Shown here in pieces: positions 1 to 64,000 of a DNA stretch of 64,000 nucleotides. Source of the stretch: an uncultured Aquimarina sp. (lineage in GTDB: Bacteria; Bacteroidota; Bacteroidia; Flavobacteriales; Flavobacteriaceae). Below the pieces are notes generated by a model. That model worked only from the letters and a program-made list of their open reading frames with translations. It was not told the origin of the DNA and made no database searches. The DNA lies in NCBI GenBank assembly GCA_947499005.1, contig CANMML010000012.1:1-64000 (forward strand), in the 5' to 3' direction. Within the stretch, counting starts at the first letter, position 1. Every line of letters begins with the position of its first letter. A program made the position numbers and the translations under genes.

Positions 1-41
1 TCGAGTAGGTAAAGGGGAATCTCACCCCTAAACCTCTCACA

Positions 42-75
42 GAACCGTACGTGATACTCTCGCATCATACGGCTC
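42..75 (-). ncRNA. Group II intron domain V (AGC triad)
   Basis: A 34-nt hairpin on the minus strand has the exact architecture of domain V. A 9-bp lower stem starts GAGCCGUAU and contains the AGC catalytic triad with its G-U wobble. It is followed by a two-base AC bulge, a 5-bp upper stem and a GAGA (GNRA) tetraloop. The domain VI hairpin and intron end follow at 1-41. It belongs to the same intron as the maturase at 97-1407. Confidence 0.9.
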
Positions 76-96
76 TTATTATGCAGCCACTTTCAA

Positions 97-1407
97 CTAA
101 GTTAAATGATAACCTAGTGACCAATGGTAAAATAGATTTGGAAAATCTTTTCTACATTGTCTCAACCATTTTACCGATCGCACACGGCTATTCTTGTGGC
201 CTTTGAACTTTTTCATAACCCATTTTAGTAGGCGATGATGTAGATAGTAAAAAATTGGTTTTAGAGAATTGCAACTTACTTTACCATAATAATTGATCCA
301 ACCCCTGATTTTAGGGTTAAGTATTTGAGCTAGATCTTGTAAAGTAGATCGTGTACGATTATCAAGCTTCAGAGATCGAAGCCTAGCTAGTATACGCTTC
401 TTCGATTTACGGCTCATCTTACAATCATACTGTAAGAAGCTTCCGCCTTTCTTCAAGTGAAATCTAAGAGGCTGGAAACTGAAACCTAAAAAATCAAATT
501 GAACTGACTTATACTCAAGATAACGTCCTTCTTTTTTGCAGTACACAATTTTTGTCTTTGACCGATGCACTTCTAATCGACATGTAGTCAGACGCTCTTT
601 TAGTGAGTTTAATAGACATTTTGCTTCTTGATGGGTTTGGCAATGAATAACAATATCATCTGCATATCGTACCATATCCACAGATGGATAATTGATCTCC
701 ATCCATTTATCTATACTGTAATGCAAGAATAGATTAGATAATAATGGACTAATAACTCCTCCTTGAGGAATTCCTTTTCCATCTGGAAATAAATAATCGC
801 CATTCACCAGCTGTACTGGTGCTTCTAACCATCTTTTGATATACATCTTAACCCATTTTTCTGAAACATGCTTATCTAAAGCTTTCATGAGCAGATCATG
901 ATCTACATTATCAAAGAATCCCTTAATATCTAGATCGATTACCCAAGGATACTTACGCACATAATTCCTTACTTGTGCAATAGCTTGATGACCACTCTTC
1001 TTAGGACGGTAACCATAAGAAGATGATAAAAATACAGCTTCTAATCGTGGCTCTAAATAGGTCTTTACTACTTGTTGAGCTATACGATCACTTACCGTAG
1101 GAATCCCTAAGGGACGAGACTCCCCATTTCCCTTGTCAATGGATACACGCTTTACTGCTGAGGCTAGATAACTCCCTGAGGACATCCGATTCCATAGTTT
1201 GTACAACTCTCGAACTCTTGAACCTTCAAAAATCTCCAAACTTTGTTTATCAACGCCTGAACTCCCTCCATTTCTCTTTACTAATTTGTAAGCTTCCCAA
1301 ACCATATCTTTACTGATAGGTAATGGCTTTGTCTTTTCTTTAAAAATCATCCTCTTACTAATAAAAGTTGTAATTAAATCATAAACAGCATAATTAAACC
1401 CCTTCAC
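97..1407 (-). CDS. ltrA: Group II intron reverse transcriptase/maturase
   Basis: The 436-residue intron-encoded protein copies the spliced-in RNA and helps the intron fold and splice. Reverse transcriptase blocks are clear: FFDNVDH near 164-170, GIPQGGVISP near 212-221 and the catalytic YADD at 248-251. A maturase-specific (GIIM-type) region lies near 350-420, around KIRGWINYYG. The protein stops soon after this region with no HNH endonuclease domain, so the intron probably uses an endonuclease-independent route. An alternative start is Met20 (1350), just before the conserved KTKPLPISKDMVWEAY block. The ORF lies inside intron domain IV and looks intact. Confidence 0.93.
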   Translation of the reverse strand: MKGFNYAVYDLITTFISKRMIFKEKTKPLPISKDMVWEAYKLVKRNGGSSGVDKQSLEIFEGSRVRELYKLWNRMSSGSYLASAVKRVSIDKGNGESRPLGIPTVSDRIAQQVVKTYLEPRLEAVFLSSSYGYRPKKSGHQAIAQVRNYVRKYPWVIDLDIKGFFDNVDHDLLMKALDKHVSEKWVKMYIKRWLEAPVQLVNGDYLFPDGKGIPQGGVISPLLSNLFLHYSIDKWMEINYPSVDMVRYADDIVIHCQTHQEAKCLLNSLKERLTTCRLEVHRSKTKIVYCKKEGRYLEYKSVQFDFLGFSFQPLRFHLKKGGSFLQYDCKMSRKSKKRILARLRSLKLDNRTRSTLQDLAQILNPKIRGWINYYGKVSCNSLKPIFYYLHHRLLKWVMKKFKGHKNSRVRSVKWLRQCRKDFPNLFYHWSLGYHLT

Positions 1408-1877
1408 TCCTCACCCATTACAGGTGATTCAACATTACTACGAGTTTATCCGCCACCTGATTAAGTATTGGTAATAGCCTTGTAGGTACTGCCTACTTGA
1501 TGGTTCCCTTTAACACCCTAATCAGGCTTCCTGCGTTCCGGAAAAATGCCTAGATAAAAGTCATGCTACCTTTATGGCGGTTGCCGTATAGCCAATATTT
1601 AGGTGAACGCTATACTTATCCTCAAGACCTCAATAATTCTCAAGTTTTGACAACAACTGGTATTTTCGCCACTTCATCGGTGAGTTCGCTTGCGCTCATC
1701 TCTTTTATCCACACTTGACTTTTTTTTTCAAAGCCTTTTCTGTTATCGCTTAAAACACTTTAGTTACCCGCTGTGCTTCATAACAATGGTTTGATTAGTT
1801 GTCCTAATACCCCTAATCGGAAGACCTACTTCCATCATAATTCCAGTTTCGAAACTTTTCTGTTTCTCACAGCACAC

Positions 1878-2046
1878 ATCGAGTAGACGGCTCTCCCATA
1901 AATGAGGAGAGTGTGCCTCTCACACCACCAAGCGTACGGGGCGCGTACTTGGCGGTTCGTTAATGATGCTTAATTTTGTGATAGTATTCCTCTAAACTGA
2001 TGTAGCCGACACTATCCTGTAAAATGTGTAAGTTTAAAATATAGAG
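1878..2046 (-). pseudogene. 3' remnant of a second, different group II intron
   Basis: On the minus strand a short open frame (2046 to stop 1960-1962) ends in DSVGYISLEEYYHKIKHH, which resembles the C-terminal tail of a group II intron protein. It is followed by a domain V-like hairpin (about 1923-1958) whose 9-bp lower stem, ACCGCCAAG with CUUGGUGGU, carries a CGC rather than AGC triad. A domain VI-like hairpin and a CTACTCGAT end at 1878 follow. The 5' part of this intron is absent. Its last base abuts the GTGTG start of the intact intron. The RNA part is convincing; assigning the tail peptide to an intron protein is by resemblance. Confidence 0.7.
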
Positions 2047-2075
2047 GGTTTAACTTTTTTTAAAGTAATTAATAT

Positions 2076-2267
2076 TTGTTAATCAATGGGGGTATATACA
2101 AAACTAGTTTAATTGATAGCTCTAAACCTAAACTGATAAATAAAGGTTTTTGGTATGATACATTATACCCAAATTCAATAGTTGTTAAAAATGATACTAT
2201 TTTCATTGGAGCAATTGGAGGTTTAATTATGTATGATAATAAAAACTTAAAATGGCTGTCTGAATAA
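2076..2267 (+). pseudogene. C-terminal fragment of an unknown protein
   Basis: An open frame of about 63 codons with a weak TTG start is closed upstream by TAA at 2070-2072. The peptide (NSIVVKNDTIFIGAIGGLIMY near the end) has alternating hydrophobic strands and reads like the last blade of a beta-propeller protein rather than a free-standing gene. It lies directly beside the intron remnant, so it is probably the 3' end of a gene broken by intron insertion and deletion. I do not recognise the family. Confidence 0.35.
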
Positions 2268-2496
2268 AACTATGGACAACACGGTATCCTATGTAAAGCC
2301 TTTTCGTTAAATATAAATGAAATTAAAAAAAGTAGTACTCTTAGACTGAAAAAATCTATCGTATTGTCAATGAAACTTTTGTATTTGGGGTTTTGGGCTA
2401 TTATCGTTAGCTTTAATCACAACTAATTATCAGTGCTCGCGATAAGGAAATTTATTTTTAATAATATTATTTAACAAATAACTGAAGGACTGTATT

Positions 2497-3786
2497 ATGA
2501 CAATTAAAAACTTTACTAATAAAGAAATCAGTATTATTTTGGCACTGATTGTGATGAGTTTGTTCTCTTGCCAAGAATCACAAACTACAGAAAGTCAACA
2601 ATCAGAAATTACAGAAAGTAAGACATCTCAAAGTTTAGAAAGTGCCTCTTATAAGCGCTTTCGAGAAGGTAAGATTCGTTATGAAAAATTCAATGAATTT
2701 AACACCCAATTTAAATTTACAAAACTAGAAGGTTTTGAATTCGAAAAGGGAATTGAACGTTATTACCCTTCAAGTATTATACAAGTAGGTGATAAATACT
2801 TTATGTGGTATTCCAAGCCTCTTGCTAATTCGGGAGTAGTAGGTCCAAATGATGCAACTGATACATCAAGAGCTTTTCATTGGGATCTTTGTGATGTATG
2901 GTATGCTACCTCTACCGATGGATTAAAATGGGAAGAGCAAGGAGTTGCTATCCCTCGCGGTGCTACAGGAAATTACGATCATCGAAGTGTTTTTAATCCA
3001 GACATTTTAGTTGCTAATGATAAATACTATTTAGTCTATCAAGCAGCTGCAAGTGTAAAAGATGCTCGTTGGTCTAAACTATTTAAAACATCCGGTGATT
3101 TTGCACCAAACGTAATTGGCATGTCAGTGGCCGATTCGCCTACTGGCCCATGGAAAGCATTAGATAAACCTATTTTAACACCCGGATCCAAGGATGCTTG
3201 GGATGGAGAAGTCATACACGAACCAACTTTTTTCGTTAAAGGGGGTCAATACTTTTTGTATTACAAGAGTCATGGTAGACTTCCTTGGACACCTAATATT
3301 TCAGCTGGAAAATTCAATAAAGAACATGCCGATGTACCTCTTGCAACAGGAGTTGCTATTGCAGATAATCCAGAAGGCCCATACATTAAATCGAAATACA
3401 ACCCTGTATTGATGGGAGGACACGGAAGTACCTTTTGGCCATACCGAAATGGTGTATGTGCTATTTTACCAGAAGGCCCAGAAAGAAATAGCATCCTATT
3501 CTCAGAAGATGGAATCAATTTCCATCCTATGATCCAAGGATTATCTGTTCCTAAAGGAGGAGGTGCCTTTCGTCCAGGGAAATATACCGATGTTGATGTA
3601 CAAGCAGGACAAGGTCTAACTTGGGGAGTTAGTCATTTATTGTATCCTTATTATCATTTTGTGCGTTTTGATTGCGACCTATCTCTAGAGCATGGTGATA
3701 AAATCAATAAAGGACATCAGATAATTAAAGATTATATAAATGGCGATGCATATGAGTATGATCCTAGTCTAGATGTCAATAAATAG
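2497..3786 (+). CDS. GH117-like (GH43-type propeller) glycoside hydrolase, lipoprotein
   Basis: The 429-residue protein has a lipoprotein signal (SLFSC, Cys25), a polar linker and a five-bladed propeller domain with the repeated WYxxSxDG, DIL...KYYLVYQ and GVAIADNPEGPY patterns seen in GH117, a family including anhydro-L-galactosidases that finish agar breakdown. A conserved GHGSTFWPY segment (His309) matches the region that supplies the catalytic His in GH117. Two positions look altered: the expected Asp-Pro of blade 1 is Tyr-Pro (90-91), and the later Asp-Pro is Glu-Pro (242-243). Two GH16 genes downstream fit agar-type substrates. Family placement is by eye; substrate unknown. Confidence 0.7.
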   Translation: MTIKNFTNKEISIILALIVMSLFSCQESQTTESQQSEITESKTSQSLESASYKRFREGKIRYEKFNEFNTQFKFTKLEGFEFEKGIERYYPSSIIQVGDKYFMWYSKPLANSGVVGPNDATDTSRAFHWDLCDVWYATSTDGLKWEEQGVAIPRGATGNYDHRSVFNPDILVANDKYYLVYQAAASVKDARWSKLFKTSGDFAPNVIGMSVADSPTGPWKALDKPILTPGSKDAWDGEVIHEPTFFVKGGQYFLYYKSHGRLPWTPNISAGKFNKEHADVPLATGVAIADNPEGPYIKSKYNPVLMGGHGSTFWPYRNGVCAILPEGPERNSILFSEDGINFHPMIQGLSVPKGGGAFRPGKYTDVDVQAGQGLTWGVSHLLYPYYHFVRFDCDLSLEHGDKINKGHQIIKDYINGDAYEYDPSLDVNK

Positions 3787-3868
3787 GTTAAAAAAAGAGT
3801 GCGACTAATACTTAAATTTCAACCATTCGAAAACAGAAAGTTTAGCTCATAACAACAACTTAACTAAG

Positions 3869-3898
3869 CACCTCTTACTTCTTGTACAGGGGTGTTTT
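3869..3898 (+). terminator. Intrinsic terminator after the GH117-like gene
   Basis: The stem CACCTCT/AGGGGTG (3869-3875 with 3888-3894, one G-U pair) is extended inside by TAC/GTA around a TTCTT loop and followed by TTTT. It lies about 80 bases after the GH117-like stop codon. Confidence 0.6.
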
Positions 3899-3976
3899 GG
3901 TATTTTAAAGGGATTTTTTAAATTAAATAATATCTAAATTTCAATTGTATTTAATGCACCATCAATAAACCAAAAA

Positions 3977-4642
3977 TTGAGCAAAAACATATACTACATA
4001 AGTGGATTAGGAGCTGATGAAAGAGTTTTTAAGTTTTTAAAAATTGAAAACACAACTGAAACTTTTATCAAATGGGTAGACCCGCTAAAAAATGAATCTT
4101 TAAGTTCCTATTCAAAAAGACTAATTCAACAAATTGATACTTCAAAAGGAGTTATTCTTATAGGAGTATCATTTGGAGGGATTATAGCTCAGGAAATTTC
4201 TAAGCAAATAGAAGTAGACAAATTAATGATAATTTCAAGTGTAAAGAGCCGTGAAGAGTATGGTATCGACTTAAAGTTAGCTAGTTTCTCAAGAATTTAT
4301 AAAGTAATTCCATCCTTTATTCTTAAATGGTCGAATAAATTGACTGCTAATTATTTCTTCGGAATAAAATCTAATGAAACATCTAAGCTGCTAAGAAAAA
4401 TAATTGATGATACAGACGAGAAATTTATGGTTTGGGCTATAAATAAAATCATGAATTGGAAAAAACTATCTGACCCAAAATTGAATATCACACACATTCA
4501 AGGTGATAATGATAGAATCTTTAATAATAGAAATCTAAAAAGAGTAATTTGGGTTAAAGGAGGAGGCCATTTTATGATCGTCAATAAAGCAAATGAAATA
4601 TCTAAAATCATCAATTCTGAATTAGAAATTACTAAAGGATGA
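3977..4642 (+). CDS. Alpha/beta hydrolase
   Basis: This small 221-residue cytoplasmic alpha/beta hydrolase has a first strand with an oxyanion-type loop (YYISGLGADERVF, 6-18). The nucleophile elbow GVSFGG places Ser65, an acid lies at Asp177 or Asp179 (GDNDR), and the catalytic His is at 198 in GGGHF. The only start that keeps the first strand is TTG at 3977, since no ATG lies near. Substrate is unknown; such short enzymes are often esterases or thioesterases. It stands alone on the plus strand between the GH117-like gene and a convergent VOC gene. Confidence 0.8.
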   Translation: MSKNIYYISGLGADERVFKFLKIENTTETFIKWVDPLKNESLSSYSKRLIQQIDTSKGVILIGVSFGGIIAQEISKQIEVDKLMIISSVKSREEYGIDLKLASFSRIYKVIPSFILKWSNKLTANYFFGIKSNETSKLLRKIIDDTDEKFMVWAINKIMNWKKLSDPKLNITHIQGDNDRIFNNRNLKRVIWVKGGGHFMIVNKANEISKIINSELEITKG

Positions 4643-4792
4643 AAGATTACTTCAATTGAAATAAAATGAAAATGAAAAGCCACATTTGTGCTGGCTCTCT
4701 AATCGAAGATGGTAACCTACTAATTTAGGTGTGTAGCATCCAGAAGAGGTGTACAGAATGTAAAAAAAGATTTTGCTTTTCCTATATATAAC

Positions 4793-4831
4793 ATCTTAGG
4801 TAGTCTATTTCTAAATAGGCCTACCTAAGAT
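4793..4831. terminator. Long hairpin between convergent genes
   Basis: A perfect 11-bp stem (ATCTTAGGTAG at 4793-4803 with its complement at 4821-4831) is continued by a 6-bp inner stem (4805-4810 with 4813-4818). It lies between the converging hydrolase and VOC genes, so a bidirectional terminator is the simplest reading. There is no strong T run on the plus side. Confidence 0.45.
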
Positions 4832-4898
4832 ATATTAAATCATTGTATTGCTATTCGTTCTCAGCAATAGAAATCATTTCAAGTAGATAAAATAATGA

Positions 4899-5438
4899 TT
4901 ATTCTCCCCAAGAAGAAAGACCAATAATCTCTCCATTAGGTCCTACGAAAAACGTGTATTTATCTTGTACGTAGTTTTCATTTTCTAACTTATACCCTTC
5001 TGCTTTCAACTTATCCCCTATTGGCCCAATATCATTAACTTTTAGCATGAAGTGATTATGGTTTGTGTTTCCTATTGGCCCTACTGTGTCAATAAATTCT
5101 GGTGCTGTAAGAGACAAGGTCATTTCAAAATCATTTGCTCTTATCTTCATGGCTAACATCCCTTCAATTCCTGGTCCATGAAATACCTCTGCATCGTATA
5201 ATTTGAAACCAAGAATCTCACGATATAACTTCAAGGTTTTCTCAAGATCTAATACATGCACACAAACGTATCTTAGTCCGGTAACTCGTGCTTCTTCCTT
5301 AGTCTCTTTAGACTTCGATTTTTGAGCCGAAATACTACTTGTTCCTGCTATAATAAACATAGCGACAAGAAAGCTTTTCATAATAAGGCTTAACCCATTG
5401 TTGTTTTCTGTTTTGTTCTTTTTAATTTCAGTTTTCAT
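4899..5438 (-). CDS. Secreted VOC (glyoxalase-fold) protein
   Basis: The protein has a signal peptide ending in SSISAQ followed by one vicinal-oxygen-chelate domain (TGLRYVCVHVLDLEKTLKLYREILGF onward, ending FFVGPNGEIIGL). VOC proteins bind metals or small ligands; the exact reaction cannot be read here. The frame is open to 5486, but the start at 5438 gives a Lys/Asn-rich n-region. Met at 5381 (MKSFLVAMF) would give the most compact signal peptide and is a real alternative. An export signal on a VOC domain suggests a periplasmic role. Confidence 0.75.
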   Translation of the reverse strand: MKTEIKKNKTENNNGLSLIMKSFLVAMFIIAGTSSISAQKSKSKETKEEARVTGLRYVCVHVLDLEKTLKLYREILGFKLYDAEVFHGPGIEGMLAMKIRANDFEMTLSLTAPEFIDTVGPIGNTNHNHFMLKVNDIGPIGDKLKAEGYKLENENYVQDKYTFFVGPNGEIIGLSSWGE

Positions 5439-5639
5439 AGTAAATCTTGTATAGTTTATGATTTTCGTAAAACTATGATAATTCATGATAACTCACAAAA
5501 AATCATGAAAATTGAAATATCATAGATTTTTTGTGAGTATTAGATTACCAATCCCAAATCAATTATTTTGAATATGCTCTGTATTTTGTGCATCACATAT
5601 ATCAATTGACATATTCCTTTTTTAGGTTAAATTAGCACT

Positions 5640-5665
5640 AAGCCTAAGCAAACAATTATAGGCTT
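5640..5665 (+). terminator. Terminator-like hairpin just before the vanW-family gene
   Basis: A 7-bp stem, AAGCCTA (5640-5646) with TAGGCTT (5659-5665), is followed by TTTATTTT and ends 14 bases before the start codon at 5680. It could be the terminator of an upstream plus-strand transcript or a leader attenuator. No open frame precedes it. Confidence 0.3.
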
Positions 5666-5679
5666 TTTATTTTCCAGAA

Positions 5680-6492
5680 ATGATAGAAATTAAAAAACCC
5701 GTAAAAAGAAGTAAGCTTCGACAAGTCCTTGGTAGAGAATATTTTATTTTGAAAAGAAAATTCAATTGGACGTTCGGAAAAAAAGACTGGGCAAAACTTA
5801 AAAGCAATGCACTGCTAAAACACACTGTATTCTCACATAAATCTATGATACTAAGACCTCTTAAAGATGTTGATATGTATCTACAAGAAAACAAAAGGAC
5901 TAATCTAGAAATTGCAATTAATAAAATTGACAACATATTAATTCGACCTGGTGAAACATTTTCAATATGGAAACTGGTCGGTAGGCCTACCAAATCAAAA
6001 GGATATTTGGATGGACTTGTATTAAAACAAGGGAAAATAAGTAAAGATACAGGAGGTGGATTATGCCAATTAGGAAATTTATTATTCTGGATTTGTGCCC
6101 ATTCTCCACTTACGATAACAGAAAGATATAGGCATGGGTTTGATGTTTTTCCAGATGTAAATAGAAAAGTACCCTTTGGAGCTGGAGCAACACTTTCATA
6201 TAACTATATTGATTTACAAGTAACAAATGAAACTGATAATATCTTCCAATTGACACTTTGGTTAGACAACACCCATTTAAATGGAAAACTATTGTCTAAA
6301 AACGAAATTGACGTTGAATATCTGGTTAAAGAAAAAAATCACTTGATCAAACAACAACTTTGGGGTGGATACTCTAGACATAATCAGATATATAAAATTG
6401 AAAAATCTGCACAATCTGAAACAGAAGAAATGATTGTTGAAAACCACGCCATTATGATGTATAATCCATTTTTACAGGCATCAAAAAAATAA
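5680..6492 (+). CDS. VanW family protein
   Basis: This 270-residue protein carries the VanW domain: RPGETFSIWKLVGRPT (near 90-105), the glycine-rich GGGLCQLGNLL (near 125-137) and the YNYIDLQVTNET strand region. VanW is known as an accessory gene in some vancomycin-resistance clusters, but the family is widespread and its biochemistry is unclear. No vanA/B ligase, vanH, vanX or two-component genes are nearby, so there is no reason to call this resistance. There is no clear signal peptide. Confidence 0.85.
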   Translation: MIEIKKPVKRSKLRQVLGREYFILKRKFNWTFGKKDWAKLKSNALLKHTVFSHKSMILRPLKDVDMYLQENKRTNLEIAINKIDNILIRPGETFSIWKLVGRPTKSKGYLDGLVLKQGKISKDTGGGLCQLGNLLFWICAHSPLTITERYRHGFDVFPDVNRKVPFGAGATLSYNYIDLQVTNETDNIFQLTLWLDNTHLNGKLLSKNEIDVEYLVKEKNHLIKQQLWGGYSRHNQIYKIEKSAQSETEEMIVENHAIMMYNPFLQASKK

Positions 6493-6801
6493 AACCTGTG
6501 CAATCTAGAGATGGGGTAATACACCTTCAATTTTCTTTAATTTCTAAAAAAAGACAGCCTAGTAGTATTTAAAAAAAATCATTCAAGGGGATTAAAAATA
6601 AATATTCAATAATTTTTTAATTCAAAAAAAGTCAATAATTCAAAAAACTGAATTTACTATTGTACTTTCTAAACTCCTTGAACTTCTCCTTACTTTTTAT
6701 ATATTTGGTTTTTTACTATTAATCAAAAACAGAATTTTTGGAATTACCGCTCAAATAAAGTACTCTATAAAAATCAATACTTAACTTAATAATCATAACA
6801 T
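6493..6801. other. AT-rich intergenic region
   Basis: This 309-base gap between the vanW-family gene and the DUF1080 gene is very AT-rich with several A tracts. One exact TATATTTG lies near 6699, but no partner -33 element stands out. No ORF, RNA gene or clear hairpin was seen. Confidence 0.6.
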
Positions 6802-7698
6802 ATGAGCTTTTATAAAATTCTTTTACCTGCACTTTTCCTTGCAATATCCTGTTCTCCTGTAAAAAATGAACAAAAACCAGCGGAGCCCGAATATGAATGG
6901 GATGAATTAATTGATGCTAACTTAACAAAATGGGATAACTATTTGAGTTTCCAGCACCAGCCTGGTTACGATGGAACTCCTCCTAAAGATGAAAATGGAG
7001 AATTAATAGCACCTATTGGTTTAAATAACCCAAATTACAAGGTGTTTTCTACTTTTCAAGAAGGAGACGATACCATCATTAAAAATACTGGTGAATATTA
7101 TGGATGTTTAATTACTAAAGAAGAATTTAAGAATTATCATTTTCAATTAAAATACAAGTGGGGAGGTAAAAAATGGGCTTATAGAAAAAACCTTCTTAAA
7201 GATTCGGGAATTCTTTACCATTCGGTTGGGCCAATGGCTGCTGAATATTGGAGATCTTGGATGCTTTCTCAAGAATTTCAAATCATGGAAGGCCATACGG
7301 GTGACTTTTGGAGTCAAGCTAATTCTGCTATTGACATAAAAGCTTACAAACCAGAATCTAATTTAGACCCATTAGCACACGAATCTCAAGAGTACTTGCC
7401 TATAAGTATGAATAGCCCTTACAGAAACTATTGCTTGCGAAGTGGTAATTATGAAAAACCTCATGATGAATGGAATACATTAGACTTATTCTGTTTTGAA
7501 GGTAAAAGTTTACATGTTGTAAATGGTGAAGTTGTAATGATTTTAAAGAATTCAAGATATATTGAAGAAGATGGTAAAGAAATTCCTCTTATAAAAGGAA
7601 AGATTCAATTGCAAAGTGAAGCTGCAGAGGTTTTCTTTAAGGATATTAGAATCAGAGAAATTGATTCTCTTACTCAAAAGCAACAAGCTCTTTTTTAA
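6802..7698 (+). CDS. DUF1080 (3-keto-disaccharide hydrolase type) lipoprotein
   Basis: The 298-residue protein has a short lipoprotein signal (LFLAISC, Cys17) and one DUF1080 jelly-roll domain: FSTFQEGDDTIIKNTGEYYGCLITKEEFKNYHF, the DSGILYH strand, EFQIMEGHTGDFW, then the closing VFFKDIRIREID. Some DUF1080 members hydrolyse 3-keto-glycosides, and the fold is related to concanavalin-like glycanases. It sits among polysaccharide-degrading genes on its own promoter and ends at a strong shared terminator. Substrate is not predictable. Confidence 0.85.
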   Translation: MSFYKILLPALFLAISCSPVKNEQKPAEPEYEWDELIDANLTKWDNYLSFQHQPGYDGTPPKDENGELIAPIGLNNPNYKVFSTFQEGDDTIIKNTGEYYGCLITKEEFKNYHFQLKYKWGGKKWAYRKNLLKDSGILYHSVGPMAAEYWRSWMLSQEFQIMEGHTGDFWSQANSAIDIKAYKPESNLDPLAHESQEYLPISMNSPYRNYCLRSGNYEKPHDEWNTLDLFCFEGKSLHVVNGEVVMILKNSRYIEEDGKEIPLIKGKIQLQSEAAEVFFKDIRIREIDSLTQKQQALF

Positions 7699-7720
7699 AA
7701 AGCCAATAAATGAGAAACCT

Positions 7721-7759
7721 AAGAGGCCGTCTAGAAATTTGTTTTCTAGACGGCCTCTT
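7721..7759. terminator. Strong bidirectional terminator
   Basis: A 17-bp perfect stem (7721-7737 with 7743-7759) with a five-base loop lies between the convergent DUF1080 and cold-shock genes. The A/T-rich ends give a U run in both directions. Confidence 0.88.
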
Positions 7760-7782
7760 TAATTTATAAATAGAAATTTCTT

Positions 7783-7977
7783 TTAGTTAAGAACTTCTAC
7801 ATTAACCGCAGTAAGTCCTTTACGACCTTGCTCAGTTTCAAACTGTACTTCATCATTTTCTCTAATTTCGTCTATTAATCCATTAACGTGAACGAAGATA
7901 TCTTCGCTAGAGTTTTTAGGCTTAATAAATCCAAATCCTTTTTCTGTGTTAAAAAACTTTACTGTTCCTTCTTGCAT
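7783..7977 (-). CDS. CspA-family cold-shock protein
   Basis: This 64-residue single cold-shock domain binds single-stranded RNA and DNA. Both RNA-binding motifs are present: RNP1 KGFGFI (13-18) and RNP2 DIFVHV (26-31). Length is normal for the family. It follows the fatty acid desaturase on the same strand after 135 bases and has its own structured leader. Its transcript ends at the 17-bp terminator at 7721-7759. Confidence 0.95.
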   Translation of the reverse strand: MQEGTVKFFNTEKGFGFIKPKNSSEDIFVHVNGLIDEIRENDEVQFETEQGRKGLTAVNVEVLN

Positions 7978-8020
7978 AATTGTAATATTAAATATTTATT
8001 TTATTAGTTAACGAATGTGT

Positions 8021-8076
8021 TAGCTACGTTAGCAGCTAGTACTTCGGTTACCTTTTCGATGGATATAATAATCCAT
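8021..8076 (-). promoter_or_regulatory. Structured 5' leader of the cold-shock gene
   Basis: Two compact hairpins lie between the desaturase stop and the cold-shock start. One is a 6-bp stem ATGGAT/ATCCAT (8059-8076); the other a 7-bp stem (8021-8027 with 8032-8038, one G-U pair) closing a four-base loop. Long structured leaders are typical of cold-shock mRNAs and can act as RNA thermosensors. No sequence match to a known element is claimed. Confidence 0.35.
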
Positions 8077-8112
8077 AGTTATAGGTAATTTATTTTAATT
8101 TATAGGAATTAG

Positions 8113-9198
8113 CTATAATTCCATTCGCCCCAATTCACGGAGCATTTTATAGTGTTCAAAAATGGCTGAAATAAATGAGCCATTATTATAGTAAGGCACC
8201 CCAAACTCTTGTGCTGTTTGCTTTACTATAGGAGCAATTTTTCGATAATGCACATGTGAGATATTAGGAAAAAGGTGATGCTCAATTTGATTTGTTAACC
8301 CCCCTATTATCCATGAGAATAATGGACTCTTTGTCCCAAAATTACTAGTAGTTTGCAACTGATGTGCGAACCTCACAGAATCTAAATTTCCATCTTCATC
8401 AGGCAAAGGGAAAGATACATTTGGTGTAACATGAGCCGTTTGAAAAACTAACGAAATACATAATCCTGTTACAAAATGCATAGTTAAAAATGCTAGTATA
8501 ACTACCCCGGGCGAAACAGGTGTTAAAAAAATTGGTAATGCCAATGCAAAAGAATAATAAAGTGCTTTCCACCCTATAATTTTCAAAATTCCTTTTACAT
8601 AAGTCTGCTTATCTTTAACCAATCCCATTTTATAGTATCTGGTGTATCGCACAAAGTCTTTGGAGGTTACCCAAGAAATTGTGGAAAATCCATAAAAGAA
8701 CCAAGCATAATAATGTTGAAACCTATGGAGCTTGTTCTTTTTAGCATGAGGTGAAAACCGTAAGAAAAAAGGAGCATTAATATCATCGTCATGCTCATCT
8801 ATGTTAGTAAAGCTATGGTGAAGCACATTGTGTTGCAACCTCCATACTTTATCATTAGCACCAATAATATTAATAGTGTATCCCATTAATTTATTGATCG
8901 TTTTATTTTTTGAATATGACCCATGAATAGCATCATGCATAACTCCCATCCCTATTCCTGCCATACCCAATCCGCTCAAAAAATAAAGTCCAAACAATAA
9001 TGGAATGTTAGTAATGGAGGAGAAAATGATTACACCTAAAGGAGTGAAAAACAACAACAACATAACAATGGTTTTGAAAACCATTTTTCCGTTGCCATAC
9101 CTGCTTAATTCATTGGTTTTGAAATATTCCGAAACACGAAACTTTAGTGTAGAGGAAAAATCAGAGCCTACTGATTTTGGGAAAGATAATTTTTTAAT
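8113..9198 (-). CDS. Membrane fatty acid desaturase (acyl-CoA/acyl-lipid type)
   Basis: This integral membrane di-iron desaturase has all three His boxes (HDAIH, HNVLHH, and QIEHH followed by FPNISHVHY) and four or more membrane segments. The first ATG (9084) would give 323 residues, but the frame stays open upstream and encodes family-like sequence (KKLSFPKSVGSDFSSTLKFR) that the ATG start would lose. No ATG, GTG or TTG occurs in that extension; the best-placed start is ATT at 9198, giving 361 residues, close to the usual length. It lies upstream of the cold-shock gene, fitting membrane adaptation to cold. Confidence 0.82.
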   Translation of the reverse strand: MKKLSFPKSVGSDFSSTLKFRVSEYFKTNELSRYGNGKMVFKTIVMLLLFFTPLGVIIFSSITNIPLLFGLYFLSGLGMAGIGMGVMHDAIHGSYSKNKTINKLMGYTINIIGANDKVWRLQHNVLHHSFTNIDEHDDDINAPFFLRFSPHAKKNKLHRFQHYYAWFFYGFSTISWVTSKDFVRYTRYYKMGLVKDKQTYVKGILKIIGWKALYYSFALALPIFLTPVSPGVVILAFLTMHFVTGLCISLVFQTAHVTPNVSFPLPDEDGNLDSVRFAHQLQTTSNFGTKSPLFSWIIGGLTNQIEHHLFPNISHVHYRKIAPIVKQTAQEFGVPYYNNGSFISAIFEHYKMLRELGRMEL

Positions 9199-9540
9199 AA
9201 AAAGTAATTTAGTTAAACAAATAAATGCTTCAAAATGGGTAAAAACGAGAAGTAAATTTTATTGAATTGCTTAACGAAATACTACTAAGAAGCAGTATTA
9301 TTACTATTTTGACCGTCCTTTATTTAAGAACATTTTTGCAAATGTAGGTGAAACAACCTATACCACCTAATTCTTTGTCGTTTAATTTACTGATCTGTTA
9401 TACAAGACTAAAAAAAAACTATTTATAAATTAGTCTCATAAACGTAATGAGTTAAAACACCCCCTTAGATAATCTATTAAATTGCTTTGAATACCGATAC
9501 ACTTACAATATATTTAGCGTTACACACTATTAGAAATTAA
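9199..9540. other. Divergent intergenic region
   Basis: This 342-base region between the divergently transcribed desaturase and SDR genes must hold both promoters. It is AT-rich with no ORF, RNA gene or convincing hairpin, and no TAnnTTTG/TTG pair was confidently identified. Confidence 0.6.
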
Positions 9541-10266
9541 ATGCACGTGCACATAAAAAAGGCCATAGTAATTGGAGCTACTTCTGGAATTGGAAATGAA
9601 CTTGCTAAAATCCTGGTTAAAGATGGATATTTGGTTGGTATCACAGGAAGACGAAAATCTGAATTAGAAAAACTTCAAAAAAGCAATCCTAATCAATATA
9701 GAATAAGTGCTTTTGATTGTACTAGAAGTAATAATCCTGAAAAATTAATCAATTTAGTTAATGAAATTGGAGGGCTAGATCTTTTAATTTTAAGTTCTGG
9801 AATAGGTGATTTAAATGAAAAGCTAGATTTTGAAATAGAACATAAAACTAATCTATTAAATGTAAATGCTTTTACAGAAATAGTTGGTTGGGGCTATAAT
9901 TATTTCGAAAATATTGGAGCGGGGCATTTAGTTGCTATTAGCTCTATTGCTGGTCTTAGAGGTAGTGAAATAGCTCCTGCATACAATGCTTCAAAAGCAT
10001 ACCAAATAAATTATTTAGAAGGCTTACAAAAAAAGGCATCTAAAGGCCAAAAACCGATTTATGTAACAGATATAAGACCTGGATTTGTAGATACTGATAT
10101 GGCTAAAGGAGAAGGTATATTTTGGATGTCGGGAAAAGAAAAAGCTGCACAACAAATTTTTGAAATTATAAAGCGAAAAAAGGCTGTTGGATATGTAACA
10201 AAAAGATGGTGGTTAATTGGACAGCTACTAAAGATGGTCCCCAATTATATGTACACTAAAATGTAA
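9541..10266 (+). CDS. SDR family oxidoreductase
   Basis: This 241-residue short-chain dehydrogenase/reductase uses NAD(P). The cofactor loop GATSGIG is at 12-18, GRRKSE (TGRRKS, preferring NADP) follows strand 2, and the catalytic set is Ser in AISSIAG with YNASK near 150-154. Substrate is not predictable. It is monocistronic as far as spacing shows, and unlike fabG at 58889 it sits away from fatty acid genes. Confidence 0.88.
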   Translation: MHVHIKKAIVIGATSGIGNELAKILVKDGYLVGITGRRKSELEKLQKSNPNQYRISAFDCTRSNNPEKLINLVNEIGGLDLLILSSGIGDLNEKLDFEIEHKTNLLNVNAFTEIVGWGYNYFENIGAGHLVAISSIAGLRGSEIAPAYNASKAYQINYLEGLQKKASKGQKPIYVTDIRPGFVDTDMAKGEGIFWMSGKEKAAQQIFEIIKRKKAVGYVTKRWWLIGQLLKMVPNYMYTKM

Positions 10267-10478
10267 TTAGATTACCTATAAATAGAAATATCATGCTTTC
10301 TTTATTTTTAGTTAAAGTATAACTCTTTACAAAATCAAATGATATAATTTTGATTTATGATATTTTAAAGTAACTTAGTGTCCTTAAGTGGTGTGTTATA
10401 TTTTAATAAATCATATTCCGCTATAAAACAATCTATTAAAAAATAATATTGTAAAAATTTCAACTATTAAAGTGATTT

Positions 10479-11129
10479 ATGAAACTGCTAAAATTTATAT
10501 ACAAACCCTTTGTATTCTTTTTGAGTTGTATATTTTGTTACTTAATAGCTGCTTTAATTCTATCTAAAGCTACTTGTAAAAGAAAAGTACTAGAATCTAA
10601 TGTAACTAAGTCCATCTATTTAAATACTAACGGAGTTCATTTAGATGTAATACTTTCAACGCAAGATATGAGCGATACTCTTTCCAAAGGTATTGTAGGC
10701 TTAGAAAATTCAAAATACATTGCTTTTGGCTGGGGAGATGAAAATTTTTATTTAAATACACCCACAGGGACCGATTTATCTTTTACTGATTCATTCAAAA
10801 CACTCTTTTTAAAAAGCCCATCGCTAATTCATATTACTAGGTTAAATACTATTAAAAAAGATTGGATTGAAATAAAAGTGAATACTACAGAATTGCAAAA
10901 ACTAAACAATTATATTTTCAGCAATTTCAAACTAAATGAATTTGAAAATAAAGTTTTATTAAAAGGTAAAGGATATTCTTCTAATGATGACTTCTATAAA
11001 GCTATTGGCTCTTATTCTTGCATTAACACCTGTAATACTTGGATAAATCGTGGTTTTAAAAAAGCAGGTTTAACCTCTTGTTATTGGACTCCTTTTGATT
11101 TTGGGTTATTAAATAAATATCAGGACTAG
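10479..11129 (+). CDS. DUF2459 (TIGR02117) family membrane-anchored protein
   Basis: This 216-residue protein has an N-terminal membrane segment (residues 8-28) and then a DUF2459 domain. The diagnostic stretches are IYLNTNGVHLDVI, KYIAFGWGDENFYLNT, and near the C-terminus SYSCINTCNTWINRGFKKAG with WTPFDFG. The invariant Cys, His and Asn suggest a papain-like or amidase-type fold facing the periplasm, but no reaction is established. Neighbours give no pathway hint. Confidence 0.8.
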   Translation: MKLLKFIYKPFVFFLSCIFCYLIAALILSKATCKRKVLESNVTKSIYLNTNGVHLDVILSTQDMSDTLSKGIVGLENSKYIAFGWGDENFYLNTPTGTDLSFTDSFKTLFLKSPSLIHITRLNTIKKDWIEIKVNTTELQKLNNYIFSNFKLNEFENKVLLKGKGYSSNDDFYKAIGSYSCINTCNTWINRGFKKAGLTSCYWTPFDFGLLNKYQD

Positions 11130-11191
11130 AAGCATTCCTAGAAAGATTATTTGTTCTAAATTATTCTTTAATTTAAAATAAAAAAAACTTA

Positions 11192-11617
11192 ATGGAACAA
11201 CGTTTAACTATAGTAGGACTAGGAGTAACTAATTTAGAAATATCTCATCGATTTTATGAAGAAATATTTGGTTGGAAAAAATTACCTTCAAGTAATGAAA
11301 ACATTAGCTTCTTTCAACTTAACGGTATATTACTATCTCTTTACCCTAGAGAAAAACTAGCAGAAGATGCCGAAATTTCTCATAAAGGAAGTGGATTTAA
11401 AGCTTTTTCTCTAGCATATAATACCCGAACCAAAGAAGAAGTAGATCTTGTAATTAATACACTTGGAAATAAAGGAGTAACTATAATCAAACAACCTCAA
11501 GAGGTTTTTTGGGGTGGATATAGTGGTTATATTGCAGATCCAGATGGAAATCTTTGGGAAATTGCATTCAATCCTTATTTACCTTTAGATGAAAAAGGAA
11601 ACGTTATTTCTGAATAA
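11192..11617 (+). CDS. VOC family protein (glyoxalase/bleomycin-resistance type)
   Basis: This 141-residue cytoplasmic protein is made of one VOC domain with two beta-alpha-beta-beta-beta modules: LTIVGLGVTNLEISHRFYEEIFGW at the start and WGGYSGYIADPDGNLWEIAFNP near the end. The terminal Glu in WEIAF is the usual metal ligand position. It lacks an export signal, unlike the VOC gene at 4899. Substrate unknown. Confidence 0.85.
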   Translation: MEQRLTIVGLGVTNLEISHRFYEEIFGWKKLPSSNENISFFQLNGILLSLYPREKLAEDAEISHKGSGFKAFSLAYNTRTKEEVDLVINTLGNKGVTIIKQPQEVFWGGYSGYIADPDGNLWEIAFNPYLPLDEKGNVISE

Positions 11618-11755
11618 ATAATATTCATCTTTTCATTTATAAGCATTTCTTTTTAAGCTCAGTATTCATTCTAAACATGAGAATTGGATTTACTATGTTA
11701 AAAAGCAAATATGCATTTAAATTATCTATATCTTGTATTGACAAAACCATCTTGC

Positions 11756-12622
11756 ATGCCTCTTTCCTGTCGATTCGCATTAACTTCATTTATACTTGGA
11801 ATAACAATACAATCGTTTGCTCAACCCTTTTTTATTGCAAATAATGACCCTAAGCCAATAAATAAAGAATGGATTCTTGTAGAAAATATGTCCGATAATT
11901 TCAATCAAAATTCGATTAACAAAGAAAAGTGGCAAACAGCATCTGTAGGTAATGATTGGAATTGGATAGGAAGACCTCCTGGGTTATTTCTCGAAGAGAA
12001 TATAGTAGTAAAAGATGGTTTTTTAAACGTTACTGTAGGAGTACTAAAAAAAACTATCAAAAAAAGAGGACAAAAATTTAAATACTATGGTGGTATAATT
12101 AGATCAATACATCCAGGTAAACCAGGAATGTATTTCGAAGCAAAAATGAAAGCGAATGCTACTGAAATGTCATCTACCTTTTGGCTAATGACAAAATACA
12201 ATTGCGAAAAAAAATTAGAAACAGATATTCAAGAATGTGTAGGTGTAGTTTCTAAAAAAGCACATGACTGGTCTAAAGAGTGGGATCATATTTTCCATTC
12301 TAATGCTATCCATAGAAAAACTCCTTGCGCTGACAAAAAGCAACTCCAAGATTTAGTCTTACTAAAAGAAAAAAATCATTCTCGTTTTTTTGTCTATGCC
12401 GCCTGGTGGAAATCTCCTGATGAAATTCAATTTTTCCTAGATGGCAAATACACTTATTCTATAAAGCCAGAAGTAGATTGGGATGTTCCTGCATACATTC
12501 AAATGGCAATAGAAACCTATCATTGGAACCCTGTACCAAAAAATGGTGGAATGGTAGCCAAGGGCACTCAAGAACAACGTACAACTCAATATGATTGGGT
12601 ACGTGTTTGGGAATTGAAGTGA
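11756..12622 (+). CDS. GH16 glycoside hydrolase (agarase/porphyranase-like)
   Basis: This secreted GH16 jelly-roll endo-glycanase carries the catalytic signature ETDIQE (Glu155 nucleophile, Asp157, Glu160 acid/base), preceded by STFWLM. The ending DWVRVWEL is typical of the last GH16 strand. The start at 11756 gives a clean signal peptide ending SFAQ; the frame is open back to an ATG at 11711. No sorting domain or carbohydrate-binding module is attached. The layout resembles beta-agarase or porphyranase subfamilies, but the exact substrate is uncertain. It is convergent with the thioredoxin gene 8 bases downstream. Confidence 0.8.
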   Translation: MPLSCRFALTSFILGITIQSFAQPFFIANNDPKPINKEWILVENMSDNFNQNSINKEKWQTASVGNDWNWIGRPPGLFLEENIVVKDGFLNVTVGVLKKTIKKRGQKFKYYGGIIRSIHPGKPGMYFEAKMKANATEMSSTFWLMTKYNCEKKLETDIQECVGVVSKKAHDWSKEWDHIFHSNAIHRKTPCADKKQLQDLVLLKEKNHSRFFVYAAWWKSPDEIQFFLDGKYTYSIKPEVDWDVPAYIQMAIETYHWNPVPKNGGMVAKGTQEQRTTQYDWVRVWELK

Positions 12623-12630
12623 TAAAAAAC

Positions 12631-13074
12631 CTAATTAATTAAATTATCTAAAAACCTAAAGTGATAAGTAGTATCTCTTAAAGACCCATAACCAGAAAGT
12701 TCATCTAATTTTTTTCCTGATGGAGAAAAACCGACTAATAAAGGGAAAGAGCTTTCTGTATTATATTTCTTTTCTAGGACTTTATTCTTTTCTCGCTGTT
12801 CTTCCGAGATAATATCTTGCCTAAAAGGAAGGTCAACTAGTACTAAAATCACTTTCGAAGCCTTCTTTTTAAACTCCTCAGAAGCAAAATAGTCTTGTTT
12901 TAATTGTTTACAAGGAGTACACCAATCACTCCCTGTGAAATACATCAAAATAGGTTTGTTCTGTGACTTCGCAAGTACTTTTGCCTCATCAAAATTTGTT
13001 TTCCAATCTAATGTTCCTTGCGAAAACCCTAAAAAGCTAATACATAATAAGCTTAAAAAAAATAACTTCTTCAT
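12631..13074 (-). CDS. Exported thioredoxin-family protein
   Basis: This 147-residue protein has a signal peptide (MKKLFFLSLLCISFLGFSQ) and a thioredoxin fold with redox motif WCTPC (Cys52, Cys55). The context GSDWCTPCKQL is that of Bacteroidota periplasmic thioredoxin-like proteins with a Ser-Asp before the active site. It probably reduces or isomerises disulfides of exported proteins. Monocistronic, transcribed toward the GH16 gene. Confidence 0.88.
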   Translation of the reverse strand: MKKLFFLSLLCISFLGFSQGTLDWKTNFDEAKVLAKSQNKPILMYFTGSDWCTPCKQLKQDYFASEEFKKKASKVILVLVDLPFRQDIISEEQREKNKVLEKKYNTESSFPLLVGFSPSGKKLDELSGYGSLRDTTYHFRFLDNLIN

Positions 13075-13131
13075 AATCTTATGTAAATAATCTATTGAAC
13101 CTTAACAATTTTCTTGCCAATATATAAAAAC

Positions 13132-13752
13132 CTAATAAATTTTGCTTGTTATTTCGTTAATAGGTCTCCTCACTTTTTTGTTATTTGCATTAAAATCATC
13201 TTCGGAACGATATCCTATGGGTAATAAAAGAATAGAAGAGGCTCCTTTTTCCTTTAGATCTAAAATGTCATCAACTTTGTTAGGAATAAAACCTTCCATT
13301 GGACAAGAATCTATTTTCATATAGGCGCAAACTGTCATAAGGTTCCCTAGAGCTATATAAGCCTGTTTTACAGCCCATTGCTTTATATCCCCCATAGTTT
13401 TACTAGAAAAACGTCCTTTTAGAACATCTTTATAAGCCAATAAATCTTCATTTTTATTAGGAAAAAGTTTAAAATAATTCTCAATAAAATCTGCATCAAC
13501 AGTATTCTCTATACAAATAACTAAAACATGAGATGCCGATCCAACTTGAGGCTGATTCATAGAAGCACTTTGCAACTGTACCTGCAACTCCTTATCTTTA
13601 ATTACAAATAGCTTTATAGGTTGTAAGCCATAAGAAGTAGCTGTTAAGTTAAAAGCATCGCACAAAGTATCAATCTCAGATTCGGGAATAATCTGATCAG
13701 GATTAAATTTTTTTGTAGCGTACCTCCACTTTAAACTCTCGATTACATCCAT
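13132..13752 (-). CDS. Nitroreductase-family NAD(P)H oxidoreductase
   Basis: This 206-residue FMN enzyme of the NfsB/nitroreductase family has an N-terminal RYATKKF motif for FMN phosphate binding, SYGLQPIKLFVI in the first core, and a C-terminal SSILLLPIGYRSEDDF followed by KKVRRP, the closing FMN loop. It reduces nitro compounds or quinones with NAD(P)H; the physiological substrate is unknown. It lies upstream of the thioredoxin gene on the same strand, 57 bases away. Confidence 0.9.
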   Translation of the reverse strand: MDVIESLKWRYATKKFNPDQIIPESEIDTLCDAFNLTATSYGLQPIKLFVIKDKELQVQLQSASMNQPQVGSASHVLVICIENTVDADFIENYFKLFPNKNEDLLAYKDVLKGRFSSKTMGDIKQWAVKQAYIALGNLMTVCAYMKIDSCPMEGFIPNKVDDILDLKEKGASSILLLPIGYRSEDDFNANNKKVRRPINEITSKIY

Positions 13753-13832
13753 TCTTGAATAAAATTAATTCAGTTATAACAAACTTTACCTTAAAACGCT
13801 TAAGAAGCTTGCAAAGGTAAGATATGTATACT

Positions 13833-15290
13833 TTAAATTTTTCTAATTTTGATGTTAAAAATACCGTAAATCAAACTCATCAGTGGGCTTACCCAATTAA
13901 AAACAGCAAACATTGCAAAATCGGAAACCGATACTCCAAGTGTATCTGCATGATAAGCTCCACAAGTATTATATGGGATCAGCACAGAAGTTACAGTACC
14001 ACTATCTTCAATAGTTCTACTAAGATTTTCTGGAGCTAAGCCTTTATCTTCAAATGATTTTTTAAACATTTTTGAAGGAATGACAATGGCTAAGTATTGA
14101 TCACTTGCTGTCAAATTAGTCAAAAACGTAACCCCTACTACACTTGCAATAAGACCCGAAGCATTTTTAACCAATTTCAAAATTGCTTGACTAATCGCAT
14201 CTAATGCTCCAATAGCTTTTAGTGATCCGCCCAATACCATAGCGCAAATAATTAACCAAATCGTATTTAACATTCCAGACATCCCTTTGCTTTCTAATAA
14301 ATCTGATAATATTTCATTTGATGTTTGAAGTGTAACTTTTTCAGTAAAAGCAACCATTAAAGCTTTATAAGCACCTTTAAAATTTAATGTATTCTCATTC
14401 AATATCTGCAACAAGGCTTCTTGCTGAAAAATCAGTGCAGCAATCCCTCCTGCTAAGACTCCGATAAAAAGGCTTACTAAAGCTGGTACTTTCTTTAAAA
14501 TAAGGATAAAAACCAATAAAGGCACTAATAATACAAAAGGAGTAATTGTAAATACTTCTGTTATAGAGGTTGCTATATCTGATTTCGAAGAAACATCAGT
14601 CGGTTCTAAATTAAAACCTGCAATAAAAAAGAAAACTAGTGTCACCCCTATTGACGGAATTGTCGTTTTTAACATGTACTTGATGTGTGTAAACAAATCT
14701 ACACCTGCCAATCCCGATGCCAAATTAGTAGTATCTGATAATGGGGATAATTTATCTCCGAAATATGCCCCTGAAAGTATAGCTCCTGCAGTCATCCCTA
14801 AAGGAATCTCCAATGCCTTTGCTATACCTATAAGTGCTATTCCTACTGTTGCACTCGTTGTCCAAGAACTTCCTGTCACTACAGAAACTATACTTGCAAT
14901 AACCACACAAGCCAATAAAAAATAGGATGGGTTTAAAATATGTAAACCATAATAGATCATAGTAGGAATAATACCTGAAACTAACCAACTGCCTGATAAT
15001 GCCCCGACAAGTAAAAGAATAATAATTGCTTCACTTACACTCCCTATTTGATCTTTTATTGAGGTCACTATAGAGGTAAAAGAAATGCTTTCTGTAAAGC
15101 CAATTAATACCGTAATTGCTGCAATTGTTAATAAGATAAATTGATTGCTTCCGTCCAATGAAGCATCTCCAAATACTTTCCTTACATTAAACATTAAGGC
15201 TATAATAAGAACTATAATTGGGATAACTGCTTTCCACAATGGTAATTTATAAGCAGACTGCTCTTTCTCTAATGATTTAATTTCTTCCAT
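13833..15290 (-). CDS. NhaC-type Na+/H+ antiporter
   Basis: This 485-residue inner-membrane transporter has about a dozen hydrophobic segments. Segments such as GSSWTTSATVGIALIGIA, GAYFGDKLSPLSDTTNLAS and the late DSGTVTSVLIPYNTCGAYHA are typical of NhaC antiporters (TIGR00931 family). It exports Na+ in exchange for protons, sensible for a marine cell; amino-acid-coupled relatives exist. Monocistronic. Confidence 0.9.
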   Translation of the reverse strand: MEEIKSLEKEQSAYKLPLWKAVIPIIVLIIALMFNVRKVFGDASLDGSNQFILLTIAAITVLIGFTESISFTSIVTSIKDQIGSVSEAIIILLLVGALSGSWLVSGIIPTMIYYGLHILNPSYFLLACVVIASIVSVVTGSSWTTSATVGIALIGIAKALEIPLGMTAGAILSGAYFGDKLSPLSDTTNLASGLAGVDLFTHIKYMLKTTIPSIGVTLVFFFIAGFNLEPTDVSSKSDIATSITEVFTITPFVLLVPLLVFILILKKVPALVSLFIGVLAGGIAALIFQQEALLQILNENTLNFKGAYKALMVAFTEKVTLQTSNEILSDLLESKGMSGMLNTIWLIICAMVLGGSLKAIGALDAISQAILKLVKNASGLIASVVGVTFLTNLTASDQYLAIVIPSKMFKKSFEDKGLAPENLSRTIEDSGTVTSVLIPYNTCGAYHADTLGVSVSDFAMFAVFNWVSPLMSLIYGIFNIKIRKI

Positions 15291-15350
15291 GTAATATAAA
15301 AGTACTGTATCATCTTGAAAGATACCATAAAGCTCTTATTCAAAAAAAAC

Positions 15351-15380
15351 AAAAGCCCTGTAATTAATTACAGAGCTTTT
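15351..15380 (-). terminator. Intrinsic terminator of the agarase gene
   Basis: The hairpin AAAAGC-CTGTAATT/AATTACAG-GCTTTT (15351-15380, one mismatch) is followed on the minus strand by a run of eight U. It lies 21 bases past the GH16 agarase stop codon. Confidence 0.88.
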
Positions 15381-15400
15381 AAAAAAGTATAAATTTTTAT

Positions 15401-16534
15401 TTATTTAATTCCATTAGGTTTATATACTCTAATCCAATCTACTTTAACTTGGTTTTTAGAAGTATCACTTAAAGCAGCATCATCTGGAGTTCGACCATCA
15501 GCAACATGCCAGTTTTGTGATTCTACATTAATAATGATATCCATTGCTTTTGTAAAACCTTTACCTTTTTGATACTTATAAGGATCGACAGTACTCACTG
15601 TAGAATTTTTATTAGCTTTCTTTAAAATACTAAAGTCATAAGTATCACTAGTAGCAAATGTTTCTATTTTTTGGTATCCTTTTTCAAATTCTAGCTTTCC
15701 ATCTTTCATTAAAGGATATGTGTAATACCATGTATTTCCTTTTTTAGTAGCAAAAGCACCTTTATAAAGAACTCTTTGCAACTCACCGTCTACATAGTAT
15801 TCAAAATGCTTTGGTGAAATCCAGTTAACTCCTACTCTTACATATCTTCTATCTCCATCATTCCAACAGTATTCTCCCCAGCTTTTTACACCAGATTTCC
15901 CCCACCAGCTATTGTGATCTCTTGGTTGATAATCTGTAAAAGGATCTCTTATAAAAGAATGGTGACTTAAGTGAATGAATTGTGCAAAATACCCATTACC
16001 ATTGCCCGCTCCTCCATAACACTCAATAATATCAATTTCTTGAGTATCGTCTGGGCTTAGTAACCACACATCCGAAGCTAATGCTATATTGGCTACACTA
16101 ATTTTTGATTCAACAAAAACAGGGTATTTTACTTTTTTATTTGATGTGATACATCCCGCATTAATAGCAGCATCTGGCTTATTCATTTTATAAGCTGACT
16201 TTGCTTTAGGGTTTGGTTGATTAACATTATCCCATCTAGAAGCTTTAACCACTAAATCACTTCCATCTACATACACATGATTATATTTCCAATAGGTCGT
16301 TCCTGGTCCATCCCATCCATTATGATAAAAATTATACCATTTATTACCCTCACCGAAATTCGTCTTTTGATTCATCGGGGCAAAAATATAATTGAAATCA
16401 TCAGAAACATTTTCTTGAAGAATCCATTCTTTACCTTTTCCTGGGTCAGCTGGGACAACAATATTTTTCCAATCTTGAGCAGTTACAGCTACAGCTCCTA
16501 GGATATAAGCTAAAAAGAAATATTTTATTCTCAT
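15401..16534 (-). CDS. GH16 beta-agarase-like glycoside hydrolase
   Basis: This secreted endo-beta-agarase candidate has a signal peptide MRIKYFFLAYILGAVAVTAQ and a full GH16 domain with SDVWLLSPDDTQEIDIIECYG, where Glu166, Asp168 and Glu171 form the E-x-D-x-x-E catalytic set. Trp-rich strands (WYNFYHNGWDGPGTTYW) match agarase substrate clefts. It would cut agarose to neoagaro-oligosaccharides outside the cell. The frame is open to 16567, but Met12 (16534) gives the signal peptide and follows a TAnnTTTG promoter element at 16554-16561 that would place the earlier start upstream of transcription. No T9SS tail. Confidence 0.87.
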   Translation of the reverse strand: MRIKYFFLAYILGAVAVTAQDWKNIVVPADPGKGKEWILQENVSDDFNYIFAPMNQKTNFGEGNKWYNFYHNGWDGPGTTYWKYNHVYVDGSDLVVKASRWDNVNQPNPKAKSAYKMNKPDAAINAGCITSNKKVKYPVFVESKISVANIALASDVWLLSPDDTQEIDIIECYGGAGNGNGYFAQFIHLSHHSFIRDPFTDYQPRDHNSWWGKSGVKSWGEYCWNDGDRRYVRVGVNWISPKHFEYYVDGELQRVLYKGAFATKKGNTWYYTYPLMKDGKLEFEKGYQKIETFATSDTYDFSILKKANKNSTVSTVDPYKYQKGKGFTKAMDIIINVESQNWHVADGRTPDDAALSDTSKNQVKVDWIRVYKPNGIK

Positions 16535-16553
16535 TATATATTTTTTTGGTACG

Positions 16554-16561
16554 CAAAAATA
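16554..16561 (-). promoter_or_regulatory. Bacteroidota -7 promoter element for the agarase gene
   Basis: TATTTTTG on the minus strand matches TAnnTTTG, the Bacteroidota -7 consensus, 20 bases before the start codon at 16534. No well-spaced -33 TTG was seen, so this is tentative. Confidence 0.4.
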
Positions 16562-16720
16562 CCACAAGAACTGTGCAAAATTTTACAAAAAATGAAAATG
16601 TTTCGTTTTTTTAATTCTAGAGTAAGTTTAAACGGGTAACAATACTTAAATGAACCACTAAAGACTGGAAAATCCATAGTTTCGGTTACGACTGAAAGTC
16701 TTTTTCTATTTTCTAACTTA

Positions 16721-16795
16721 TTGCTGTAAGCTATAGGCTTTAGGCCATAAGTTACATTAATAGACATAAGGCCTACTGCTTAAAGCTTAATGCCA
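16721..16795. repeat. Paired heptad arrays (core GC every 7 bases)
   Basis: Left array at 16721-16755 has GC at 16723, 16730, 16737 and 16744, consensus ARGCNNT. Right array at 16768-16795 has GC at 16771, 16778, 16785 and 16792 and is the inverted form. The centre is about 12 bases. It is the same architecture as in the his operon gaps, with a different core. It sits in the 350-base gap between the DUF1501 gene and the agarase; the rest of that gap shows no ORF. Confidence 0.75.
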
Positions 16796-16884
16796 TAGAT
16801 AAATTTTTTATAAACTAAAAGTGAGATGCACTAAAGTACATAGTTTTAACTATTACTGAGACCAATAATCTTATTTTTAAACTC

Positions 16885-18522
16885 TTACAAAATAAACTTA
16901 CCACTGTAAGCATTATCTTTAAATAAAGCCCTGTAGATATAAATTCCGGTATTCACTTCTCCCATTTCTTCCGAAAGATTCACAAAATAAGAATCTGGTG
17001 CTGTAATTCCTTCTCTTAAAACCTTAATAAAAGCCCCCGTAATACTGTAAATACTAATATTAATATGTCCTGCTTCTTTATTTTGATAATGTAAGATTGT
17101 TTGAGGTGTTCCTGCTATTCTTTGATTTGTTATAAAGTGATCAAAATTAAAAGATGAATTCCCGAAATCTGTATTCAAAATTCCTTTACAACTAAAGCCA
17201 AAGCTTCTTTCTTCGAAAGGCGTTTCTAATTTAAGAGCACTATCCACTACTGCTGGATCAATACACAACCACTCTTTCATAGCAACCCCATATACTTCTC
17301 TAAAATCAACGGTATATTTTAAGTTTCCTCTTCGATCCAAATCATTTAAGTCTGGATGCTTCCCTACGAATCCATTATCTTGAATGGCTGGGCCAAAAAA
17401 CATAATCGGAGCTGCTTCTCCATGATCTGTACCATTCGAACCATTTTCTTCGGCTCGCCTTCCAAACTCAGAAATAGTCATTGACAATACTTTTTTATCG
17501 TGCTCTGTCTCTGCTAAATCTTCATAAAAAGTCTTTATCGCAATAGAAATGTCTCTCCATAGCTTAGGATGATCTTCAATTTGATTGGCATGAGTATCGA
17601 AACCACCAAGACTTACCATATATACTTTAGTCCCTAAATCTCCTTTTATTATTCGTGCGATTTCTTTTAGTTGTTGAGCCAACTTACTAACTTCTTTTAC
17701 TGGATATGCCACAGCATTTCGACCTCGTTGATAGGCTGCACTAATTACTCCTGCATAAGTAAAAGTATTATTAGTAACGCCACGTAAAAACTTCAATCGA
17801 TCCGAATATTCGCACATTCCTGTAATATCTCTAATGCTATGTAGCTCTCCTGATTCTCCTATATTCTGTAGAGATCTAATATTAGAAATTGTCATCGCAT
17901 AATTATTGATGCCTTCATCATCAAAAATAAGATTCCCAAAACTACCTATTTGTATTGCTGCGGGAACCTCTGGAGGGTTAACCAAATAATCTGGGTAAAT
18001 TCCTTTAAAATATCTTCCTAAAAAACCTGAATCTTCTTTTTCATCAATAACCGAACTTGCCCAAATATCAGATGATTTAAAGTGAGACAATGTTTGATTT
18101 TCATAACCAACACCATGAACTACCTTCATGGCTCCTTCTCCCCACATAGCCTCTAAATCGCTCATGTAATTGGGCATGCCAAAATCATCATCTAATTTGA
18201 TTAATGAATTTTCTGCATGCCTTAAATTAGGACGGAAACTAGCATATTTATCATAATCATAAACAGGCACTATCGTATTCAAGCCATCATTCCCTCCTTT
18301 AAGGCGAATTAACACTAAAATATTTTCTGTCTCTGCATCATTGATTGCTTGAGATAAAGGTGAATTTACAGAAGCTGAAATTTGATTGGCTCCTAATAAC
18401 ATACTTCCTCCTCCTACAAGCCCTAATGCTTGTAAAAATGATCTCCTACTCCATTTCTCGTGTTCTTGACTATGAATATCAGAACCTGGCTGTGCGTTAT
18501 GCGAATTGTGAACGGTACACAT
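16885..18522 (-). CDS. DUF1501 protein with Tat signal and T9SS sorting tail
   Basis: This 545-residue DUF1501 (alkaline-phosphatase-superfamily-like) protein has a twin-arginine signal SRRSFLQALGLVGG (Arg26, Arg27) and a body with IRLKGGNDGLNTIVP, GFDTHANQ and ISEFGRRAEENGSNGTDHGEA, the last two being likely metal-binding segments. The last 75 residues form a type A T9SS sorting domain ending GIYIYRALF...YSGKFIL. It is thus likely exported by Tat and then moved to the surface. It follows the DUF1800 gene by 9 bases; the two families are usual partners of unknown function. Confidence 0.9.
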   Translation of the reverse strand: MCTVHNSHNAQPGSDIHSQEHEKWSRRSFLQALGLVGGGSMLLGANQISASVNSPLSQAINDAETENILVLIRLKGGNDGLNTIVPVYDYDKYASFRPNLRHAENSLIKLDDDFGMPNYMSDLEAMWGEGAMKVVHGVGYENQTLSHFKSSDIWASSVIDEKEDSGFLGRYFKGIYPDYLVNPPEVPAAIQIGSFGNLIFDDEGINNYAMTISNIRSLQNIGESGELHSIRDITGMCEYSDRLKFLRGVTNNTFTYAGVISAAYQRGRNAVAYPVKEVSKLAQQLKEIARIIKGDLGTKVYMVSLGGFDTHANQIEDHPKLWRDISIAIKTFYEDLAETEHDKKVLSMTISEFGRRAEENGSNGTDHGEAAPIMFFGPAIQDNGFVGKHPDLNDLDRRGNLKYTVDFREVYGVAMKEWLCIDPAVVDSALKLETPFEERSFGFSCKGILNTDFGNSSFNFDHFITNQRIAGTPQTILHYQNKEAGHINISIYSITGAFIKVLREGITAPDSYFVNLSEEMGEVNTGIYIYRALFKDNAYSGKFIL

Positions 18523-18531
18523 AGTAAAAAC

Positions 18532-20049
18532 TTAATTTAATTGAAACTCAGGAAAACGAATTAATGCTATCAATAATAAATAGACTTGATTGGGGATACC
18601 TTGATATTCTAATCTCCATGTCCCATCCGTATAATATTGAGGCTGTGTTTCTCCTCCTTCTTTAAAAATAGAGATCAATCCCTCGTAATCAGAAACAGTA
18701 GTTAAACCTTGAGGTATAAATGCGTGTATAATGTTCATCGCTAATTGATCGGCATAAGCATTACCATCACTTATATTAATTGTAATAGAAGCTGCTACAT
18801 CATTGGCTAACCTTCTATATTCTTCTGGTAACTCACGAAAAAGTAATGATAAATACCATTCCATTGTTTGCCAACGAACGACTAATGAGCTCGTATTAAT
18901 CCAATCATAGTCTCCCTGCCAACCAGCAACATCTACAGGTTGAAATAGCTCTTGTCCCATTGCTGAAGCATTATTGAAAAAAAAGCGTTCCCAGTCAGGT
19001 TCTTCGATAAAGTCCAAAGGAAAACCTGTTACATTTAAATAATTAACATAATAATCCATAGGACTTTTCACTAAAGTTCCAATAGCATTATCATCAAAAA
19101 AATGTTCGCTTTTAAATAATTTTTTTAAGGGCGGAATGATTTCAAATCCTGAATCCAAAAAATCTTGAGCTAATTCATCTACAACTGCTTCATTAATTTC
19201 TGGACTCACAAAAAAGCGATAAAGCTTACCCATAATAAATTTTGCAATCAGTAGCGATTTCTGATTAAAAAGGATATCAATAGCATCTCCGTAATTCCAA
19301 TTTCCCGTTTGACCGAAAATTGTTTTTTGTGTATTATCAAACTTCTCTGCATTGTATACTATAGGTTGACATCTACACTCTCCTTCTTCACAATCGATCC
19401 TATCATTATAGCCTGTTAAAGCTTTAGAAGTCTCTATGATATCTTGTTGGGTATACTCTATATCTTCCTGATCTTCTCCTAGTGTAAATAACTCATATAA
19501 TTCACGAGCATAATTTTCGTTAGGTCGTTGCTTGGTATTCTCAAATCCATTCAAATAGGTCAACATAGCATCTGTTAAGCCTATATCATGCACAAAGTCT
19601 TTAAAGTTTCCTAAAGCATACCTTTGAAGGGTTTCATAATACTCAACCATGTAACGCCCACAATTATAGGTGTTTTTCTCAGTTACAAAATGATTAGACC
19701 AAAATAGCGTCATACGCTCTCGAAGACGATTAATTCGTAAATCTTGAAAGAATTGCAACTGCCATTCTCTCATATTATCATTATTAATTTCTCCAAAATC
19801 AAAGCCTTCATCTTCATATGCTCTTTTTGATTTATTAGCCCATTCGGGTAACACCGTAGTAGGAATTCCCATGGCTTCATCAAATAGCACATCAACAATC
19901 TGACCTGGAGATACCTCCAGCGCTGCATTTATTAATAAAGGAGATACGCCAGTCGCAAGCCTTTTATATAGGTGCGTAGCTTTTTTTTGATCCCAAGGAT
20001 TTAGAGCTGTTGGTGTGTAGGGAGCAAGTGAACTTGTATTACAATTCAT
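18532..20049 (-). CDS. DUF1800 domain protein
   Basis: This 505-residue DUF1800 protein has the opening KKATHLYKRLATGVSPLLIN, the central RERMTLFWSNHFVT and ENYARELYELFTLG blocks, and LTGYNDRIDCEEG then MGKLYRFFVSPEIN. These are diagnostic for the family, which always travels with DUF1501. A Cys-rich patch (CEEGECRCQ, near 225) could bind metal. No clear signal peptide is seen. It is the upstream gene of a two-gene unit with DUF1501. Biochemical function unknown. Confidence 0.9.
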   Translation of the reverse strand: MNCNTSSLAPYTPTALNPWDQKKATHLYKRLATGVSPLLINAALEVSPGQIVDVLFDEAMGIPTTVLPEWANKSKRAYEDEGFDFGEINNDNMREWQLQFFQDLRINRLRERMTLFWSNHFVTEKNTYNCGRYMVEYYETLQRYALGNFKDFVHDIGLTDAMLTYLNGFENTKQRPNENYARELYELFTLGEDQEDIEYTQQDIIETSKALTGYNDRIDCEEGECRCQPIVYNAEKFDNTQKTIFGQTGNWNYGDAIDILFNQKSLLIAKFIMGKLYRFFVSPEINEAVVDELAQDFLDSGFEIIPPLKKLFKSEHFFDDNAIGTLVKSPMDYYVNYLNVTGFPLDFIEEPDWERFFFNNASAMGQELFQPVDVAGWQGDYDWINTSSLVVRWQTMEWYLSLLFRELPEEYRRLANDVAASITINISDGNAYADQLAMNIIHAFIPQGLTTVSDYEGLISIFKEGGETQPQYYTDGTWRLEYQGIPNQVYLLLIALIRFPEFQLN

Positions 20050-20164
20050 TGCATGTAGTTAGTTTGTTGGTTATACTAAGGGCTTATTGTAGCCAAAGCC
20101 TTAATCTGCTACAATAACAACATACAATTTACCGAATTATTATTTCTTTTAGTAAAATTTAACG

Positions 20165-22183
20165 TTAATACTTTATGATTTCGAATTCGCTACGTCTATT
20201 GGTTTGGTGTTGCGCTTCAGAACAATTATCACATTCTATAATTAACTGCGATTTTCCATACCCTTTATATCTTAACCTTCTAGCATTTATATAACCTACA
20301 AGAGCTAAATAATTCCGCGTAGATTCTGCTCTTTTTTCTGATAAAATTTTATTGTATTCATTAGAGCCTCTGCTATCAGTATGAGAGTTGATCTGGATAT
20401 GAACCGTTTTATATTTCTCTAGCTTTTCAGCTAACTGATCTAATACTAAACGAGAATCTTTTCGGATATTCCATTTATCATAATCAAAATAAATTGGAGG
20501 TAGTTCGAAATATAATTTACCATTTTTCTCAACCACTGGTGGCCCCACTTTATCTGATAACAATTGATTCTTTAATGTAGACTGATCTTTAATTTCTGGA
20601 CAATCATATCGAGAAGCCACTTCTTTTTCTATTTCTTTTATTTTTTCGAAACTCTCGTTCTTTTCTAAATAAATAGCATAAGTTGCCCCCTCTCGTTCTC
20701 TAATATATATGTTCTTCTCTTTATCATTATACCCTATAGCACTAGCATAAAAAGTATACCCTTCAGGCATTAACGGAATAGTAACTGTAGAGTTCTCATC
20801 TAAATCTCTGGCAAATAAAACATTATCCAAATTATCGGTTATTCGAATAGTGGCTTCAGGGATAATATCTTGTGTTAAATAATCTCTAACCTCAAATATC
20901 GAATTATAGGGTTTAGGAAATATTTCACCTACCTGCTGAAATGAATAAATATCATCGTTTACTCGCTTTCTATTCGAAGTGAAAAACCCTGAATTCTCGT
21001 TATGATAATTCATGGAGAAATCATCGAAACTAGAATTAACAGGAGCTCCAAGATTTATAGGCTCTTCAAAAGAATCTTGCCCTCTTTTGGAAACAAATAA
21101 ATCTAGCATTCCCAACCCTAAATGTCCATCCGAAGCAAAAAACAAATCTCCTTTTGGTGATATATGAGGAAATTGTTCTCTATGCTTAGTGTTAATTTTA
21201 GGTCCCAAATTGATCGGATCTCCATAAATACTATCCGATTTAATAACTATTGCATACAAATCGAACTCACCGTAACCGCCTGGCATATTCGAAGAAAAAT
21301 ATAAGGTATCCTCAGTCTTATTCAATGTGGGGTGTTCTATAGAATAATTGACATTATTAAAAGGTAATTTTTCTAATGAGCTCCACGTACTGTCTTTGCG
21401 TATACTTTTATAGAGATGAATAGCATTCTTCCTTAAACTATCGTACTTCTTTTTCCCTTTATCTACGTTATTCTTTGAAATATAAACGGTGTTTTTATCT
21501 TTTGTAAAGCAGAAATTTCCTTCATGCCACTTCGAATTCAATGGTGCACTTAAAGACTTTGCATCTTCTGTTTTACGGTAATTTTCATCGACTGTCACTT
21601 TGAAAATATCTAAGTAAGGGCGGTGCGTCCATTTGTAATCATTTTGTAACACGCCATGAGGTGCTCTATCAGATGTAAAATAAACACTTCCATCAATATA
21701 AGTTGCCCCAAACTCCGATGCTTCCGAATTAAAATCTACTGTCTTAATCTCATAATCATTATCCTTCAGTTTGAATTTTTCTATCGTACTCTTAGCCTCT
21801 TCAATTTCTAATAGCTCTTCTCCTGAAGCCTCTTGATATTTCACTAAATATGGTAACGCCTTTTCATAGGCACCTATCGCAGAAAGTGCCTGATATGTTT
21901 TAAAATAAAAATGATGATCTTCCTTAGCTAAATCCCATTTTGAAATCGTCCTTAAGAAACGATATGCTTGTCTATATTGAAAGGTATTGTAATAACAAGT
22001 TGCTAATTGTTTAACAACATACTTTTTTCTCTTTTTGTTGGCTTTTTCCGCTTTATAAGCATCTATAGCAGCTATATAATCCCCTTGTTTAAAATAGCGG
22101 TCTGCTCTTGTATTTTTTTGTTGTCCTTGAATAAATGAAAATACAAGGAAAAAAAGTATACATATGTATCGTTTCATATTCAA
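20165..22183 (-). CDS. OmpA-family protein with TPR and WD40-like (PD40) repeats
   Basis: This 672-residue periplasmic/outer-membrane protein has, in order, a signal peptide (ending SFIQGQ), N-terminal TPR-like helices (25-130), PD40 propeller repeats (150-410; VYFTSDR, LYFSSNMPGGYG, LFFASDG), a small carboxypeptidase-regulatory-like domain (430-510) and a C-terminal OmpA peptidoglycan-binding domain (IQINSHTDSRGSNEYN, ending RRSEFEI). It is the PorE/SprF-partner type of protein tied to T9SS secretion of type B substrates. It lies 5 bases after the PorP/SprF gene. Confidence 0.92.
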   Translation of the reverse strand: MNMKRYICILFFLVFSFIQGQQKNTRADRYFKQGDYIAAIDAYKAEKANKKRKKYVVKQLATCYYNTFQYRQAYRFLRTISKWDLAKEDHHFYFKTYQALSAIGAYEKALPYLVKYQEASGEELLEIEEAKSTIEKFKLKDNDYEIKTVDFNSEASEFGATYIDGSVYFTSDRAPHGVLQNDYKWTHRPYLDIFKVTVDENYRKTEDAKSLSAPLNSKWHEGNFCFTKDKNTVYISKNNVDKGKKKYDSLRKNAIHLYKSIRKDSTWSSLEKLPFNNVNYSIEHPTLNKTEDTLYFSSNMPGGYGEFDLYAIVIKSDSIYGDPINLGPKINTKHREQFPHISPKGDLFFASDGHLGLGMLDLFVSKRGQDSFEEPINLGAPVNSSFDDFSMNYHNENSGFFTSNRKRVNDDIYSFQQVGEIFPKPYNSIFEVRDYLTQDIIPEATIRITDNLDNVLFARDLDENSTVTIPLMPEGYTFYASAIGYNDKEKNIYIREREGATYAIYLEKNESFEKIKEIEKEVASRYDCPEIKDQSTLKNQLLSDKVGPPVVEKNGKLYFELPPIYFDYDKWNIRKDSRLVLDQLAEKLEKYKTVHIQINSHTDSRGSNEYNKILSEKRAESTRNYLALVGYINARRLRYKGYGKSQLIIECDNCSEAQHQTNRRSEFEIIKY

Positions 22184-22188
22184 GTCTT

Positions 22189-23109
22189 TTAGTAAAATCT
22201 TGGTGAAGAATAATTCTTTTTCAGTCCTAATAAGTCAAAATCGTAAAGCAATACAAACTCATGACTCCCTTGGGAAGTTAAATTAAGATTACTCGTCGTG
22301 ACATCATAAGCATAGCCGATTTTCAAATAAGGGGTAATATTAAATGAAGCCAGCCCAACTATAGCATCTTGATTCCTGTAGGAAACCCCTAACTCAAATC
22401 GGTCAAGCAATAATACATTTAAAGACAAATCATAACTTAACGGTGTCTCACTAGTATACCTCACTAATGTTGATGGTTTCAACTTTACATCACTTGTTAG
22501 CTCAAAAACATAACCCGCCACTCCAAATAAATGAGCTTGAGATTCGCTATATGTTTCACCATCATTAGAACGTAAGGTGTTAGATATAAAATTTGGAGTA
22601 GACACTCCTAAGTATAGTTTCTCTGTAAATAAAAATAACCCCGCACCCAAATTGAGATCTGTACTTCTTTTTTGATTATTAAAGAATGGATCACCTAAAG
22701 GGTCTGCTGTTTTAGTAGTGACATTAAATGTTGTCAATCCAACTTTAACACCCATTGATAAATGTACTTCTTTTGTAAGATCAACAATATAAGCATAGTC
22801 TACATTTGCTAATTGGTTGACTACTTTTACTACTTCACCAATCTGATCATTAACGTAGTTAATACTAAACTCCATCTTTTTATTGATAGGAATAGAAGCA
22901 AAACCATTTGCAGTCCTTGGAGCACCATCTATTCCTTGCCATTGCTGTCTATACAATGCACCAACCGAAATGATATCTTGCTTATTAGTGACATATCCTG
23001 GATTAACCGTAGATAAATTGTAATAGTATTGTGAATATTGTGGCTGCTGCTGTGCAAAACAAACAAGTTTTGCCAATACGAGAACTAGTGCTAGTGTAAT
23101 CTTACGCAT
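22189..23109 (-). CDS. PorP/SprF family T9SS outer-membrane protein
   Basis: This 306-residue beta-barrel protein has a signal peptide (ALVLAKLVCFAQ) and the PorP/SprF opening QQPQYSQYYYNLSTVNPGY, GALYRQQWQGIDGAPRTANGFASIPI, and later KIGYAYDVTTSNLN. SprF-like proteins help export and anchor specific T9SS type B cargo. The gene is sandwiched between its likely cargo (1115-residue protein, 7 bases upstream) and the OmpA partner, a classic cargo-SprF-OmpA unit. Confidence 0.93.
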   Translation of the reverse strand: MRKITLALVLVLAKLVCFAQQQPQYSQYYYNLSTVNPGYVTNKQDIISVGALYRQQWQGIDGAPRTANGFASIPINKKMEFSINYVNDQIGEVVKVVNQLANVDYAYIVDLTKEVHLSMGVKVGLTTFNVTTKTADPLGDPFFNNQKRSTDLNLGAGLFLFTEKLYLGVSTPNFISNTLRSNDGETYSESQAHLFGVAGYVFELTSDVKLKPSTLVRYTSETPLSYDLSLNVLLLDRFELGVSYRNQDAIVGLASFNITPYLKIGYAYDVTTSNLNLTSQGSHEFVLLYDFDLLGLKKNYSSPRFY

Positions 23110-23116
23110 CTCTTGT

Positions 23117-26100
23117 TTATTTACTTAAATAGAAACTTCCTTGAATCGGTTGATTGTTTTCGAAATTTGGATTGAATACATAGAAATACACCCCTGTAGT
23201 TAAATCACCAACAGAACTATTAACATTTGATTCCCCGTCAAACTCTGCTTTATTTCCGCTTCCTTCATAGACTAACACTCCATAACGGTTATAAATATTT
23301 AATTCATAATTAGGGAATGCACCTGGAATATTGAAGCTTTTCCCAAGAATACCTTCTTCTTTAATATTAAGTGTAAAAAAATCATTAATCATGTCTCCAT
23401 TAGGAGTTACTACATCTTGAAAATCTATGGTACAATCGACAACTCCATTTTCTTCATTAACCTCTCCGATATTTAAAATTTTAAACATGACCTCTATTCT
23501 TTCCGAAACACAACCTCGCTCTTGTTTTTCCAGAAATAATGTAAGTCCATCTGTTAAGACGGGGTCTTGAGTAAAAGGTCGATCTGCAATTAAAGTTTCA
23601 AACCAAACATCAGTACTCCCTATTTCCACATCGGATAAAGTTGCTGCATCAAGAATACAATAAGTATCTAATGGTCGATCTGGCTCTTGAACTTTTATTA
23701 TTTGTATTGTAGTGGTTAAGCTATTTTCATCACAAAATTCAGTACTTGGCAAGGTGTAAGTAATTGGAAACGTACGATCCTGTTCAATGGCAGAAAAATT
23801 GAGCATTCCATTATTAGATAAAAATGCTTCATCTTCAGTATTAATAACCTCAAATCGCCCTCCTCTATCTGTATTCCTATCTAATAAGTCGAATAAATTA
23901 ACACTTGAGACCTCAAAACAAAAAGTCTCCGTAAAGTCTTCTTCCAAAAAAGGAGGATCTACAAAATCAACTGTTACTTGACTTTGTGATTGTAAATCAC
24001 CACATCCATTTTTACCAATAATTGTATATGTATAAATCCCTGGTTGAAGAACTTGAAGCGCTAAATCGCCTTCTATAAATTGACCTAAATGAGAGGGAGA
24101 TGTATATCCAAAAGGCCCTGTCCAAATTCCTGTAGTTTCTGGAGTCCCACTAAGAACATCAAATAGATTTAATGTCCTATTATTAGAACATACTGTAGTC
24201 GTACCATCTGTACCCGAATTAGGAAATTCATCATCTCTTGAAACACGAACTGTCAATACCAGTTCTCCATCATCACAAGGTAAATTATCGTCTACTGAAT
24301 ATGTAAATAAGTAGTCTCCAGAAGCTAATGTAGCTATATCAAATAACCCAGTACTATCAAGTAATCCTGTAGCATTTTCATCAATAAATGTACCTGATTT
24401 ATTTGCTAAAGGACCAAGAGTATCAAATAGATTGATTGCTCCTAATGAAGAACAAACTTCTTCAATAAAATCGTCTCCTAGATTCGCTCGCTTATTAATT
24501 GTTAGTTCTTCCGTATCAAAAGTGCCCGCGCAAACCCCAGCACCTTCTACTGTATAAATATATGTCCCTGGCAATAATACTTCTTCATTCTCAATTATTC
24601 CAAAATGATCAGTAGAAACAAAACCATTTGGTCCAGTCCAAATCCCTGTTGGATCAGGATCACTGCTTAATTCATTAAAAAGGATAATCGGGAATGTCTC
24701 TCCGCAAATTGTTGGAGGGTTTGCTACCCCTGCATTAGGTGAAGCTCCTGCATTAATAGTTAGTATTGCGCTATCTTCACAACCATCAGCCGTTATAGTT
24801 GAATAAGTAAATTGAAACTGTTGATCTTCGATTCTAGAAATAGGCACTACAAAGTCTTGTGAAATAATATTATCATTACGATCTCTCCATGTACCAGTTC
24901 TAACAATAGCTCCTTCTAAAGGATCTGCATTTAATTGATCTATAAGGTTAATTGTCCCAATAGAACTACAAATGGTAATTGCTGTATTTTCGCCAGCATA
25001 TGACAGTGGCAAAATTTCTATTGTTACCAATGTACTTTCCGAATCACATGGACTGTTACATCCATTTCCAGTAGCATTAATACAAGGATCCACTAAATAT
25101 CTAAATGTATAGATCCCTACAGGAATAAAATTCTCTGGATCATCTGACAAGTTTGGGGTTAAAAAACTTAACAGTCCTTCAGATAAAAATTCAACGGGGA
25201 CAAGTCCTCCAGATTCATCTCTTGGACCATCCTCATAGACCCATTGCGTAGCCGAACTACCATTTGGATAAATAAAGGTATCATCCCCTTCAACCGTAAA
25301 TTCTATAAAATCGAATAATTGTACTTCGGTAATACTTCCTTCATCACAAAAACGATTGTTATTATTATTTTGAAAGAAAGGTCTTAATTCCTCATAAATA
25401 CTGACCGTTACCTCTTCAATATCATTCTCACAAACTCCAGATCTTTTTCTAACTGTATAGTCAAAAGTTAAATCTATTTGTCCGAATCTTTTATTATCAG
25501 TATCAATAACTAATTCATCATAAACTTCTCTAAAGTTTACAACACTAACTGCAACATTATCAATTAGGTTGTTATTTAAAGATTCCCAATCTCCATTTTC
25601 ATCTTCATCAACTAAAAAAAAATCATCATTTAGATTTGCAGCATCAAAATCACCTGCTAGTATTTCTGATTCACAAATACCAGGGCTTTGAGATCTTCCT
25701 GCAAAGACTTGTCGTACAATTGACACTCTTACATCTGTTTCTCTAAACATTGATGGACAATCTGTTAAATCCGTTTCTACCCTATATCTATAATCTGCAA
25801 TTACATTATCAATTAGCATATTTGGAAAATCTGGAACATCTTCAATCATTCTTATTGAATCATCCAGCTCTGTAATTATTTCATTCCCGGAAAGATCTGT
25901 TTCAATTAAAAACCAAGTTCCATTCAAGTGAGGAGCTGGATTTTCTTCATCAACTGTTAAGGTTGAAAATAAATCAAATGCATTTATAAAATTTCCTGAA
26001 TTAACAGGTACCTCTATGAACTGATTCTCACAAACTTCAAGATTTACATTATTGGTGCCTGATGGCTCTAAGGCAATACCTGAGAAAGGAGCTAAAATCA

Positions 26101-26464
26101 ATCGAACATCCACTACATTGTCCGATCCACAATTAGAATTATTCAATGTAAAAATATAACTGTTCTCATTAGTGGTATCATTAACATTTGGTAAATCCCA
26201 AACATTTACATGACCTGTAGTCTCACTTAATCGAAATCTTAATTCTGGAGTAGTTGACCAAAATGACCCTGCTAATGGTGTATTTCCTGTTGCATCAGTG
26301 AATACTTCGTTTAAATCTAAAATTCCGTCTGCTCTACTATCTTCATCAACATCTAATGTGGTTATATCACAAATGAGGTGATCAATCTGTGGAAGGTTAC
26401 ATTGTTGGCCTAAAACAAAAAAGTGATTGAATAGAAAAAGGAGAGAAATAAAATAATATTTCAA
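23117..26464 (-). CDS. Large secreted protein with type B T9SS (gliding-motility) sorting domain
   Basis: The 1115-residue surface protein has a signal peptide (LFNHFFVLGQ) and many Ig/PKD-like repeats, each with a Cys pair and the recurring phrase ETTGIWTGPFGYTSPSHLG or a variant (near 580, 770). The C-terminal domain DVVTPNGDMINDFFTL...YELNIYNRYGVLVYEGSG...GVYFYVF is the CTD-B type of SprB-like adhesins. Probable role: adhesion, gliding or matrix. First gene of the unit with PorP/SprF and OmpA genes. Confidence 0.9.
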   Translation of the reverse strand: MKYYFISLLFLFNHFFVLGQQCNLPQIDHLICDITTLDVDEDSRADGILDLNEVFTDATGNTPLAGSFWSTTPELRFRLSETTGHVNVWDLPNVNDTTNENSYIFTLNNSNCGSDNVVDVRLILAPFSGIALEPSGTNNVNLEVCENQFIEVPVNSGNFINAFDLFSTLTVDEENPAPHLNGTWFLIETDLSGNEIITELDDSIRMIEDVPDFPNMLIDNVIADYRYRVETDLTDCPSMFRETDVRVSIVRQVFAGRSQSPGICESEILAGDFDAANLNDDFFLVDEDENGDWESLNNNLIDNVAVSVVNFREVYDELVIDTDNKRFGQIDLTFDYTVRKRSGVCENDIEEVTVSIYEELRPFFQNNNNNRFCDEGSITEVQLFDFIEFTVEGDDTFIYPNGSSATQWVYEDGPRDESGGLVPVEFLSEGLLSFLTPNLSDDPENFIPVGIYTFRYLVDPCINATGNGCNSPCDSESTLVTIEILPLSYAGENTAITICSSIGTINLIDQLNADPLEGAIVRTGTWRDRNDNIISQDFVVPISRIEDQQFQFTYSTITADGCEDSAILTINAGASPNAGVANPPTICGETFPIILFNELSSDPDPTGIWTGPNGFVSTDHFGIIENEEVLLPGTYIYTVEGAGVCAGTFDTEELTINKRANLGDDFIEEVCSSLGAINLFDTLGPLANKSGTFIDENATGLLDSTGLFDIATLASGDYLFTYSVDDNLPCDDGELVLTVRVSRDDEFPNSGTDGTTTVCSNNRTLNLFDVLSGTPETTGIWTGPFGYTSPSHLGQFIEGDLALQVLQPGIYTYTIIGKNGCGDLQSQSQVTVDFVDPPFLEEDFTETFCFEVSSVNLFDLLDRNTDRGGRFEVINTEDEAFLSNNGMLNFSAIEQDRTFPITYTLPSTEFCDENSLTTTIQIIKVQEPDRPLDTYCILDAATLSDVEIGSTDVWFETLIADRPFTQDPVLTDGLTLFLEKQERGCVSERIEVMFKILNIGEVNEENGVVDCTIDFQDVVTPNGDMINDFFTLNIKEEGILGKSFNIPGAFPNYELNIYNRYGVLVYEGSGNKAEFDGESNVNSSVGDLTTGVYFYVFNPNFENNQPIQGSFYLSK

Positions 26465-26489
26465 AATTCTTTAGTTTAGTTAACAGCGG

Positions 26490-27182
26490 TCAAATATCTA
26501 ACTTTTTAACTAAACTTAAAATTTTTTCTAACTGTTCTTCTCTGGACATTTCAGAATTATCCACCAAAACAGCATCTTTAGCCTTCCTCAAAGGTGAATC
26601 TTCTCGGTTTTCATCCATAAAATCACGCTCTTTTACATTGGATAAAACCTCTTCAAAATTCACAGATTCTCCTTTCTCTGTCAATTCATCATACCTTCGC
26701 TGTGCTCTTACTTTAGCATCTGCAGTCATAAAAAATTTTAATTCTGCATCAGGAAATACAACAGTCCCGATATCTCTACCATCCATAACAACACCTTTCT
26801 CTCTTCCTAAATATTGTTGTTCGGCAACCAATTTCTTTCTTACCTGTGGAATACTGGCTATTTTACTCACCCAATTTGCGACTTCAAGACCTCGAATATA
26901 ACCCTCCACATCTAAACCGTTTACATTAGTATGGTTTTTTCCTGAAATATTTGTAAAACCAATAGAGATTTTATCTAGAGAATTTATTAATGCTATTTCA
27001 TTAATACCCGAACTATTAATTAAATCGTTATTAATAGCATACCAAGTAACAGCACGATACATAGCTCCTGTATCTACATATATATAATTGAGATGTTTTG
27101 CTAATGCTTTAGCAAGGGTACTTTTTCCTGTAGAAGAATGCCCGTCTATGGCAATTGTAATCTTATTCTTGGTATTTTCCAA
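26490..27182 (-). CDS. cmk: Cytidylate kinase
   Basis: This 230-residue (d)CMP kinase transfers phosphate from ATP to CMP/dCMP. The P-loop GHSSTGKST is at 14-22, followed by YVDTGAMYRAVTW, the DGRDIGTVVFPDA motif and the lid RAQRRYDELTEKG. Length matches the family. The start overlaps the last 20 bases of porQ, so the two are co-transcribed, an arrangement common in this phylum. Confidence 0.96.
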   Translation of the reverse strand: MENTKNKITIAIDGHSSTGKSTLAKALAKHLNYIYVDTGAMYRAVTWYAINNDLINSSGINEIALINSLDKISIGFTNISGKNHTNVNGLDVEGYIRGLEVANWVSKIASIPQVRKKLVAEQQYLGREKGVVMDGRDIGTVVFPDAELKFFMTADAKVRAQRRYDELTEKGESVNFEEVLSNVKERDFMDENREDSPLRKAKDAVLVDNSEMSREEQLEKILSLVKKLDI

Positions 27183-28197
27183 AATTCAAATTTAAACCAA
27201 AAGTACTCGATGATCCTGTCAAATTATAGCGTGTCCAAGCATAATTAAACTTCAACTTACCTATTTTCAAACCAAAACCAGCTGATAAACCAGCAAAAGA
27301 ACGCTGATCTACTATTTTCAACTCTTCAGCTCTTCTAAAATTAAATCCAACTCGCAAGTTAACTGCTTTTTTGGGGAACAATTCTGCCCCAACATTTACA
27401 TGGCGCAATATGTTATTAAAGAATCCTGGGTCATCTACTCGTGTTCCTTCTCCAAAACCACTTTCTTGATTTCTATTTTCGTTCGTAAATGCCAATTCAT
27501 ACTGTTGCAAATTTTGCAAATTCACAAACCAACGGATTGGAGCTTTTGCCAAAGTTTGCGAGATTCCTAAATTTACTTCTAATGGTAAATCTTCTTCTGT
27601 ATCAGCAAATGTGGTTAGTTGCTTCCCTATATTTCTTACGGACAACCCTATATTTAAATTCCATTCTTCCTTTACATAAAGGATCCCTAAATCGGAAGCA
27701 ATACCTAATGATTTATACTGCTCTAAACTTGAATTTATAATTTTTGCATTGGCTCCTACTCTAAAATTAGAATTTGGAAACTTGTAAGAATACCCTAATG
27801 AAACAGCGGCTTCATTGGCACCAAACTGACCTGTAGAATTCCCTTCTAAATCGAAACCATCAAAATCTCCATAATCGATATAGATTACTCCTAAATGAAA
27901 GGTATGATAGGTTCTAGGTATACTGTAAGCTGTTGCAAAGGAACCGTAATTAATATCTGCTAAAAAGCTAGTGTAGTTAACCGAAAAATTCCCCGACATG
28001 GTCTCATTAATAGATGCTGGATTATAAATACCAGATATTGGATTATTGCGATAATCCGTAACAAGTTTACCACCAAGTGCTGCGTGCCTAGGAGCAGTTT
28101 CTAGATTAAGAAAACGATAAGTACCTGTCCCTCCTAATTGCGCGAAACAAAATCCTGTAATAAAAACACTAATACAAAAGGATAAAATTCTTTTCAT
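27163..28197 (-). CDS. porQ: T9SS protein PorQ
   Basis: This 344-residue outer-membrane beta-barrel has a signal peptide (FCISVFITGFCFAQ) and the PorQ opening GGTGTYRFLNLETAPRHAALGG, then NPISGIYNPASIN and repeated amphipathic strands to the end (FNYAWTRYNLTG). PorQ works with PorU, PorV and PorZ in the attachment complex that cleaves sorting domains and attaches cargo to the surface. It starts a two-gene unit with cmk. Confidence 0.9.
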   Translation of the reverse strand: MKRILSFCISVFITGFCFAQLGGTGTYRFLNLETAPRHAALGGKLVTDYRNNPISGIYNPASINETMSGNFSVNYTSFLADINYGSFATAYSIPRTYHTFHLGVIYIDYGDFDGFDLEGNSTGQFGANEAAVSLGYSYKFPNSNFRVGANAKIINSSLEQYKSLGIASDLGILYVKEEWNLNIGLSVRNIGKQLTTFADTEEDLPLEVNLGISQTLAKAPIRWFVNLQNLQQYELAFTNENRNQESGFGEGTRVDDPGFFNNILRHVNVGAELFPKKAVNLRVGFNFRRAEELKIVDQRSFAGLSAGFGLKIGKLKFNYAWTRYNLTGSSSTFGLNLNFGKYQE

Positions 28198-28308
28198 ATT
28201 TCACAAAAATAAACGAATAGTTTACTTAAACGGTACATTAATATAATTATTTTTAACGTTGTAAAAATGAGCAATATTGTTACTCAAAAAAAGAATTATC
28301 TCAAAATA

Positions 28309-30684
28309 ATGAAAAAAAAGTCATTAGTTCTTAGTTTCATTATCAGTTTCGTTTCTTTAATCACATGGAGTCAGGAAGTTACTTTAAGTGGAAATGTTCA
28401 AGATGCTGGTAGTCAAGAAAAGCTTATTGGAGTTAATATTTTCATCAAAACATTAAATAAAGGAGCCACCACCAATAGTTATGGATATTATGCTTTAAGT
28501 ATTCCTAAAGGAACTTATGAAATTTCGTTTTCTTATATAGGTTATGAAACATTAACCAAAAACATTGTAGTAAATGAAACTGTAAATGATCTTACTGAAC
28601 TTTATCCTATTACAGAGACCTTGGGTGAAGTGCTTGTTTCTAAAAACAAACAACAAATTACCATAGAAGGTACAGAAATGAGCACCAATACTTTGAAAGG
28701 ATCTACCATAAAAGATATCCCGGCAGTACTTGGAGAAGCAGATGTTATTAAAGCCATTACATTACTTCCTGGGGTTAGCTCTGCAAGCGAAACCGCTTCT
28801 GGATTTAATGTAAGAGGAGGAGGAAGTGATCAAAATTTAATTCTTATGGATGAAGCAACTTTATTTTCTTCATCTCACCTTTTTGGTTTTTTCTCGATTT
28901 TTAACCCTGCCATTGTAAAGGAAGTAAAACTCTATAAAGGAGGAATTCCTTCTCGTTATGGAGGACGCCTATCATCGGTACTAGATATTAGACAACGTGA
29001 TGGTAATAAAAAAGAATTTCATGGTGAAGGAGGTATTGGTACCATTACTAGTAGGCTACTACTTGAAGGCCCCATCATTAAAAATAAGACTTCTTTTCTA
29101 GTAGCAGCGCGTACTTCGTATGTCCACTTATTTCTGACTTTGTTTGATATCGATAATTCGGCGAGTTATTATGACTTTAATCTTAAAATAAATCATAAAA
29201 TCAATGAAAAAAATAATTTCTATTTATCCTCGTATTCTGGTGTAGATAATTTCGAACTAGAAGGAGTACTCTCCAATCAATATGGAAATCGTTTCTCTAA
29301 TTTTAGATGGAATCATATTTTTTCAAATAATCTATTTTCCAATGCTTCAATTATTTATGCTGATTATTTCTATAAACTAGATTTAAATTCTGTAGGCTTT
29401 TCATGGAAATCAGATGTAACTTATTTCAATTTTAAATACGATTTTGAACATTACCTTAAAGATGGTTTGAATTTAAAATATGGTTTAAACCTTATCAATT
29501 ACGATTTTAATCCTGGTCGTATTGAGAGCTTGAATAGTAATCAATTTATTACCGAACAATTCACTGAAAAAAAAGCGCTAGAAGGAGCTTTATATGTTGA
29601 AGCTGATATTAATATTTTCTCTAAGTTGAAAATCAATACTGGATTACGTTTTAGTAACTTTTTTAGGTTTGGAGAGCCTAACATTAGTATTTATGAAAAC
29701 GATCAACCTGTTTTCTTTGAAGAATCTACACGAATTTACAAAGAAGCTAACCCTATTGGTCAATTTTCTATTTCACGAAAAAAAATATGGAAAGATTTTT
29801 ACAACCTTGAACCAAGAATAGGTTTAGCTTACGAAATTAATAATGACAATTCTTTAAAAGCAAGTTACCAACGTACTGTTCAATACGTTCATTTAATATC
29901 GAATACCAATACACCTTCACCATTAGATATTTGGACACCAAGTGGAGGATTTATTGACCCCGAAAAAAGCGACCTATGGGCTGTCGGATACTTCAAAGAT
30001 ATTTTGGACAATGAATTTACACTGTCTACTGAATTATATTACAAAGATATAAGGAACAGAATCAATTTCTTTGATGGAGCAGATATTGTAGGAAATCGAA
30101 ATATTGAACGCACCTTACTTTTCGGTAAAGGACGTGCTTATGGATTAGAATTTTTATTACAAAAAAACCATGGAAAATTTCAAGGGTGGTTAGCTTATAC
30201 TCTATCTAGATCCGAAGAATTAATAAATGGACGAACACCTATTGAAACTGGTATTAATAATAATGAATGGTTTCCTTCTAACTTTGATAAAACCCATGAT
30301 ATTTCTATTACTGGAAATTATCGCTTTAACAAGAAATGGAAATTGAATGCTGCTTTTAATCTCCAAACAGGAACCCCAGCCACCTTCCCTGTAGGGTCTT
30401 ATGAATTAAATAGCTTAGAGATTAATGTCCCCGTTTTTGGTGAGCGAAATGCTAATCGATTACCAAATTTCCATAGACTTGATGTATCTATGAATTACAG
30501 CCCGAAACCAGATACCAAAAAAAGGTGGAAAGGAGAATGGGTATTTAGTATTTATAATTTATATAATAGACAAAACACTAATTCTATTGACTTCCCTAGA
30601 AATTTTCAAACCAACAAAAATGAAGCGGTACGCTTATCTATTTTTGGAATTGTACCCGCAGTGTCTTATAATTTTAAGTTTTAA
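28309..30684 (+). CDS. TonB-dependent receptor
   Basis: The protein is about 791 residues from the start used. It has a signal peptide (LSFIISFVSLITWSQ), a carboxypeptidase-like regulatory domain (LSGNVQDAGSQEKLIGVNIFI, residues 25-100), a plug with VRGGGSDQNLILMDEA and SRYGGRLSSVLDI, and a 22-strand barrel ending in an aromatic residue (VPAVSYNFKF). The frame opens at 28267, but Met at 28309 gives the signal peptide. Followed 5 bases later by a DUF4249 lipoprotein, the standard partner of this receptor type. Substrate unknown; the lack of a SusD gene separates it from glycan PUL receptors. Confidence 0.93.
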   Translation: MKKKSLVLSFIISFVSLITWSQEVTLSGNVQDAGSQEKLIGVNIFIKTLNKGATTNSYGYYALSIPKGTYEISFSYIGYETLTKNIVVNETVNDLTELYPITETLGEVLVSKNKQQITIEGTEMSTNTLKGSTIKDIPAVLGEADVIKAITLLPGVSSASETASGFNVRGGGSDQNLILMDEATLFSSSHLFGFFSIFNPAIVKEVKLYKGGIPSRYGGRLSSVLDIRQRDGNKKEFHGEGGIGTITSRLLLEGPIIKNKTSFLVAARTSYVHLFLTLFDIDNSASYYDFNLKINHKINEKNNFYLSSYSGVDNFELEGVLSNQYGNRFSNFRWNHIFSNNLFSNASIIYADYFYKLDLNSVGFSWKSDVTYFNFKYDFEHYLKDGLNLKYGLNLINYDFNPGRIESLNSNQFITEQFTEKKALEGALYVEADINIFSKLKINTGLRFSNFFRFGEPNISIYENDQPVFFEESTRIYKEANPIGQFSISRKKIWKDFYNLEPRIGLAYEINNDNSLKASYQRTVQYVHLISNTNTPSPLDIWTPSGGFIDPEKSDLWAVGYFKDILDNEFTLSTELYYKDIRNRINFFDGADIVGNRNIERTLLFGKGRAYGLEFLLQKNHGKFQGWLAYTLSRSEELINGRTPIETGINNNEWFPSNFDKTHDISITGNYRFNKKWKLNAAFNLQTGTPATFPVGSYELNSLEINVPVFGERNANRLPNFHRLDVSMNYSPKPDTKKRWKGEWVFSIYNLYNRQNTNSIDFPRNFQTNKNEAVRLSIFGIVPAVSYNFKF

Positions 30685-30689
30685 TTATC

Positions 30690-31529
30690 ATGAAAAAGAT
30701 ATTCCTTTTTATAGCGATACTCCTAATCTTTAATTCCTGTGAAGAAGTTATTGATCTTGATCTTCCTACTGAAGCACCACGTTTAGTCATTGACAGTGCT
30801 TTAACAAGAATTTTTGACATGAATGATGTTACTACTCCTACTGATAGTCTTTTTGTACAATTGAGTCTTACAAGATCTTTTTTCTCTGAAACCGATGTTC
30901 CTGTATCAGATGCAGCTGTTCGCATTTCTGCTTTAAATAGTGGGCAGTTTGTAGATTTAGAACACACGAATAATGGTAGCTATTCTATTAATGGCAACTT
31001 ACAAATTGACCCAACAGAATCTTATAAATTAGAGGTGACTTACCAAGGGGAAGTATACGAAGCTACTGAACAATTACAGACATCCACTCCTATTATTGAT
31101 GTTCAGCAAATAAAAAACCCTGGAGGCTTCGATGAAGAAGATTTTATTATAGATGTTACGTTTCAAGACAAACCGAATAAGATTAATTATCTTGTTTTTG
31201 ACTTTGGAGGGGGTGATATTTTTAGTATAGATGATGAATTTATTGAAGAAGGAGTCGAATTTACATTCCAAAATAATTTTGATAAAGATGCTAGTCGTGA
31301 TAAGGTGGTAAAGCTAATTGGTGCCGATCAACGATTTGCGATTTATGTTGATGATATTTCTACCATAACAGATGGAGGTGGCGGGCCTTTTGGGGTAACA
31401 CCTTTTAAAGTACGTGGCAATATTGTAAATACGACAAATCCCGATAATTTTGCTTTAGGATATTTTCGTGTCAATGAGATTTACCAAAAAAGCTTCTCTT
31501 TGGAAGATAGCCCAGAGTTTTTTGATTAA
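30690..31529 (+). CDS. DUF4249 lipoprotein
   Basis: This 279-residue lipoprotein (ILLIFNSC, Cys17) opens with the DUF4249 signature EEVIDLDLPTEAPRLVIDS and contains beta-rich repeats such as SDAAVRISALNSGQFVDL and YKLEVTYQGEVYEA. It is probably a surface or periplasmic partner of the TonB receptor immediately upstream, in the way SusD accompanies SusC. It overlaps no other gene and is followed after about 10 bases by a small membrane protein. Confidence 0.9.
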   Translation: MKKIFLFIAILLIFNSCEEVIDLDLPTEAPRLVIDSALTRIFDMNDVTTPTDSLFVQLSLTRSFFSETDVPVSDAAVRISALNSGQFVDLEHTNNGSYSINGNLQIDPTESYKLEVTYQGEVYEATEQLQTSTPIIDVQQIKNPGGFDEEDFIIDVTFQDKPNKINYLVFDFGGGDIFSIDDEFIEEGVEFTFQNNFDKDASRDKVVKLIGADQRFAIYVDDISTITDGGGGPFGVTPFKVRGNIVNTTNPDNFALGYFRVNEIYQKSFSLEDSPEFFD

Positions 31530-31541
31530 TTAGTGTATAAA

Positions 31542-31775
31542 ATGGAAAAATATAAAAGAACAAACAAAGCTATTTTGGCTAGAGGAGTAAAACTACTTGC
31601 AGCAGCAGTAGCTACAGCGACTATAGGGCCTGTAATCGTTTACAATGCTTTTATGAACAAAGATCATGATTTCTTTATTCCAGTATTGATACTAGGCGTC
31701 TTAATTATGTTTTTAGCTATTTTTTTAATTTTTAGAGGAATTAAATTAATGCTAGATAGTTTCTTTAAGTCTTGA
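31542..31775 (+). CDS. DUF6095 small membrane protein
   Basis: This 77-residue protein has two membrane segments (KLLAAAVATATIGPVIVYNA and PVLILGVLIMFLAIFLIF). It matches the pattern of the Bacteroidota-specific DUF6095 family of unknown function. The ATG at 31542 is preferred to the GTG at 31533. It follows the TonB receptor/DUF4249 pair and may share their transcript. Confidence 0.75.
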   Translation: MEKYKRTNKAILARGVKLLAAAVATATIGPVIVYNAFMNKDHDFFIPVLILGVLIMFLAIFLIFRGIKLMLDSFFKS

Positions 31776-31847
31776 CACAATTATATAAAGTTTCTCTCCT
31801 CCTAAAATTTTATTTCTATTTTTAACACACCAGCAGCAACTATACAT

Positions 31848-32972
31848 ATGGAATATAATTCACTTGAAGAAGAAAATAAAGTATTACGGGAAAAGCTAGC
31901 TAGCTTTGAAAATAAAAAAAAAGACCGTTGGAAAAAAGGAGTTAAAGCTTCTAAATTTATTTCTACAAAATTATTAGGAAGTAGATTAAAGGATGCCATC
32001 ACTAATTTTTTCACTGAGCTTGAGGAAAAAAAGAATGTTTCTAAGGACACCCTATCCGAATTATTAACGGCTATTTTTCTTCGTATCACTCGAATAGGTT
32101 TTTTCTTATTAATTACGACTCTCTTACCTACGCTTTTAATCTTATTACAGGTGTACTACCTTAGAAATCAAAATCAGTTAATTCGTACTCAAAATAATCG
32201 TTTAGATCAACAAACATATCTTCAAGAAGCTTCTCGAAGAAGTTATATGATTGGGGTACTTGATGGAATGATTAAGGATGTGACTAGTCGAGGAGAAAAT
32301 GTGTCTAAATCGAATATTACTCGATTAATCGCTTTAAGTAAAAACCTAAAGCCTTACAAATATCTAGAAAATGATCATTTAATACCGAAACAACTAAGTC
32401 CCGAACGTGGATACCTTCTCTTAGCATTATTAGAAAGTGATCTTAACTTAAATAAAGTGATCGATTTCAACACAAAAGAAACTATTATATCTGCTTTAGA
32501 TTTTTCATATGCCGAATTAAGAAATACAGATTTAACGCAGTTAGATTTGGCTTTTATGGATTTAAATAACTCTACATTAGACAATTCTAACTTTACTAAA
32601 TCAACGTTCTCTAAAGGTATTTTTGATGATGCAAGTCTTGTAAATGTTAACCTTGGAAATTCAGATATTCTCAATTGTAGTTTTAAAAATGCAAATATGA
32701 AAGGAATCAATTTTGCGAACTCTTATATCTCGAAATGTAATTTCAATAATGCAGACCTAAGTAATGCTAATTTTACTCATGTAGATTTAAGAAAAAGCTC
32801 TTTTGAAAATGCACAAATTAATGGAGTAGCGTTTGACAAAGCCGAGGTTACTTCCGATTGGATGGCAAAGATGGAAAGAGAACTAGATACTGAAAATTTT
32901 GAATATTTCGAGGACAATTTCCAGCTACAACCAAAAGACAAGAAAGTTATTATAATTCGTAAAAAACAATAG
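31848..32972 (+). CDS. Membrane-anchored pentapeptide-repeat protein with coiled coil
   Basis: The 374-residue protein has three parts: an N-terminal coiled coil (residues 1-80, many Glu/Lys), a membrane segment (LLITTLLPTLLILLQVYYL, near 88-106) and a C-terminal right-handed beta-helix of pentapeptide repeats (near 205-330; units such as LRNTDLTQLDL and MKGINFANSY with A/S/N-L/F at the central positions). The helix likely binds a partner protein. The next gene starts 5 bases later and is also a membrane protein, so the pair is probably co-expressed. Function unknown. Confidence 0.85.
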   Translation: MEYNSLEEENKVLREKLASFENKKKDRWKKGVKASKFISTKLLGSRLKDAITNFFTELEEKKNVSKDTLSELLTAIFLRITRIGFFLLITTLLPTLLILLQVYYLRNQNQLIRTQNNRLDQQTYLQEASRRSYMIGVLDGMIKDVTSRGENVSKSNITRLIALSKNLKPYKYLENDHLIPKQLSPERGYLLLALLESDLNLNKVIDFNTKETIISALDFSYAELRNTDLTQLDLAFMDLNNSTLDNSNFTKSTFSKGIFDDASLVNVNLGNSDILNCSFKNANMKGINFANSYISKCNFNNADLSNANFTHVDLRKSSFENAQINGVAFDKAEVTSDWMAKMERELDTENFEYFEDNFQLQPKDKKVIIIRKKQ

Positions 32973-32977
32973 AGCAA

Positions 32978-33601
32978 ATGATTGATTTTTTTCTAAGAAC
33001 TAAACATTGGGTACTTTTTATCTTACTCATTGGCTTCCCTATTGTTTTTCAATTTTATGGTATGACTACCGTATTTAGCAATTTCGATAATGAAAATTTG
33101 GACTTCGAGCCTTTTTTAAACTTTTTTAGTTACATACCATATTTAATCTTATTAATTACATCTATTCATTTTGGATGGTTGTGGTCTATAGTTATAGGAA
33201 TTCAAGAAAAGCTTGAGGGAGAACTAAAAGTCAATTTAAAACTATTCAAAATTTTCTTTTTTATCCCTTTACTTTATATAGTATTAATATCTTTTTCTAT
33301 AGGAGGACTATTTAAGAACATGGTATCTATAGAAGGTAATGAGGATATAATATTAGATTACTTACCTAAAATTGTTGGTGTTATTTTTCCATTACATTTT
33401 TTTTCTATGTTTTGCATAGGACATACTATGTTTTATGCAGCCAAAATGTTGAAAACAGCAGAAGATCAAAAACAAGTTACGTTTTCTGATTTTATAGGTG
33501 AATTCTTCTTGATATGGTTTTATCCAATTGGTGTTTGGATTATTCAACCAAGGATTAATAAGCTAGCAGAAGAGAACACCTCAAATAAGCTATCCTTATA
33601 A
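32978..33601 (+). CDS. Uncharacterised membrane protein
   Basis: This 207-residue protein has four to five membrane segments (near 12-30, 50-80, 90-110, 125-150, 165-185). The Bacteroidota-style start MIDFFLRTKHWVLFILLIGFP and an ending with FFLIWFYPIGVWIIQPRIN suggest a conserved family, but I cannot name it. It lies 5 bases after the pentapeptide-repeat gene and converges on the methyltransferase operon. Confidence 0.7.
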   Translation: MIDFFLRTKHWVLFILLIGFPIVFQFYGMTTVFSNFDNENLDFEPFLNFFSYIPYLILLITSIHFGWLWSIVIGIQEKLEGELKVNLKLFKIFFFIPLLYIVLISFSIGGLFKNMVSIEGNEDIILDYLPKIVGVIFPLHFFSMFCIGHTMFYAAKMLKTAEDQKQVTFSDFIGEFFLIWFYPIGVWIIQPRINKLAEENTSNKLSL

Positions 33602-33607
33602 CCTATT

Positions 33608-34786
33608 TTAATTGATCCGCTGACAATCAATAACCAATTGTTTTCCATCTATCCCAGTAGTAAAAAACAAAAAACGCTGGTCATCTTCTTTTAGCTTTAA
33701 TTTTTTACGTAGTTCATTTGCTTTTATCTTGAAGTTTCTCGTTACCACACTAGCGCTCTCTTTAGAGAATTTCTTTATGGCTGCTTTGTTATAAGGCAGT
33801 ACTTCGTTTACTTCAAATGTCTTTCCTGGGAAATCTACTCGCTCACTCGAAGTATACAAATGAGACATAGAGTGAAGTTTATTTAATTTAAAATACGAAC
33901 TGACCCACGCAAAACCTCCTAATTTCATAAACACAGCAAAAGGCTCGTATAAATAAGAAGCTGCAGTTGAAAAAGATGCTCGGCTGGTTTCTATCTCAGA
34001 AAACGGAATTCGATATGTATAGGTTTTCTTTTTTTCGATAGAAGTGCAAACAAAAGTAACTTCCCCTTCAAAGTCTTTTTCTAATAGCCACAAAAGCTCT
34101 TTCACTTCATTATCTAAAGCAACTATATGAACTTCTTTAATATGTTTTAATACACGAAGCCCTTCTGTAATATCATAAATAGGAGCCGTTTTGATTAAAA
34201 TATTTTGAGCGTGATCAAAAATAGTATCCATTAAATCTACCACATTGGGTAAGCAGTCTTCCAATAAAAACACCTTCCCCTTAGCATAACTCCTTCTAGA
34301 AGGATCTATGTAAACCCAATCCCAATCATTGCTGAATTTCATAAACTCAACTCCATCAGTACATTTGGATATTATATTTTCACTACCTAAAACTTGAAAA
34401 TTATAAGCCGCGAGCTCATGTATTTCTTGATTTAATTCACAATGAGTTAAAGATTCTACTTGCTTAGAAAAAAAATAACTATCGATACCAAAACCTCCCG
34501 TTATATCAATCATCTTACTTCCTGATACTAAAGATGCTTTATAAGCTGCTGTTTTTTCGGATGAAGTTTGTTCAATATTTAATTTAGGAGGAAATAAAAT
34601 TCCAGTTGTATTATACCAAGTAGGTAGTTTCTTTTTTGCTTTTTGAATACCGACAAGCTGTTGCGTTAATTCTTTCGCATTAACAATCTCAAAAGGGTGC
34701 TTCTTTAATGCAAAATCATTCGGATTCGAAGATTCATGCTGCCTTAGGTATTCGATTACCTCTTTAGAAAGTAAATACTTATTCAC
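33608..34786 (-). CDS. Class I SAM-dependent methyltransferase with THUMP-like domain
   Basis: This 392-residue protein has a Rossmann methyltransferase domain with the SAM loop MIDITGGFGIDSYFFS (near 90-105) and the active-site-like DWVYIDPSRR (near 155-165), the signature of the family carrying a C-terminal THUMP-like RNA-binding domain (last 70 residues, NFKIKANELRKKLKLKEDD). Probably modifies RNA; target not known. Last gene of a tight four-gene unit, 1 base after the AI-2E gene. Confidence 0.87.
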   Translation of the reverse strand: MNKYLLSKEVIEYLRQHESSNPNDFALKKHPFEIVNAKELTQQLVGIQKAKKKLPTWYNTTGILFPPKLNIEQTSSEKTAAYKASLVSGSKMIDITGGFGIDSYFFSKQVESLTHCELNQEIHELAAYNFQVLGSENIISKCTDGVEFMKFSNDWDWVYIDPSRRSYAKGKVFLLEDCLPNVVDLMDTIFDHAQNILIKTAPIYDITEGLRVLKHIKEVHIVALDNEVKELLWLLEKDFEGEVTFVCTSIEKKKTYTYRIPFSEIETSRASFSTAASYLYEPFAVFMKLGGFAWVSSYFKLNKLHSMSHLYTSSERVDFPGKTFEVNEVLPYNKAAIKKFSKESASVVTRNFKIKANELRKKLKLKEDDQRFLFFTTGIDGKQLVIDCQRIN

Positions 34787-34787
34787 C

Positions 34788-35876
34788 CTAAATCTCTTTA
34801 GTCAATGATTTTACAATCTTATATTCAGAAAGAAACTCTTTAGATATCACTTTTAAGGCTGTATACAAGGGTACAGCAGCAATTAATCCTCCAATTCCTA
34901 ATAGGCTTCCAAAAATTAAAATAGCTAAAAAGATCTCTAATGGATGTGACTTTACACTATTCCCAAATATTAGTGGTTGGTTTACAAAATTATCAATCAA
35001 CTGTATCACTAAATATCCTATGGCGATATAAATCATTTTTGGTAAAATCACCGAAGAAAAATCCATATCTAGATTTCCTGTAATCGTCAATAACATCATT
35101 AAACCAAAACCAATCAAAGGCCCCAAATAAGGAATTAAATTCATTAATGCTGCAATCAAGGCTAAGGCTATAGGGTTTTGAACTTTAAAAATAAGTAGTA
35201 AAATACTATACAGCACAAATAAAATTAATACTTGAAAAAGTAATCCCACGAAATAACGTGACAGCAATTCTTTTATCTTTATAAAAGCTCTCCTTAATTT
35301 ATTTTCATCCTCAGTTTTAGCAAAAACCAACAAACTATTTTCTAATAAATGACTGTCTTTCAATGCAAAAAAGGCTATAAACACAACCGAAAATAAGCCG
35401 ATCATAAACCCTCCAACTCCACTAAAGATCCTACTTAACACCTCTGTAAAGTCTCCAAAAGCAAGAATTTTACCAAAATCTATTTTCTTTACTAGATCAT
35501 CAACATTGAATTTATCTAGTTTAAAGTATCCTGTAAAGTCATTTAAAACACGTTGTATTTTTTCTGGTAAAGTCTCTAAATCTATCTGTCCCAACAAATC
35601 TGTTTGATCTGTAATTATCGGTAAGAACAATAAGAAAATACTACTAAATATGGACAAGAAAACAAATAGACAAACAATAACAGCCAAGCCTGGTTTGAAT
35701 TTTAATTTATTAGTTAGAAATAACATCAAAGGTCTTCCCATTAATGAAATAACTGCTGCAAATGCGATGTAAAGTAGTATAGATCGAATTGCATATAAAA
35801 AGTATAATAACAATACCGAACCAATTAAAATACTGATTGCCCCAAGTATCCCTTTAGTGATTTCTCTACTATTCAT
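34788..35876 (-). CDS. AI-2E family transporter
   Basis: This 362-residue inner-membrane protein has about eight membrane segments and the family pattern ALIAALMNLIPYLGPLIGFG (near 240-260) and NPLIFGNSVKSHPLEIFLAILIFG (near 295-320, N-x-Q-P-L-I-F form). Members range from AI-2 exporters to Na+/H+ antiporters, so the substrate is open. Its start overlaps the stop of the TrmH gene by 4 bases (ATGA), which implies translational coupling. Confidence 0.9.
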   Translation of the reverse strand: MNSREITKGILGAISILIGSVLLLYFLYAIRSILLYIAFAAVISLMGRPLMLFLTNKLKFKPGLAVIVCLFVFLSIFSSIFLLFLPIITDQTDLLGQIDLETLPEKIQRVLNDFTGYFKLDKFNVDDLVKKIDFGKILAFGDFTEVLSRIFSGVGGFMIGLFSVVFIAFFALKDSHLLENSLLVFAKTEDENKLRRAFIKIKELLSRYFVGLLFQVLILFVLYSILLLIFKVQNPIALALIAALMNLIPYLGPLIGFGLMMLLTITGNLDMDFSSVILPKMIYIAIGYLVIQLIDNFVNQPLIFGNSVKSHPLEIFLAILIFGSLLGIGGLIAAVPLYTALKVISKEFLSEYKIVKSLTKEI

Positions 35877-36391
35877 CTTTTATCTTGTTTTAATTGTTTG
35901 GTGACTTCATACAAAGCAATACCTGTAGCCTGAGCTACATTCATACTCGAATTTAAACCAAACATATCAATATGTAAATGCTGATCGCATAATTCTAATA
36001 ACGATTGTGAAACCCCAAAAGATTCATTCCCTAAAAGCAACACTAGTTTTTGGTTTGAAAGCAATGTCTTGCTTAAAGAAATACTTGTATCAGTTATCTC
36101 AATAGCTATAACTTCATACCCCTCTTTTTTTAGTTCTGTAATATTTGGATAAAGATCAATAGTGGCTTGAAAAGGAACATTTTTCTCTGTGGATCTTGCT
36201 GTTCTCCTTAACCTTGCACTTGAAATATCAACTTCTTCAGTATCAAAAAGAATTTTTTCTACCCCAAAGGCATCTGCCAATCGAAAGATACTACCAATGT
36301 TTGCTGGACTAGAAATTCCATTGCAACATATAATAATGGAAAAATCATGAGAGCTTAGTTCGGTATTGTAATGTGTTTTCTGCTGACTCAT
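35873..36391 (-). CDS. TrmH-family (SPOUT) RNA methyltransferase
   Basis: This 172-residue SPOUT methyltransferase likely 2'-O-methylates a tRNA or rRNA ribose. Motif 1 is NPANIGSIFRLADAFG-like (SSPANIGSIFRLADAFG, near 27-43), motif 2 LVLLLGNESFGVS (near 118-130) and motif 3 GLNSSMNVAQATGIALYE (near 145-162), the knotted SAM site. It lacks an extra RNA-binding domain, as in the short TrmH/TrmL group. Adjacent to DUF4159 upstream with no gap. Confidence 0.9.
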   Translation of the reverse strand: MSQQKTHYNTELSSHDFSIIICCNGISSPANIGSIFRLADAFGVEKILFDTEEVDISSARLRRTARSTEKNVPFQATIDLYPNITELKKEGYEVIAIEITDTSISLSKTLLSNQKLVLLLGNESFGVSQSLLELCDQHLHIDMFGLNSSMNVAQATGIALYEVTKQLKQDKR

Positions 36392-37051
36392 TTAATTAGA
36401 AAAGGCATAATTAATAATATTTGCCCCCATTTTCAATGCGGCAGTCCGAACTTCTTTACTATCGTTATGGACTTCTTTATCTTCCCATCCATCTCCAAGA
36501 TCACTCTCTACAGTAAATAGTAATGCCAATCTCCCTTCTAAGAAAATCCCCAATGCTTGAGGACGCTTACCATCGTGCTCATGAATTTTAGGTAAACCCT
36601 TAGGGAAAGAGTAGACTCCATCAAATATTTTATGATCTGTACCTACTTCAACAAATTCTTTATTGGGAAACAACTTTTTTACTTCTCGAAAGACAAATTT
36701 CTTCATACCATAGTTATCATCTATATGCAAAAAACCTCCGGCATTTAGATAATCTCTTAACAACGAAACCTCATTGTCATCAAATAGTATATTACCATGT
36801 CCTGTGGCATGTATATAGGGATATTGAAAAAGATCTGAACTGTTAGGTTCTACTTCTTCTACTTTCTCATCTATAGCTGTACTGATATTAAAATTACAAA
36901 AACTTACTAGATTTGGTAATGCTGTAGGGTTTGCATACCAATCTCCTCCTCCATTATAATGCAATACTGCAACTTGCTGAGCTAATAACGAGCTTGTAAA
37001 TAGAAAAAGGGAAATACTAAAGGCTAGAATTTGTCTTGATTTTCGCTTCAT
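36392..37051 (-). CDS. DUF4159 domain protein
   Basis: This exported protein of about 219 residues has a signal peptide MKRKSRQILAFSISLFLFTSSLLAQ, preferred over the in-frame Met at 37081. The DUF4159 domain shows LHYNGGGDWYANPTALPNLV, PYIHATGHGNILFDDNEV and GGFLHIDDNYGM, followed by HKIFDGVYSFPKGLPKIHEHDG. The fold is related to class I glutamine-amidotransferase/ThuA-like domains; no reaction known. First gene of the TrmH/AI-2E/methyltransferase unit. Confidence 0.88.
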   Translation of the reverse strand: MKRKSRQILAFSISLFLFTSSLLAQQVAVLHYNGGGDWYANPTALPNLVSFCNFNISTAIDEKVEEVEPNSSDLFQYPYIHATGHGNILFDDNEVSLLRDYLNAGGFLHIDDNYGMKKFVFREVKKLFPNKEFVEVGTDHKIFDGVYSFPKGLPKIHEHDGKRPQALGIFLEGRLALLFTVESDLGDGWEDKEVHNDSKEVRTAALKMGANIINYAFSN

Positions 37052-37090
37052 ACTCAAATGTACATTGAATTTGAAAATCATACAATATGT

Positions 37091-37128
37091 AGAGTTTATA
37101 GTTTATGGTTCTTGGTTCGTAGTTTTTA
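37091..37128. repeat. Heptad array (GTT every 7 bases), left arm
   Basis: GTT recurs at 37094, 37101, 37108, 37115 and 37122, a perfect 7-base period with variable bases between. It is partnered by the inverted array at 37454-37495. Confidence 0.75.
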
Positions 37129-37175
37129 GGGATCAAGCTGAAAACTTGTGGAACATTGTGTTCATTTTGTATGTC

Positions 37176-37208
37176 ACTCCACGAATTTTGAAAAAATTGT
37201 AGTGGAGT
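37176..37208. other. Hairpin inside the 420-base gap
   Basis: ACTCCAC (37176-37182) pairs with GTGGAGT (37202-37208), and AATTTT (37084+100 offset, 37184-37189) with AAAATT (37193-37198). There is no T run, so it is not a normal terminator. The rest of the gap between DUF4159 and the lysozyme-like gene shows no convincing ORF. Confidence 0.45.
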
Positions 37209-37453
37209 CTCCTTCACTAGGAATTACAAATCACTATTTTAAATTGAGAATATCATATTTAGTTGAGGGGATTTCCACCTCCGCGGAAATTACGGTAACT
37301 GTGCTTGTCCACAACGGGTTGATCCGTTTTTAGCTATAATCCGAAAACTATCTCTTATAAACAAATTCGACTAAAAATGAGATATTTATTGGATCAATAT
37401 CACATTTTTAGGCAAAATAAAATCGGTTGTCTATTTTTAGTATAAGGCTTAAA

Positions 37454-37495
37454 CCAAATCCTAAAAACTGACAACCGATAACTATAAACGGACAA
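37454..37495. repeat. Heptad array (inverted), right arm
   Basis: The sequence runs in 7-base steps beginning with C (37454, 37461, 37468, 37475, 37482, 37489) and ending AA or A. Its reverse complement has GTT-containing units like the array at 37091-37128. A further partial copy in the opposite sense lies at about 37421-37445, where ATCGGTTGTC is the exact complement of GACAACCGAT in this arm. Confidence 0.7.
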
Positions 37496-37501
37496 CTTTT
37501 T

Positions 37502-38197
37502 CTATGCTTTGGCCTTTCGATCTCCAACAACTTCAGATATGTTGTAAGATTTAAACTTTCTTAGATAGTCTACCACTGTAGTACCAAAGGCATCTTCAAA
37601 CGTATTATTCCCGTAGCTTCTTAAATATTTTTTAACTGCACCAGGTCCAACTAAATGTGCCGCAGCTAGAATTCCTGATTCTGTGATAAAAGTTCCACGC
37701 ATCCAAGTATTGGAATAGCGTTTAATTTCTCTTCTCAAAATCCACTTATTACGTGAAAGATTTGCATAAAAAGCCTTCTCTTGCAAAGCTGGATCTTTCA
37801 AGAAATGTTGTGAATTGTGGATACCTATAAGGTCTAAAGTTCCTTTTCCAAACTGGTACTTTCCCATATAACCGAACTTATTAACCACACCATATCTACC
37901 TTGAGATTCTTTAAAAGCAATAGCTTCTTTAAATCCAATATAATCTTTCTCTAAAAAGACTACACAAGTAGGTGATGCAGGTTCAGGATATTTCTCTTGG
38001 GTAGAAAAAGGTGCTAATGTGGTTTCTGATTCGTAACGAATCGCTCTTGTTTTGGAACTGTACTGATTGAAATTAATTTTACAACTTGTTATTACACTTA
38101 GAGCAAATAGTAGTGTAATGACCTGTTTGATTTTAATTTGTCTCAAATAAGGGTTACTTCTGTTTAGCGCTGCAAATGTATGACGCTTTCTTAACAC
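37502..38197 (-). CDS. Lysozyme/transglycosylase-like lipoprotein
   Basis: This 231-residue protein has a lipoprotein-type signal (LLFALSVITSC) and a lytic-transglycosylase-like domain: AIAFKESQGRYGVVNKFGYMGKYQFGKGTL, where the Glu before Ser is the probable catalytic acid, then the helical AAHLVGPGAVKKYL. It probably cuts or binds peptidoglycan in the periplasm. It stands alone, 93 bases upstream of mltG on the same strand, so two cell-wall genes are adjacent. Confidence 0.75.
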   Translation of the reverse strand: MLRKRHTFAALNRSNPYLRQIKIKQVITLLFALSVITSCKINFNQYSSKTRAIRYESETTLAPFSTQEKYPEPASPTCVVFLEKDYIGFKEAIAFKESQGRYGVVNKFGYMGKYQFGKGTLDLIGIHNSQHFLKDPALQEKAFYANLSRNKWILRREIKRYSNTWMRGTFITESGILAAAHLVGPGAVKKYLRSYGNNTFEDAFGTTVVDYLRKFKSYNISEVVGDRKAKA

Positions 38198-38290
38198 TAA
38201 ACAATTTCCAAATAATTTTTACGTATTGAACAGTAAAACAACTAATTAATTACAAACCCTCTAACAGATCATAGACTTTATTAGTAGATA

Positions 38291-39334
38291 TCAACGCAAA
38301 ATATGCTTTTTATTGACCCATCGATGATATTGAGCACTATTTCGATTATGCTGCGCCAAATTGGTTGCAAACTTATGAAAACCAAAGTTTTGCACATCTG
38401 CTACAAAATATAAATAGTTATGTTGTTCGTAATTTAATACCGCATCAATTGCTGAAATATCGGGCATTGCGATAGGTCCAGGAGGCAAACCCGCATTTTT
38501 ATACGTATTGTATGAATGCTTTAATGCTAAATCTTTTAACAATACGCGTTTGATGATTTGCGTCCAATTTTGTGAAGATTTTTTCATTGCATAAATTACC
38601 GTTGGATCTGCATCAAGCTTAATACCTCTCTTCAAACGATTCATGTACACTCCTGCAACTTTAGGTCGTTCCGAAATTTTCACAGTTTCTTTGTGTACGA
38701 TAGCCGCTAACGTATACACTTCTGTGGGTGTTAAGCCTATTTCTTTGGCTTTATTTGTTCTTTTCTGATTCCAAAAACGTTTGTACTCATTGTAAAGTTT
38801 CTTTTTCAAAGAAGCTGGAGATATGTTCCAGTATACTTGATAAGAATTAGGAATAAATAAACTTAAAGCAGTTTCTTCATTTAATCCTATTTCTTTTAAA
38901 AACGTTGCCTCTTTGAATTCTTTTAGAATAGAAAGACTATCGGCTTCAATTTGATGTGAGATACGTCCAGCCAAATTTTCTAAACGTTCTTGATTATTGA
39001 AACGCAAATTCACAGGAGTATTCTGAATTCTCAATACCCCAATAATATCATTTGTATTCAGATTTTGCTTTAATACATATTTACCTGGTTTAACTTTCGC
39101 TGCATAGCCTTTCTTTTTTGCTAACCAATTGAACCATTCAATATTTTTTACAAATGGGCTCAACTGCTTAGAGACATCGTCGAATGATGCTCCTGTCTTA
39201 ATAAACAACGTCTTTGTTTTGGTTTCAAACGCTGTATTTGGACTAAAAACACGTTGATAGGTATGGTAACTAAATATTCCTCCGGCAACTACTAATAATA
39301 GACCGATTAGTAAGAGTATCTTTTTAATGTACAT
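38291..39334 (-). CDS. mltG: Endolytic transglycosylase MltG
   Basis: This 347-residue inner-membrane-anchored YceG-like enzyme cuts nascent glycan strands. An N-terminal membrane segment (residues 4-24) is followed by a LysM-like region, then the catalytic domain with AAIVHKETVKISERPKVAGVYMNRLKRGIKLDADPTVIYA, whose Glu is the catalytic residue, and the ending GLPPGPIAMPDISAIDAVLN and YLYFVAD. The start overlaps the GNAT gene by 11 bases. Confidence 0.95.
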   Translation of the reverse strand: MYIKKILLLIGLLLVVAGGIFSYHTYQRVFSPNTAFETKTKTLFIKTGASFDDVSKQLSPFVKNIEWFNWLAKKKGYAAKVKPGKYVLKQNLNTNDIIGVLRIQNTPVNLRFNNQERLENLAGRISHQIEADSLSILKEFKEATFLKEIGLNEETALSLFIPNSYQVYWNISPASLKKKLYNEYKRFWNQKRTNKAKEIGLTPTEVYTLAAIVHKETVKISERPKVAGVYMNRLKRGIKLDADPTVIYAMKKSSQNWTQIIKRVLLKDLALKHSYNTYKNAGLPPGPIAMPDISAIDAVLNYEQHNYLYFVADVQNFGFHKFATNLAQHNRNSAQYHRWVNKKHILR

Positions 39335-39854
39335 AGATGTGCTGATAAAAATTTTCGTGCTGGAATTTCCCGTTTACTAAGTTCCAATCTCTTCGTTGGC
39401 CAATAAATTGAAATCCCTGTCCTGTAAATAAATCTTGACTGATCTTATTTTCCTCTGCAATAGTAGCGTATACTTGATGGAGATGCAAATGCGTTTTTCC
39501 ATATTGCATGATTAATTTTAGTGCTTCTTTTCCATAACCCTTTCTTCGCTCGGCGTCTTCTAAAATGAGAATTCCCACACCGACTCTTCTATGAGTAGGA
39601 TTGAAATCATATAAATCAATCAACCCAACTACCTTATCAGATCCTTGTATACAGATTGCCAAACGTAGTTGCTTGGCTTCATATATATCTTGATGCGCGT
39701 TTTCTAAATATTGCTTGATCAAAAATTTGGAATATGGTGTTTGCGTTGCGCTAACCTCCCATACACGTTCATCATTTTCAACTTTATAAATAAATTCAAG
39801 ATCTTCTGGCTCTAAAGCGCGTAGATATATTTGCGAACCTTTTAGTGTTACCAT
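39324..39854 (-). CDS. GNAT family N-acetyltransferase
   Basis: This 176-residue acetyltransferase of the RimJ/SpeG-like group has LRALEPEDLEFIYKVENDE at the start and the acetyl-CoA loop RRVGVGILILEDAERRKGYGKEALKL (near 92-115), then VYATIAEENKISQDLFTGQGF. The acceptor is unknown. It sits between dapF and mltG, overlapping both by 7 and 11 bases, so the three genes form one translational unit. Confidence 0.9.
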   Translation of the reverse strand: MVTLKGSQIYLRALEPEDLEFIYKVENDERVWEVSATQTPYSKFLIKQYLENAHQDIYEAKQLRLAICIQGSDKVVGLIDLYDFNPTHRRVGVGILILEDAERRKGYGKEALKLIMQYGKTHLHLHQVYATIAEENKISQDLFTGQGFQFIGQRRDWNLVNGKFQHENFYQHIYVH

Positions 39855-40633
39855 TCTATTGTTCCTTTAAAAACAAATTTAGCTGGACCTTCCAAGTGTA
39901 CCTCTTTATATACTTCCCCTTCTTTTCTGAAACTAATCGTCAATAAGCCCCCTAGCGTTTCAATATTAATTTTTTGAGCATCCGTTTTTCCCGATTCATG
40001 CATTGCGATAGCCGCAGCTGTCACTCCTGTACCACATGACAAAGTTTCATCTTCAACTCCTCTTTCGTAAGTTCTCACTTTAAAAGTATCTTGATTTACC
40101 TGCTCTACAAAGTTGACATTAGTCCCTTCTTCAAAATATGGAGCACCATTACGAATACGCTTCCCATTAGAAAACACATCATATTCATTAATATTAGAAA
40201 CTTCTTCTATATGGTGCGGTGACCCCGTATCTAACCAAAAATGATTTGGTTTTTCGGTAATGCTATCAACTTCTTGCATTTCAAGATTTACCAATCCATT
40301 AGAAACAGTAGCTTTATGTGGCCCATCAATGGCTGTAAACGTAGCTACATCCCCAATAACACCTTGATCTTTTGCAAAAGCAACCAAACATCTTCCACCA
40401 TTACCACACATAGTACTTTCATTACCATCTGCATTAAAATACACCATTGTAAAGTCGTCCTTAGGTGCTGTAGGACCTTCTAGAAACATACATCCGTCTG
40501 CTCCTATGCCAAATTTTCGGTCACATAAATGAGCAATAAGTTTGGTATCATTTTTGTCTAACACTTTATTACGGTTATCTATGATAACAAAATCGTTTCC
40601 TGTTCCTTGATATTTACTAAAATGTATTGTCAT
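39848..40633 (-). CDS. dapF: Diaminopimelate epimerase
   Basis: This 261-residue enzyme of lysine and peptidoglycan synthesis interconverts LL- and meso-diaminopimelate. The two catalytic cysteines are clear: Cys76 in NESTMCGNGGRC and Cys200 in DETLSCGTG. The start (KYQGTGNDFVIID) is standard. First gene of the dapF-GNAT-mltG unit; a TAAATTTG (TAnnTTTG) element lies on the minus strand at 40661-40668, 28 bases before the start codon. Confidence 0.96.
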   Translation of the reverse strand: MTIHFSKYQGTGNDFVIIDNRNKVLDKNDTKLIAHLCDRKFGIGADGCMFLEGPTAPKDDFTMVYFNADGNESTMCGNGGRCLVAFAKDQGVIGDVATFTAIDGPHKATVSNGLVNLEMQEVDSITEKPNHFWLDTGSPHHIEEVSNINEYDVFSNGKRIRNGAPYFEEGTNVNFVEQVNQDTFKVRTYERGVEDETLSCGTGVTAAAIAMHESGKTDAQKINIETLGGLLTISFRKEGEVYKEVHLEGPAKFVFKGTIEW

Positions 40634-40660
40634 TAATATAAATTTGGGCTAACAAAGTTA

Positions 40661-40668
40661 CAAATTTA
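40661..40668 (-). promoter_or_regulatory. -7 promoter element for dapF
   Basis: TAAATTTG on the minus strand is an exact TAnnTTTG match, 28 bases before the dapF start. The -33 box is not clear. A second TAAATTTG on the plus strand at 40639-40646 lies without a spaced partner. Confidence 0.35.
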
Positions 40669-40813
40669 GTCTTCTAAGCGTAAGTAAAATTACGTTAACC
40701 TAGACTTAAAGCATATTGATGACTTTATAAAATGTAATACCTTGTAAAAGGAAGCGTTTTTTATTAAATGAAATCAATTTACTAAATACTTTTAACTGAA
40801 AAATATCTTTTTT

Positions 40814-42256
40814 ATGAAAAGGCTATTATCATTATTACTTGTGGGAATTCTTGGTGGTGCAACAGCATTGCTAATTCAAAAATATATTATTAGTGAACCT
40901 CAAAAAGAAGCTGAAGTCGTAACCATATCGGATACCATGCCTAGTTCTTTTACGGTAAGTGATACTACACCGACTACTCCACAAGTCACTTATACTTCTA
41001 ACCACCTTGCTGCTGCAACTAATATAGATTTTACAGCAGCCGCTGAAAGCACTGTTAACGCTGTAGTCCACGTAAAAAATGTGACCACCTACAGACGACC
41101 ACGTAATTATATGGATTATATAAGAAATGGTGGCGTGTTAGAAAAAGCCATTACTGGAGCTGGTTCGGGGGTAATTATTACTGAAGATGGTTATATCGTA
41201 ACGAATAATCATGTTATTAAAGGAGCCTCAGAAATTAAAGTGACTTTAAATAGCAATCGTACCTATAATGCTAAAGTTATAGGAACAGAACCTACCGCTG
41301 ATATTGCTTTATTAAAAATCGAACACGAAGGAGAAATCTTTGATTATGTTCCTTTTGGAAATTCGAACAATACTAAAATCGGTGAATGGGTTTTAGCTGT
41401 TGGAAACCCTTTTAACCTAACTTCTACTGTTACTGCTGGAATTATTAGTGCCAAAGCACGTGACCTAACAGAGGGGGATAGCAACATTCAATCTTTTATA
41501 CAAACCGATGCTGCAATTAACCCTGGAAACTCGGGAGGTGCTTTAGTAAATACCAAAGGAGAATTAATAGGAATCAATACTGCTATTACTTCACAGACAG
41601 GAAGCTATATTGGATATGCTTTTGCGGTGCCTTCAAATAATGCGAAAAAAATCATTCAAGATATCCTTGAATATGGTGATGTACAAAAAGGTATTTTAGG
41701 AATTAGCGGAGGTACATTAAAAGAAGCTGCTGCTCGAGAACTTGATTTAGATTTAAGTCAAGGTGTTTATGTTTCTCGTGTTAGTGCTGGCAGTGGAGCC
41801 GAACAAGCAGGTATAAAAGAAGGAGATGTAATTACAAATATCGATGGAGTCAAAATCAATAAATTTGAAGACTTAGCTGCTTATATTAATACCAAACGAC
41901 CTAATGATGTTCTAAATGTAACCATACATCGTAAGCACAAACAGTTGACTGTACCTGTCGAGTTAAGCCTTTATCAAGTATATACTATTGAAGATGTTGG
42001 TGTAGAAATTACCAATGCTACCCCAGAAGAACTTTCTAAATTTGGCACTAATTATGGTGTTAAGATTACCCGAGCATTAACTAAATCAATGCAAGGCTAC
42101 GGATTAGAGGGGATTATCATTACTGAAATTGACAAGAAAAAAGTGAATTCTATAAGTGATGTAAAAAGCATTATTCAAAATAAGGATGAACGTGATGACA
42201 TTGTTGTAACTTTCTTAGATAAATCTGGAGAAAAGAAACATTTCATTTTTAACTGA
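40814..42256 (+). CDS. HtrA/DegP-like periplasmic serine protease
   Basis: This 480-residue protease/chaperone has an N-terminal membrane anchor or signal (LSLLLVGILGGATALLIQKY), a trypsin-like domain with His133 (VTNNHVI), Asp163 (ADIALLK) and Ser240 (NPGNSGGALVN), then two PDZ domains (near 300-385 and a more diverged one near 395-480). It degrades or refolds damaged envelope proteins. Monocistronic, ending at an intrinsic terminator. Confidence 0.94.
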   Translation: MKRLLSLLLVGILGGATALLIQKYIISEPQKEAEVVTISDTMPSSFTVSDTTPTTPQVTYTSNHLAAATNIDFTAAAESTVNAVVHVKNVTTYRRPRNYMDYIRNGGVLEKAITGAGSGVIITEDGYIVTNNHVIKGASEIKVTLNSNRTYNAKVIGTEPTADIALLKIEHEGEIFDYVPFGNSNNTKIGEWVLAVGNPFNLTSTVTAGIISAKARDLTEGDSNIQSFIQTDAAINPGNSGGALVNTKGELIGINTAITSQTGSYIGYAFAVPSNNAKKIIQDILEYGDVQKGILGISGGTLKEAAARELDLDLSQGVYVSRVSAGSGAEQAGIKEGDVITNIDGVKINKFEDLAAYINTKRPNDVLNVTIHRKHKQLTVPVELSLYQVYTIEDVGVEITNATPEELSKFGTNYGVKITRALTKSMQGYGLEGIIITEIDKKKVNSISDVKSIIQNKDERDDIVVTFLDKSGEKKHFIFN

Positions 42257-42282
42257 TAAGAATTTAATTGTTATTTATATTT

Positions 42283-42309
42283 GCGCCCTCGTAAAGGGCG
42301 CTTTTTTTT
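42283..42309 (+). terminator. Intrinsic terminator of the HtrA-like gene
   Basis: A GC-rich 7-bp stem GCGCCCT/AGGGCGC (42283-42289 with 42295-42301) is followed by eight T, 27 bases after the stop codon. Confidence 0.92.
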
Positions 42310-42365
42310 ATATTATGAGACAATATGATGCTTGGTATAGCGTTCCTTTTGTAAAATCAAATTCA

Positions 42366-42947
42366 ATGAAAAAATTATTTATACTTCTTACATGTATTTA
42401 TTGCGGTACTCTTTTAGCGCAACAACCTAAATATGTACCTAAGGATATTAGTATCAATGAACAATTCAATTTTTTATTGAAGAATTCAAACAACTACAAA
42501 CAGTTTAAAGTCATAAAACAAAACTGGATCGCTACTGTTAAAAAAAATACTGCAGACAGCATTTCTGGGCTAAAAAAGTCATTGACAGAAGCCAATATTA
42601 CCATTGGTGAACAAAAGAAAATTATTGATAAAGTTAATTCTCAATTAAGCAGTGTTCAAGAAAATCTAGACGCCGTAAATTCAGAAAAAGAGAATATTAA
42701 GTTTTTAGGAACTCCAACTAGCAAGCAGAATTATAAAACAATTATGTGGACCATAGTTGCTTTATTACTATCCATTTTAGGATTCTTGTTATTTAAATTT
42801 AAATCTAATCAAGCTACTACTAAAGATACTTTAGCAAAATTAGGGGATCTTGAAGCTGAATTTGAAGATCATCGCCGTAGAGCTTTAGAAAGAGAGCAAA
42901 AGGTTATGCGTAAGCTACAAGACGAGATTAATAAGAATAAGAAATAG
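42366..42947 (+). CDS. Coiled-coil membrane protein next to trmD
   Basis: This protein of about 193 residues has a signal peptide (MKKLFILLTCIYCGTLLAQ), a long coiled coil (near 55-115), a membrane segment (IMWTIVALLLSILGFLLF) and a second charged helix to the end. The frame opens at 42315, but Met at 42366 gives the signal peptide. Homologues in flavobacteria are, I believe, sometimes labelled tRNA methyltransferase only because trmD is next; nothing in this sequence is a methyltransferase. Function unknown. Confidence 0.75.
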   Translation: MKKLFILLTCIYCGTLLAQQPKYVPKDISINEQFNFLLKNSNNYKQFKVIKQNWIATVKKNTADSISGLKKSLTEANITIGEQKKIIDKVNSQLSSVQENLDAVNSEKENIKFLGTPTSKQNYKTIMWTIVALLLSILGFLLFKFKSNQATTKDTLAKLGDLEAEFEDHRRRALEREQKVMRKLQDEINKNKK

Positions 42948-43018
42948 TAGCTAGTCTTTAGTAGTTAGTCCTTAGTACAAAGGGGCTATTGACTAATGAC
43001 TAATATCTAATGACTAAG
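42945..43018. repeat. Paired heptad arrays upstream of trmD (core TAGT/ACTA)
   Basis: Five units of consensus TAGTNNN start at 42945, 42952, 42959, 42966 and 42973. After an 11-base centre, four inverted units of consensus NNCTAAK start at 42991, 42998, 43005 and 43012. The first unit contains the stop codon of the coiled-coil gene, and the array ends 3 bases before the trmD start codon. The core matches the arrays around the S23 gene at 45181 and in the hisB-hisH gap. Confidence 0.85.
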
Positions 43019-43021
43019 AAT

Positions 43022-43699
43022 ATGAGACTAGATATCATTAGCGTTGTTCCCGATTTAATGCGAAGCCCTTTTGAAGCTTCTATAATGAAACGCGCTATCG
43101 AAAAAGGCCTTGTAGAAGTACATTTCCATGATCTTCGAGATTATTCTAGCAATAATTACAAACAAATTGATGATTATCAATTTGGTGGTGGTGCTGGAAT
43201 GGTTATGATGGTCGAACCTATTGACAAGTGTATCACAAAACTAAAAAGTGAACGTGATTACGACGAGTTGATCTACATGACTCCTGACGGAGAAACACTT
43301 AATCAAGGAATGGCCAATACGCTTTCCTTAAAAGGAAATATGATCATTCTTTGTGGACATTATAAAGGTGTAGACCAGCGTGTAAGAGATCACTTTATCA
43401 CCAAAGAAATCTCTATTGGAGACTATGTACTTTCTGGTGGAGAATTAGGAGCTATCATCTTATGTGATGCTCTTATCCGTTTAATCCCTGGGGTTTTAGG
43501 AAATGAGACCAGTGCTTTAACCGATTCATTTCAAGATAATTTGTTAGCTCCACCAATTTATACGCGTCCTGCTGATTATAAGGGCTGGAAAGTTCCTGAA
43601 ATACTTACCTCGGGAAATACACCCAAGATTGAAGAGTGGCGAGAGGATCAAGCATTACAACGTACTCAAGAACGTCGTCCAGATTTGTTGGAAGATTAA
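43022..43699 (+). CDS. trmD: tRNA (guanine-37-N1)-methyltransferase
   Basis: This enzyme of about 225 residues methylates G37 of tRNAs to prevent frameshifting. The knotted SPOUT site is visible: [13 protein letters not shown] (near 55-67), [14 protein letters not shown] and [28 protein letters not shown], with the trailing [15 protein letters not shown]. An in-frame ATG at 43010 lies inside the heptad repeat; ATG at 43022 fits the family start [13 protein letters not shown]. Confidence 0.96.
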
Positions 43700-43775
43700 T
43701 CCTTTATAAGTTTTAAGAAAACTCCGTTTATACCGGCACTATTATAAAATAAAAAATAACTTCACTGATTATTCC

Positions 43776-44330
43776 TTATTCACAAAGACTTAATTCAAAA
43801 TTTCCATTAATAAAACTTCCTTCTAAACCAGTTCCAATTACTCCTCCAGTAAGCTTTCCGTTTTCAATCCCATTTATAACAAGTTTCCCACAGGTTGGCT
43901 CAATTATATTTAATATTTCACCATTATCTTCTCTTTCTAAACGTCTGAATGAAAAACTAGCATTACCAAAACTCTGTTGTGAACCATTCAATTCAATGGT
44001 TTGAGCTTCTAATGAGCTTAAGATAAATATTACCACATCCTCAGTTCCTTCAAATTCGGGAAAACTACAAGGACCTCCTGTTTGCTCTTTCACAAAAATT
44101 GTACATGTGTACGAACTTTGATCTTCAAAACTAAAATCTTCATAAAAACCTCCTGTTACTATAAAGTTATTACCTCTAAAATTTCCGGTAGCTTGTTGAT
44201 CTGTAATGTTCTTGGGACAGTCATCACTACCACTAGATGAATCATTATCATCAGATCCACAGGATGTGAATATACTGACCCCCATAATTAAAAGAATCAA
44301 CAAAAATTTTAAAGCCTTTACCTTTTTCAT
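43776..44330 (-). CDS. Small uncharacterised lipoprotein
   Basis: This 184-residue lipoprotein (LILLIMGVSIFTSC, Cys24) has a Ser/Asp-rich linker after the Cys (GSDDNDSSSGSDDC) and then a beta-rich domain with four further Cys residues (DDC, SYTC, GGPC, PTCGK, LSLC) that may form disulfides. The family is not recognised. It lies downstream of hisF on the same strand, where hisIE is often found, but is unrelated to it. Confidence 0.75.
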   Translation of the reverse strand: MKKVKALKFLLILLIMGVSIFTSCGSDDNDSSSGSDDCPKNITDQQATGNFRGNNFIVTGGFYEDFSFEDQSSYTCTIFVKEQTGGPCSFPEFEGTEDVVIFILSSLEAQTIELNGSQQSFGNASFSFRRLEREDNGEILNIIEPTCGKLVINGIENGKLTGGVIGTGLEGSFINGNFELSLCE

Positions 44331-44397
44331 AATTATTTACATTTCAGTTATTTCGCTAAAATATAAAAATCAATTACAAATGGAGCGTTCCTCTTAA

Positions 44398-45153
44398 TTA
44401 AATTCGAACAGGAATCCCTTCTGACCTCAACTTCTCTTTCAATTCGGGAATACCGATTTCTTTAAAGTGAAAAACACTAGCAGCCAATGCGGCGTCTGAT
44501 TTTCCTTCTTTAAACGTATCTACAAAGTGTTGCATATTACCTGCTCCACCAGAAGCTATAATCGGGATATTAAGGTCTGTACTTAATCTAGCTAATGCCT
44601 TATCAGCAAAACCATCTTTGGTTCCATCATTATCCATAGAAGTGAATAAAATTTCTCCTGCTCCACGCTCTTCTACTTCTTTAGCCCAATCAAATAAATT
44701 CAACGCTGTAGGCACCTTACCTCCTACTAGATGTACAATCCATTCACCATCTATTTGTTTTGCATCAATGGCAACAGTAATGCATTGACTTCCGAATTTT
44801 TGAGATAATTCATTAATCAATTCTGGTCGCTTTACTGCCGAAGAATTCACAGATACTTTATCTGCTCCATTTTGCAACAAGATATCTACATCTTCAACCG
44901 ATGAAATCCCTCCGCCTACGGTAAATGGGATATTCACTTTTGCTGCAACATCCCTTACCAATTTCCAAAGTGTTTTTCGACGCTCTTCTGTTGCCGAAAT
45001 ATCTAGAAAGACCAATTCATCTGCTCCAGTTTCAGCATATATCGCAGCCAATTCTACAGGGTCACCAGCATCACGCAAATCAACAAAATTGACTCCTTTA
45101 ACGGTTCTTCCGTTTTTAATATCTAGACAGGGTATGATTCTTTTTGTAAGCAC
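44398..45153 (-). CDS. hisF: Imidazole glycerol phosphate synthase cyclase subunit HisF
   Basis: This 251-residue TIM barrel receives ammonia from HisH and makes imidazole glycerol phosphate and AICAR. The two phosphate-binding halves and catalytic Asp residues are present: [19 protein letters not shown] (Asp11), [24 protein letters not shown] and [12 protein letters not shown] (second catalytic Asp), PIIASGGAG. Last his gene on this strand here; hisIE does not follow. Confidence 0.97.
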
Positions 45154-45160
45154 TTTTGTT

Positions 45161-45193
45161 TAGTATTTAGTCATTAGTAGTTAGTCGTTAGAC
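45161..45193. repeat. Heptad array (TAGTNNT), left arm of S23 cassette a
   Basis: Units of consensus TAGTNNT start at 45161, 45168, 45175 and 45182, with a partial fifth at 45189. The last two contain the final codons and stop of the S23 ORF. TTAGTCATTAGTA (45167-45179) is the exact complement of 45543-45555 on the other side of the ORF. Confidence 0.85.
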
Positions 45194-45543
45194 TGTTTTA
45201 TTTTTTTTTGCAAAGAATGATTCATTTTTTGAATTTCATTACAATTATTCATTAGTAGTTTTACTTGCTTTTCGTTCAAATAACCCAATCTATTCGATAA
45301 AATTATTTGTGTTTTCAACTCATTTAAAGATCCATTGGCTATACTTAAAAAATATAAAAACTCTTTTTTCGAGTTCCGCCCTGCTCCTTCAGCAATGTTA
45401 GAAGGAACTGAAATACTTGATCGTTTCATTTGTGACACTAGTCCATAAATCTCATCTTTAGGAAACAATTTCAAATATTTGTATAGTGTTTCAACTAAGT
45501 CTAATGACTTCTGCCAAATGACTAAATTTTCAAAATGATTCAT
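45181..45543 (-). CDS. S23/four-helix-bundle protein (rRNA intervening-sequence protein family), copy a
   Basis: This 120-residue four-helix bundle has the family core [40 protein letters not shown] (near 38-78). Family members are known from intervening sequences in 23S rRNA and, as Avd, from diversity-generating retroelements, where they bind nucleic acid. Here there is no rRNA; the gene sits between hisA and hisF, flanked tightly by inverted heptad arrays. Its start codon touches the right array and its last codons (QSND, stop) are part of the left array. It is a paralogue of the S23 gene at 46322. Confidence 0.9.
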   Translation of the reverse strand: MNHFENLVIWQKSLDLVETLYKYLKLFPKDEIYGLVSQMKRSSISVPSNIAEGAGRNSKKEFLYFLSIANGSLNELKTQIILSNRLGYLNEKQVKLLMNNCNEIQKMNHSLQKKIKQSND

Positions 45544-45570
45544 ACTAATGACTAACGACTAGTTACTATA
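45544..45570. repeat. Heptad array (ACTANNN), right arm of S23 cassette a
   Basis: Inverted units start at 45544, 45551, 45558 and 45565 with core ACTA. The hisA codons VTSR and its stop codon (45552-45566) are made of this array. CTAACGACTA (45552-45561) complements 45182-45191. Confidence 0.85.
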
Positions 45571-46280
45571 TACTTTTCTAGTTGTTCCAACGAAATACGA
45601 TTCTCGTAGATCGCTTTTCCTATGATGACACCTTCACAACCTAATTCGGCTAGTTTCGGTAATTCGTCGAAGGTTGAAATTCCACCAGATGCAATTAATT
45701 TAATATTCTCAATTTCAGAAAGCATTCTTTGATACAATTCGAAAGAAGGACCTTGTAACATACCATCTTTACTGATATCTGTACAAATAACATAGCTTAC
45801 TCCTTCTTTTTCATATGCTTGTACAAAAGGAATTAGTTCTTGATCACTTTCTTCTAACCAACCGCTAACCGCTATCTTTTCATTATTAGCATCTGCTCCT
45901 AGAATAATTTTGTCTGCGCCAAATTTTGTCAACCAACTCCTAAAAACATCTGGATTCTTTACAGCAATGCTTCCTCCTGTAATCTGATTAGCACCACTTT
46001 CGAAAGCAATACGCAAATCGTCATCAGTCTTTAACCCCCCTCCAAAATCAATCTTTAGATTTGTCTTAGAAGCAATTTCTTCTAATACTTTATGGTTTAC
46101 AATGTGCTTTGATTTGGCACCGTCTAAATCCACTAAGTGCAAATACTCAATTCCGTAATCTTGGAATTCTTTTGCTACTTCTAATGGACTTTCGTTGTAT
46201 ATCTTTTTTGTATCGTAATCACCTTTGGATAGTCTTACACATTTTCCGTCGATGATATCTATTGCTGGGATTATTCTCAT
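45552..46280 (-). CDS. hisA: HisA isomerase (phosphoribosylformimino-AICAR-P isomerase)
   Basis: This 242-residue TIM barrel isomerises ProFAR to PRFAR. It has the opening [21 protein letters not shown] with catalytic Asp8, [28 protein letters not shown] with the second catalytic Asp, and IASGGIST. The frame is open to 46316 but ATG at 46280 matches the family start. The C-terminal tail VTSR lies in the heptad array flanking the S23 gene, so the native end of the protein has probably been replaced. Confidence 0.97.
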
Positions 46281-46288
46281 ATATTCTA

Positions 46289-46323
46289 AGTAAAGAGTAC
46301 TGAGTACAAAGTACAAAGCACTT
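46289..46323. repeat. Heptad array (AGTACNN), left arm of S23 cassette b
   Basis: Units start at 46289, 46296, 46303, 46310 and 46317 with consensus AGTACNN. They fill the gap between the S23 stop codon and the hisA start. The partner array lies at 46692-46719. Confidence 0.85.
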
Positions 46324-46681
46324 ACATATTTATTTTTAATGATTTTTGAAGTGAGTAATTCATCTTACGAACCTCATTACAAATTTCTAATAATGGATTA
46401 ATGATATCTTCTTTTACTAAATCAAGCCTATGTAATAGCTGTAATTGTGTTTCTAACTCCATTAAAGAGCCATGAGCTATACTTAAAAAATGCAAAAATT
46501 CTTTTTTCGAATTCCGTCCTGCTCCTTCTGCAATGTTAGAAGGAATGCTTACAGAACATCGCTTTATTTGAGAAATCAAACCAAATTTTTCATCTTTTGG
46601 TAATTCTTTTGAAAGTTTATAGACCTCCTCTGTTAGAATCATTGATTTTTGCCAAATTTTAAGATCTTGATATCTATTCAT
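46322..46681 (-). CDS. S23/four-helix-bundle protein, copy b
   Basis: This 119-residue paralogue of the S23 gene at 45181 shares the core [40 protein letters not shown] almost residue for residue, and diverges in the last helix. It lies between hisH and hisA on the same strand. As with copy a, inverted 7-base arrays flank it on both sides and the upstream his gene (hisH) terminates inside the right array. Role unknown; nucleic-acid binding is inferred from the family. Confidence 0.9.
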
Positions 46682-46691
46682 TATTAAATCT

Positions 46692-46719
46692 TTGTACTCT
46701 ATACTGACTACTTTGTACT
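46692..46719. repeat. Heptad array (NNNTACT), right arm of S23 cassette b
   Basis: Four inverted units start at 46692, 46699, 46706 and 46713, all ending in ACT with core TACT. GAGTACAAAG near 46302-46311 on the left is complemented by CTTTGTACTC at 46690-46699. The final codons of hisH (SSTK and stop, 46708-46722) are built from this array. Confidence 0.85.
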
Positions 46720-47295
46720 AGAGAGGAAATTCGATAGAATTTTCTCTCCAACATCACTACTTTTCTCTGGGTGAAATTGGGTTCCGTAAAAATTATCTTT
46801 TTGTAAACCCGAGCTATAATTAACTCCGTAATCTGTTTCACAAATAGTCTCTTCTGAAATTGGAGCATAAAAACTATGCACCAAATAAATGTAGCTTTCT
46901 TCTGTTACACCATCAAACAAAGAGGTTTTGAAGTTTCTTATTTGATTCCAACCTATTTGTGGAACTTTAACCGAATTATCGAAACGTTTTACTTCCACAT
47001 CAAAAATGCCCAAGCCTTTAGTATTTCCTTCCTCTGTAGCATTACACATTAATTGCATTCCTAAGCAAATCCCTAATACCGGCTGCTTTAATGTAGGAAT
47101 CAACGTATCTAAACCACTTTCACGCAATTTAGCCATAGCACTACTTGCTTCTCCCACTCCTGGAAAAATGACTTTATCAGCTGCTTTTATCTCTTCAGGA
47201 TCGTCACTCAACACAGCAGTATACCCTAAACGCTCTATTGCGAATTTGATACTCTGTATATTTCCTGCTCCGTAATTTATGATTACAATCTTCAT
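46708..47295 (-). CDS. hisH: Imidazole glycerol phosphate synthase glutaminase subunit HisH
   Basis: This 195-residue class I glutamine amidotransferase supplies ammonia to HisF. Catalytic Cys77 (LGICLGMQLM), His175 and Glu177 (QFHPEKS) are all present, with INYGAGNIQSI at the start and GVGEASSAM. The last residues SSTK are encoded by the heptad array bordering the S23 gene downstream. Confidence 0.97.
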   Translation of the reverse strand: MKIVIINYGAGNIQSIKFAIERLGYTAVLSDDPEEIKAADKVIFPGVGEASSAMAKLRESGLDTLIPTLKQPVLGICLGMQLMCNATEEGNTKGLGIFDVEVKRFDNSVKVPQIGWNQIRNFKTSLFDGVTEESYIYLVHSFYAPISEETICETDYGVNYSSGLQKDNFYGTQFHPEKSSDVGEKILSNFLSSTK

Positions 47296-47299
47296 TACT

Positions 47300-47371
47300 T
47301 AGTTATTAGTATTTAGTCACTAGTCATAAGTTTTATAGCCTTTTTCTAATGACTAACTACTTAGGACTAAT
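47300..47371. repeat. Paired heptad arrays in the hisB-hisH gap (core TAGT/ACTA)
   Basis: Four left units of consensus TAGTNNN start at 47300, 47307, 47314 and 47321. Four inverted units start at 47344, 47351, 47358 and 47365 (three keep CTAA/ACTAA, one is diverged). The centre is about 16 bases and carries no ORF. Confidence 0.82.
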
Positions 47372-47379
47372 GCTGGCTG

Positions 47380-48519
47380 CTAAAGCAGCCCTTTTGTACT
47401 TGGCAAAAACATCTTATTGGCATCACGCTTTACTGCCATTTTCATAGCTTTAGCAAATGCTTTGAAAATACCTTCTATTTTATGATGCTCGTTATCGCCT
47501 TCTGCTTTTACATTTAAGTTACATTTTGCTCCGTCAGAGAAAGATTTAAACAGGTGTAAAAACATTTCTGTAGGCATATCTCCTATCTTTTCTCGTTTGA
47601 AATCGGCATCCCAAACTAACCAAGGTCTTCCTCCAAAATCAACGGCAACTTGTGCTAAACAATCATCCATAGGTAAACAAAAACCATAACGCTCGATCCC
47701 CAGTTTATTTCCTAATGCTTTCGCAAATAGCTCACCTAAAGCAATCATGGTATCTTCAATCGTATGGTGCTCGTCTACATGTAAATCTCCATCTACCTTT
47801 ACGGTTAAATCCATCGATCCATGACGCCCTATTTGATCTAACATATGATCAAAGAAATCTAAACCTGTAGCAATATCATTTTTACCTGAACCATCTAAAT
47901 TCAGTTTAATGTAAATCTTTGTTTCGTTAGTATTACGTGTAATTTCAGCAACACGATCTTCTAGCTTTAAGAATTCATAAATGGCTGACCAGTCTGTAGA
48001 AGTTAAAGCAATCGCATCTATAATTGCTTGTTGATCTGATTCTGTTTCATTGGCACCCAATTCTGGATCTTGAGATAGAAAAATCCCTTTTGCTCCTAAA
48101 TTTTTAGCTAATTCCATATCGGTAATACGATCTCCTAACACAAAAGAATTCGCTAAATCATACTCCTCTTCATTAAAATACTTCGTTAACAAACCTGTTC
48201 TTGGCTTACGCGTATCTGCATTCTCATGAGGAAAGGTCTTATCGATATGCACCTCTGTAAAAACAACCCCTTCTTTTTCAAAAGCAGATATCACTTTGTT
48301 TTGAGCTGGCCAAAAAGTATCTTCAGGAAAAGAATCTGTACCTAACCCATCCTGATTGGTTACCATTACCAATTCGTAATCCAATTCATTAGCGATTTTT
48401 GCCATGTACTGAAATACTTTAGGGTAAAATTCTAACTTTTCTAAACTATCTAGTTGGTAATCTACTGGTGGCTCAAGTACCAAGGTACCATCACGATCTA
48501 TAAATAATACTTTTTTCAT
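47380..48519 (-). CDS. hisB: Bifunctional histidinol-phosphatase/imidazoleglycerol-phosphate dehydratase
   Basis: The 379-residue fusion has an N-terminal HAD phosphatase with FIDRDGTL (nucleophile Asp7 or the adjacent DxD pair) and [14 protein letters not shown], and a C-terminal IGP dehydratase (from about 190) with [22 protein letters not shown], the metal-binding [14 protein letters not shown] and [17 protein letters not shown]. It catalyses the seventh and ninth... that is, the dehydratase and phosphatase steps of the pathway on one chain. Heptad arrays lie on both sides of the gene. Confidence 0.97.
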
Positions 48520-48521
48520 TT

Positions 48522-48615
48522 GTATAGCTATCAGCTATCAGATTTCAGGTATCAGTAAAACCCGATATATAATAATTCTTATTTTTTATGGCTGAAAGCT
48601 GATACCTGACAGCCG
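48522..48615. repeat. Paired heptad arrays in the hisC-hisB gap (core ATCAG/CTG)
   Basis: Five left units start at 48522, 48529, 48536, 48543 and 48550 with consensus TATCAGN. Four inverted units end in CTG or CCG and start at 48588, 48595, 48602 and 48609. CAGGTATCAG (48546-48555) is the exact complement of CTGATACCTG (48599-48608). Confidence 0.85.
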
Positions 48616-48623
48616 AGACCATT

Positions 48624-49670
48624 TTAAATATTTAAATGCCTCAAAACTTCAATCAATGCTAGGTTCTCTTCTTTCGTCCCCACCGTAAAACGCAATGTAT
48701 TTTCACACAAAGGCTGTGTAGTACGATTACGAATTACAATTCCCTTTTCTAAAAGTTGATTATATCTCGCCGTTGCATCATCTACTTTAGCTAATACAAA
48801 ATTAGCATCCGTTGGATAAATATGTTTGACAAAACTAATGTTTTCTAATGCTTTTATAAGGGTCTTACGTTCTTCAAGTATCTCCTTTATTTCTTGTTGT
48901 ACGCTTCCCGTATCTTTTACTCTTTCTAATGCTTTTAACTGAGTTAACTCATTTACATTATAAGGAGGTTTTATCTTATTCAATACAGCAATAATAGCTT
49001 CTGAAGCAAAACATAATCCTAAACGAATTCCAGCTAAACCATAAGCTTTTGAAAGCGTTTGAGTAACAATCAAATTAGGGTACTTTGGCAAATACTGAAT
49101 TAAACTTTCTCCTTCTGCAAAATCTATATAAGCTTCGTCAACCACAACTAAACCATTAAAGTTTTCTAATAGTTGAATTACTTTATCCAAATCAAAAGCA
49201 TTTCCTGTTGGGTTATTGGGTGAACATAAAAACAATATTTTAGAATTTACTTTTGCTGCTTTTAATATTTCATCCACATTAGGCTGAAAACTATCCGTTA
49301 GTAATACTTTTCGTTCCTCTATTTCATTTAGATTAGCCAATACCGTATACATCCCATACGAAGGTGGAAGTGTAATAATATTATCTTCCTTAGGTTGACA
49401 AAAAGCCCTAAATAATAAATCTAATACTTCATCACTACCGTTTCCTAATAAGATTTGAGAAGTACTCACTTTTTTCTGATCTGCAATTACTTCTTTTAAG
49501 CTTCTTTGCAATGGATCGGGATAACGATTTACTCCATTCTCATATGGATTTTCGTTAGCATCTAAAAAAATCATTTTAGATCCATCCGATACATATTCGT
49601 CACGCGCCGAACTATAAGGCTTCATCGCCTTTACATTTTCACGAATGATATTATTTAAATTAAATTTCAT
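48624..49670 (-). CDS. hisC: Histidinol-phosphate aminotransferase
   Basis: This 348-residue class II PLP aminotransferase converts imidazole-acetol phosphate and glutamate to histidinol phosphate. It has DANENPYENGVNRYPDP, the ILLGNGSDEVLDLL loop, SPNNPTGN, VVVDEAYIDF, and the PLP lysine in TLSKAYGLAGIRLG; the C-terminal TLRFTVGT carries the carboxylate-binding Arg. Length and motifs are normal. Confidence 0.97.
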   Translation of the reverse strand: MKFNLNNIIRENVKAMKPYSSARDEYVSDGSKMIFLDANENPYENGVNRYPDPLQRSLKEVIADQKKVSTSQILLGNGSDEVLDLLFRAFCQPKEDNIITLPPSYGMYTVLANLNEIEERKVLLTDSFQPNVDEILKAAKVNSKILFLCSPNNPTGNAFDLDKVIQLLENFNGLVVVDEAYIDFAEGESLIQYLPKYPNLIVTQTLSKAYGLAGIRLGLCFASEAIIAVLNKIKPPYNVNELTQLKALERVKDTGSVQQEIKEILEERKTLIKALENISFVKHIYPTDANFVLAKVDDATARYNQLLEKGIVIRNRTTQPLCENTLRFTVGTKEENLALIEVLRHLNI

Positions 49671-49677
49671 TTTTAAT

Positions 49678-49746
49678 TAGTATACAGTACATAGTATACA
49701 GCATTAAGACTTTTCTCCTTGTACTTAATACTGACTACTTAATACT
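49678..49746. repeat. Paired heptad arrays in the chaN-hisC gap (core AGTA/TACT)
   Basis: Left units start at 49678, 49685, 49692 and 49699 (AGTA core in three of four; units 1 and 3 identical). Inverted units start at 49719, 49726, 49733 and 49740, all ending in ACT, with units 2 and 4 identical. The centre is 13 bases. Confidence 0.85.
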
Positions 49747-49749
49747 ATT

Positions 49750-50598
49750 TCAATACGTTTTCGTCATCGATTCGGGTATGCAAATAATAAAGTCTGCCTT
49801 CCCTATATGTTCGACTTCTAGTGCCTTTATATTTTTTTGTTGCACGGTAGATATCGTTTTAAAACGTACATCTTCCTTGTAATTTTTTAGATACCAGCCA
49901 ATTCCTTCATGAAAATCGGAATGAAAACTTCCATTCACATGAAAAAATAAATGATCTCCTTTTGCTTGTTTTAGAATAAAGTGTGCCATGGTAGCATCTT
50001 TAATTGCTTGCGCTTTAACTAAATTCTCACCACCATGATCCCCCATCATCGTCAGCATTTTTTTATACTGAGGTAATTCTCCGTCAAATGGTATTTGTAA
50101 GGGTGCTATCCCTTCTTTTTGTTTATCCGTTAGCATTTCTAAAGAATTAATACCCTCTTTAAAAACCTGACGCGCATACTTTCTTGTAATGTTTGTGGCA
50201 AAAACAGTTACACCTTTATTTTTTGCCCAATTCACTATCGGAAAATAATCGGTAGTAAAATTAGACCAAAGTCCATCATTATCTAAAAACGCTTCTTCAG
50301 AAATACTTCCTTTCAAATATCCATTCAATAATTCTTCTTGATGTCTTTCGAACATCTCCATCCCTATTTGTACTGGTTTCTTTTCGTGAATGTCTTTTAT
50401 CAATTCAAAAGTTAACCAGTGCGCAATAGGATCATTATGAATTTCCCCAAATAATACGATTTCTGTTTTTAAAAGTGACTTGATCATTTTAGAATACTTC
50501 ACTTTCTTTCCTTTAGCATTATAAATTAGATATGCTGGTTTTTGGGCATAATTGATAAACCCTAAAAAAAGTGATATGTATACAAGAATGCTTTTCAT
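49750..50598 (-). CDS. ChaN-like (DUF399, haem-binding/Tiki superfamily) exported protein
   Basis: This 282-residue protein has a signal peptide (ILVYISLFLGFINYAQ) and one ChaN domain: EIVLFGEIHNDPIAHWLTFELIKDI (near 48-72), IGMEMFERHQEELLNGYL, ATNITRKYARQV and the late FHVNGSFHSDFHEGIGWYL. Relatives bind haem or act as EreA/Tiki-like metal hydrolases. It has no role in histidine synthesis, yet it lies between hisD and hisC in the same orientation. Gaps of 142 and 79 bases on either side suggest insertion into the operon. Confidence 0.87.
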   Translation of the reverse strand: MKSILVYISLFLGFINYAQKPAYLIYNAKGKKVKYSKMIKSLLKTEIVLFGEIHNDPIAHWLTFELIKDIHEKKPVQIGMEMFERHQEELLNGYLKGSISEEAFLDNDGLWSNFTTDYFPIVNWAKNKGVTVFATNITRKYARQVFKEGINSLEMLTDKQKEGIAPLQIPFDGELPQYKKMLTMMGDHGGENLVKAQAIKDATMAHFILKQAKGDHLFFHVNGSFHSDFHEGIGWYLKNYKEDVRFKTISTVQQKNIKALEVEHIGKADFIICIPESMTKTY

Positions 50599-50629
50599 AC
50601 TTTGTAGTAGTTAAGAAAGGTAAATAATA

Positions 50630-50735
50630 ATAGAATTAGCGAATGTATTAACCTTATTGTTAATTTATTGTACTTAAATTTTTAACTCTCTATTTCTTCT
50701 ATTATTCTCTATCCCTTTAACTCCTCTAATTCTAT
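50630..50735. repeat. Weak inverted repeat in the hisD-chaN gap
   Basis: ATAGAATTAG (50630-50639) and CTAATTCTAT (50726-50735) are exact complements. The region between is AT-rich with recurrent TCTA words but no clear 7-base period, so it is not counted with the heptad arrays. Confidence 0.45.
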
Positions 50736-50740
50736 AACTC

Positions 50741-52033
50741 CTATTTTATCTTATTCTCTTCAATCAATCGTAAAGAAACAGCACTCCTATGCGCTTGTAA
50801 GCCTTCTGCTTCAGCCATCATTTCTATTATTGGCCCAAGACCATGCAACCCTTGTTCTGTAATTTTTTGAAACGTCATGCTTTTCATAAACGTATCTAAA
50901 TTAACACCGCTGTAATTTTTTGCATAACCATTGGTAGGTAATGTATGATTGGTTCCCGAAGCATAATCACCTGCACTTTCAGGAGTGAAGTTCCCTATAA
51001 ATACAGAACCTGCATTAGCAATATTATCCACATAGAAATCTTCGTCTTCTACACAAACAATAAAATGTTCTGGTCCATATTCATTAATTAAGTCTAAAGC
51101 GATTTGATCGTTCTCTACATAAATCATTTTAGAATTTTCAATAGCTACAGCTGCTATTTCCTTTCTAGGCAGATTCCCTAATTGTAATGCTACTTCGGCT
51201 TCTGTCTTTTCGATAAATTCTTTTGAGGTAGACACCAAAATCACTTGACTGTCTTTACCGTGTTCTGCCTGACTCAACAAGTCTGAAGCCACATAAATTG
51301 AATTGGCTGTATCATCGGCAACTACTAATAATTCACTCGGTCCCGCAGGCATATCAATCGCAACTCCGTATTTTGTCGCTAATTGTTTAGCTACAGTTAC
51401 GTACTGATTTCCTGGCCCAAAAATCTTATACGCCTTAGGAATAGTTTCAGTACCAAATGTCATAGCCGCTACTGCTTGAATTCCACCAACTTTAAAGATT
51501 TTGGTTACCCCACAAAGTTTAGCAGCATATAAAATCGCAGGATGAACATGGCCTTCATCATCTGGAGGAGTACATAAAATTACTTCTTTGCAACCAGCTA
51601 TTTTTGCAGGAATAGCTAACATTAAAATAGTAGAAAACAACGGTGCTGTTCCTCCAGGAATATATAACCCTACTTTTTCGATAGGTCTTTTTTCTTGCCA
51701 ACAAGTAACTCCAGGATAAGTCTCTACTTCGACTCTTTCTGTTTTTTGCGCTTCATGGAAACGATAAATATTATCCGCTGCTATCTGAATGGCTTGCTTC
51801 ATAGTCTCTGAAATTCGAAGTAATTCCACCTCTATCTCTCCCTCAGATACTAACGTATTTTCAATAGTTACCTTATCAAAGCGCTCTGTATATTTCTTGA
51901 TAGCTGCATCTCCATTTTCTTTTACATCAGCAAAGATTTCAGCTACAGTTCCTTCTATATCAGCAACCGTTTGGGTTGGTCTTTTCAATAATTCTTCCCA
52001 TTGATCTGGGCTTGGATTGTATATTTTTTTCAT
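50741..52033 (-). CDS. hisD: Histidinol dehydrogenase
   Basis: This 430-residue zinc enzyme makes the last two NAD-dependent oxidations to histidine. It has VGLYIPGGTAPLFSTILMLAIPAKIAGC, GPGNQYVTVAKQLA, IDMPAGPSELLVVADD, SQAEHGKDSQVILV with a zinc-ligand His, and the late SAGDYASGTNHTLPTNGYA with the catalytic His region. Second gene of the operon. Confidence 0.97.
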   Translation of the reverse strand: MKKIYNPSPDQWEELLKRPTQTVADIEGTVAEIFADVKENGDAAIKKYTERFDKVTIENTLVSEGEIEVELLRISETMKQAIQIAADNIYRFHEAQKTERVEVETYPGVTCWQEKRPIEKVGLYIPGGTAPLFSTILMLAIPAKIAGCKEVILCTPPDDEGHVHPAILYAAKLCGVTKIFKVGGIQAVAAMTFGTETIPKAYKIFGPGNQYVTVAKQLATKYGVAIDMPAGPSELLVVADDTANSIYVASDLLSQAEHGKDSQVILVSTSKEFIEKTEAEVALQLGNLPRKEIAAVAIENSKMIYVENDQIALDLINEYGPEHFIVCVEDEDFYVDNIANAGSVFIGNFTPESAGDYASGTNHTLPTNGYAKNYSGVNLDTFMKSMTFQKITEQGLHGLGPIIEMMAEAEGLQAHRSAVSLRLIEENKIK

Positions 52034-52041
52034 GTTTATTT

Positions 52042-52155
52042 AGATATGAGATATGAGATATGAGATATGAGATTCAACTGAAACTAAACTATAATCATCA
52101 TATGTAAATATTTTATCTAATAGTGAAGCGATCTAACATCTAACTTCTCAATACT
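52042..52155. repeat. Paired heptad arrays in the hisG-hisD gap (core AGAT/ATCT)
   Basis: Left: four perfect copies of AGATATG at 52042-52069 plus a partial fifth to 52072. Right: units at 52128, 52135, 52142 and 52149, where the first two end in ATCT and the next in TTCT and TACT. The two arrays are inverted relative to each other and separated by about 55 bases. Confidence 0.82.
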
Positions 52156-52157
52156 TC

Positions 52158-53015
52158 TTATAGAACCATTTTCTCAATAGGACACACTAAAATACCTTCT
52201 GCTCCGGCTAGTTTTAGTTCATCAATTACGTCCCAAAATTTATTTTTCGGAATTACCGTATGCACACTACTCCACCCTTCTTCTGCTAAAGGCAAAATCG
52301 TAGGACTACGCATACCAGGAAGTAACTTAATTACAGCATCCAGTTTATCGTTAGGCGCATTTAATAATACATATTTTGCATTACGTGCCTTTAGTACCGA
52401 CTGAATTCTAAACTGAAGCTTTTTAAGCAATTCCTTGGCGTCTTCGTTTATTAATGGAGAAACCGCTAAAACTGCTTCCGAAGTAAACATTACTTCAGCT
52501 TCCTTCAGGTTATTTTTAAATAAAGTACTTCCACTAGAAACAATATCACAAATTGCATCTGCCAAACCAATATTAGGAGCAATTTCTACCGATCCTGAAA
52601 TCTGATGAATCTCATAAGAGATTCCTTTATCTGCTAAATACTGATCTACCGTATTCGGATATGAGGTTGCAATACGCTTTCCATCCAAATCCTTAATAGA
52701 ATTATATTCAACATCTTTAGGGACAGCCAAAGAAACTTTACACTTCGAAAAGTTTAATTTTTCGGCAACCGTAATATCTTCTCCTTTTTCTACCAATACG
52801 TTTTCTCCTATAATGGCAATATCAACTACACCATCTCGAAGGTATTGAGGAATATCTCCATTTCGTAAAAACATAACTTCCATTGGAAAATTACGTGTTT
52901 CGGCCTTTAATTGATCTTTTCCATTATCAATGGAAATTCCACAATCTTTAAGAATCTGTACGGAATCTTCGTTTAATCTTCCGCTTTTCTGAATGGCAAT
53001 TCTAATTTTTGTCAT
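52158..53015 (-). CDS. hisG: ATP phosphoribosyltransferase, long form
   Basis: This 285-residue first enzyme joins ATP and PRPP. The catalytic part (IRIAIQKSGRLNEDSVQIL, IVSSGSTLFKNNLKE for PRPP binding) is followed from about residue 210 by a regulatory ACT-like domain (SSVHTVIPKNKFWDVIDELKLAGAEGILVCPIEKMV) found only in long-form HisG, so no HisZ partner is needed and histidine feedback is expected. Expression is probably controlled by the attenuator at 53058-53174. Confidence 0.97.
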   Translation of the reverse strand: MTKIRIAIQKSGRLNEDSVQILKDCGISIDNGKDQLKAETRNFPMEVMFLRNGDIPQYLRDGVVDIAIIGENVLVEKGEDITVAEKLNFSKCKVSLAVPKDVEYNSIKDLDGKRIATSYPNTVDQYLADKGISYEIHQISGSVEIAPNIGLADAICDIVSSGSTLFKNNLKEAEVMFTSEAVLAVSPLINEDAKELLKKLQFRIQSVLKARNAKYVLLNAPNDKLDAVIKLLPGMRSPTILPLAEEGWSSVHTVIPKNKFWDVIDELKLAGAEGILVCPIEKMVL

Positions 53016-53057
53016 TGTTCGTTCTTTTCCCTAAAAAGGAGTGTTTATTTTACCAAA

Positions 53058-53089
53058 AAGACCCGTTTGAGCTAACTCAAACGGGTCTT
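53058..53089 (-). terminator. his operon attenuator terminator
   Basis: A perfect 14-bp stem (53076-53089 with 53058-53071) with a 4-base loop is followed by five U on the minus strand. It lies 28 bases after the leader-peptide stop and 42 bases before hisG. Its 5' arm contains CCGUUUGAG, which can alternatively pair with CUCAAGCGG inside the leader ORF (53123-53131). Confidence 0.88.
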
Positions 53090-53117
53090 CGTATATATCA
53101 ATTATGCACATACCAAA

Positions 53118-53174
53118 CTACACCGCTTGAGCGAGAAAATAGTAATGATGATGATGTACACATGTAAAAGTCAT
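53118..53174 (-). CDS. hisL: his operon leader peptide
   Basis: This 18-residue ORF reads MTFTCVHHHHYYFLAQAV and stops at TAG (53118-53120). Four consecutive CAT histidine codons (7-10) are the hallmark of translation-coupled attenuation in histidine operons. The antiterminator half-site CUCAAGCGG spans codons 14-17, so a ribosome stalled at the His codons leaves it free to block the terminator, while a ribosome reaching the stop codon covers it. The ORF is too short to be found by length-based gene calling. Confidence 0.87.
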   Translation of the reverse strand: MTFTCVHHHHYYFLAQAV

Positions 53175-53192
53175 TTCTAATTATTTACTGTG

Positions 53193-53223
53193 CAAAATAA
53201 AGAAATAATATTCGCTTATTCAA
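53193..53223 (-). promoter_or_regulatory. Candidate his operon promoter
   Basis: On the minus strand TTG (53221-53223) is followed after 21 bases by TATTTTG (53193-53199), close to the Bacteroidota TTG/TAnnTTTG pair with normal spacing. Transcription would begin about 10-15 bases before the leader ORF. Confidence 0.45.
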
Positions 53224-53307
53224 GTATTGTTTTCATAGATATTTCTAAAAATGGTCTATTGTACTTTTTTATCTTATTTTAGAGGGCAACTACTTAAACA
53301 AATACTT

Positions 53308-53985
53308 ATGAAGCGGCTTGGTTTAGCATTAGCCACGTTTGTGATATGGGGAAGTATCGCAAGTACTTACTATGTTTGTATTATTCGCGGCCTTTGTGCT
53401 CCCGAAGAAAAAAAAGAAGTCTCTTCTATTAAGGCTGTTCATCTACCTACCCCTCTTAAAAAGGACATTAAATCAGAAATACCCCTTACTGACTCCATTT
53501 CCATTAAAGAAACAAAAGTTATTGCAATAGATACGTTGAAGAATGTAACAGCAGATGATCTTACGCTAACAAATAAACCTTCTTCTATGATTGTTGTCAA
53601 AGAAGGTGGATTGAACATTACATATCAAAATGAGCTTATAAAATCATATACTTCTAATTTTAGAATATACAAAAGCAATGATTTAGTACGCATCCCTCTT
53701 GGTATACGTGATTATGGAACGATCCTAAAACAAATAATGCAAGAACATAATGCCGAATTAACTATTATTGGGCATTACAATGAATTTGAAACCGATGCTA
53801 CTGGTGTAGCTAGAGCCGAGCAAATACGCAAATTACTTTATGCTGCTTCATTTCCTAGAAAACATATACACATTAGAGCTGAGAAAGCTAAATTCAAATT
53901 TAATAGTTATGTTTTTAGAGGAGGAATCCATTTTGAATTTAAACCCATTGACTCTATTATAACTTTTAAAAAAAATAACATCTAA
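53308..53985 (+). CDS. OmpA-like envelope protein
   Basis: This protein of about 225 residues has an N-terminal signal or anchor (LGLALATFVIWGSIASTYYVC), a variable linker and a C-terminal segment resembling an OmpA domain: ELTIIGHYNEFETDATGVARAEQIRKLLYAASFPRKHIHIRAEK, which has the GHxxxxE...ARAxxIRKLL arrangement but a Tyr instead of the usual Thr-Asp after GH. The frame opens at 53251; ATG 53308 is preferred for the signal. It is divergent from the his operon and followed 14 bases later by a small membrane protein. Confidence 0.65.
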   Translation: MKRLGLALATFVIWGSIASTYYVCIIRGLCAPEEKKEVSSIKAVHLPTPLKKDIKSEIPLTDSISIKETKVIAIDTLKNVTADDLTLTNKPSSMIVVKEGGLNITYQNELIKSYTSNFRIYKSNDLVRIPLGIRDYGTILKQIMQEHNAELTIIGHYNEFETDATGVARAEQIRKLLYAASFPRKHIHIRAEKAKFKFNSYVFRGGIHFEFKPIDSIITFKKNNI

Positions 53986-53999
53986 ACAGTACCCAAAAT

Positions 54000-54299
54000 A
54001 TGTTTACAGAATTTATACCAAACGATCGCCCTACAGCATTTTTTGAAATCGGAATCATTTTATTGATCACATTTATCTTGGGTTTCATTTGTGCAAAAAT
54101 TCCTTTAGGAAAAAAGGAAGAGGTATATGCCGGATCATCGCCCGAGGATATTCATTTTGAAGAAAGAGATATCATTACAGAACCTACGACTATTCGTGCT
54201 ACTCTAACAAGAGAACGAGGAGGCACATTGGCTGACAAAAAAGCAATTACTTCTAATAATGATAAAGACAATTCAATAGCTCATGAAGAGGAAGAATAA
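54000..54299 (+). CDS. Small single-span membrane protein
   Basis: This 99-residue protein has one membrane segment (FFEIGIILLITFILGFICAKI, near 14-34) and a charged, Glu-rich cytoplasmic tail ending EEEE. The family is not recognised. It follows the OmpA-like gene by 14 bases and precedes the sugar transporter by 55, so it may bridge them in one transcript. Confidence 0.65.
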   Translation: MFTEFIPNDRPTAFFEIGIILLITFILGFICAKIPLGKKEEVYAGSSPEDIHFEERDIITEPTTIRATLTRERGGTLADKKAITSNNDKDNSIAHEEEE

Positions 54300-54354
54300 T
54301 TGATTCTAATTACATAAATTCTTTTTCTTTCTTATAACGCTTAATACTTTTTTA

Positions 54355-55644
54355 ATGCCTAAAAATAACGCATCTTACTACCGACAGTTCGCCATCATAA
54401 CATTACTTTTTGCCATTTTTGGTTTTGTAACTTGGCTTAATGGGATCCTTATCCCTTTTCTAAAAAAAGCATGTGAACTTACGGACCAACAAGCTTTTTA
54501 TGTTACTACTGCTTTTTTTGCATCTTATTTCTTTTTGGCACTCCCCTCGTCTTGGATTCTTAACAAGGTAGGCACCAAAAAAGGAATGACCATTGGATTA
54601 CTAACTATGGCTTTAGGGTGTTTTGTGTTTATTTCTGCCGCAGGATCTAGAACTTATGGGTTGTTTTTAACAGGACTATTTATTGTTGGAATGGGATTGG
54701 CTTTATTACAAACTGCTGTAAATCCTTATATCAGTATCATTGGCCCCATTGAATCTGCTGCTAAACGCATTAGTATTGTGGGACTAGCAAATAAACTTGC
54801 AGGTATTTTAGCCAATATTTTGTTTGGAAGCATCTTATTAAAAAACGCTACGGAAATTCAGCAAAAAATAAATATCGCTGATAACGATACTAAAAATGAA
54901 CTCCTAAACCAGTTGGCCAGCCGTGTAGAAACTCCCTACTGGGTCCTTGCCTGTATTTTAGTAATTATTGCTATCGTAATTTTTAAATCTGCGCTGCCTG
55001 ATATCAAAGAACAAGCAGGTGACTCTAGTGATGGTGAAACTTATTTAACAAAAGGAAAAACCTCTGTATTGCAATTTCCTCATGTTATCCTAGGAGCTTT
55101 TGCCATTTTTGCATATGTAGGTGTCGAAGTCATGGCTGGAGATCTTATTATTGTTTATGGTCAAAATCTTGGTTTTTCTGAAGACACAGCTAAATTTTTC
55201 ACCACTTTCGGTTTGGTTGGATTAATCATTGGCTACCTAGTAACCATTGTAATAGTCCCTAAATATGTTTCTCAAGAAAAGTGGCTGACGACCTGTACTA
55301 TTCTTGGAATTTTACTGACTATAGTTTCATACATCGCTACTGAGAATATTGCTGTTGGTGCCTTGGCTGCCTTAGGATTTGCTAATGCTGTGATGTGGCC
55401 AGCTATTTTTCCTCTAGGTATTAGAGATATCGGAAAATTTTCCAACACAGGTTCTGCACTGTTGGTAATGGGAATTGTTGGTGGTGCCCTAATCCCTCCT
55501 TTTTATGGATGGCTTTATAAAGATGAAAATATATTTGGGTTCGATTTTAGGTCTGCATTTCTATTCGTAATGTTAATTTGCTATCTATATATCCTATGGT
55601 TTTCCAAAAAAGGATATAAGATTGGTTTTCCTAAAAGCAATTAA
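54355..55644 (+). CDS. Sugar MFS transporter (FucP/GluP type)
   Basis: This 429-residue inner-membrane permease of 12 segments belongs to the FucP-like sugar:H+ group: FAIFGFVTWLNGILIPFLKKACELT with the N-x-x-L-x-P-F-x-K motif near 22-38, GLALLQTAVNPYIS, and the loop YVGVEVMAGDLIIVYG. The likely substrate is glucose, galactose or a fucose-like sugar, which would fit uptake of galactose released from agar. No sugar kinase is adjacent. Confidence 0.9.
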   Translation: MPKNNASYYRQFAIITLLFAIFGFVTWLNGILIPFLKKACELTDQQAFYVTTAFFASYFFLALPSSWILNKVGTKKGMTIGLLTMALGCFVFISAAGSRTYGLFLTGLFIVGMGLALLQTAVNPYISIIGPIESAAKRISIVGLANKLAGILANILFGSILLKNATEIQQKINIADNDTKNELLNQLASRVETPYWVLACILVIIAIVIFKSALPDIKEQAGDSSDGETYLTKGKTSVLQFPHVILGAFAIFAYVGVEVMAGDLIIVYGQNLGFSEDTAKFFTTFGLVGLIIGYLVTIVIVPKYVSQEKWLTTCTILGILLTIVSYIATENIAVGALAALGFANAVMWPAIFPLGIRDIGKFSNTGSALLVMGIVGGALIPPFYGWLYKDENIFGFDFRSAFLFVMLICYLYILWFSKKGYKIGFPKSN

Positions 55645-55647
55645 TCT

Positions 55648-56199
55648 ATGAGGTACGTAGCATTGCTAAGAGGAATCAATTCGGGTAGTGATAAGTTGAT
55701 AAACATGGGGGATTTAAAAGCGCTCATGAAAAACTTTAATTTTGCTAATGTAGCAACCGTATTAAATAATGGTAATGTAATCTTCGATAATATTGTATAC
55801 CCCAGCAATACTTTAGTTAGAGTTATAAAAGGAGCAATCATGGACTTTTTTGAATATGATATCCCAGTCATGATTAAAAACGAAGTTTCACTTCGAAAAA
55901 TCATCCAAAACAACCCTTTTCTAAAAGAAGAAGGTATTAATAAAGATCACTTATACCTTACCTTTCTCGATGACATACCCCCACCACATAAAATTAATCT
56001 TTTATCTTACATAAAGACTAAAGACCGATATGCTGTTGTAGAAAATTGTGTATACCTCCACATCAAAGGCCCTTTTTACAAAACAAAACTTAGTAATCGA
56101 AATATTGAAAGAGAATTAGATATCCTTAGTACCACAAGAAGTTGGAATACTGTCGAAAAGTTACTAGAACTCACTACTGTTGAAGCTAAAAAAGAGTAG
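55648..56199 (+). CDS. DUF1697 domain protein
   Basis: This 183-residue cytoplasmic protein has the family opening YVALLRGINSGSDKLINMGDLKALM and NVATVLNNGNVIFDN, and the closing LSNRNIERELDILSTTRSWNTVEKLLEL. DUF1697 folds as two ferredoxin-like halves; no activity is established. The start follows the sugar transporter stop by 3 bases, so the two are likely co-translated, though the link may be only positional. Confidence 0.9.
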   Translation: MRYVALLRGINSGSDKLINMGDLKALMKNFNFANVATVLNNGNVIFDNIVYPSNTLVRVIKGAIMDFFEYDIPVMIKNEVSLRKIIQNNPFLKEEGINKDHLYLTFLDDIPPPHKINLLSYIKTKDRYAVVENCVYLHIKGPFYKTKLSNRNIERELDILSTTRSWNTVEKLLELTTVEAKKE

Positions 56200-56228
56200 C
56201 TAATTCTCTTCACAAAATGATTTTAAAA

Positions 56229-56726
56229 TTATTCTTCTTCTAAAACAGGAGCTTCTTCTTTAGATATAACCTTAAACCTTTCTAATTGCTCTTCTTCTCC
56301 TGTAAAATAAGGAAATACCTCTAATATTGGAGATTCTGCTATTGTAGGGATTGTATAATCGCCAAGCGTATCTTTCATCGCTTCATTGGTATTATCAAAA
56401 GCCTCTTTAACATCATTGGCCTGTACTAAAAAGTAGATGTTCGTTTTACGCTCTTTTCCACTTTCTTCGTCAATTGCTATTAAAGATATCTTCGACTTAA
56501 ACCAACGGTCTCCTTTGTCAAAAGTATACACTTCTGTAATATTCGAAACTTTAATATTGGTGATCTTGAATTCCTCTTCTGTATACGCTTTCATTTCTTC
56601 TGTAATGCGAGCCTCTGCTTCGGAATAGGATACCGCATCCAGTAAATAAGTCTCCGTCACTGGTTTCTGTTCTCCTGTATCAAGAGTCTTTCTATATTTT
56701 ACCTTACACTCATACCAAGTAACCAT
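56229..56726 (-). CDS. DUF4494 domain protein
   Basis: This 165-residue Bacteroidota-specific protein has the opening VTWYECKVKYRKTLDTGEQKPVTETYLLDAVSYSEAEARI and two similar halves (DNTNEAMKDTLGDYTIPTIAESPI). It is cytoplasmic with no signal or membrane segment. Function unknown. Convergent with DUF1697 across a 29-base gap. Confidence 0.88.
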   Translation of the reverse strand: MVTWYECKVKYRKTLDTGEQKPVTETYLLDAVSYSEAEARITEEMKAYTEEEFKITNIKVSNITEVYTFDKGDRWFKSKISLIAIDEESGKERKTNIYFLVQANDVKEAFDNTNEAMKDTLGDYTIPTIAESPILEVFPYFTGEEEQLERFKVISKEEAPVLEEE

Positions 56727-56862
56727 ATTGCTATTTTTTTAGGCTGGCAAATATAGGTTTCTGAAATATTTAAGGAGTATAAATTTTGAAGGAGATATTC
56801 ACAATGAAAAAATAACCTCCCAAAGTATTAATTATCCTTTTTTCTTTTCTTTAGATATAAAA

Positions 56863-58878
56863 TCAAATCAACCCTCTATACTTTCTTAAAAACCATTCTA
56901 TAGCTAACAAAGCAATTAAAAAACCTAATAAGTACTTCCAATCTATAAGATCGATCTTCTGGGTACTACTTTTTTGAATTGGCTTTAGGTTTGGATTATT
57001 TAGTAGATATTTCTTCAATTGATCAATTCCGTTTTCAAAAAACAAATCCCCACCATTACTTTGCGTTAAATTCTGTAGATGCTTTACATTAGGAGCATAG
57101 AATTGATTTTCAATATCAAAATCTATAATAGAAAAATAACCACTTTTACGAACTTCAGTACCAGAAACACTAACTGTAAATTCATAGCCCCCTTGTGGTA
57201 AATTACTAGCATCTAATTCATAATAATTACCATTCAATACAAATGGCTGATTAAACTTTTCTCCTGTTTCTTTATTTTTCAAGGAAGCATTAAGTTTCTT
57301 TTTATCATCAAACTCGAAACTTTTATTGAAATATGATGCTTGGATCAATACAGGAGCATTGGTATAATTGATCCGTTGATAATCTAACAATAAGCGTTGT
57401 TTAGATTTTTTATTAGCTAAAAATTGAAATGTCTTATTAAATAAACCATCAATATTATCGAAGTTTTCATTGTCTTTGTAATCTTTAAATCTCCAGCGCC
57501 ATATTCCCTCTCCCTGTAATAACGCTTTATGATCCCAAAAAGCTAATAATGGTTGCTTGGTAGATACACCAGCAATTTTTTTCATTAACAATGATTGATA
57601 ATTACCCTTTAAAGTTACTTCTCCAAAAACGGTTTCCAAAGGAGGTATATTCTCAATTTTAAAATCATCTGTATTGAAATTTTCGAATCCAGCAGCTAAC
57701 TCTGGAAAAATTTCTTCTGCTTGATTTGTTATTCTTTTATTAAACCCCCAATCGAGTCTATTCAGGAAATCCCAATCAGTACTTTTTCCTGTTATTAATA
57801 ATACAGGTATATTTTGTTTATCAATTTGTTCTAGAATATTTTTGAAACCAGATGTTGGTTGGTAAGCGATCACTAATTCGTAATCTTCTAACTGCTTTAC
57901 CTTATTAGGTGCTGCTATTTTAAATGTATTTCGCTTGTTGGCCGAAATAATTCTATTAATAGCTCCTATATCTGGATGCTTAATATCGCTAATAAGTAAT
58001 ACATCTTGCTTTTGATCGATAACATCTACAGATAAAACTGTTGAATTATTTCTCAAGTAACGCTCTCCCTCTATACTCCCTATTTGTATGGAATAATTAG
58101 CTATTCCTGGAGTATCTGCTTTTAATAAAGTACTTAAAAAATGTGATTTCTTTGCTTCATCAAATGACAACACTTTTTTATAAACTACTTTACCATTTTT
58201 CTTTATCGTTAATGGTCTTTTAACAGCCTTACTCCCCTTATAAGCAACGATTAGCTCTACAGGGAATTCATTTCCTAAATAGGCATATTTATTAGCATTT
58301 ACTTTAGCTATTGACATATCTGCATATGCAGTAGTGTCCCCGAATGCTATTGCATAAACTGGTTGATTATATTTGCTCTTGTAATACTCGTAATTAGCAC
58401 CATAAGTCTGATTACCATCGGTTAATAGAGTTATCGCTGTATTTGGTTTCCTGTGAAGTTGTTGGATTTGTTTTAAAGCTTCACTTATTTTTGTTTGATC
58501 TTCTTTAAAGTCTAAAATTGAATCCTGAAATGTAGCTCCAAAATTATATGACAATACATCAAAACGCTCTTGTAAAGATTTATCCTCCTGAAGGGCTTTA
58601 AGAACACCTGCTACCTTATTGGTCTGCTTGATGTAATCTATAGATTTAGAATTATCCGTAGCTATGACCAATTGAGGCTTTGTAACGCTTATTTTCGTTG
58701 AAGTTATTTTAGGATTAATTAGTAATACTAAAAGTATAAAAACACTTAAAAAACGTAAAAAGGCAAAAAGCGACTTACTAAATAAGCCCCCTTTTGCCTT
58801 TGTTACATATTGAAATATACTTACCAACAGCGCTAAGATTGCTGCGGCAATTAATAACATAATAGTTTCTGTAGTCAA
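56863..58878 (-). CDS. Membrane VWA-domain protein
   Basis: The 671-residue protein has two N-terminal membrane segments (IMLLIAAAILALLVSIFQYV and FLRFLSVFILLVLLIN), a von Willebrand A domain (from about 67: LVIATDNSKSIDYIK, with a D-x-S-x-S MIDAS variant DNSKS, and TAITLLTDGNQTYG), a long beta-rich extracytoplasmic region, and a C-terminal membrane helix (YLLGFLIALLAIEWFL). It resembles the Bat/aerotolerance-type membrane VWA group, but is not one of the named Bat proteins. It lies 10 bases after fabG. Confidence 0.85.
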   Translation of the reverse strand: MTTETIMLLIAAAILALLVSIFQYVTKAKGGLFSKSLFAFLRFLSVFILLVLLINPKITSTKISVTKPQLVIATDNSKSIDYIKQTNKVAGVLKALQEDKSLQERFDVLSYNFGATFQDSILDFKEDQTKISEALKQIQQLHRKPNTAITLLTDGNQTYGANYEYYKSKYNQPVYAIAFGDTTAYADMSIAKVNANKYAYLGNEFPVELIVAYKGSKAVKRPLTIKKNGKVVYKKVLSFDEAKKSHFLSTLLKADTPGIANYSIQIGSIEGERYLRNNSTVLSVDVIDQKQDVLLISDIKHPDIGAINRIISANKRNTFKIAAPNKVKQLEDYELVIAYQPTSGFKNILEQIDKQNIPVLLITGKSTDWDFLNRLDWGFNKRITNQAEEIFPELAAGFENFNTDDFKIENIPPLETVFGEVTLKGNYQSLLMKKIAGVSTKQPLLAFWDHKALLQGEGIWRWRFKDYKDNENFDNIDGLFNKTFQFLANKKSKQRLLLDYQRINYTNAPVLIQASYFNKSFEFDDKKKLNASLKNKETGEKFNQPFVLNGNYYELDASNLPQGGYEFTVSVSGTEVRKSGYFSIIDFDIENQFYAPNVKHLQNLTQSNGGDLFFENGIDQLKKYLLNNPNLKPIQKSSTQKIDLIDWKYLLGFLIALLAIEWFLRKYRGLI

Positions 58879-58888
58879 ATTGATATAA

Positions 58889-59635
58889 TTAGGTCAACAT
58901 TCCTCCGTCGACATTAAGTACTTGTCCTGTAACATAAGTACTTAAGTCGCTACCCAAATATACACAAGCATTTGCAATATCTTCTGGAGAACCACCTCTT
59001 TTTAATGGAATTCCTGCTCTCCACCCTTCTACAACTTTTTCATCTAATTTTGCAGTCATTTCTGTTTCGATAAAACCAGGCGCTACTACATTACAGCGAA
59101 TGCTACGAGACCCTAATTCTAAGGCTACTGATTTAGAAAAACCAATGATACCAGCTTTAGAAGCCGCATAGTTTGTTTGCCCTGCATTTCCTTTTACTCC
59201 AACAACAGAACTCATATTAATGATCGATCCTTGACGTTGCTTAAGCATAGTACGCTGTACTGCTTTAGTCATATTGAATACAGACTTCAAATTAACCTCT
59301 ATCACTTTATCAAAATCTTCTTCACTAATACGCATTAACAAGTTATCTTTTGTAATCCCTGCATTATTGATTAAAATGTCAATGGTTGGAAAATCTTCAG
59401 ATACTTTTTTTACTAATTCTTGTGCATCATCGAAACTAGCTGCATTGCTCTGATAAGCTTTTACAACGACTCCAGTATCAGCCAAACTAGTTACAATCTC
59501 TTCTGCAGCAGTTGCAGAAGAACTATATGTAAATGCTACGTTAGCTCCTTGTTTTGCAAACGTTTCTACAATTCCTTTACCTATTCCACGGCTACCGCCT
59601 GTAACGATAGCAGTTTTTCCTTCTAATAGTTTCAT
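58889..59635 (-). CDS. fabG: 3-oxoacyl-ACP reductase
   Basis: This 248-residue SDR reduces beta-ketoacyl-ACP in fatty acid elongation. The cofactor site TGGSRGIGKGI (13-23), NNAGITKDNLLMR, the catalytic Ser in INMSSVVGVKGNAGQ, YAASKAG and the closing YVTGQVLNVDGGM are all canonical for FabG rather than other SDRs. First gene of a short unit with the VWA protein. Confidence 0.96.
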   Translation of the reverse strand: MKLLEGKTAIVTGGSRGIGKGIVETFAKQGANVAFTYSSSATAAEEIVTSLADTGVVVKAYQSNAASFDDAQELVKKVSEDFPTIDILINNAGITKDNLLMRISEEDFDKVIEVNLKSVFNMTKAVQRTMLKQRQGSIINMSSVVGVKGNAGQTNYAASKAGIIGFSKSVALELGSRSIRCNVVAPGFIETEMTAKLDEKVVEGWRAGIPLKRGGSPEDIANACVYLGSDLSTYVTGQVLNVDGGMLT

Positions 59636-59845
59636 TTAGTTGATTTTTTTCTAAAAATGATTGTCAAATATACTATTTACCAATAAAAAGAGGCCACCTA
59701 AAAAGTCATTAAAACGATCATTCTGGATTTAATTCTTAATCTTTCTTCATTTATTACTAATCATGAGGAAAAACAGAATCGCATTCGAATTTGACGTAAG
59801 ATGACTTTTTTGACGACCTATTGTTTTTAATTATTTTAATAAATA

Positions 59846-60961
59846 CTAATTACATATCCCTGTTTGAAGGTCTAGCAATGTAGTTTCTAGTTGATTATTT
59901 GTTATTATGACATTACCATAGAAAGCTTCTCCTTGAGAAAGCGTATTCACTAAACCGCAATAATCATTTAAAACAGGATTAGCCTCCACACGAATATCAT
60001 CTATAATTCTCATTTCGCCATCCATATTATCATCAGAAATTGCTATTGAGATTCCTTCTAAACCATTTAAAGATTCTAATCTATCATTCTCCAAAACCAC
60101 AAGATCTCCGTCAATAGTCTCGATACTTTCTGCTCCTACAAAATTAGTTAAGGAACCATTATCTACAACTCTTAAAGTACCTATAGTAGTTAGGCCACCT
60201 AAAAAATCTAAACTCGATAATCTACGATTATCTTCTAGATCAATAGAGAAATTAGATGACACTAATCCATCTAATTGATTTAATGATGTCAGTTGATCAT
60301 TTGCCTTTACAATTAATTCACTTTTCACTAATATCCCTTCTAAACCTGTTAAATCCTCTAAGCTAGAATTATTAATGATTTGTAAACGCTCTACTTCTTT
60401 AATAACACTTAATGAAGATAGATCTAAAACTGGATCATTAATATTGGCTGTAGATGAAATGATAACTTCTTCGGTATTTACAACATCAAACATTTCACTA
60501 GCAAATTGATTTACCCCCGATTGAGAGGTGAAATTCCATATCTCTTGATTAGACACTTTTGGAATCCCCGTACCATCTAAACGGATAAGTACATCATTCT
60601 CGAAGTTACTTTCTATCACTAAATCACTATCGTATCTAATAAAATCTGAAGGACTAAAACTTACTGACAATGTATCAACGCCTCCTGGAGCTAATACTTG
60701 TGAATTTAGCACAAAAGTATATTCGCCATCCAAATTATCATCAATTCTTACATTACTGATCACTAACTCGGTATCACCAGTATTTCTAATGGCCACCTTC
60801 TTTGTTTGACTTTGGAAAGTAAACAATGCATCGAAAACAATATCTGTTGCATCTACTTCTAACATAGGCCCATCAGGACGTAACGGATCAGCATCTGTAC
60901 AGCTTATCACAATTAGCAGAAGAGAAAAACACAATAAAATATAAGTAGTAGGTTTTGTCAT
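59846..60961 (-). CDS. Lipoprotein with Hydin-like Ig domain and receptor-L-like repeats
   Basis: The 371-residue lipoprotein (LLIVISC, Cys21) has a first domain (35-135) that looks like the ASPM-SPD-2-Hydin Ig fold: VAIRNTGDTELVISNVRI and VSFSPSDFIRYDSDLVIESN. The rest (150-371) holds leucine-rich, receptor-L-like repeats: LQIINNSSLEDLTGLEGI, DNRRLSSLDFLGGL, VVDNGSLTNF. It is probably a surface binding protein. Downstream of a small DUF4870 gene by 17 bases. Confidence 0.75.
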   Translation of the reverse strand: MTKPTTYILLCFSLLLIVISCTDADPLRPDGPMLEVDATDIVFDALFTFQSQTKKVAIRNTGDTELVISNVRIDDNLDGEYTFVLNSQVLAPGGVDTLSVSFSPSDFIRYDSDLVIESNFENDVLIRLDGTGIPKVSNQEIWNFTSQSGVNQFASEMFDVVNTEEVIISSTANINDPVLDLSSLSVIKEVERLQIINNSSLEDLTGLEGILVKSELIVKANDQLTSLNQLDGLVSSNFSIDLEDNRRLSSLDFLGGLTTIGTLRVVDNGSLTNFVGAESIETIDGDLVVLENDRLESLNGLEGISIAISDDNMDGEMRIIDDIRVEANPVLNDYCGLVNTLSQGEAFYGNVIITNNQLETTLLDLQTGICN

Positions 60962-60978
60962 GATTTGGTGAAATGGGG

Positions 60979-61362
60979 TTATTTCAAAAATTTTATAGTT
61001 CCAGGGTACTCATATACCTCGTTATCATTAGCCTTTAAAGCCGCCAATATAGGAAAAAGTATTCCTAGCGCTCCAAGTATTAACAATATCGGGAATCCGA
61101 TCAAAAAAAAGCACAATACTACAGCTACACTAGCATAAATAATAAATGTAATCATGAAGTTTATAATATTTTTACCATGCTCATTAATTACACTATTCTG
61201 ATCTTTAAACGACGTCCACATAACGATTGGCAATACGAAACCTGCTAATGGTACTATATAACCTGCAAATTGAGATAAATGCATTAAAACTGTAAATTGC
61301 TTCAATTCCATATCCCAAGGTTTAAAATCTTTTGTTTGAACTTCTGCTTTATGAGATTCCAT
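60979..61362 (-). CDS. DUF4870 membrane protein
   Basis: This 127-residue protein has three membrane segments and the family phrase LMHLSQFAGYIVPLAGFVLPIVMWTSFKDQNSVINEHGKNIINFMITFIIY. DUF4870 (Tic20-like) proteins are small inner-membrane proteins of unknown role. It starts a unit with the lipoprotein gene and follows the gltD terminator. Confidence 0.9.
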   Translation of the reverse strand: MESHKAEVQTKDFKPWDMELKQFTVLMHLSQFAGYIVPLAGFVLPIVMWTSFKDQNSVINEHGKNIINFMITFIIYASVAVVLCFFLIGFPILLILGALGILFPILAALKANDNEVYEYPGTIKFLK

Positions 61363-61437
61363 ATGAATAAATTTTGTAGGTGATCTAAATTACAAAATTT
61401 AAGAATACTTACATGGTTATATATAAGAAACAAAAAA

Positions 61438-61462
61438 GAGGCTATCATTTTCAGATAGCCTC
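61438..61462 (-). terminator. Intrinsic terminator of gltBD
   Basis: A 9-bp stem GAGGCTATC (61438-61446) with its complement at 61454-61462 is followed on the minus strand by six U. It lies 43 bases after the gltD stop. Confidence 0.9.
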
Positions 61463-61504
61463 CCTATAAATCTATTATAATTACTCTTTAAAGAGATCGA
61501 GAAA

Positions 61505-62974
61505 TTAATTTTGAATTCCTGGTAAATCGCCGTCAGCATTCTTAGTTGGTAAATCAGATTTACCCATTAAGAAAATATCTACCTGTCTAGCTGCTTCACG
61601 ACCTTCAGAAATCGCCCAAACGATTAATGATTGACCACGACGCATATCTCCAGCTGCAAATATATTTGGCACATTTGTTTGATAGTTACCATACTCTGCC
61701 TTATAATTAGAACGAGCATCAGTTGTAATTCCTAATTGATCAGCTAAATAGCCTTCTGGACCCGTAAATCCTAATGCTAATAAAGCTAACTCACATGGCC
61801 ATTCCTTTTCAGTACCTTCAATCTCTACCAATTGTGGACGTTGACCTGGAACCATTTTCCATTCAACATTCACTGTTTTAAGAGCTACTAATTTATTATC
61901 CTTATCAGTAACAAATTCCTTAGTATTAATTAACCAGTTACGTTCAACTCCTTCTTTATGAGAAGAAGATGTCTTTAACTTTAACGGCCAATAAGGCCAA
62001 GGAGTACTAGCAGCACGATCTCCTGGAGGTTTTGGCATAATCTCGAAGTTAACCACTGATTTCGCTCCTTGTCTGTTAGAAGTACCAATACAGTCAGAAC
62101 CTGTATCTCCTCCTCCAATAACAATTACGTTTTTATCCGTAGCCAATACTTGATCTTCTACCTCTTTCCCAAATACAACTTTAGTTTGTTGCGTTAAGAA
62201 GTGCATTGCTTGCACTACACCATCAGCATCGATACCAGGAGTTGGTAAAGAACGTCTTTGGGTAGCACCACCTGTTAATACAATAGCATCAAAAGCTTCT
62301 AATTCTGAAATAGCAATATTTTTCCCTACATCAGCATTCACTTTGAACTCTATTCCTTCTGCTTTTAAAATAGCAACACGGCGGTCAATGATTCCCTTCT
62401 CCATTTTAAAGTTAGGAATACCATATCGCAACAATCCTCCTACTTCATCATCTCTTTCAAAAACAGTTACTAAGTGACCTGCTCTATTCAATTGTTGTGC
62501 TGTAGCTAAACCTGCTGGTCCCGAACCTACAACTGCAACAGTCTTTCCTGTTCTATTCTTAGGCACTTGTGGTTTAATCCACCCCTCAGCGAAAGCTCTT
62601 TCAACAATATTCTTTTCAATGTTCTCAATCGAAATTGGATCATCGATAATCCCTAATACACACGCCTGCTCGCAAGGTGCTGGACACAAACGTCCTGTAA
62701 ATTCTGGGAAGTTATTTGTCGAATGTAATATTAAAGATGCTTTTTGCCATTCTCCCTGATGTACCATATGGTTAAAATCAGGAATTAAATTTCCTAGAGG
62801 ACATCCACTATGACAAAATGGGATACCACAATCCATACATCTTGACCCTTGAGTAGTCAATTCTTTCTCACTCAAAGGAATCGTAAATTCTTTATAATCC
62901 TGTAAACGTTCTTTTACAGGTTCGTATGCTTCGTCTTTTCTTTCGAATTCTTTAAATCCAGTAACTTTTCCCAT
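61505..62974 (-). CDS. gltD: Glutamate synthase small (beta) subunit
   Basis: The 489-residue NADPH-dependent flavoprotein passes electrons to GltB for ammonia assimilation. An N-terminal Cys-rich region holds the 4Fe-4S ligands (RCMDCGIPFCHSGCPLGN and CPAPCEQACVLG). It is followed by the FAD site VAVVGSGPAGLATAQQLNRAGH (near 147-168), the NADPH site VIVIGGGDTGSDCIGT (near 282-297) and the late NIFAAGDMRRGQSLIVWAISEGREAA. It starts 2 bases after gltB. Confidence 0.96.
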   Translation of the reverse strand: MGKVTGFKEFERKDEAYEPVKERLQDYKEFTIPLSEKELTTQGSRCMDCGIPFCHSGCPLGNLIPDFNHMVHQGEWQKASLILHSTNNFPEFTGRLCPAPCEQACVLGIIDDPISIENIEKNIVERAFAEGWIKPQVPKNRTGKTVAVVGSGPAGLATAQQLNRAGHLVTVFERDDEVGGLLRYGIPNFKMEKGIIDRRVAILKAEGIEFKVNADVGKNIAISELEAFDAIVLTGGATQRRSLPTPGIDADGVVQAMHFLTQQTKVVFGKEVEDQVLATDKNVIVIGGGDTGSDCIGTSNRQGAKSVVNFEIMPKPPGDRAASTPWPYWPLKLKTSSSHKEGVERNWLINTKEFVTDKDNKLVALKTVNVEWKMVPGQRPQLVEIEGTEKEWPCELALLALGFTGPEGYLADQLGITTDARSNYKAEYGNYQTNVPNIFAAGDMRRGQSLIVWAISEGREAARQVDIFLMGKSDLPTKNADGDLPGIQN

Positions 62975-62976
62975 AA

Positions 62977-64000
62977 TTACGCCTCTGTTAATTCTTCAAC
63001 CATAGGTGGTTCGTTAGCAATTCGCTCTAATGCCACTTTGTATTCTTTAGGCATCACTTTAACAAACTTCTTCAAGTTTGCTTCCCAATCCGCTAGTACT
63101 TCTTTACCACGATTACTATCTGTGTAAAGTACATGCTTCTCGATCAATCCTTTCAATTCTGCTGCATCTTCTTCAGTGATTGGATCAAAGTCTATAGTTT
63201 CTTCATTACATAAACCATCAGTAAACTTACCTGTAGTATTTAATACATATGCATAACCTCCACTCATACCTGCAGCGAAATTACGTCCTGTAGCTCCTAA
63301 TACAACAATTTTACCTCCAGTCATATACTCACATCCATGATCTCCTACTCCTTCAACAACAGCTGTTGCTCCAGAGTTACGAACTGCAAAACGTTCTCCT
63401 GCAATACCATTGATATAAGCTTCTCCTTTTACGGCTCCAAATAAACATACATTACCTACAATGATGTTCTCTTCTGCAATAAAATCAGATTCAGCTGGCT
63501 TCTTCACGATTAATTTAGCTCCAGATAATCCTTTTCCTAAATAATCATTTGTATTTCCATCTACTGTAAATGTAATACCATGTGCACTAAATGCTCCTAA
63601 ACTTTGTCCAGCAGAACCTTTAAAGTTTAAGCATAATGTATCTTCTGGCAACCCTAAATGACCATAGATTTTTGAAATTTCATTAGAAACAATCGCTCCT
63701 ACAGAACGGTTGATATTATTAATCTCATAATCTAATGTCGTAGGCACTTTTCTAAAGATAGCAGCATGTGCATCTTTCATAATTTGGAAGTCAAGTACTC
63801 CTTCTAGATTATGATCCTGCTTATCTGTATTCTTTAACGGCATATCACTATACCCTTCTGGTTGGTATAAAATTGCCGATAAATCTAATCCTTTAGCTTT
63901 ATAATGCTCGATCGCTTTATTAGAATTGATCTTGCTAGTCTGACCAATCATTTCATCCATCGAACGGAATCCTAATTGTGCCATGATAGCTCTTAACTCA
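62977..64000 (-). CDS. gltB: Glutamate synthase large (alpha) subunit, C-terminal part
   Basis: The reading frame runs off the window edge without a start: the bases beyond the internal Met at 63984 continue in frame (ELRAI before MAQLGF). Visible is the end of the FMN domain (MAQLGFRSMDEMIGQ) and the whole C-terminal beta-helix domain GXGXG (KGSAGQSLGAFSAHGITFTVDGNTNDYLGKG and MTGGKIVVLGATGRNFAAGMSGG). Full-length GltB is about 1500 residues, so roughly two thirds lies outside the window. In one operon with gltD. Confidence 0.96.
   Translation of the reverse strand, partial: ELRAIMAQLGFRSMDEMIGQTSKINSNKAIEHYKAKGLDLSAILYQPEGYSDMPLKNTDKQDHNLEGVLDFQIMKDAHAAIFRKVPTTLDYEINNINRSVGAIVSNEISKIYGHLGLPEDTLCLNFKGSAGQSLGAFSAHGITFTVDGNTNDYLGKGLSGAKLIVKKPAESDFIAEENIIVGNVCLFGAVKGEAYINGIAGERFAVRNSGATAVVEGVGDHGCEYMTGGKIVVLGATGRNFAAGMSGGYAYVLNTTGKFTDGLCNEETIDFDPITEEDAAELKGLIEKHVLYTDSNRGKEVLADWEANLKKFVKVMPKEYKVALERIANEPPMVEELTEA

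Follow-up and report, generated by a model that had tools for sequence, protein, structure and literature searches.

What are the arrays of 7-base units that face each other in the gaps of the his operon and before trmD in an uncultured Aquimarina species, and how do the two arrays of one gap come to share a core that differs from that of the next gap? The question arises from a 64-kb stretch of DNA, here called the window, for which a first-pass annotation described such pairs in seven gaps. That observation is largely right (overall, partly confirmed) and the interpretation that accompanied it is partly supported. We propose, with a probability of about one half, that each facing pair forms the two ends of a cassette that is located in an operon gap and often carries a gene for a 23S-rRNA intervening-sequence protein (IVP), and that these ends undergo concerted evolution as DNA.

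Facing arrays with a period of seven

At a run threshold of 20 of 28 matches or better, the window contains 8 period-7 runs (two of which overlap within one coding ORF at ~30.5 kb), whereas periods 3-6 and 8-12 give 0-2 runs each. Over 464 kb of this genome, i.e. the window plus 400 kb of three contigs with IVP loci, we found 12 period-7 runs between genes and 5 within genes, versus 0-2 intergenic runs at periods 4-6 and 8-13, six at the harmonic 14 and one at 15. A Markov null predicts 1.7 period-7 runs in the entire 464 kb. The contrast between IVP-rich and IVP-free congeners is small (6 and 1 intergenic period-7 runs in 400 kb), and the IVP-rich stretches were taken from contigs chosen as known IVP carriers; the IVP-rich genome G015 has single intergenic runs at periods 5, 8, 9, 10 and 11, and G022 has one at 6.

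The match between facing arms was scored by local alignment, for which the flanks of control ORFs give 9.0 +/- 1.6. By this score the facing pairs stand in five of the seven gaps (Table 1), whereas hisD-hisG and hisC-ORF282 are weak. In the case of hisC-ORF282 the pairing is backed by folding without support from the arm score (z -4.2, score 9.8); hisD-hisG, with the same arm score and a fold z of +0.2, is best described as one strict array of four units with a weak partner. Fold z-scores elsewhere are -2.9 (trmD), -2.7 (hisH-hisB) and -5.5 (hisB-hisC) and, with the arms joined via a linker, -5.1 (hisF-hisA) and -4.2 (hisA-hisH). The 5' array of the hisA-hisF gap extends into the 3' end of hisA and provides its last codons and stop. 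An eighth element, absent from the first-pass annotation, spans 37082-37501; no recognisable IVP is present in its centre (best IVP match E 0.37).

Table 1. Arrays and IVP genes in the window (positions within the 64 kb)
Feature	Position	Strand	Evidence
trmD gap 5' array, TAGTNNT units	42946..42978	+	sequence; arm score 14.6
trmD gap 3' array, GACTAAT units, reaches trmD start	42990..43018	+	period-7 run 42981-43021
hisA-hisF gap 3' array, adjoins hisF, core AGTC/AGTA, overlaps IVP stop codon	45159..45194	-	period-7 run 45154-45196
IVP ORF 1, 120 aa, hisA-hisF gap	45181..45543	-	PF05635 136.7 bits; TIGR02436
hisA-hisF gap 5' array	45544..45568	-	sequence; arm score 17.2
hisH-hisA gap 3' array, AGTAC core	46286..46321	-	period-7 run 46284-46325
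IVP ORF 2, 119 aa, hisH-hisA gap	46322..46681	-	PF05635 142.6 bits; TIGR02436
hisH-hisA gap 5' array	46690..46719	-	arm score 17.6
hisB-hisH gap 3' array, gap without ORF	47297..47329	-	sequence; arm score 14.0
hisB-hisH gap 5' array	47346..47371	-	sequence; fold z -2.7
hisC-hisB gap 3' array, ATCAGCT core	48524..48556	-	period-7 run 48524-48560; fold z -5.5
hisC-hisB gap 5' array	48590..48614	-	arm score 15.4
ChaN-like ORF (ORF282)-hisC gap, 3' array	49677..49710	-	fold z -4.2; arm score just 9.8
ChaN-like ORF (ORF282)-hisC gap, 5' array	49720..49748	-	sequence
hisG-hisD gap 3' array, AGATATG in four nearly identical units	52039..52074	-	period-7 run 52032-52083, 26/28 matches
hisG-hisD gap 5' array, weak (AGATGTT AGATCGC)	52129..52149	-	arm score 9.8; fold z +0.2
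Eighth element, array AGTTNNN	37090..37127	.	period-7 run; arm score 17.4 for element
Eighth element, facing array	37461..37496	.	arm score 17.4

IVP genes in operon gaps

Two ORFs within the his gaps encode IVPs (PF05635; profile cut-off 33.8). The first-pass annotation had not recognised them as such, although this identity is the main clue. They do not fit the Avd protein of diversity-generating retroelements (DGR): scores for bAvd and DivGenRetAVD are under their cut-offs, and G015, with at least 20 IVPs, has no match to the partner reverse transcriptase (RT). The IVP structures 2gsc and 2rld contain 5 chains each. The genome encodes 11 IVPs, whose named neighbours are his, groES/groEL, metH, thiH, thiE, fadA, fadE and sufB genes; the neighbour of locus L011 has weak TenI/ThiE-like matches alone and that of L010 is without a name. 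In 77 of the 78 Aquimarina IVPs with readable neighbours both neighbours lie on the IVP strand, versus 161 of 306 genes, and the median distance from the IVP stop to the next gene is 14.5 nt; on cyanobacterial plasmids only 7 of 11 are co-directional with both neighbours. The IVP is under purifying selection, with dN well below dS in all six pairs compared (for IVP ORF 2 and two sister copies, dN 0.018 and 0.021 against dS 0.195 and 0.275). At hisH-hisA it looks to have been inherited mostly vertically, and movement is therefore rare or old.

The arrays are linked to the IVP genes. Facing arrays (score at least 13) frame 9/11 IVPs in the own genome, 43/69 congeneric loci, 15/28 loci in other Bacteroidota and 8/11 on cyanobacterial plasmids, versus 7/373 control ORFs and 0/86 of those of 90-180 aa. 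The counts include 28 of the 29 loci from the phylum and 11 from cyanobacteria (L223 and L224 left out), the latter from 13 plasmid records fetched of 27 with an IVP; 40 further IVP loci had been hand-picked from the strong end of the match list, and one step of the survey of relatives covered loci of 30 of the 37 genomes. Arms with lag 7 number 8/22 (own), 30/138 (genus), 19/56 (phylum) and 18/22 (plasmids), versus 15/746 for controls, the next-best lag being 8 (0, 7, 6 and 1; controls 0). Three plasmid loci (L214, L216, L217) have no facing arms by score, and the IVP between groES and groEL in the own genome reaches just 11.6.

This association bears on the possibility that plain DNA mechanics, i.e. 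slippage and palindrome correction in any gap, produced the arrays without any function, with the IVP ORFs as passengers. The main text of PMC4692102 reports an excess of heptamers among the simple repeats of many bacteria, as this would have it. The IVP-specific framing argues against it nonetheless, as do a polarity of the arms (see below) that is not expected from unselected slippage and the other his-gap ORFs, most of which look unframed by eye (unscored); we regard it as quite unlikely. Many period-7 hairpins lack an IVP, which is therefore not needed at each site.

One site in different states

The same site occurs empty, as a hairpin only, or as a hairpin plus IVP. Between hisH and hisA, for instance, one relative (L058) has 17 nt and another (L059) 439 nt with an IVP, the flanks being 92/89% identical. 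The hisA-hisF gap has an IVP in the window and a hairpin only in a sister (L043) with ~92% identical flanking his genes; the groES-groEL gap has an IVP in the own genome and an array hairpin without it in three relatives with 89-90% identical GroES. Some relatives have nothing in these gaps, or palindromes of an unrelated kind. Comparison of empty and full sites established neither a target-site duplication nor exact junctions, because the arms run into the gene ends. Local templating of the word by the gene end, such as the hisA end in Flavobacterium, would be conceivable, although the arms overwrite that end.

MITE and REP elements are short intergenic palindromes with empty sites in relatives and a conserved end sequence. 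The present elements resemble them in the first two respects, share inverted ends with MITEs and transposons with terminal inverted repeats, and differ in that the end word changes between loci. Hairpin elements driven by a REP/RAYT-like enzyme or a reverse transcriptase might account for such sites, and among the matches listed IVP counts do rise with Y1 transposase counts (rho 0.53, p 7e-4, 37 genomes). They do not rise with RT counts (rho 0.12, p 0.49, IVP matches listed); G004 has at least 11 IVPs and zero Y1 matches, G015 at least 20 IVPs and zero RT (PF00078) matches, and of the 11 genomes with at least 8 IVPs, 5 lack an RT match among the matches listed. A fixed REP-type end sequence is also missing. 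We regard this explanation as extremely unlikely. Neither Y1 nor RT is thus a requirement; the own genome has 4 Y1 and 2 PF00078 matches.

Words largely specific to a locus and shared by its arms

At the IVP loci of the own genome an arm scores 15.9 with its own partner and 8.3 with the arms of other loci, the own partner being the best match in 10/11 loci (permutation p 2e-4; 8 of 111 IVP matches were left out for length or edge). The annotated expectation that arms are more alike within a locus than across loci is thereby borne out. In this genome the arms of different IVP loci are no more alike than shuffled ones (8.3 versus 8.5). A genome-wide consensus, CTNAKNN, was tried and rejected: it gives 31 matches versus 3 for the reversed control in the own genome, whereas in several congeners the control is higher, and there is therefore no common word. 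Since random cross-locus pairs score at least 13 in 22% (cyanobacterial plasmids) and 8% (genus) of cases, the words are not fully private. The arms nevertheless share a polarity while the word differs by locus: AG is conserved in 41 of the 50 periodic 5' arms (137 examined) and CT in 39 of the 62 periodic 3' arms.

That the core changes between loci and the opposite arm follows was confirmed by comparing the same gap between species (his loci being the best 80 of 463; gaps of 50-160 nt only). Own halves beat the halves of other species in 5/6 gaps (p 0.0002 each; p 0.08 for the sixth, hisH-hisA), and among 2959 unselected species pairs whose left halves are dissimilar, own pairing exceeds swapped pairing in 2736 and ties with it in 10. 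A subset of 657 pairs, for which strong own arms had been a condition of entry, was set aside. Both arms thus differ together between relatives. As the opposite arm carries the heptamer of its own locus and both arms change together, slippage of each array alone does not suffice, in line with the original argument. The notion of a conserved core with drifting spacers was right in kind: unit identity is 74% between adjacent units within an arm, 67% between the two arms and 50% between elements (170 elements with both arms periodic, not de-duplicated and including his orthologues).

Such arrays could also be putative binding sites, analogous to iteron- or TRAP-like sites, for a host protein or the IVP, through which translation of the gene that follows would be controlled. 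The 3' arrays end near the next start codon, the IVP stop lies close to the next gene, and MacGregor, in the main text of PMC4679880, proposed translational control for TAACTGA arrays. Against this, the word varies by locus irrespective of IVP type, and in relatives these gaps are empty or filled with unrelated palindromes. Below 60% IVP identity, the arm word does not track IVP sequence across different sites; above 60% there is a rise, to which shared sites that went unrecognised may contribute, and the 3'-arm scores take in 25 nt of ORF. It is therefore unlikely that the IVP binds the word specifically, and regulation through binding is very unlikely as a whole. The same comparison contains some unexplained rows that are classed as 'same-site' in spite of a low IVP identity.

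Pairing in RNA or copying in DNA

If the arms paired in the polycistronic mRNA, with the IVP cistron looped out and perhaps cut by RNase III, selection on the pairing could keep them matched. The anatomy would be that of 23S rRNA intervening sequences, a stem with an S23 ORF in its loop and RNase III processing (PMC4990558, in part), and both the fold z of -2.7 to -5.5 in 6/7 window gaps and the sense orientation within Aquimarina operons agree with it. Selected RNA pairing should, on the other hand, yield more G-U pairs than A-C mismatches, and no such excess is seen (166 versus 151, p 0.43; 146 elements with score at least 12, near-duplicates removed), neither at IVP loci alone (74 versus 82) nor in his hairpins (83 versus 64, p 0.14). 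Unit-to-unit register between the arms is absent as well (t 0.81; 170 elements, not de-duplicated). With both tests negative, RNA base pairing was rejected as the cause of arm matching, and an RNA element of this kind is unlikely. Within 42800-52300 no RNA family scores above its gathering score, and two matches fall below it. The lack of G-U bias and register favours concerted evolution at the DNA level; it also agrees with the function-free mechanics considered above.

According to the cassette explanation that we prefer, an array, an IVP gene and a second array would lie in this order between operon genes, in Aquimarina nearly always in sense. The IVP gene, which has hardly any space for its own promoter, is presumably expressed as part of the host operon mRNA, and array gaps without an ORF would be cassettes that were never filled or have been emptied. 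Each cassette would have one 7-nt word on both arms, different from locus to locus; slippage would copy units along one arm and strand switching in palindromic DNA would copy them across arms, and through this copying word and copy number may turn over fast while the period of 7, the facing layout and the AG of the 5' arm persist. Observed are the association of arrays with IVPs, the period, the polarity, the joint change of both arms, the presence or absence at one site, the sense orientation in Aquimarina and the purifying selection on the IVP; we infer strand switching as the copying process, an action of the IVP on the arrays, and movement of the cassettes.

Relation to known elements

The 23S rRNA intervening sequences with an S23/IVP ORF, found in Coxiella and others, are discussed in parts of PMC4990558 as selfish and possibly mobile. 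Like them, the present loci combine an ORF of the IVP family (PF05635; in only two of the window gaps) with complementary ends on either side of it (in 9/11 own loci). They differ in lying in protein operons and not in a 23S rRNA helix, and in having as ends 7-nt arrays with a word that varies by locus and with no sign of selected RNA pairing.

The first-pass annotation named as the nearest analogy the STRR repeats, as the heptanucleotide repeats of cyanobacteria are called, and held that these lack the inverted arrangement. As regards known heptanucleotide repeats this is contradicted by two Xanthomonas genomes in which heptamer repeats are reported to occur inverted 70 and 75 times (main text of PMC4692102) and by the Nostoc tRNA-Leu intron, whose heptanucleotide repeats fold into a hairpin (PMC3488679, in part). 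The latter share with our arrays degenerate facing heptamers and a variable copy number; they differ in sitting inside a tRNA intron, and the portion of PMC3488679 drawn on mentions no IVP ORF. Known words such as GGGAATC, GGGGA(C/T)T and TAACTGA, from cyanobacteria, Xanthomonas and Beggiatoaceae (main texts of PMC4692102 and PMC4679880), have in common with our arrays the period of 7, the intergenic location and, in Xanthomonas, the inverted pairs. Both reports handle single words, and their main texts contain neither 'S23' nor 'four helix'. Among the open-access papers listed we found none that links heptamer arrays to IVPs.

The facing arrangement also occurs in other bacterial phyla, for instance on the cyanobacterial plasmids mentioned above. 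Tentatively, IVP cassettes may form a multi-phylum class of elements with ends set by format (facing, locus-specific 7-nt arrays with AG in the 5' arm that are re-created or homogenised), of which many known heptanucleotide repeats would be filled or solo arms, and which the IVP would make, keep or spread. Such a link would join heptanucleotide arrays, which have no agreed cause, with IVP/S23 proteins, which have no known function outside rRNA. An insert that changes again and again is evidently tolerated between the genes of core operons (his, groES-groEL, thi, fad, suf, metH), a point of relevance to the growth of operons. Unlike the known repeats with one genome-wide word, many words are present per genome here, and TAACTGA arrays are among them, as CTGATAA at G000:C1:211916, C5:75152 and C14:72948.

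Facing heptanucleotide arrays frame IVP genes

The window corresponds to contig C12 in a genome of 4.16 Mb. On its minus strand the his operon has the order hisG, hisD, ORF282 (ChaN-like), hisC, hisB, hisH, IVP, hisA, IVP, hisF, where IVP denotes a 23S-rRNA intervening-sequence protein (PF05635); trmD lies on the plus strand. The first-pass annotation had described a family of opposed 7-nt arrays in six his gaps and before trmD. The feature is real, although 'ends of IVP cassettes' describes it better. The genome encodes 11 PF05635 ORFs. When each 5' flank was aligned locally to its reverse-complemented 3' counterpart, mean scores were 15.9 for own partners, 8.3 for arms from other loci and 8.5 for shuffled sequence, and the own partner ranked top at 10 of the 11 loci (permutation p 2e-4), in line with the earlier observation that the opposite arm changes with the core between loci. 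The corresponding means for 69 congeneric loci were 13.9, 9.2 and 8.6, with the own partner best in only 10 and within the top tenth in 42.

Defined by a score of at least 13, facing arms occur at 9/11 IVP loci of the genome itself, 43/69 of the genus, 15/28 of the phylum and 8/11 on cyanobacterial plasmids, as compared to 7/373 control (non-IVP) ORFs of the same genome (0/86 among those of 90-180 aa). Random cross-pairs reach 13 in 1%, 8%, 1% and 22% of cases, respectively, the last value indicating that words (7-nt units) recur between cyanobacterial loci. Lag-7 arms were found in 8/22, 30/138, 19/56 and 18/22 cases in the same four sets, versus 15/746 for controls. Outside the Bacteroidota the words include GGGTGTA (Calothrix), GGGAGTA and GGGAACA (Nostoc), GGTGACA (Anabaena), AAAAGGG (Geminocystis) and a GGATGAC type (Azospirillum); by score, facing arms are missing at loci L214, L216 and L217, and inspection of the Gemmatirosa locus L223 gave an ambiguous picture. 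The association of arrays with IVP is strong, and the array counts in a small, non-blind sample of congeners (1 period-7 run per 400 kb in IVP-free versus 6 per 400 kb in IVP-rich genomes) point in the same direction.

The word varies by locus. Among the 137 arms of each kind inspected, 41 of the 50 periodic 5' arms have a conserved AG and only 2 a conserved CT; the 62 periodic 3' arms have a conserved CT in 39, AC in 38 and AG in 9 cases.

Related elements on record comprise the 23S rRNA intervening sequence, a stem with an S23 ORF that is cut out by RNase III (PMC4990558), TAACTGA heptamer arrays (PMC4679880), inverted pairs of GGGAATC and GGGGA(C/T)T arrays, with a slippage hypothesis (PMC4692102), and a tRNA-Leu intron P6b hairpin of heptamer repeats (PMC3488679). 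The array-IVP link is absent from the examined portions of these four papers, and no paper tying heptamer arrays to IVP was found in the part of the open-access PMC literature covered, subscription papers being outside this scope.

The IVP genes are used

In six orthologue pairs dN lies well below dS (range 0.018/0.195 to 0.105/1.942, the largest dS being near saturation). Both neighbours are on the strand of the IVP gene for 77 of the 78 Aquimarina IVPs with readable neighbours, versus 161/306 for genes generally; on cyanobacterial plasmids this holds for 7/11. Named genes downstream of the copies in this genome include metH, thiH, fadA, fadE, sufB and groEL, and thiE is upstream of one copy. 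Solved structures in the family are 2gsc (XCC0516) and 2rld, with five chains each. Avd of diversity-generating retroelements is presumably a distant relative, given matches below cut-off.

Period

The predominance of period 7 proposed at first pass was recovered both in the window and across 464 kb of genomic sequence, where intergenic runs numbered 12 at period 7 (possibly high for the genome, as 400 kb of this sample are contigs with IVP loci) versus 0-2 at periods 4-6 and 8-13, a contrast that is unaffected by the sampling of IVP-bearing contigs. Ten period-7 runs lie elsewhere in this sample; by eye, five of them have a facing partner, and none is clear for C5:75128 or for the four C6 runs of GTCTCCC/GTCTTCC type (see table). 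Period 8 is a minor variant (7/138 genus arms, 6/56 phylum arms, and 21 of 390 his half-gaps versus 75 for period 7). In Flavobacterium (loci L085, L089, L096, L098, L110 and L117) the hisA-hisF gap is occupied by facing period-8 arrays (AATTAGAT); their word resembles the hisA 3' end immediately upstream, and a local origin from it is possible.

Coordinates of features in the window and of period-7 runs elsewhere in the genome (contig:position)
Feature	Location	Strand	Remarks
Group II intron-type reverse transcriptase/maturase	97-1407	-	PF00078 + GIIM
Facing period-7 pair AGTTNNN	37082-37501		330-nt centre without recognisable IVP; between two minus-strand ORFs
IVP ORF	45181-45543	-	profile matches (PF05635, TIGR02436)
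IVP ORF	46322-46681	-	profile matches (PF05635, TIGR02436)
ORF282, ChaN-like haem-binding	49750-50598	-	PF04187; between hisD and hisC
Period-7 run	C4:114446		facing partner
Period-7 run	C5:57574		facing partner
Period-7 run	C5:75128		
Period-7 run	C5:92146		facing partner; within a called ORF
Period-7 run	C5:110277		facing partner
Period-7 run	C6:53271		facing partner
GTCTCCC/GTCTTCC-type runs	C6:31439-31766, C6:34362-34448		outside tight gene gaps; IVP nearby at C6:33066

Both arms change in concert

The same his gaps were taken from 80 relatives (the best 80 of 463 his loci) wherever both genes were found. Own halves matched better than the halves that other species have at the same gap in 5 of the 6 gaps (gaps of 50-160 nt; p 0.0002 each), hisH-hisA being the exception (p 0.08). 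Among 2959 pairs of species compared at one gap and differing in their left halves, 2736 scored higher with own than with swapped partners (an unselected count); where left halves were alike, swapping had no effect, as expected. The sister locus L043 ('uncultured Aquimarina sp. isolate 528') has a HisH 97% identical to that of the window, and its his region aligns to the window in five long blocks at 89-93% nucleotide identity; the his operon thereby identifies the window as Aquimarina. The hisB-hisH arms of the two are not interchangeable (scores of 14.0 and 16.1 for own arms fall to 7.6 and 6.8 on swapping), and by eye the hisA-hisF and hisG-hisD words differ as well.

Selection for pairing within the sense RNA would predict an excess of G-U over A-C mismatches, and none was observed (166 vs 151, p 0.43; his hairpins 83 vs 64, p 0.14; IVP loci 74 vs 82). 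Folds are stable in 6 of the 7 window gaps (z -2.7 to -5.5), as is expected of any facing repeats. Units are 67% identical between the arms of one element, 74% between adjacent units within an arm and 50% between elements, and there is no unit-to-unit register between arms (t 0.81 over 170 elements, with three units taken from each arm). Slippage combined with strand switching between arms would yield such between-arm likeness without register. We infer a copying process of this kind, in which IVP may have a role. Reverse transcriptase and Y1 transposase were rejected as requirements on the basis of their counts versus those of IVP across genomes; IVP and Y1 counts are correlated (rho 0.53), perhaps through the overall load of elements in a genome.

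Filling and emptying of sites

The hisH-hisA gap spans 17 nt at locus L058 and 439 nt at L059, where it includes an IVP; over 120 nt on either side the two loci share 92 and 89% identity. Across Aquimarina this gap holds two very different IVP subfamilies. In hisA-hisF the window has an IVP, L043 only the hairpin and L045 another IVP, and a tree did not join the window and L045 copies (support at that point is weak). Between groES and groEL, surveyed in 30 loci (L266 having no readable gap), the genome carries an IVP whose AGC-type arms score 11.6, under the cut-off of 13, and three relatives (L267-L269) an AGC-type array hairpin without IVP; no such array was seen by eye in the other 25 loci (L270-L294).

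Palindromes or ORFs of unrelated kinds lie in other his gaps, and the his gaps therefore appear to be general landing places. ORF282 is missing from the hisD-hisC gap of L043; loci L046-L049 have a 283-aa ORF there. The hisC-hisB gap of L043 (4772-5741) contains, next to an AGCT-type array, two additional small ORFs of 75 and 198 aa. Two other palindrome families, of the TTGTCATTCC..GGAATGACA and CCCTCTCC..GGAGAGGG types, are hosted by the same his gaps (loci L056, L069, L087, L099; L060, L076, L081, L108).
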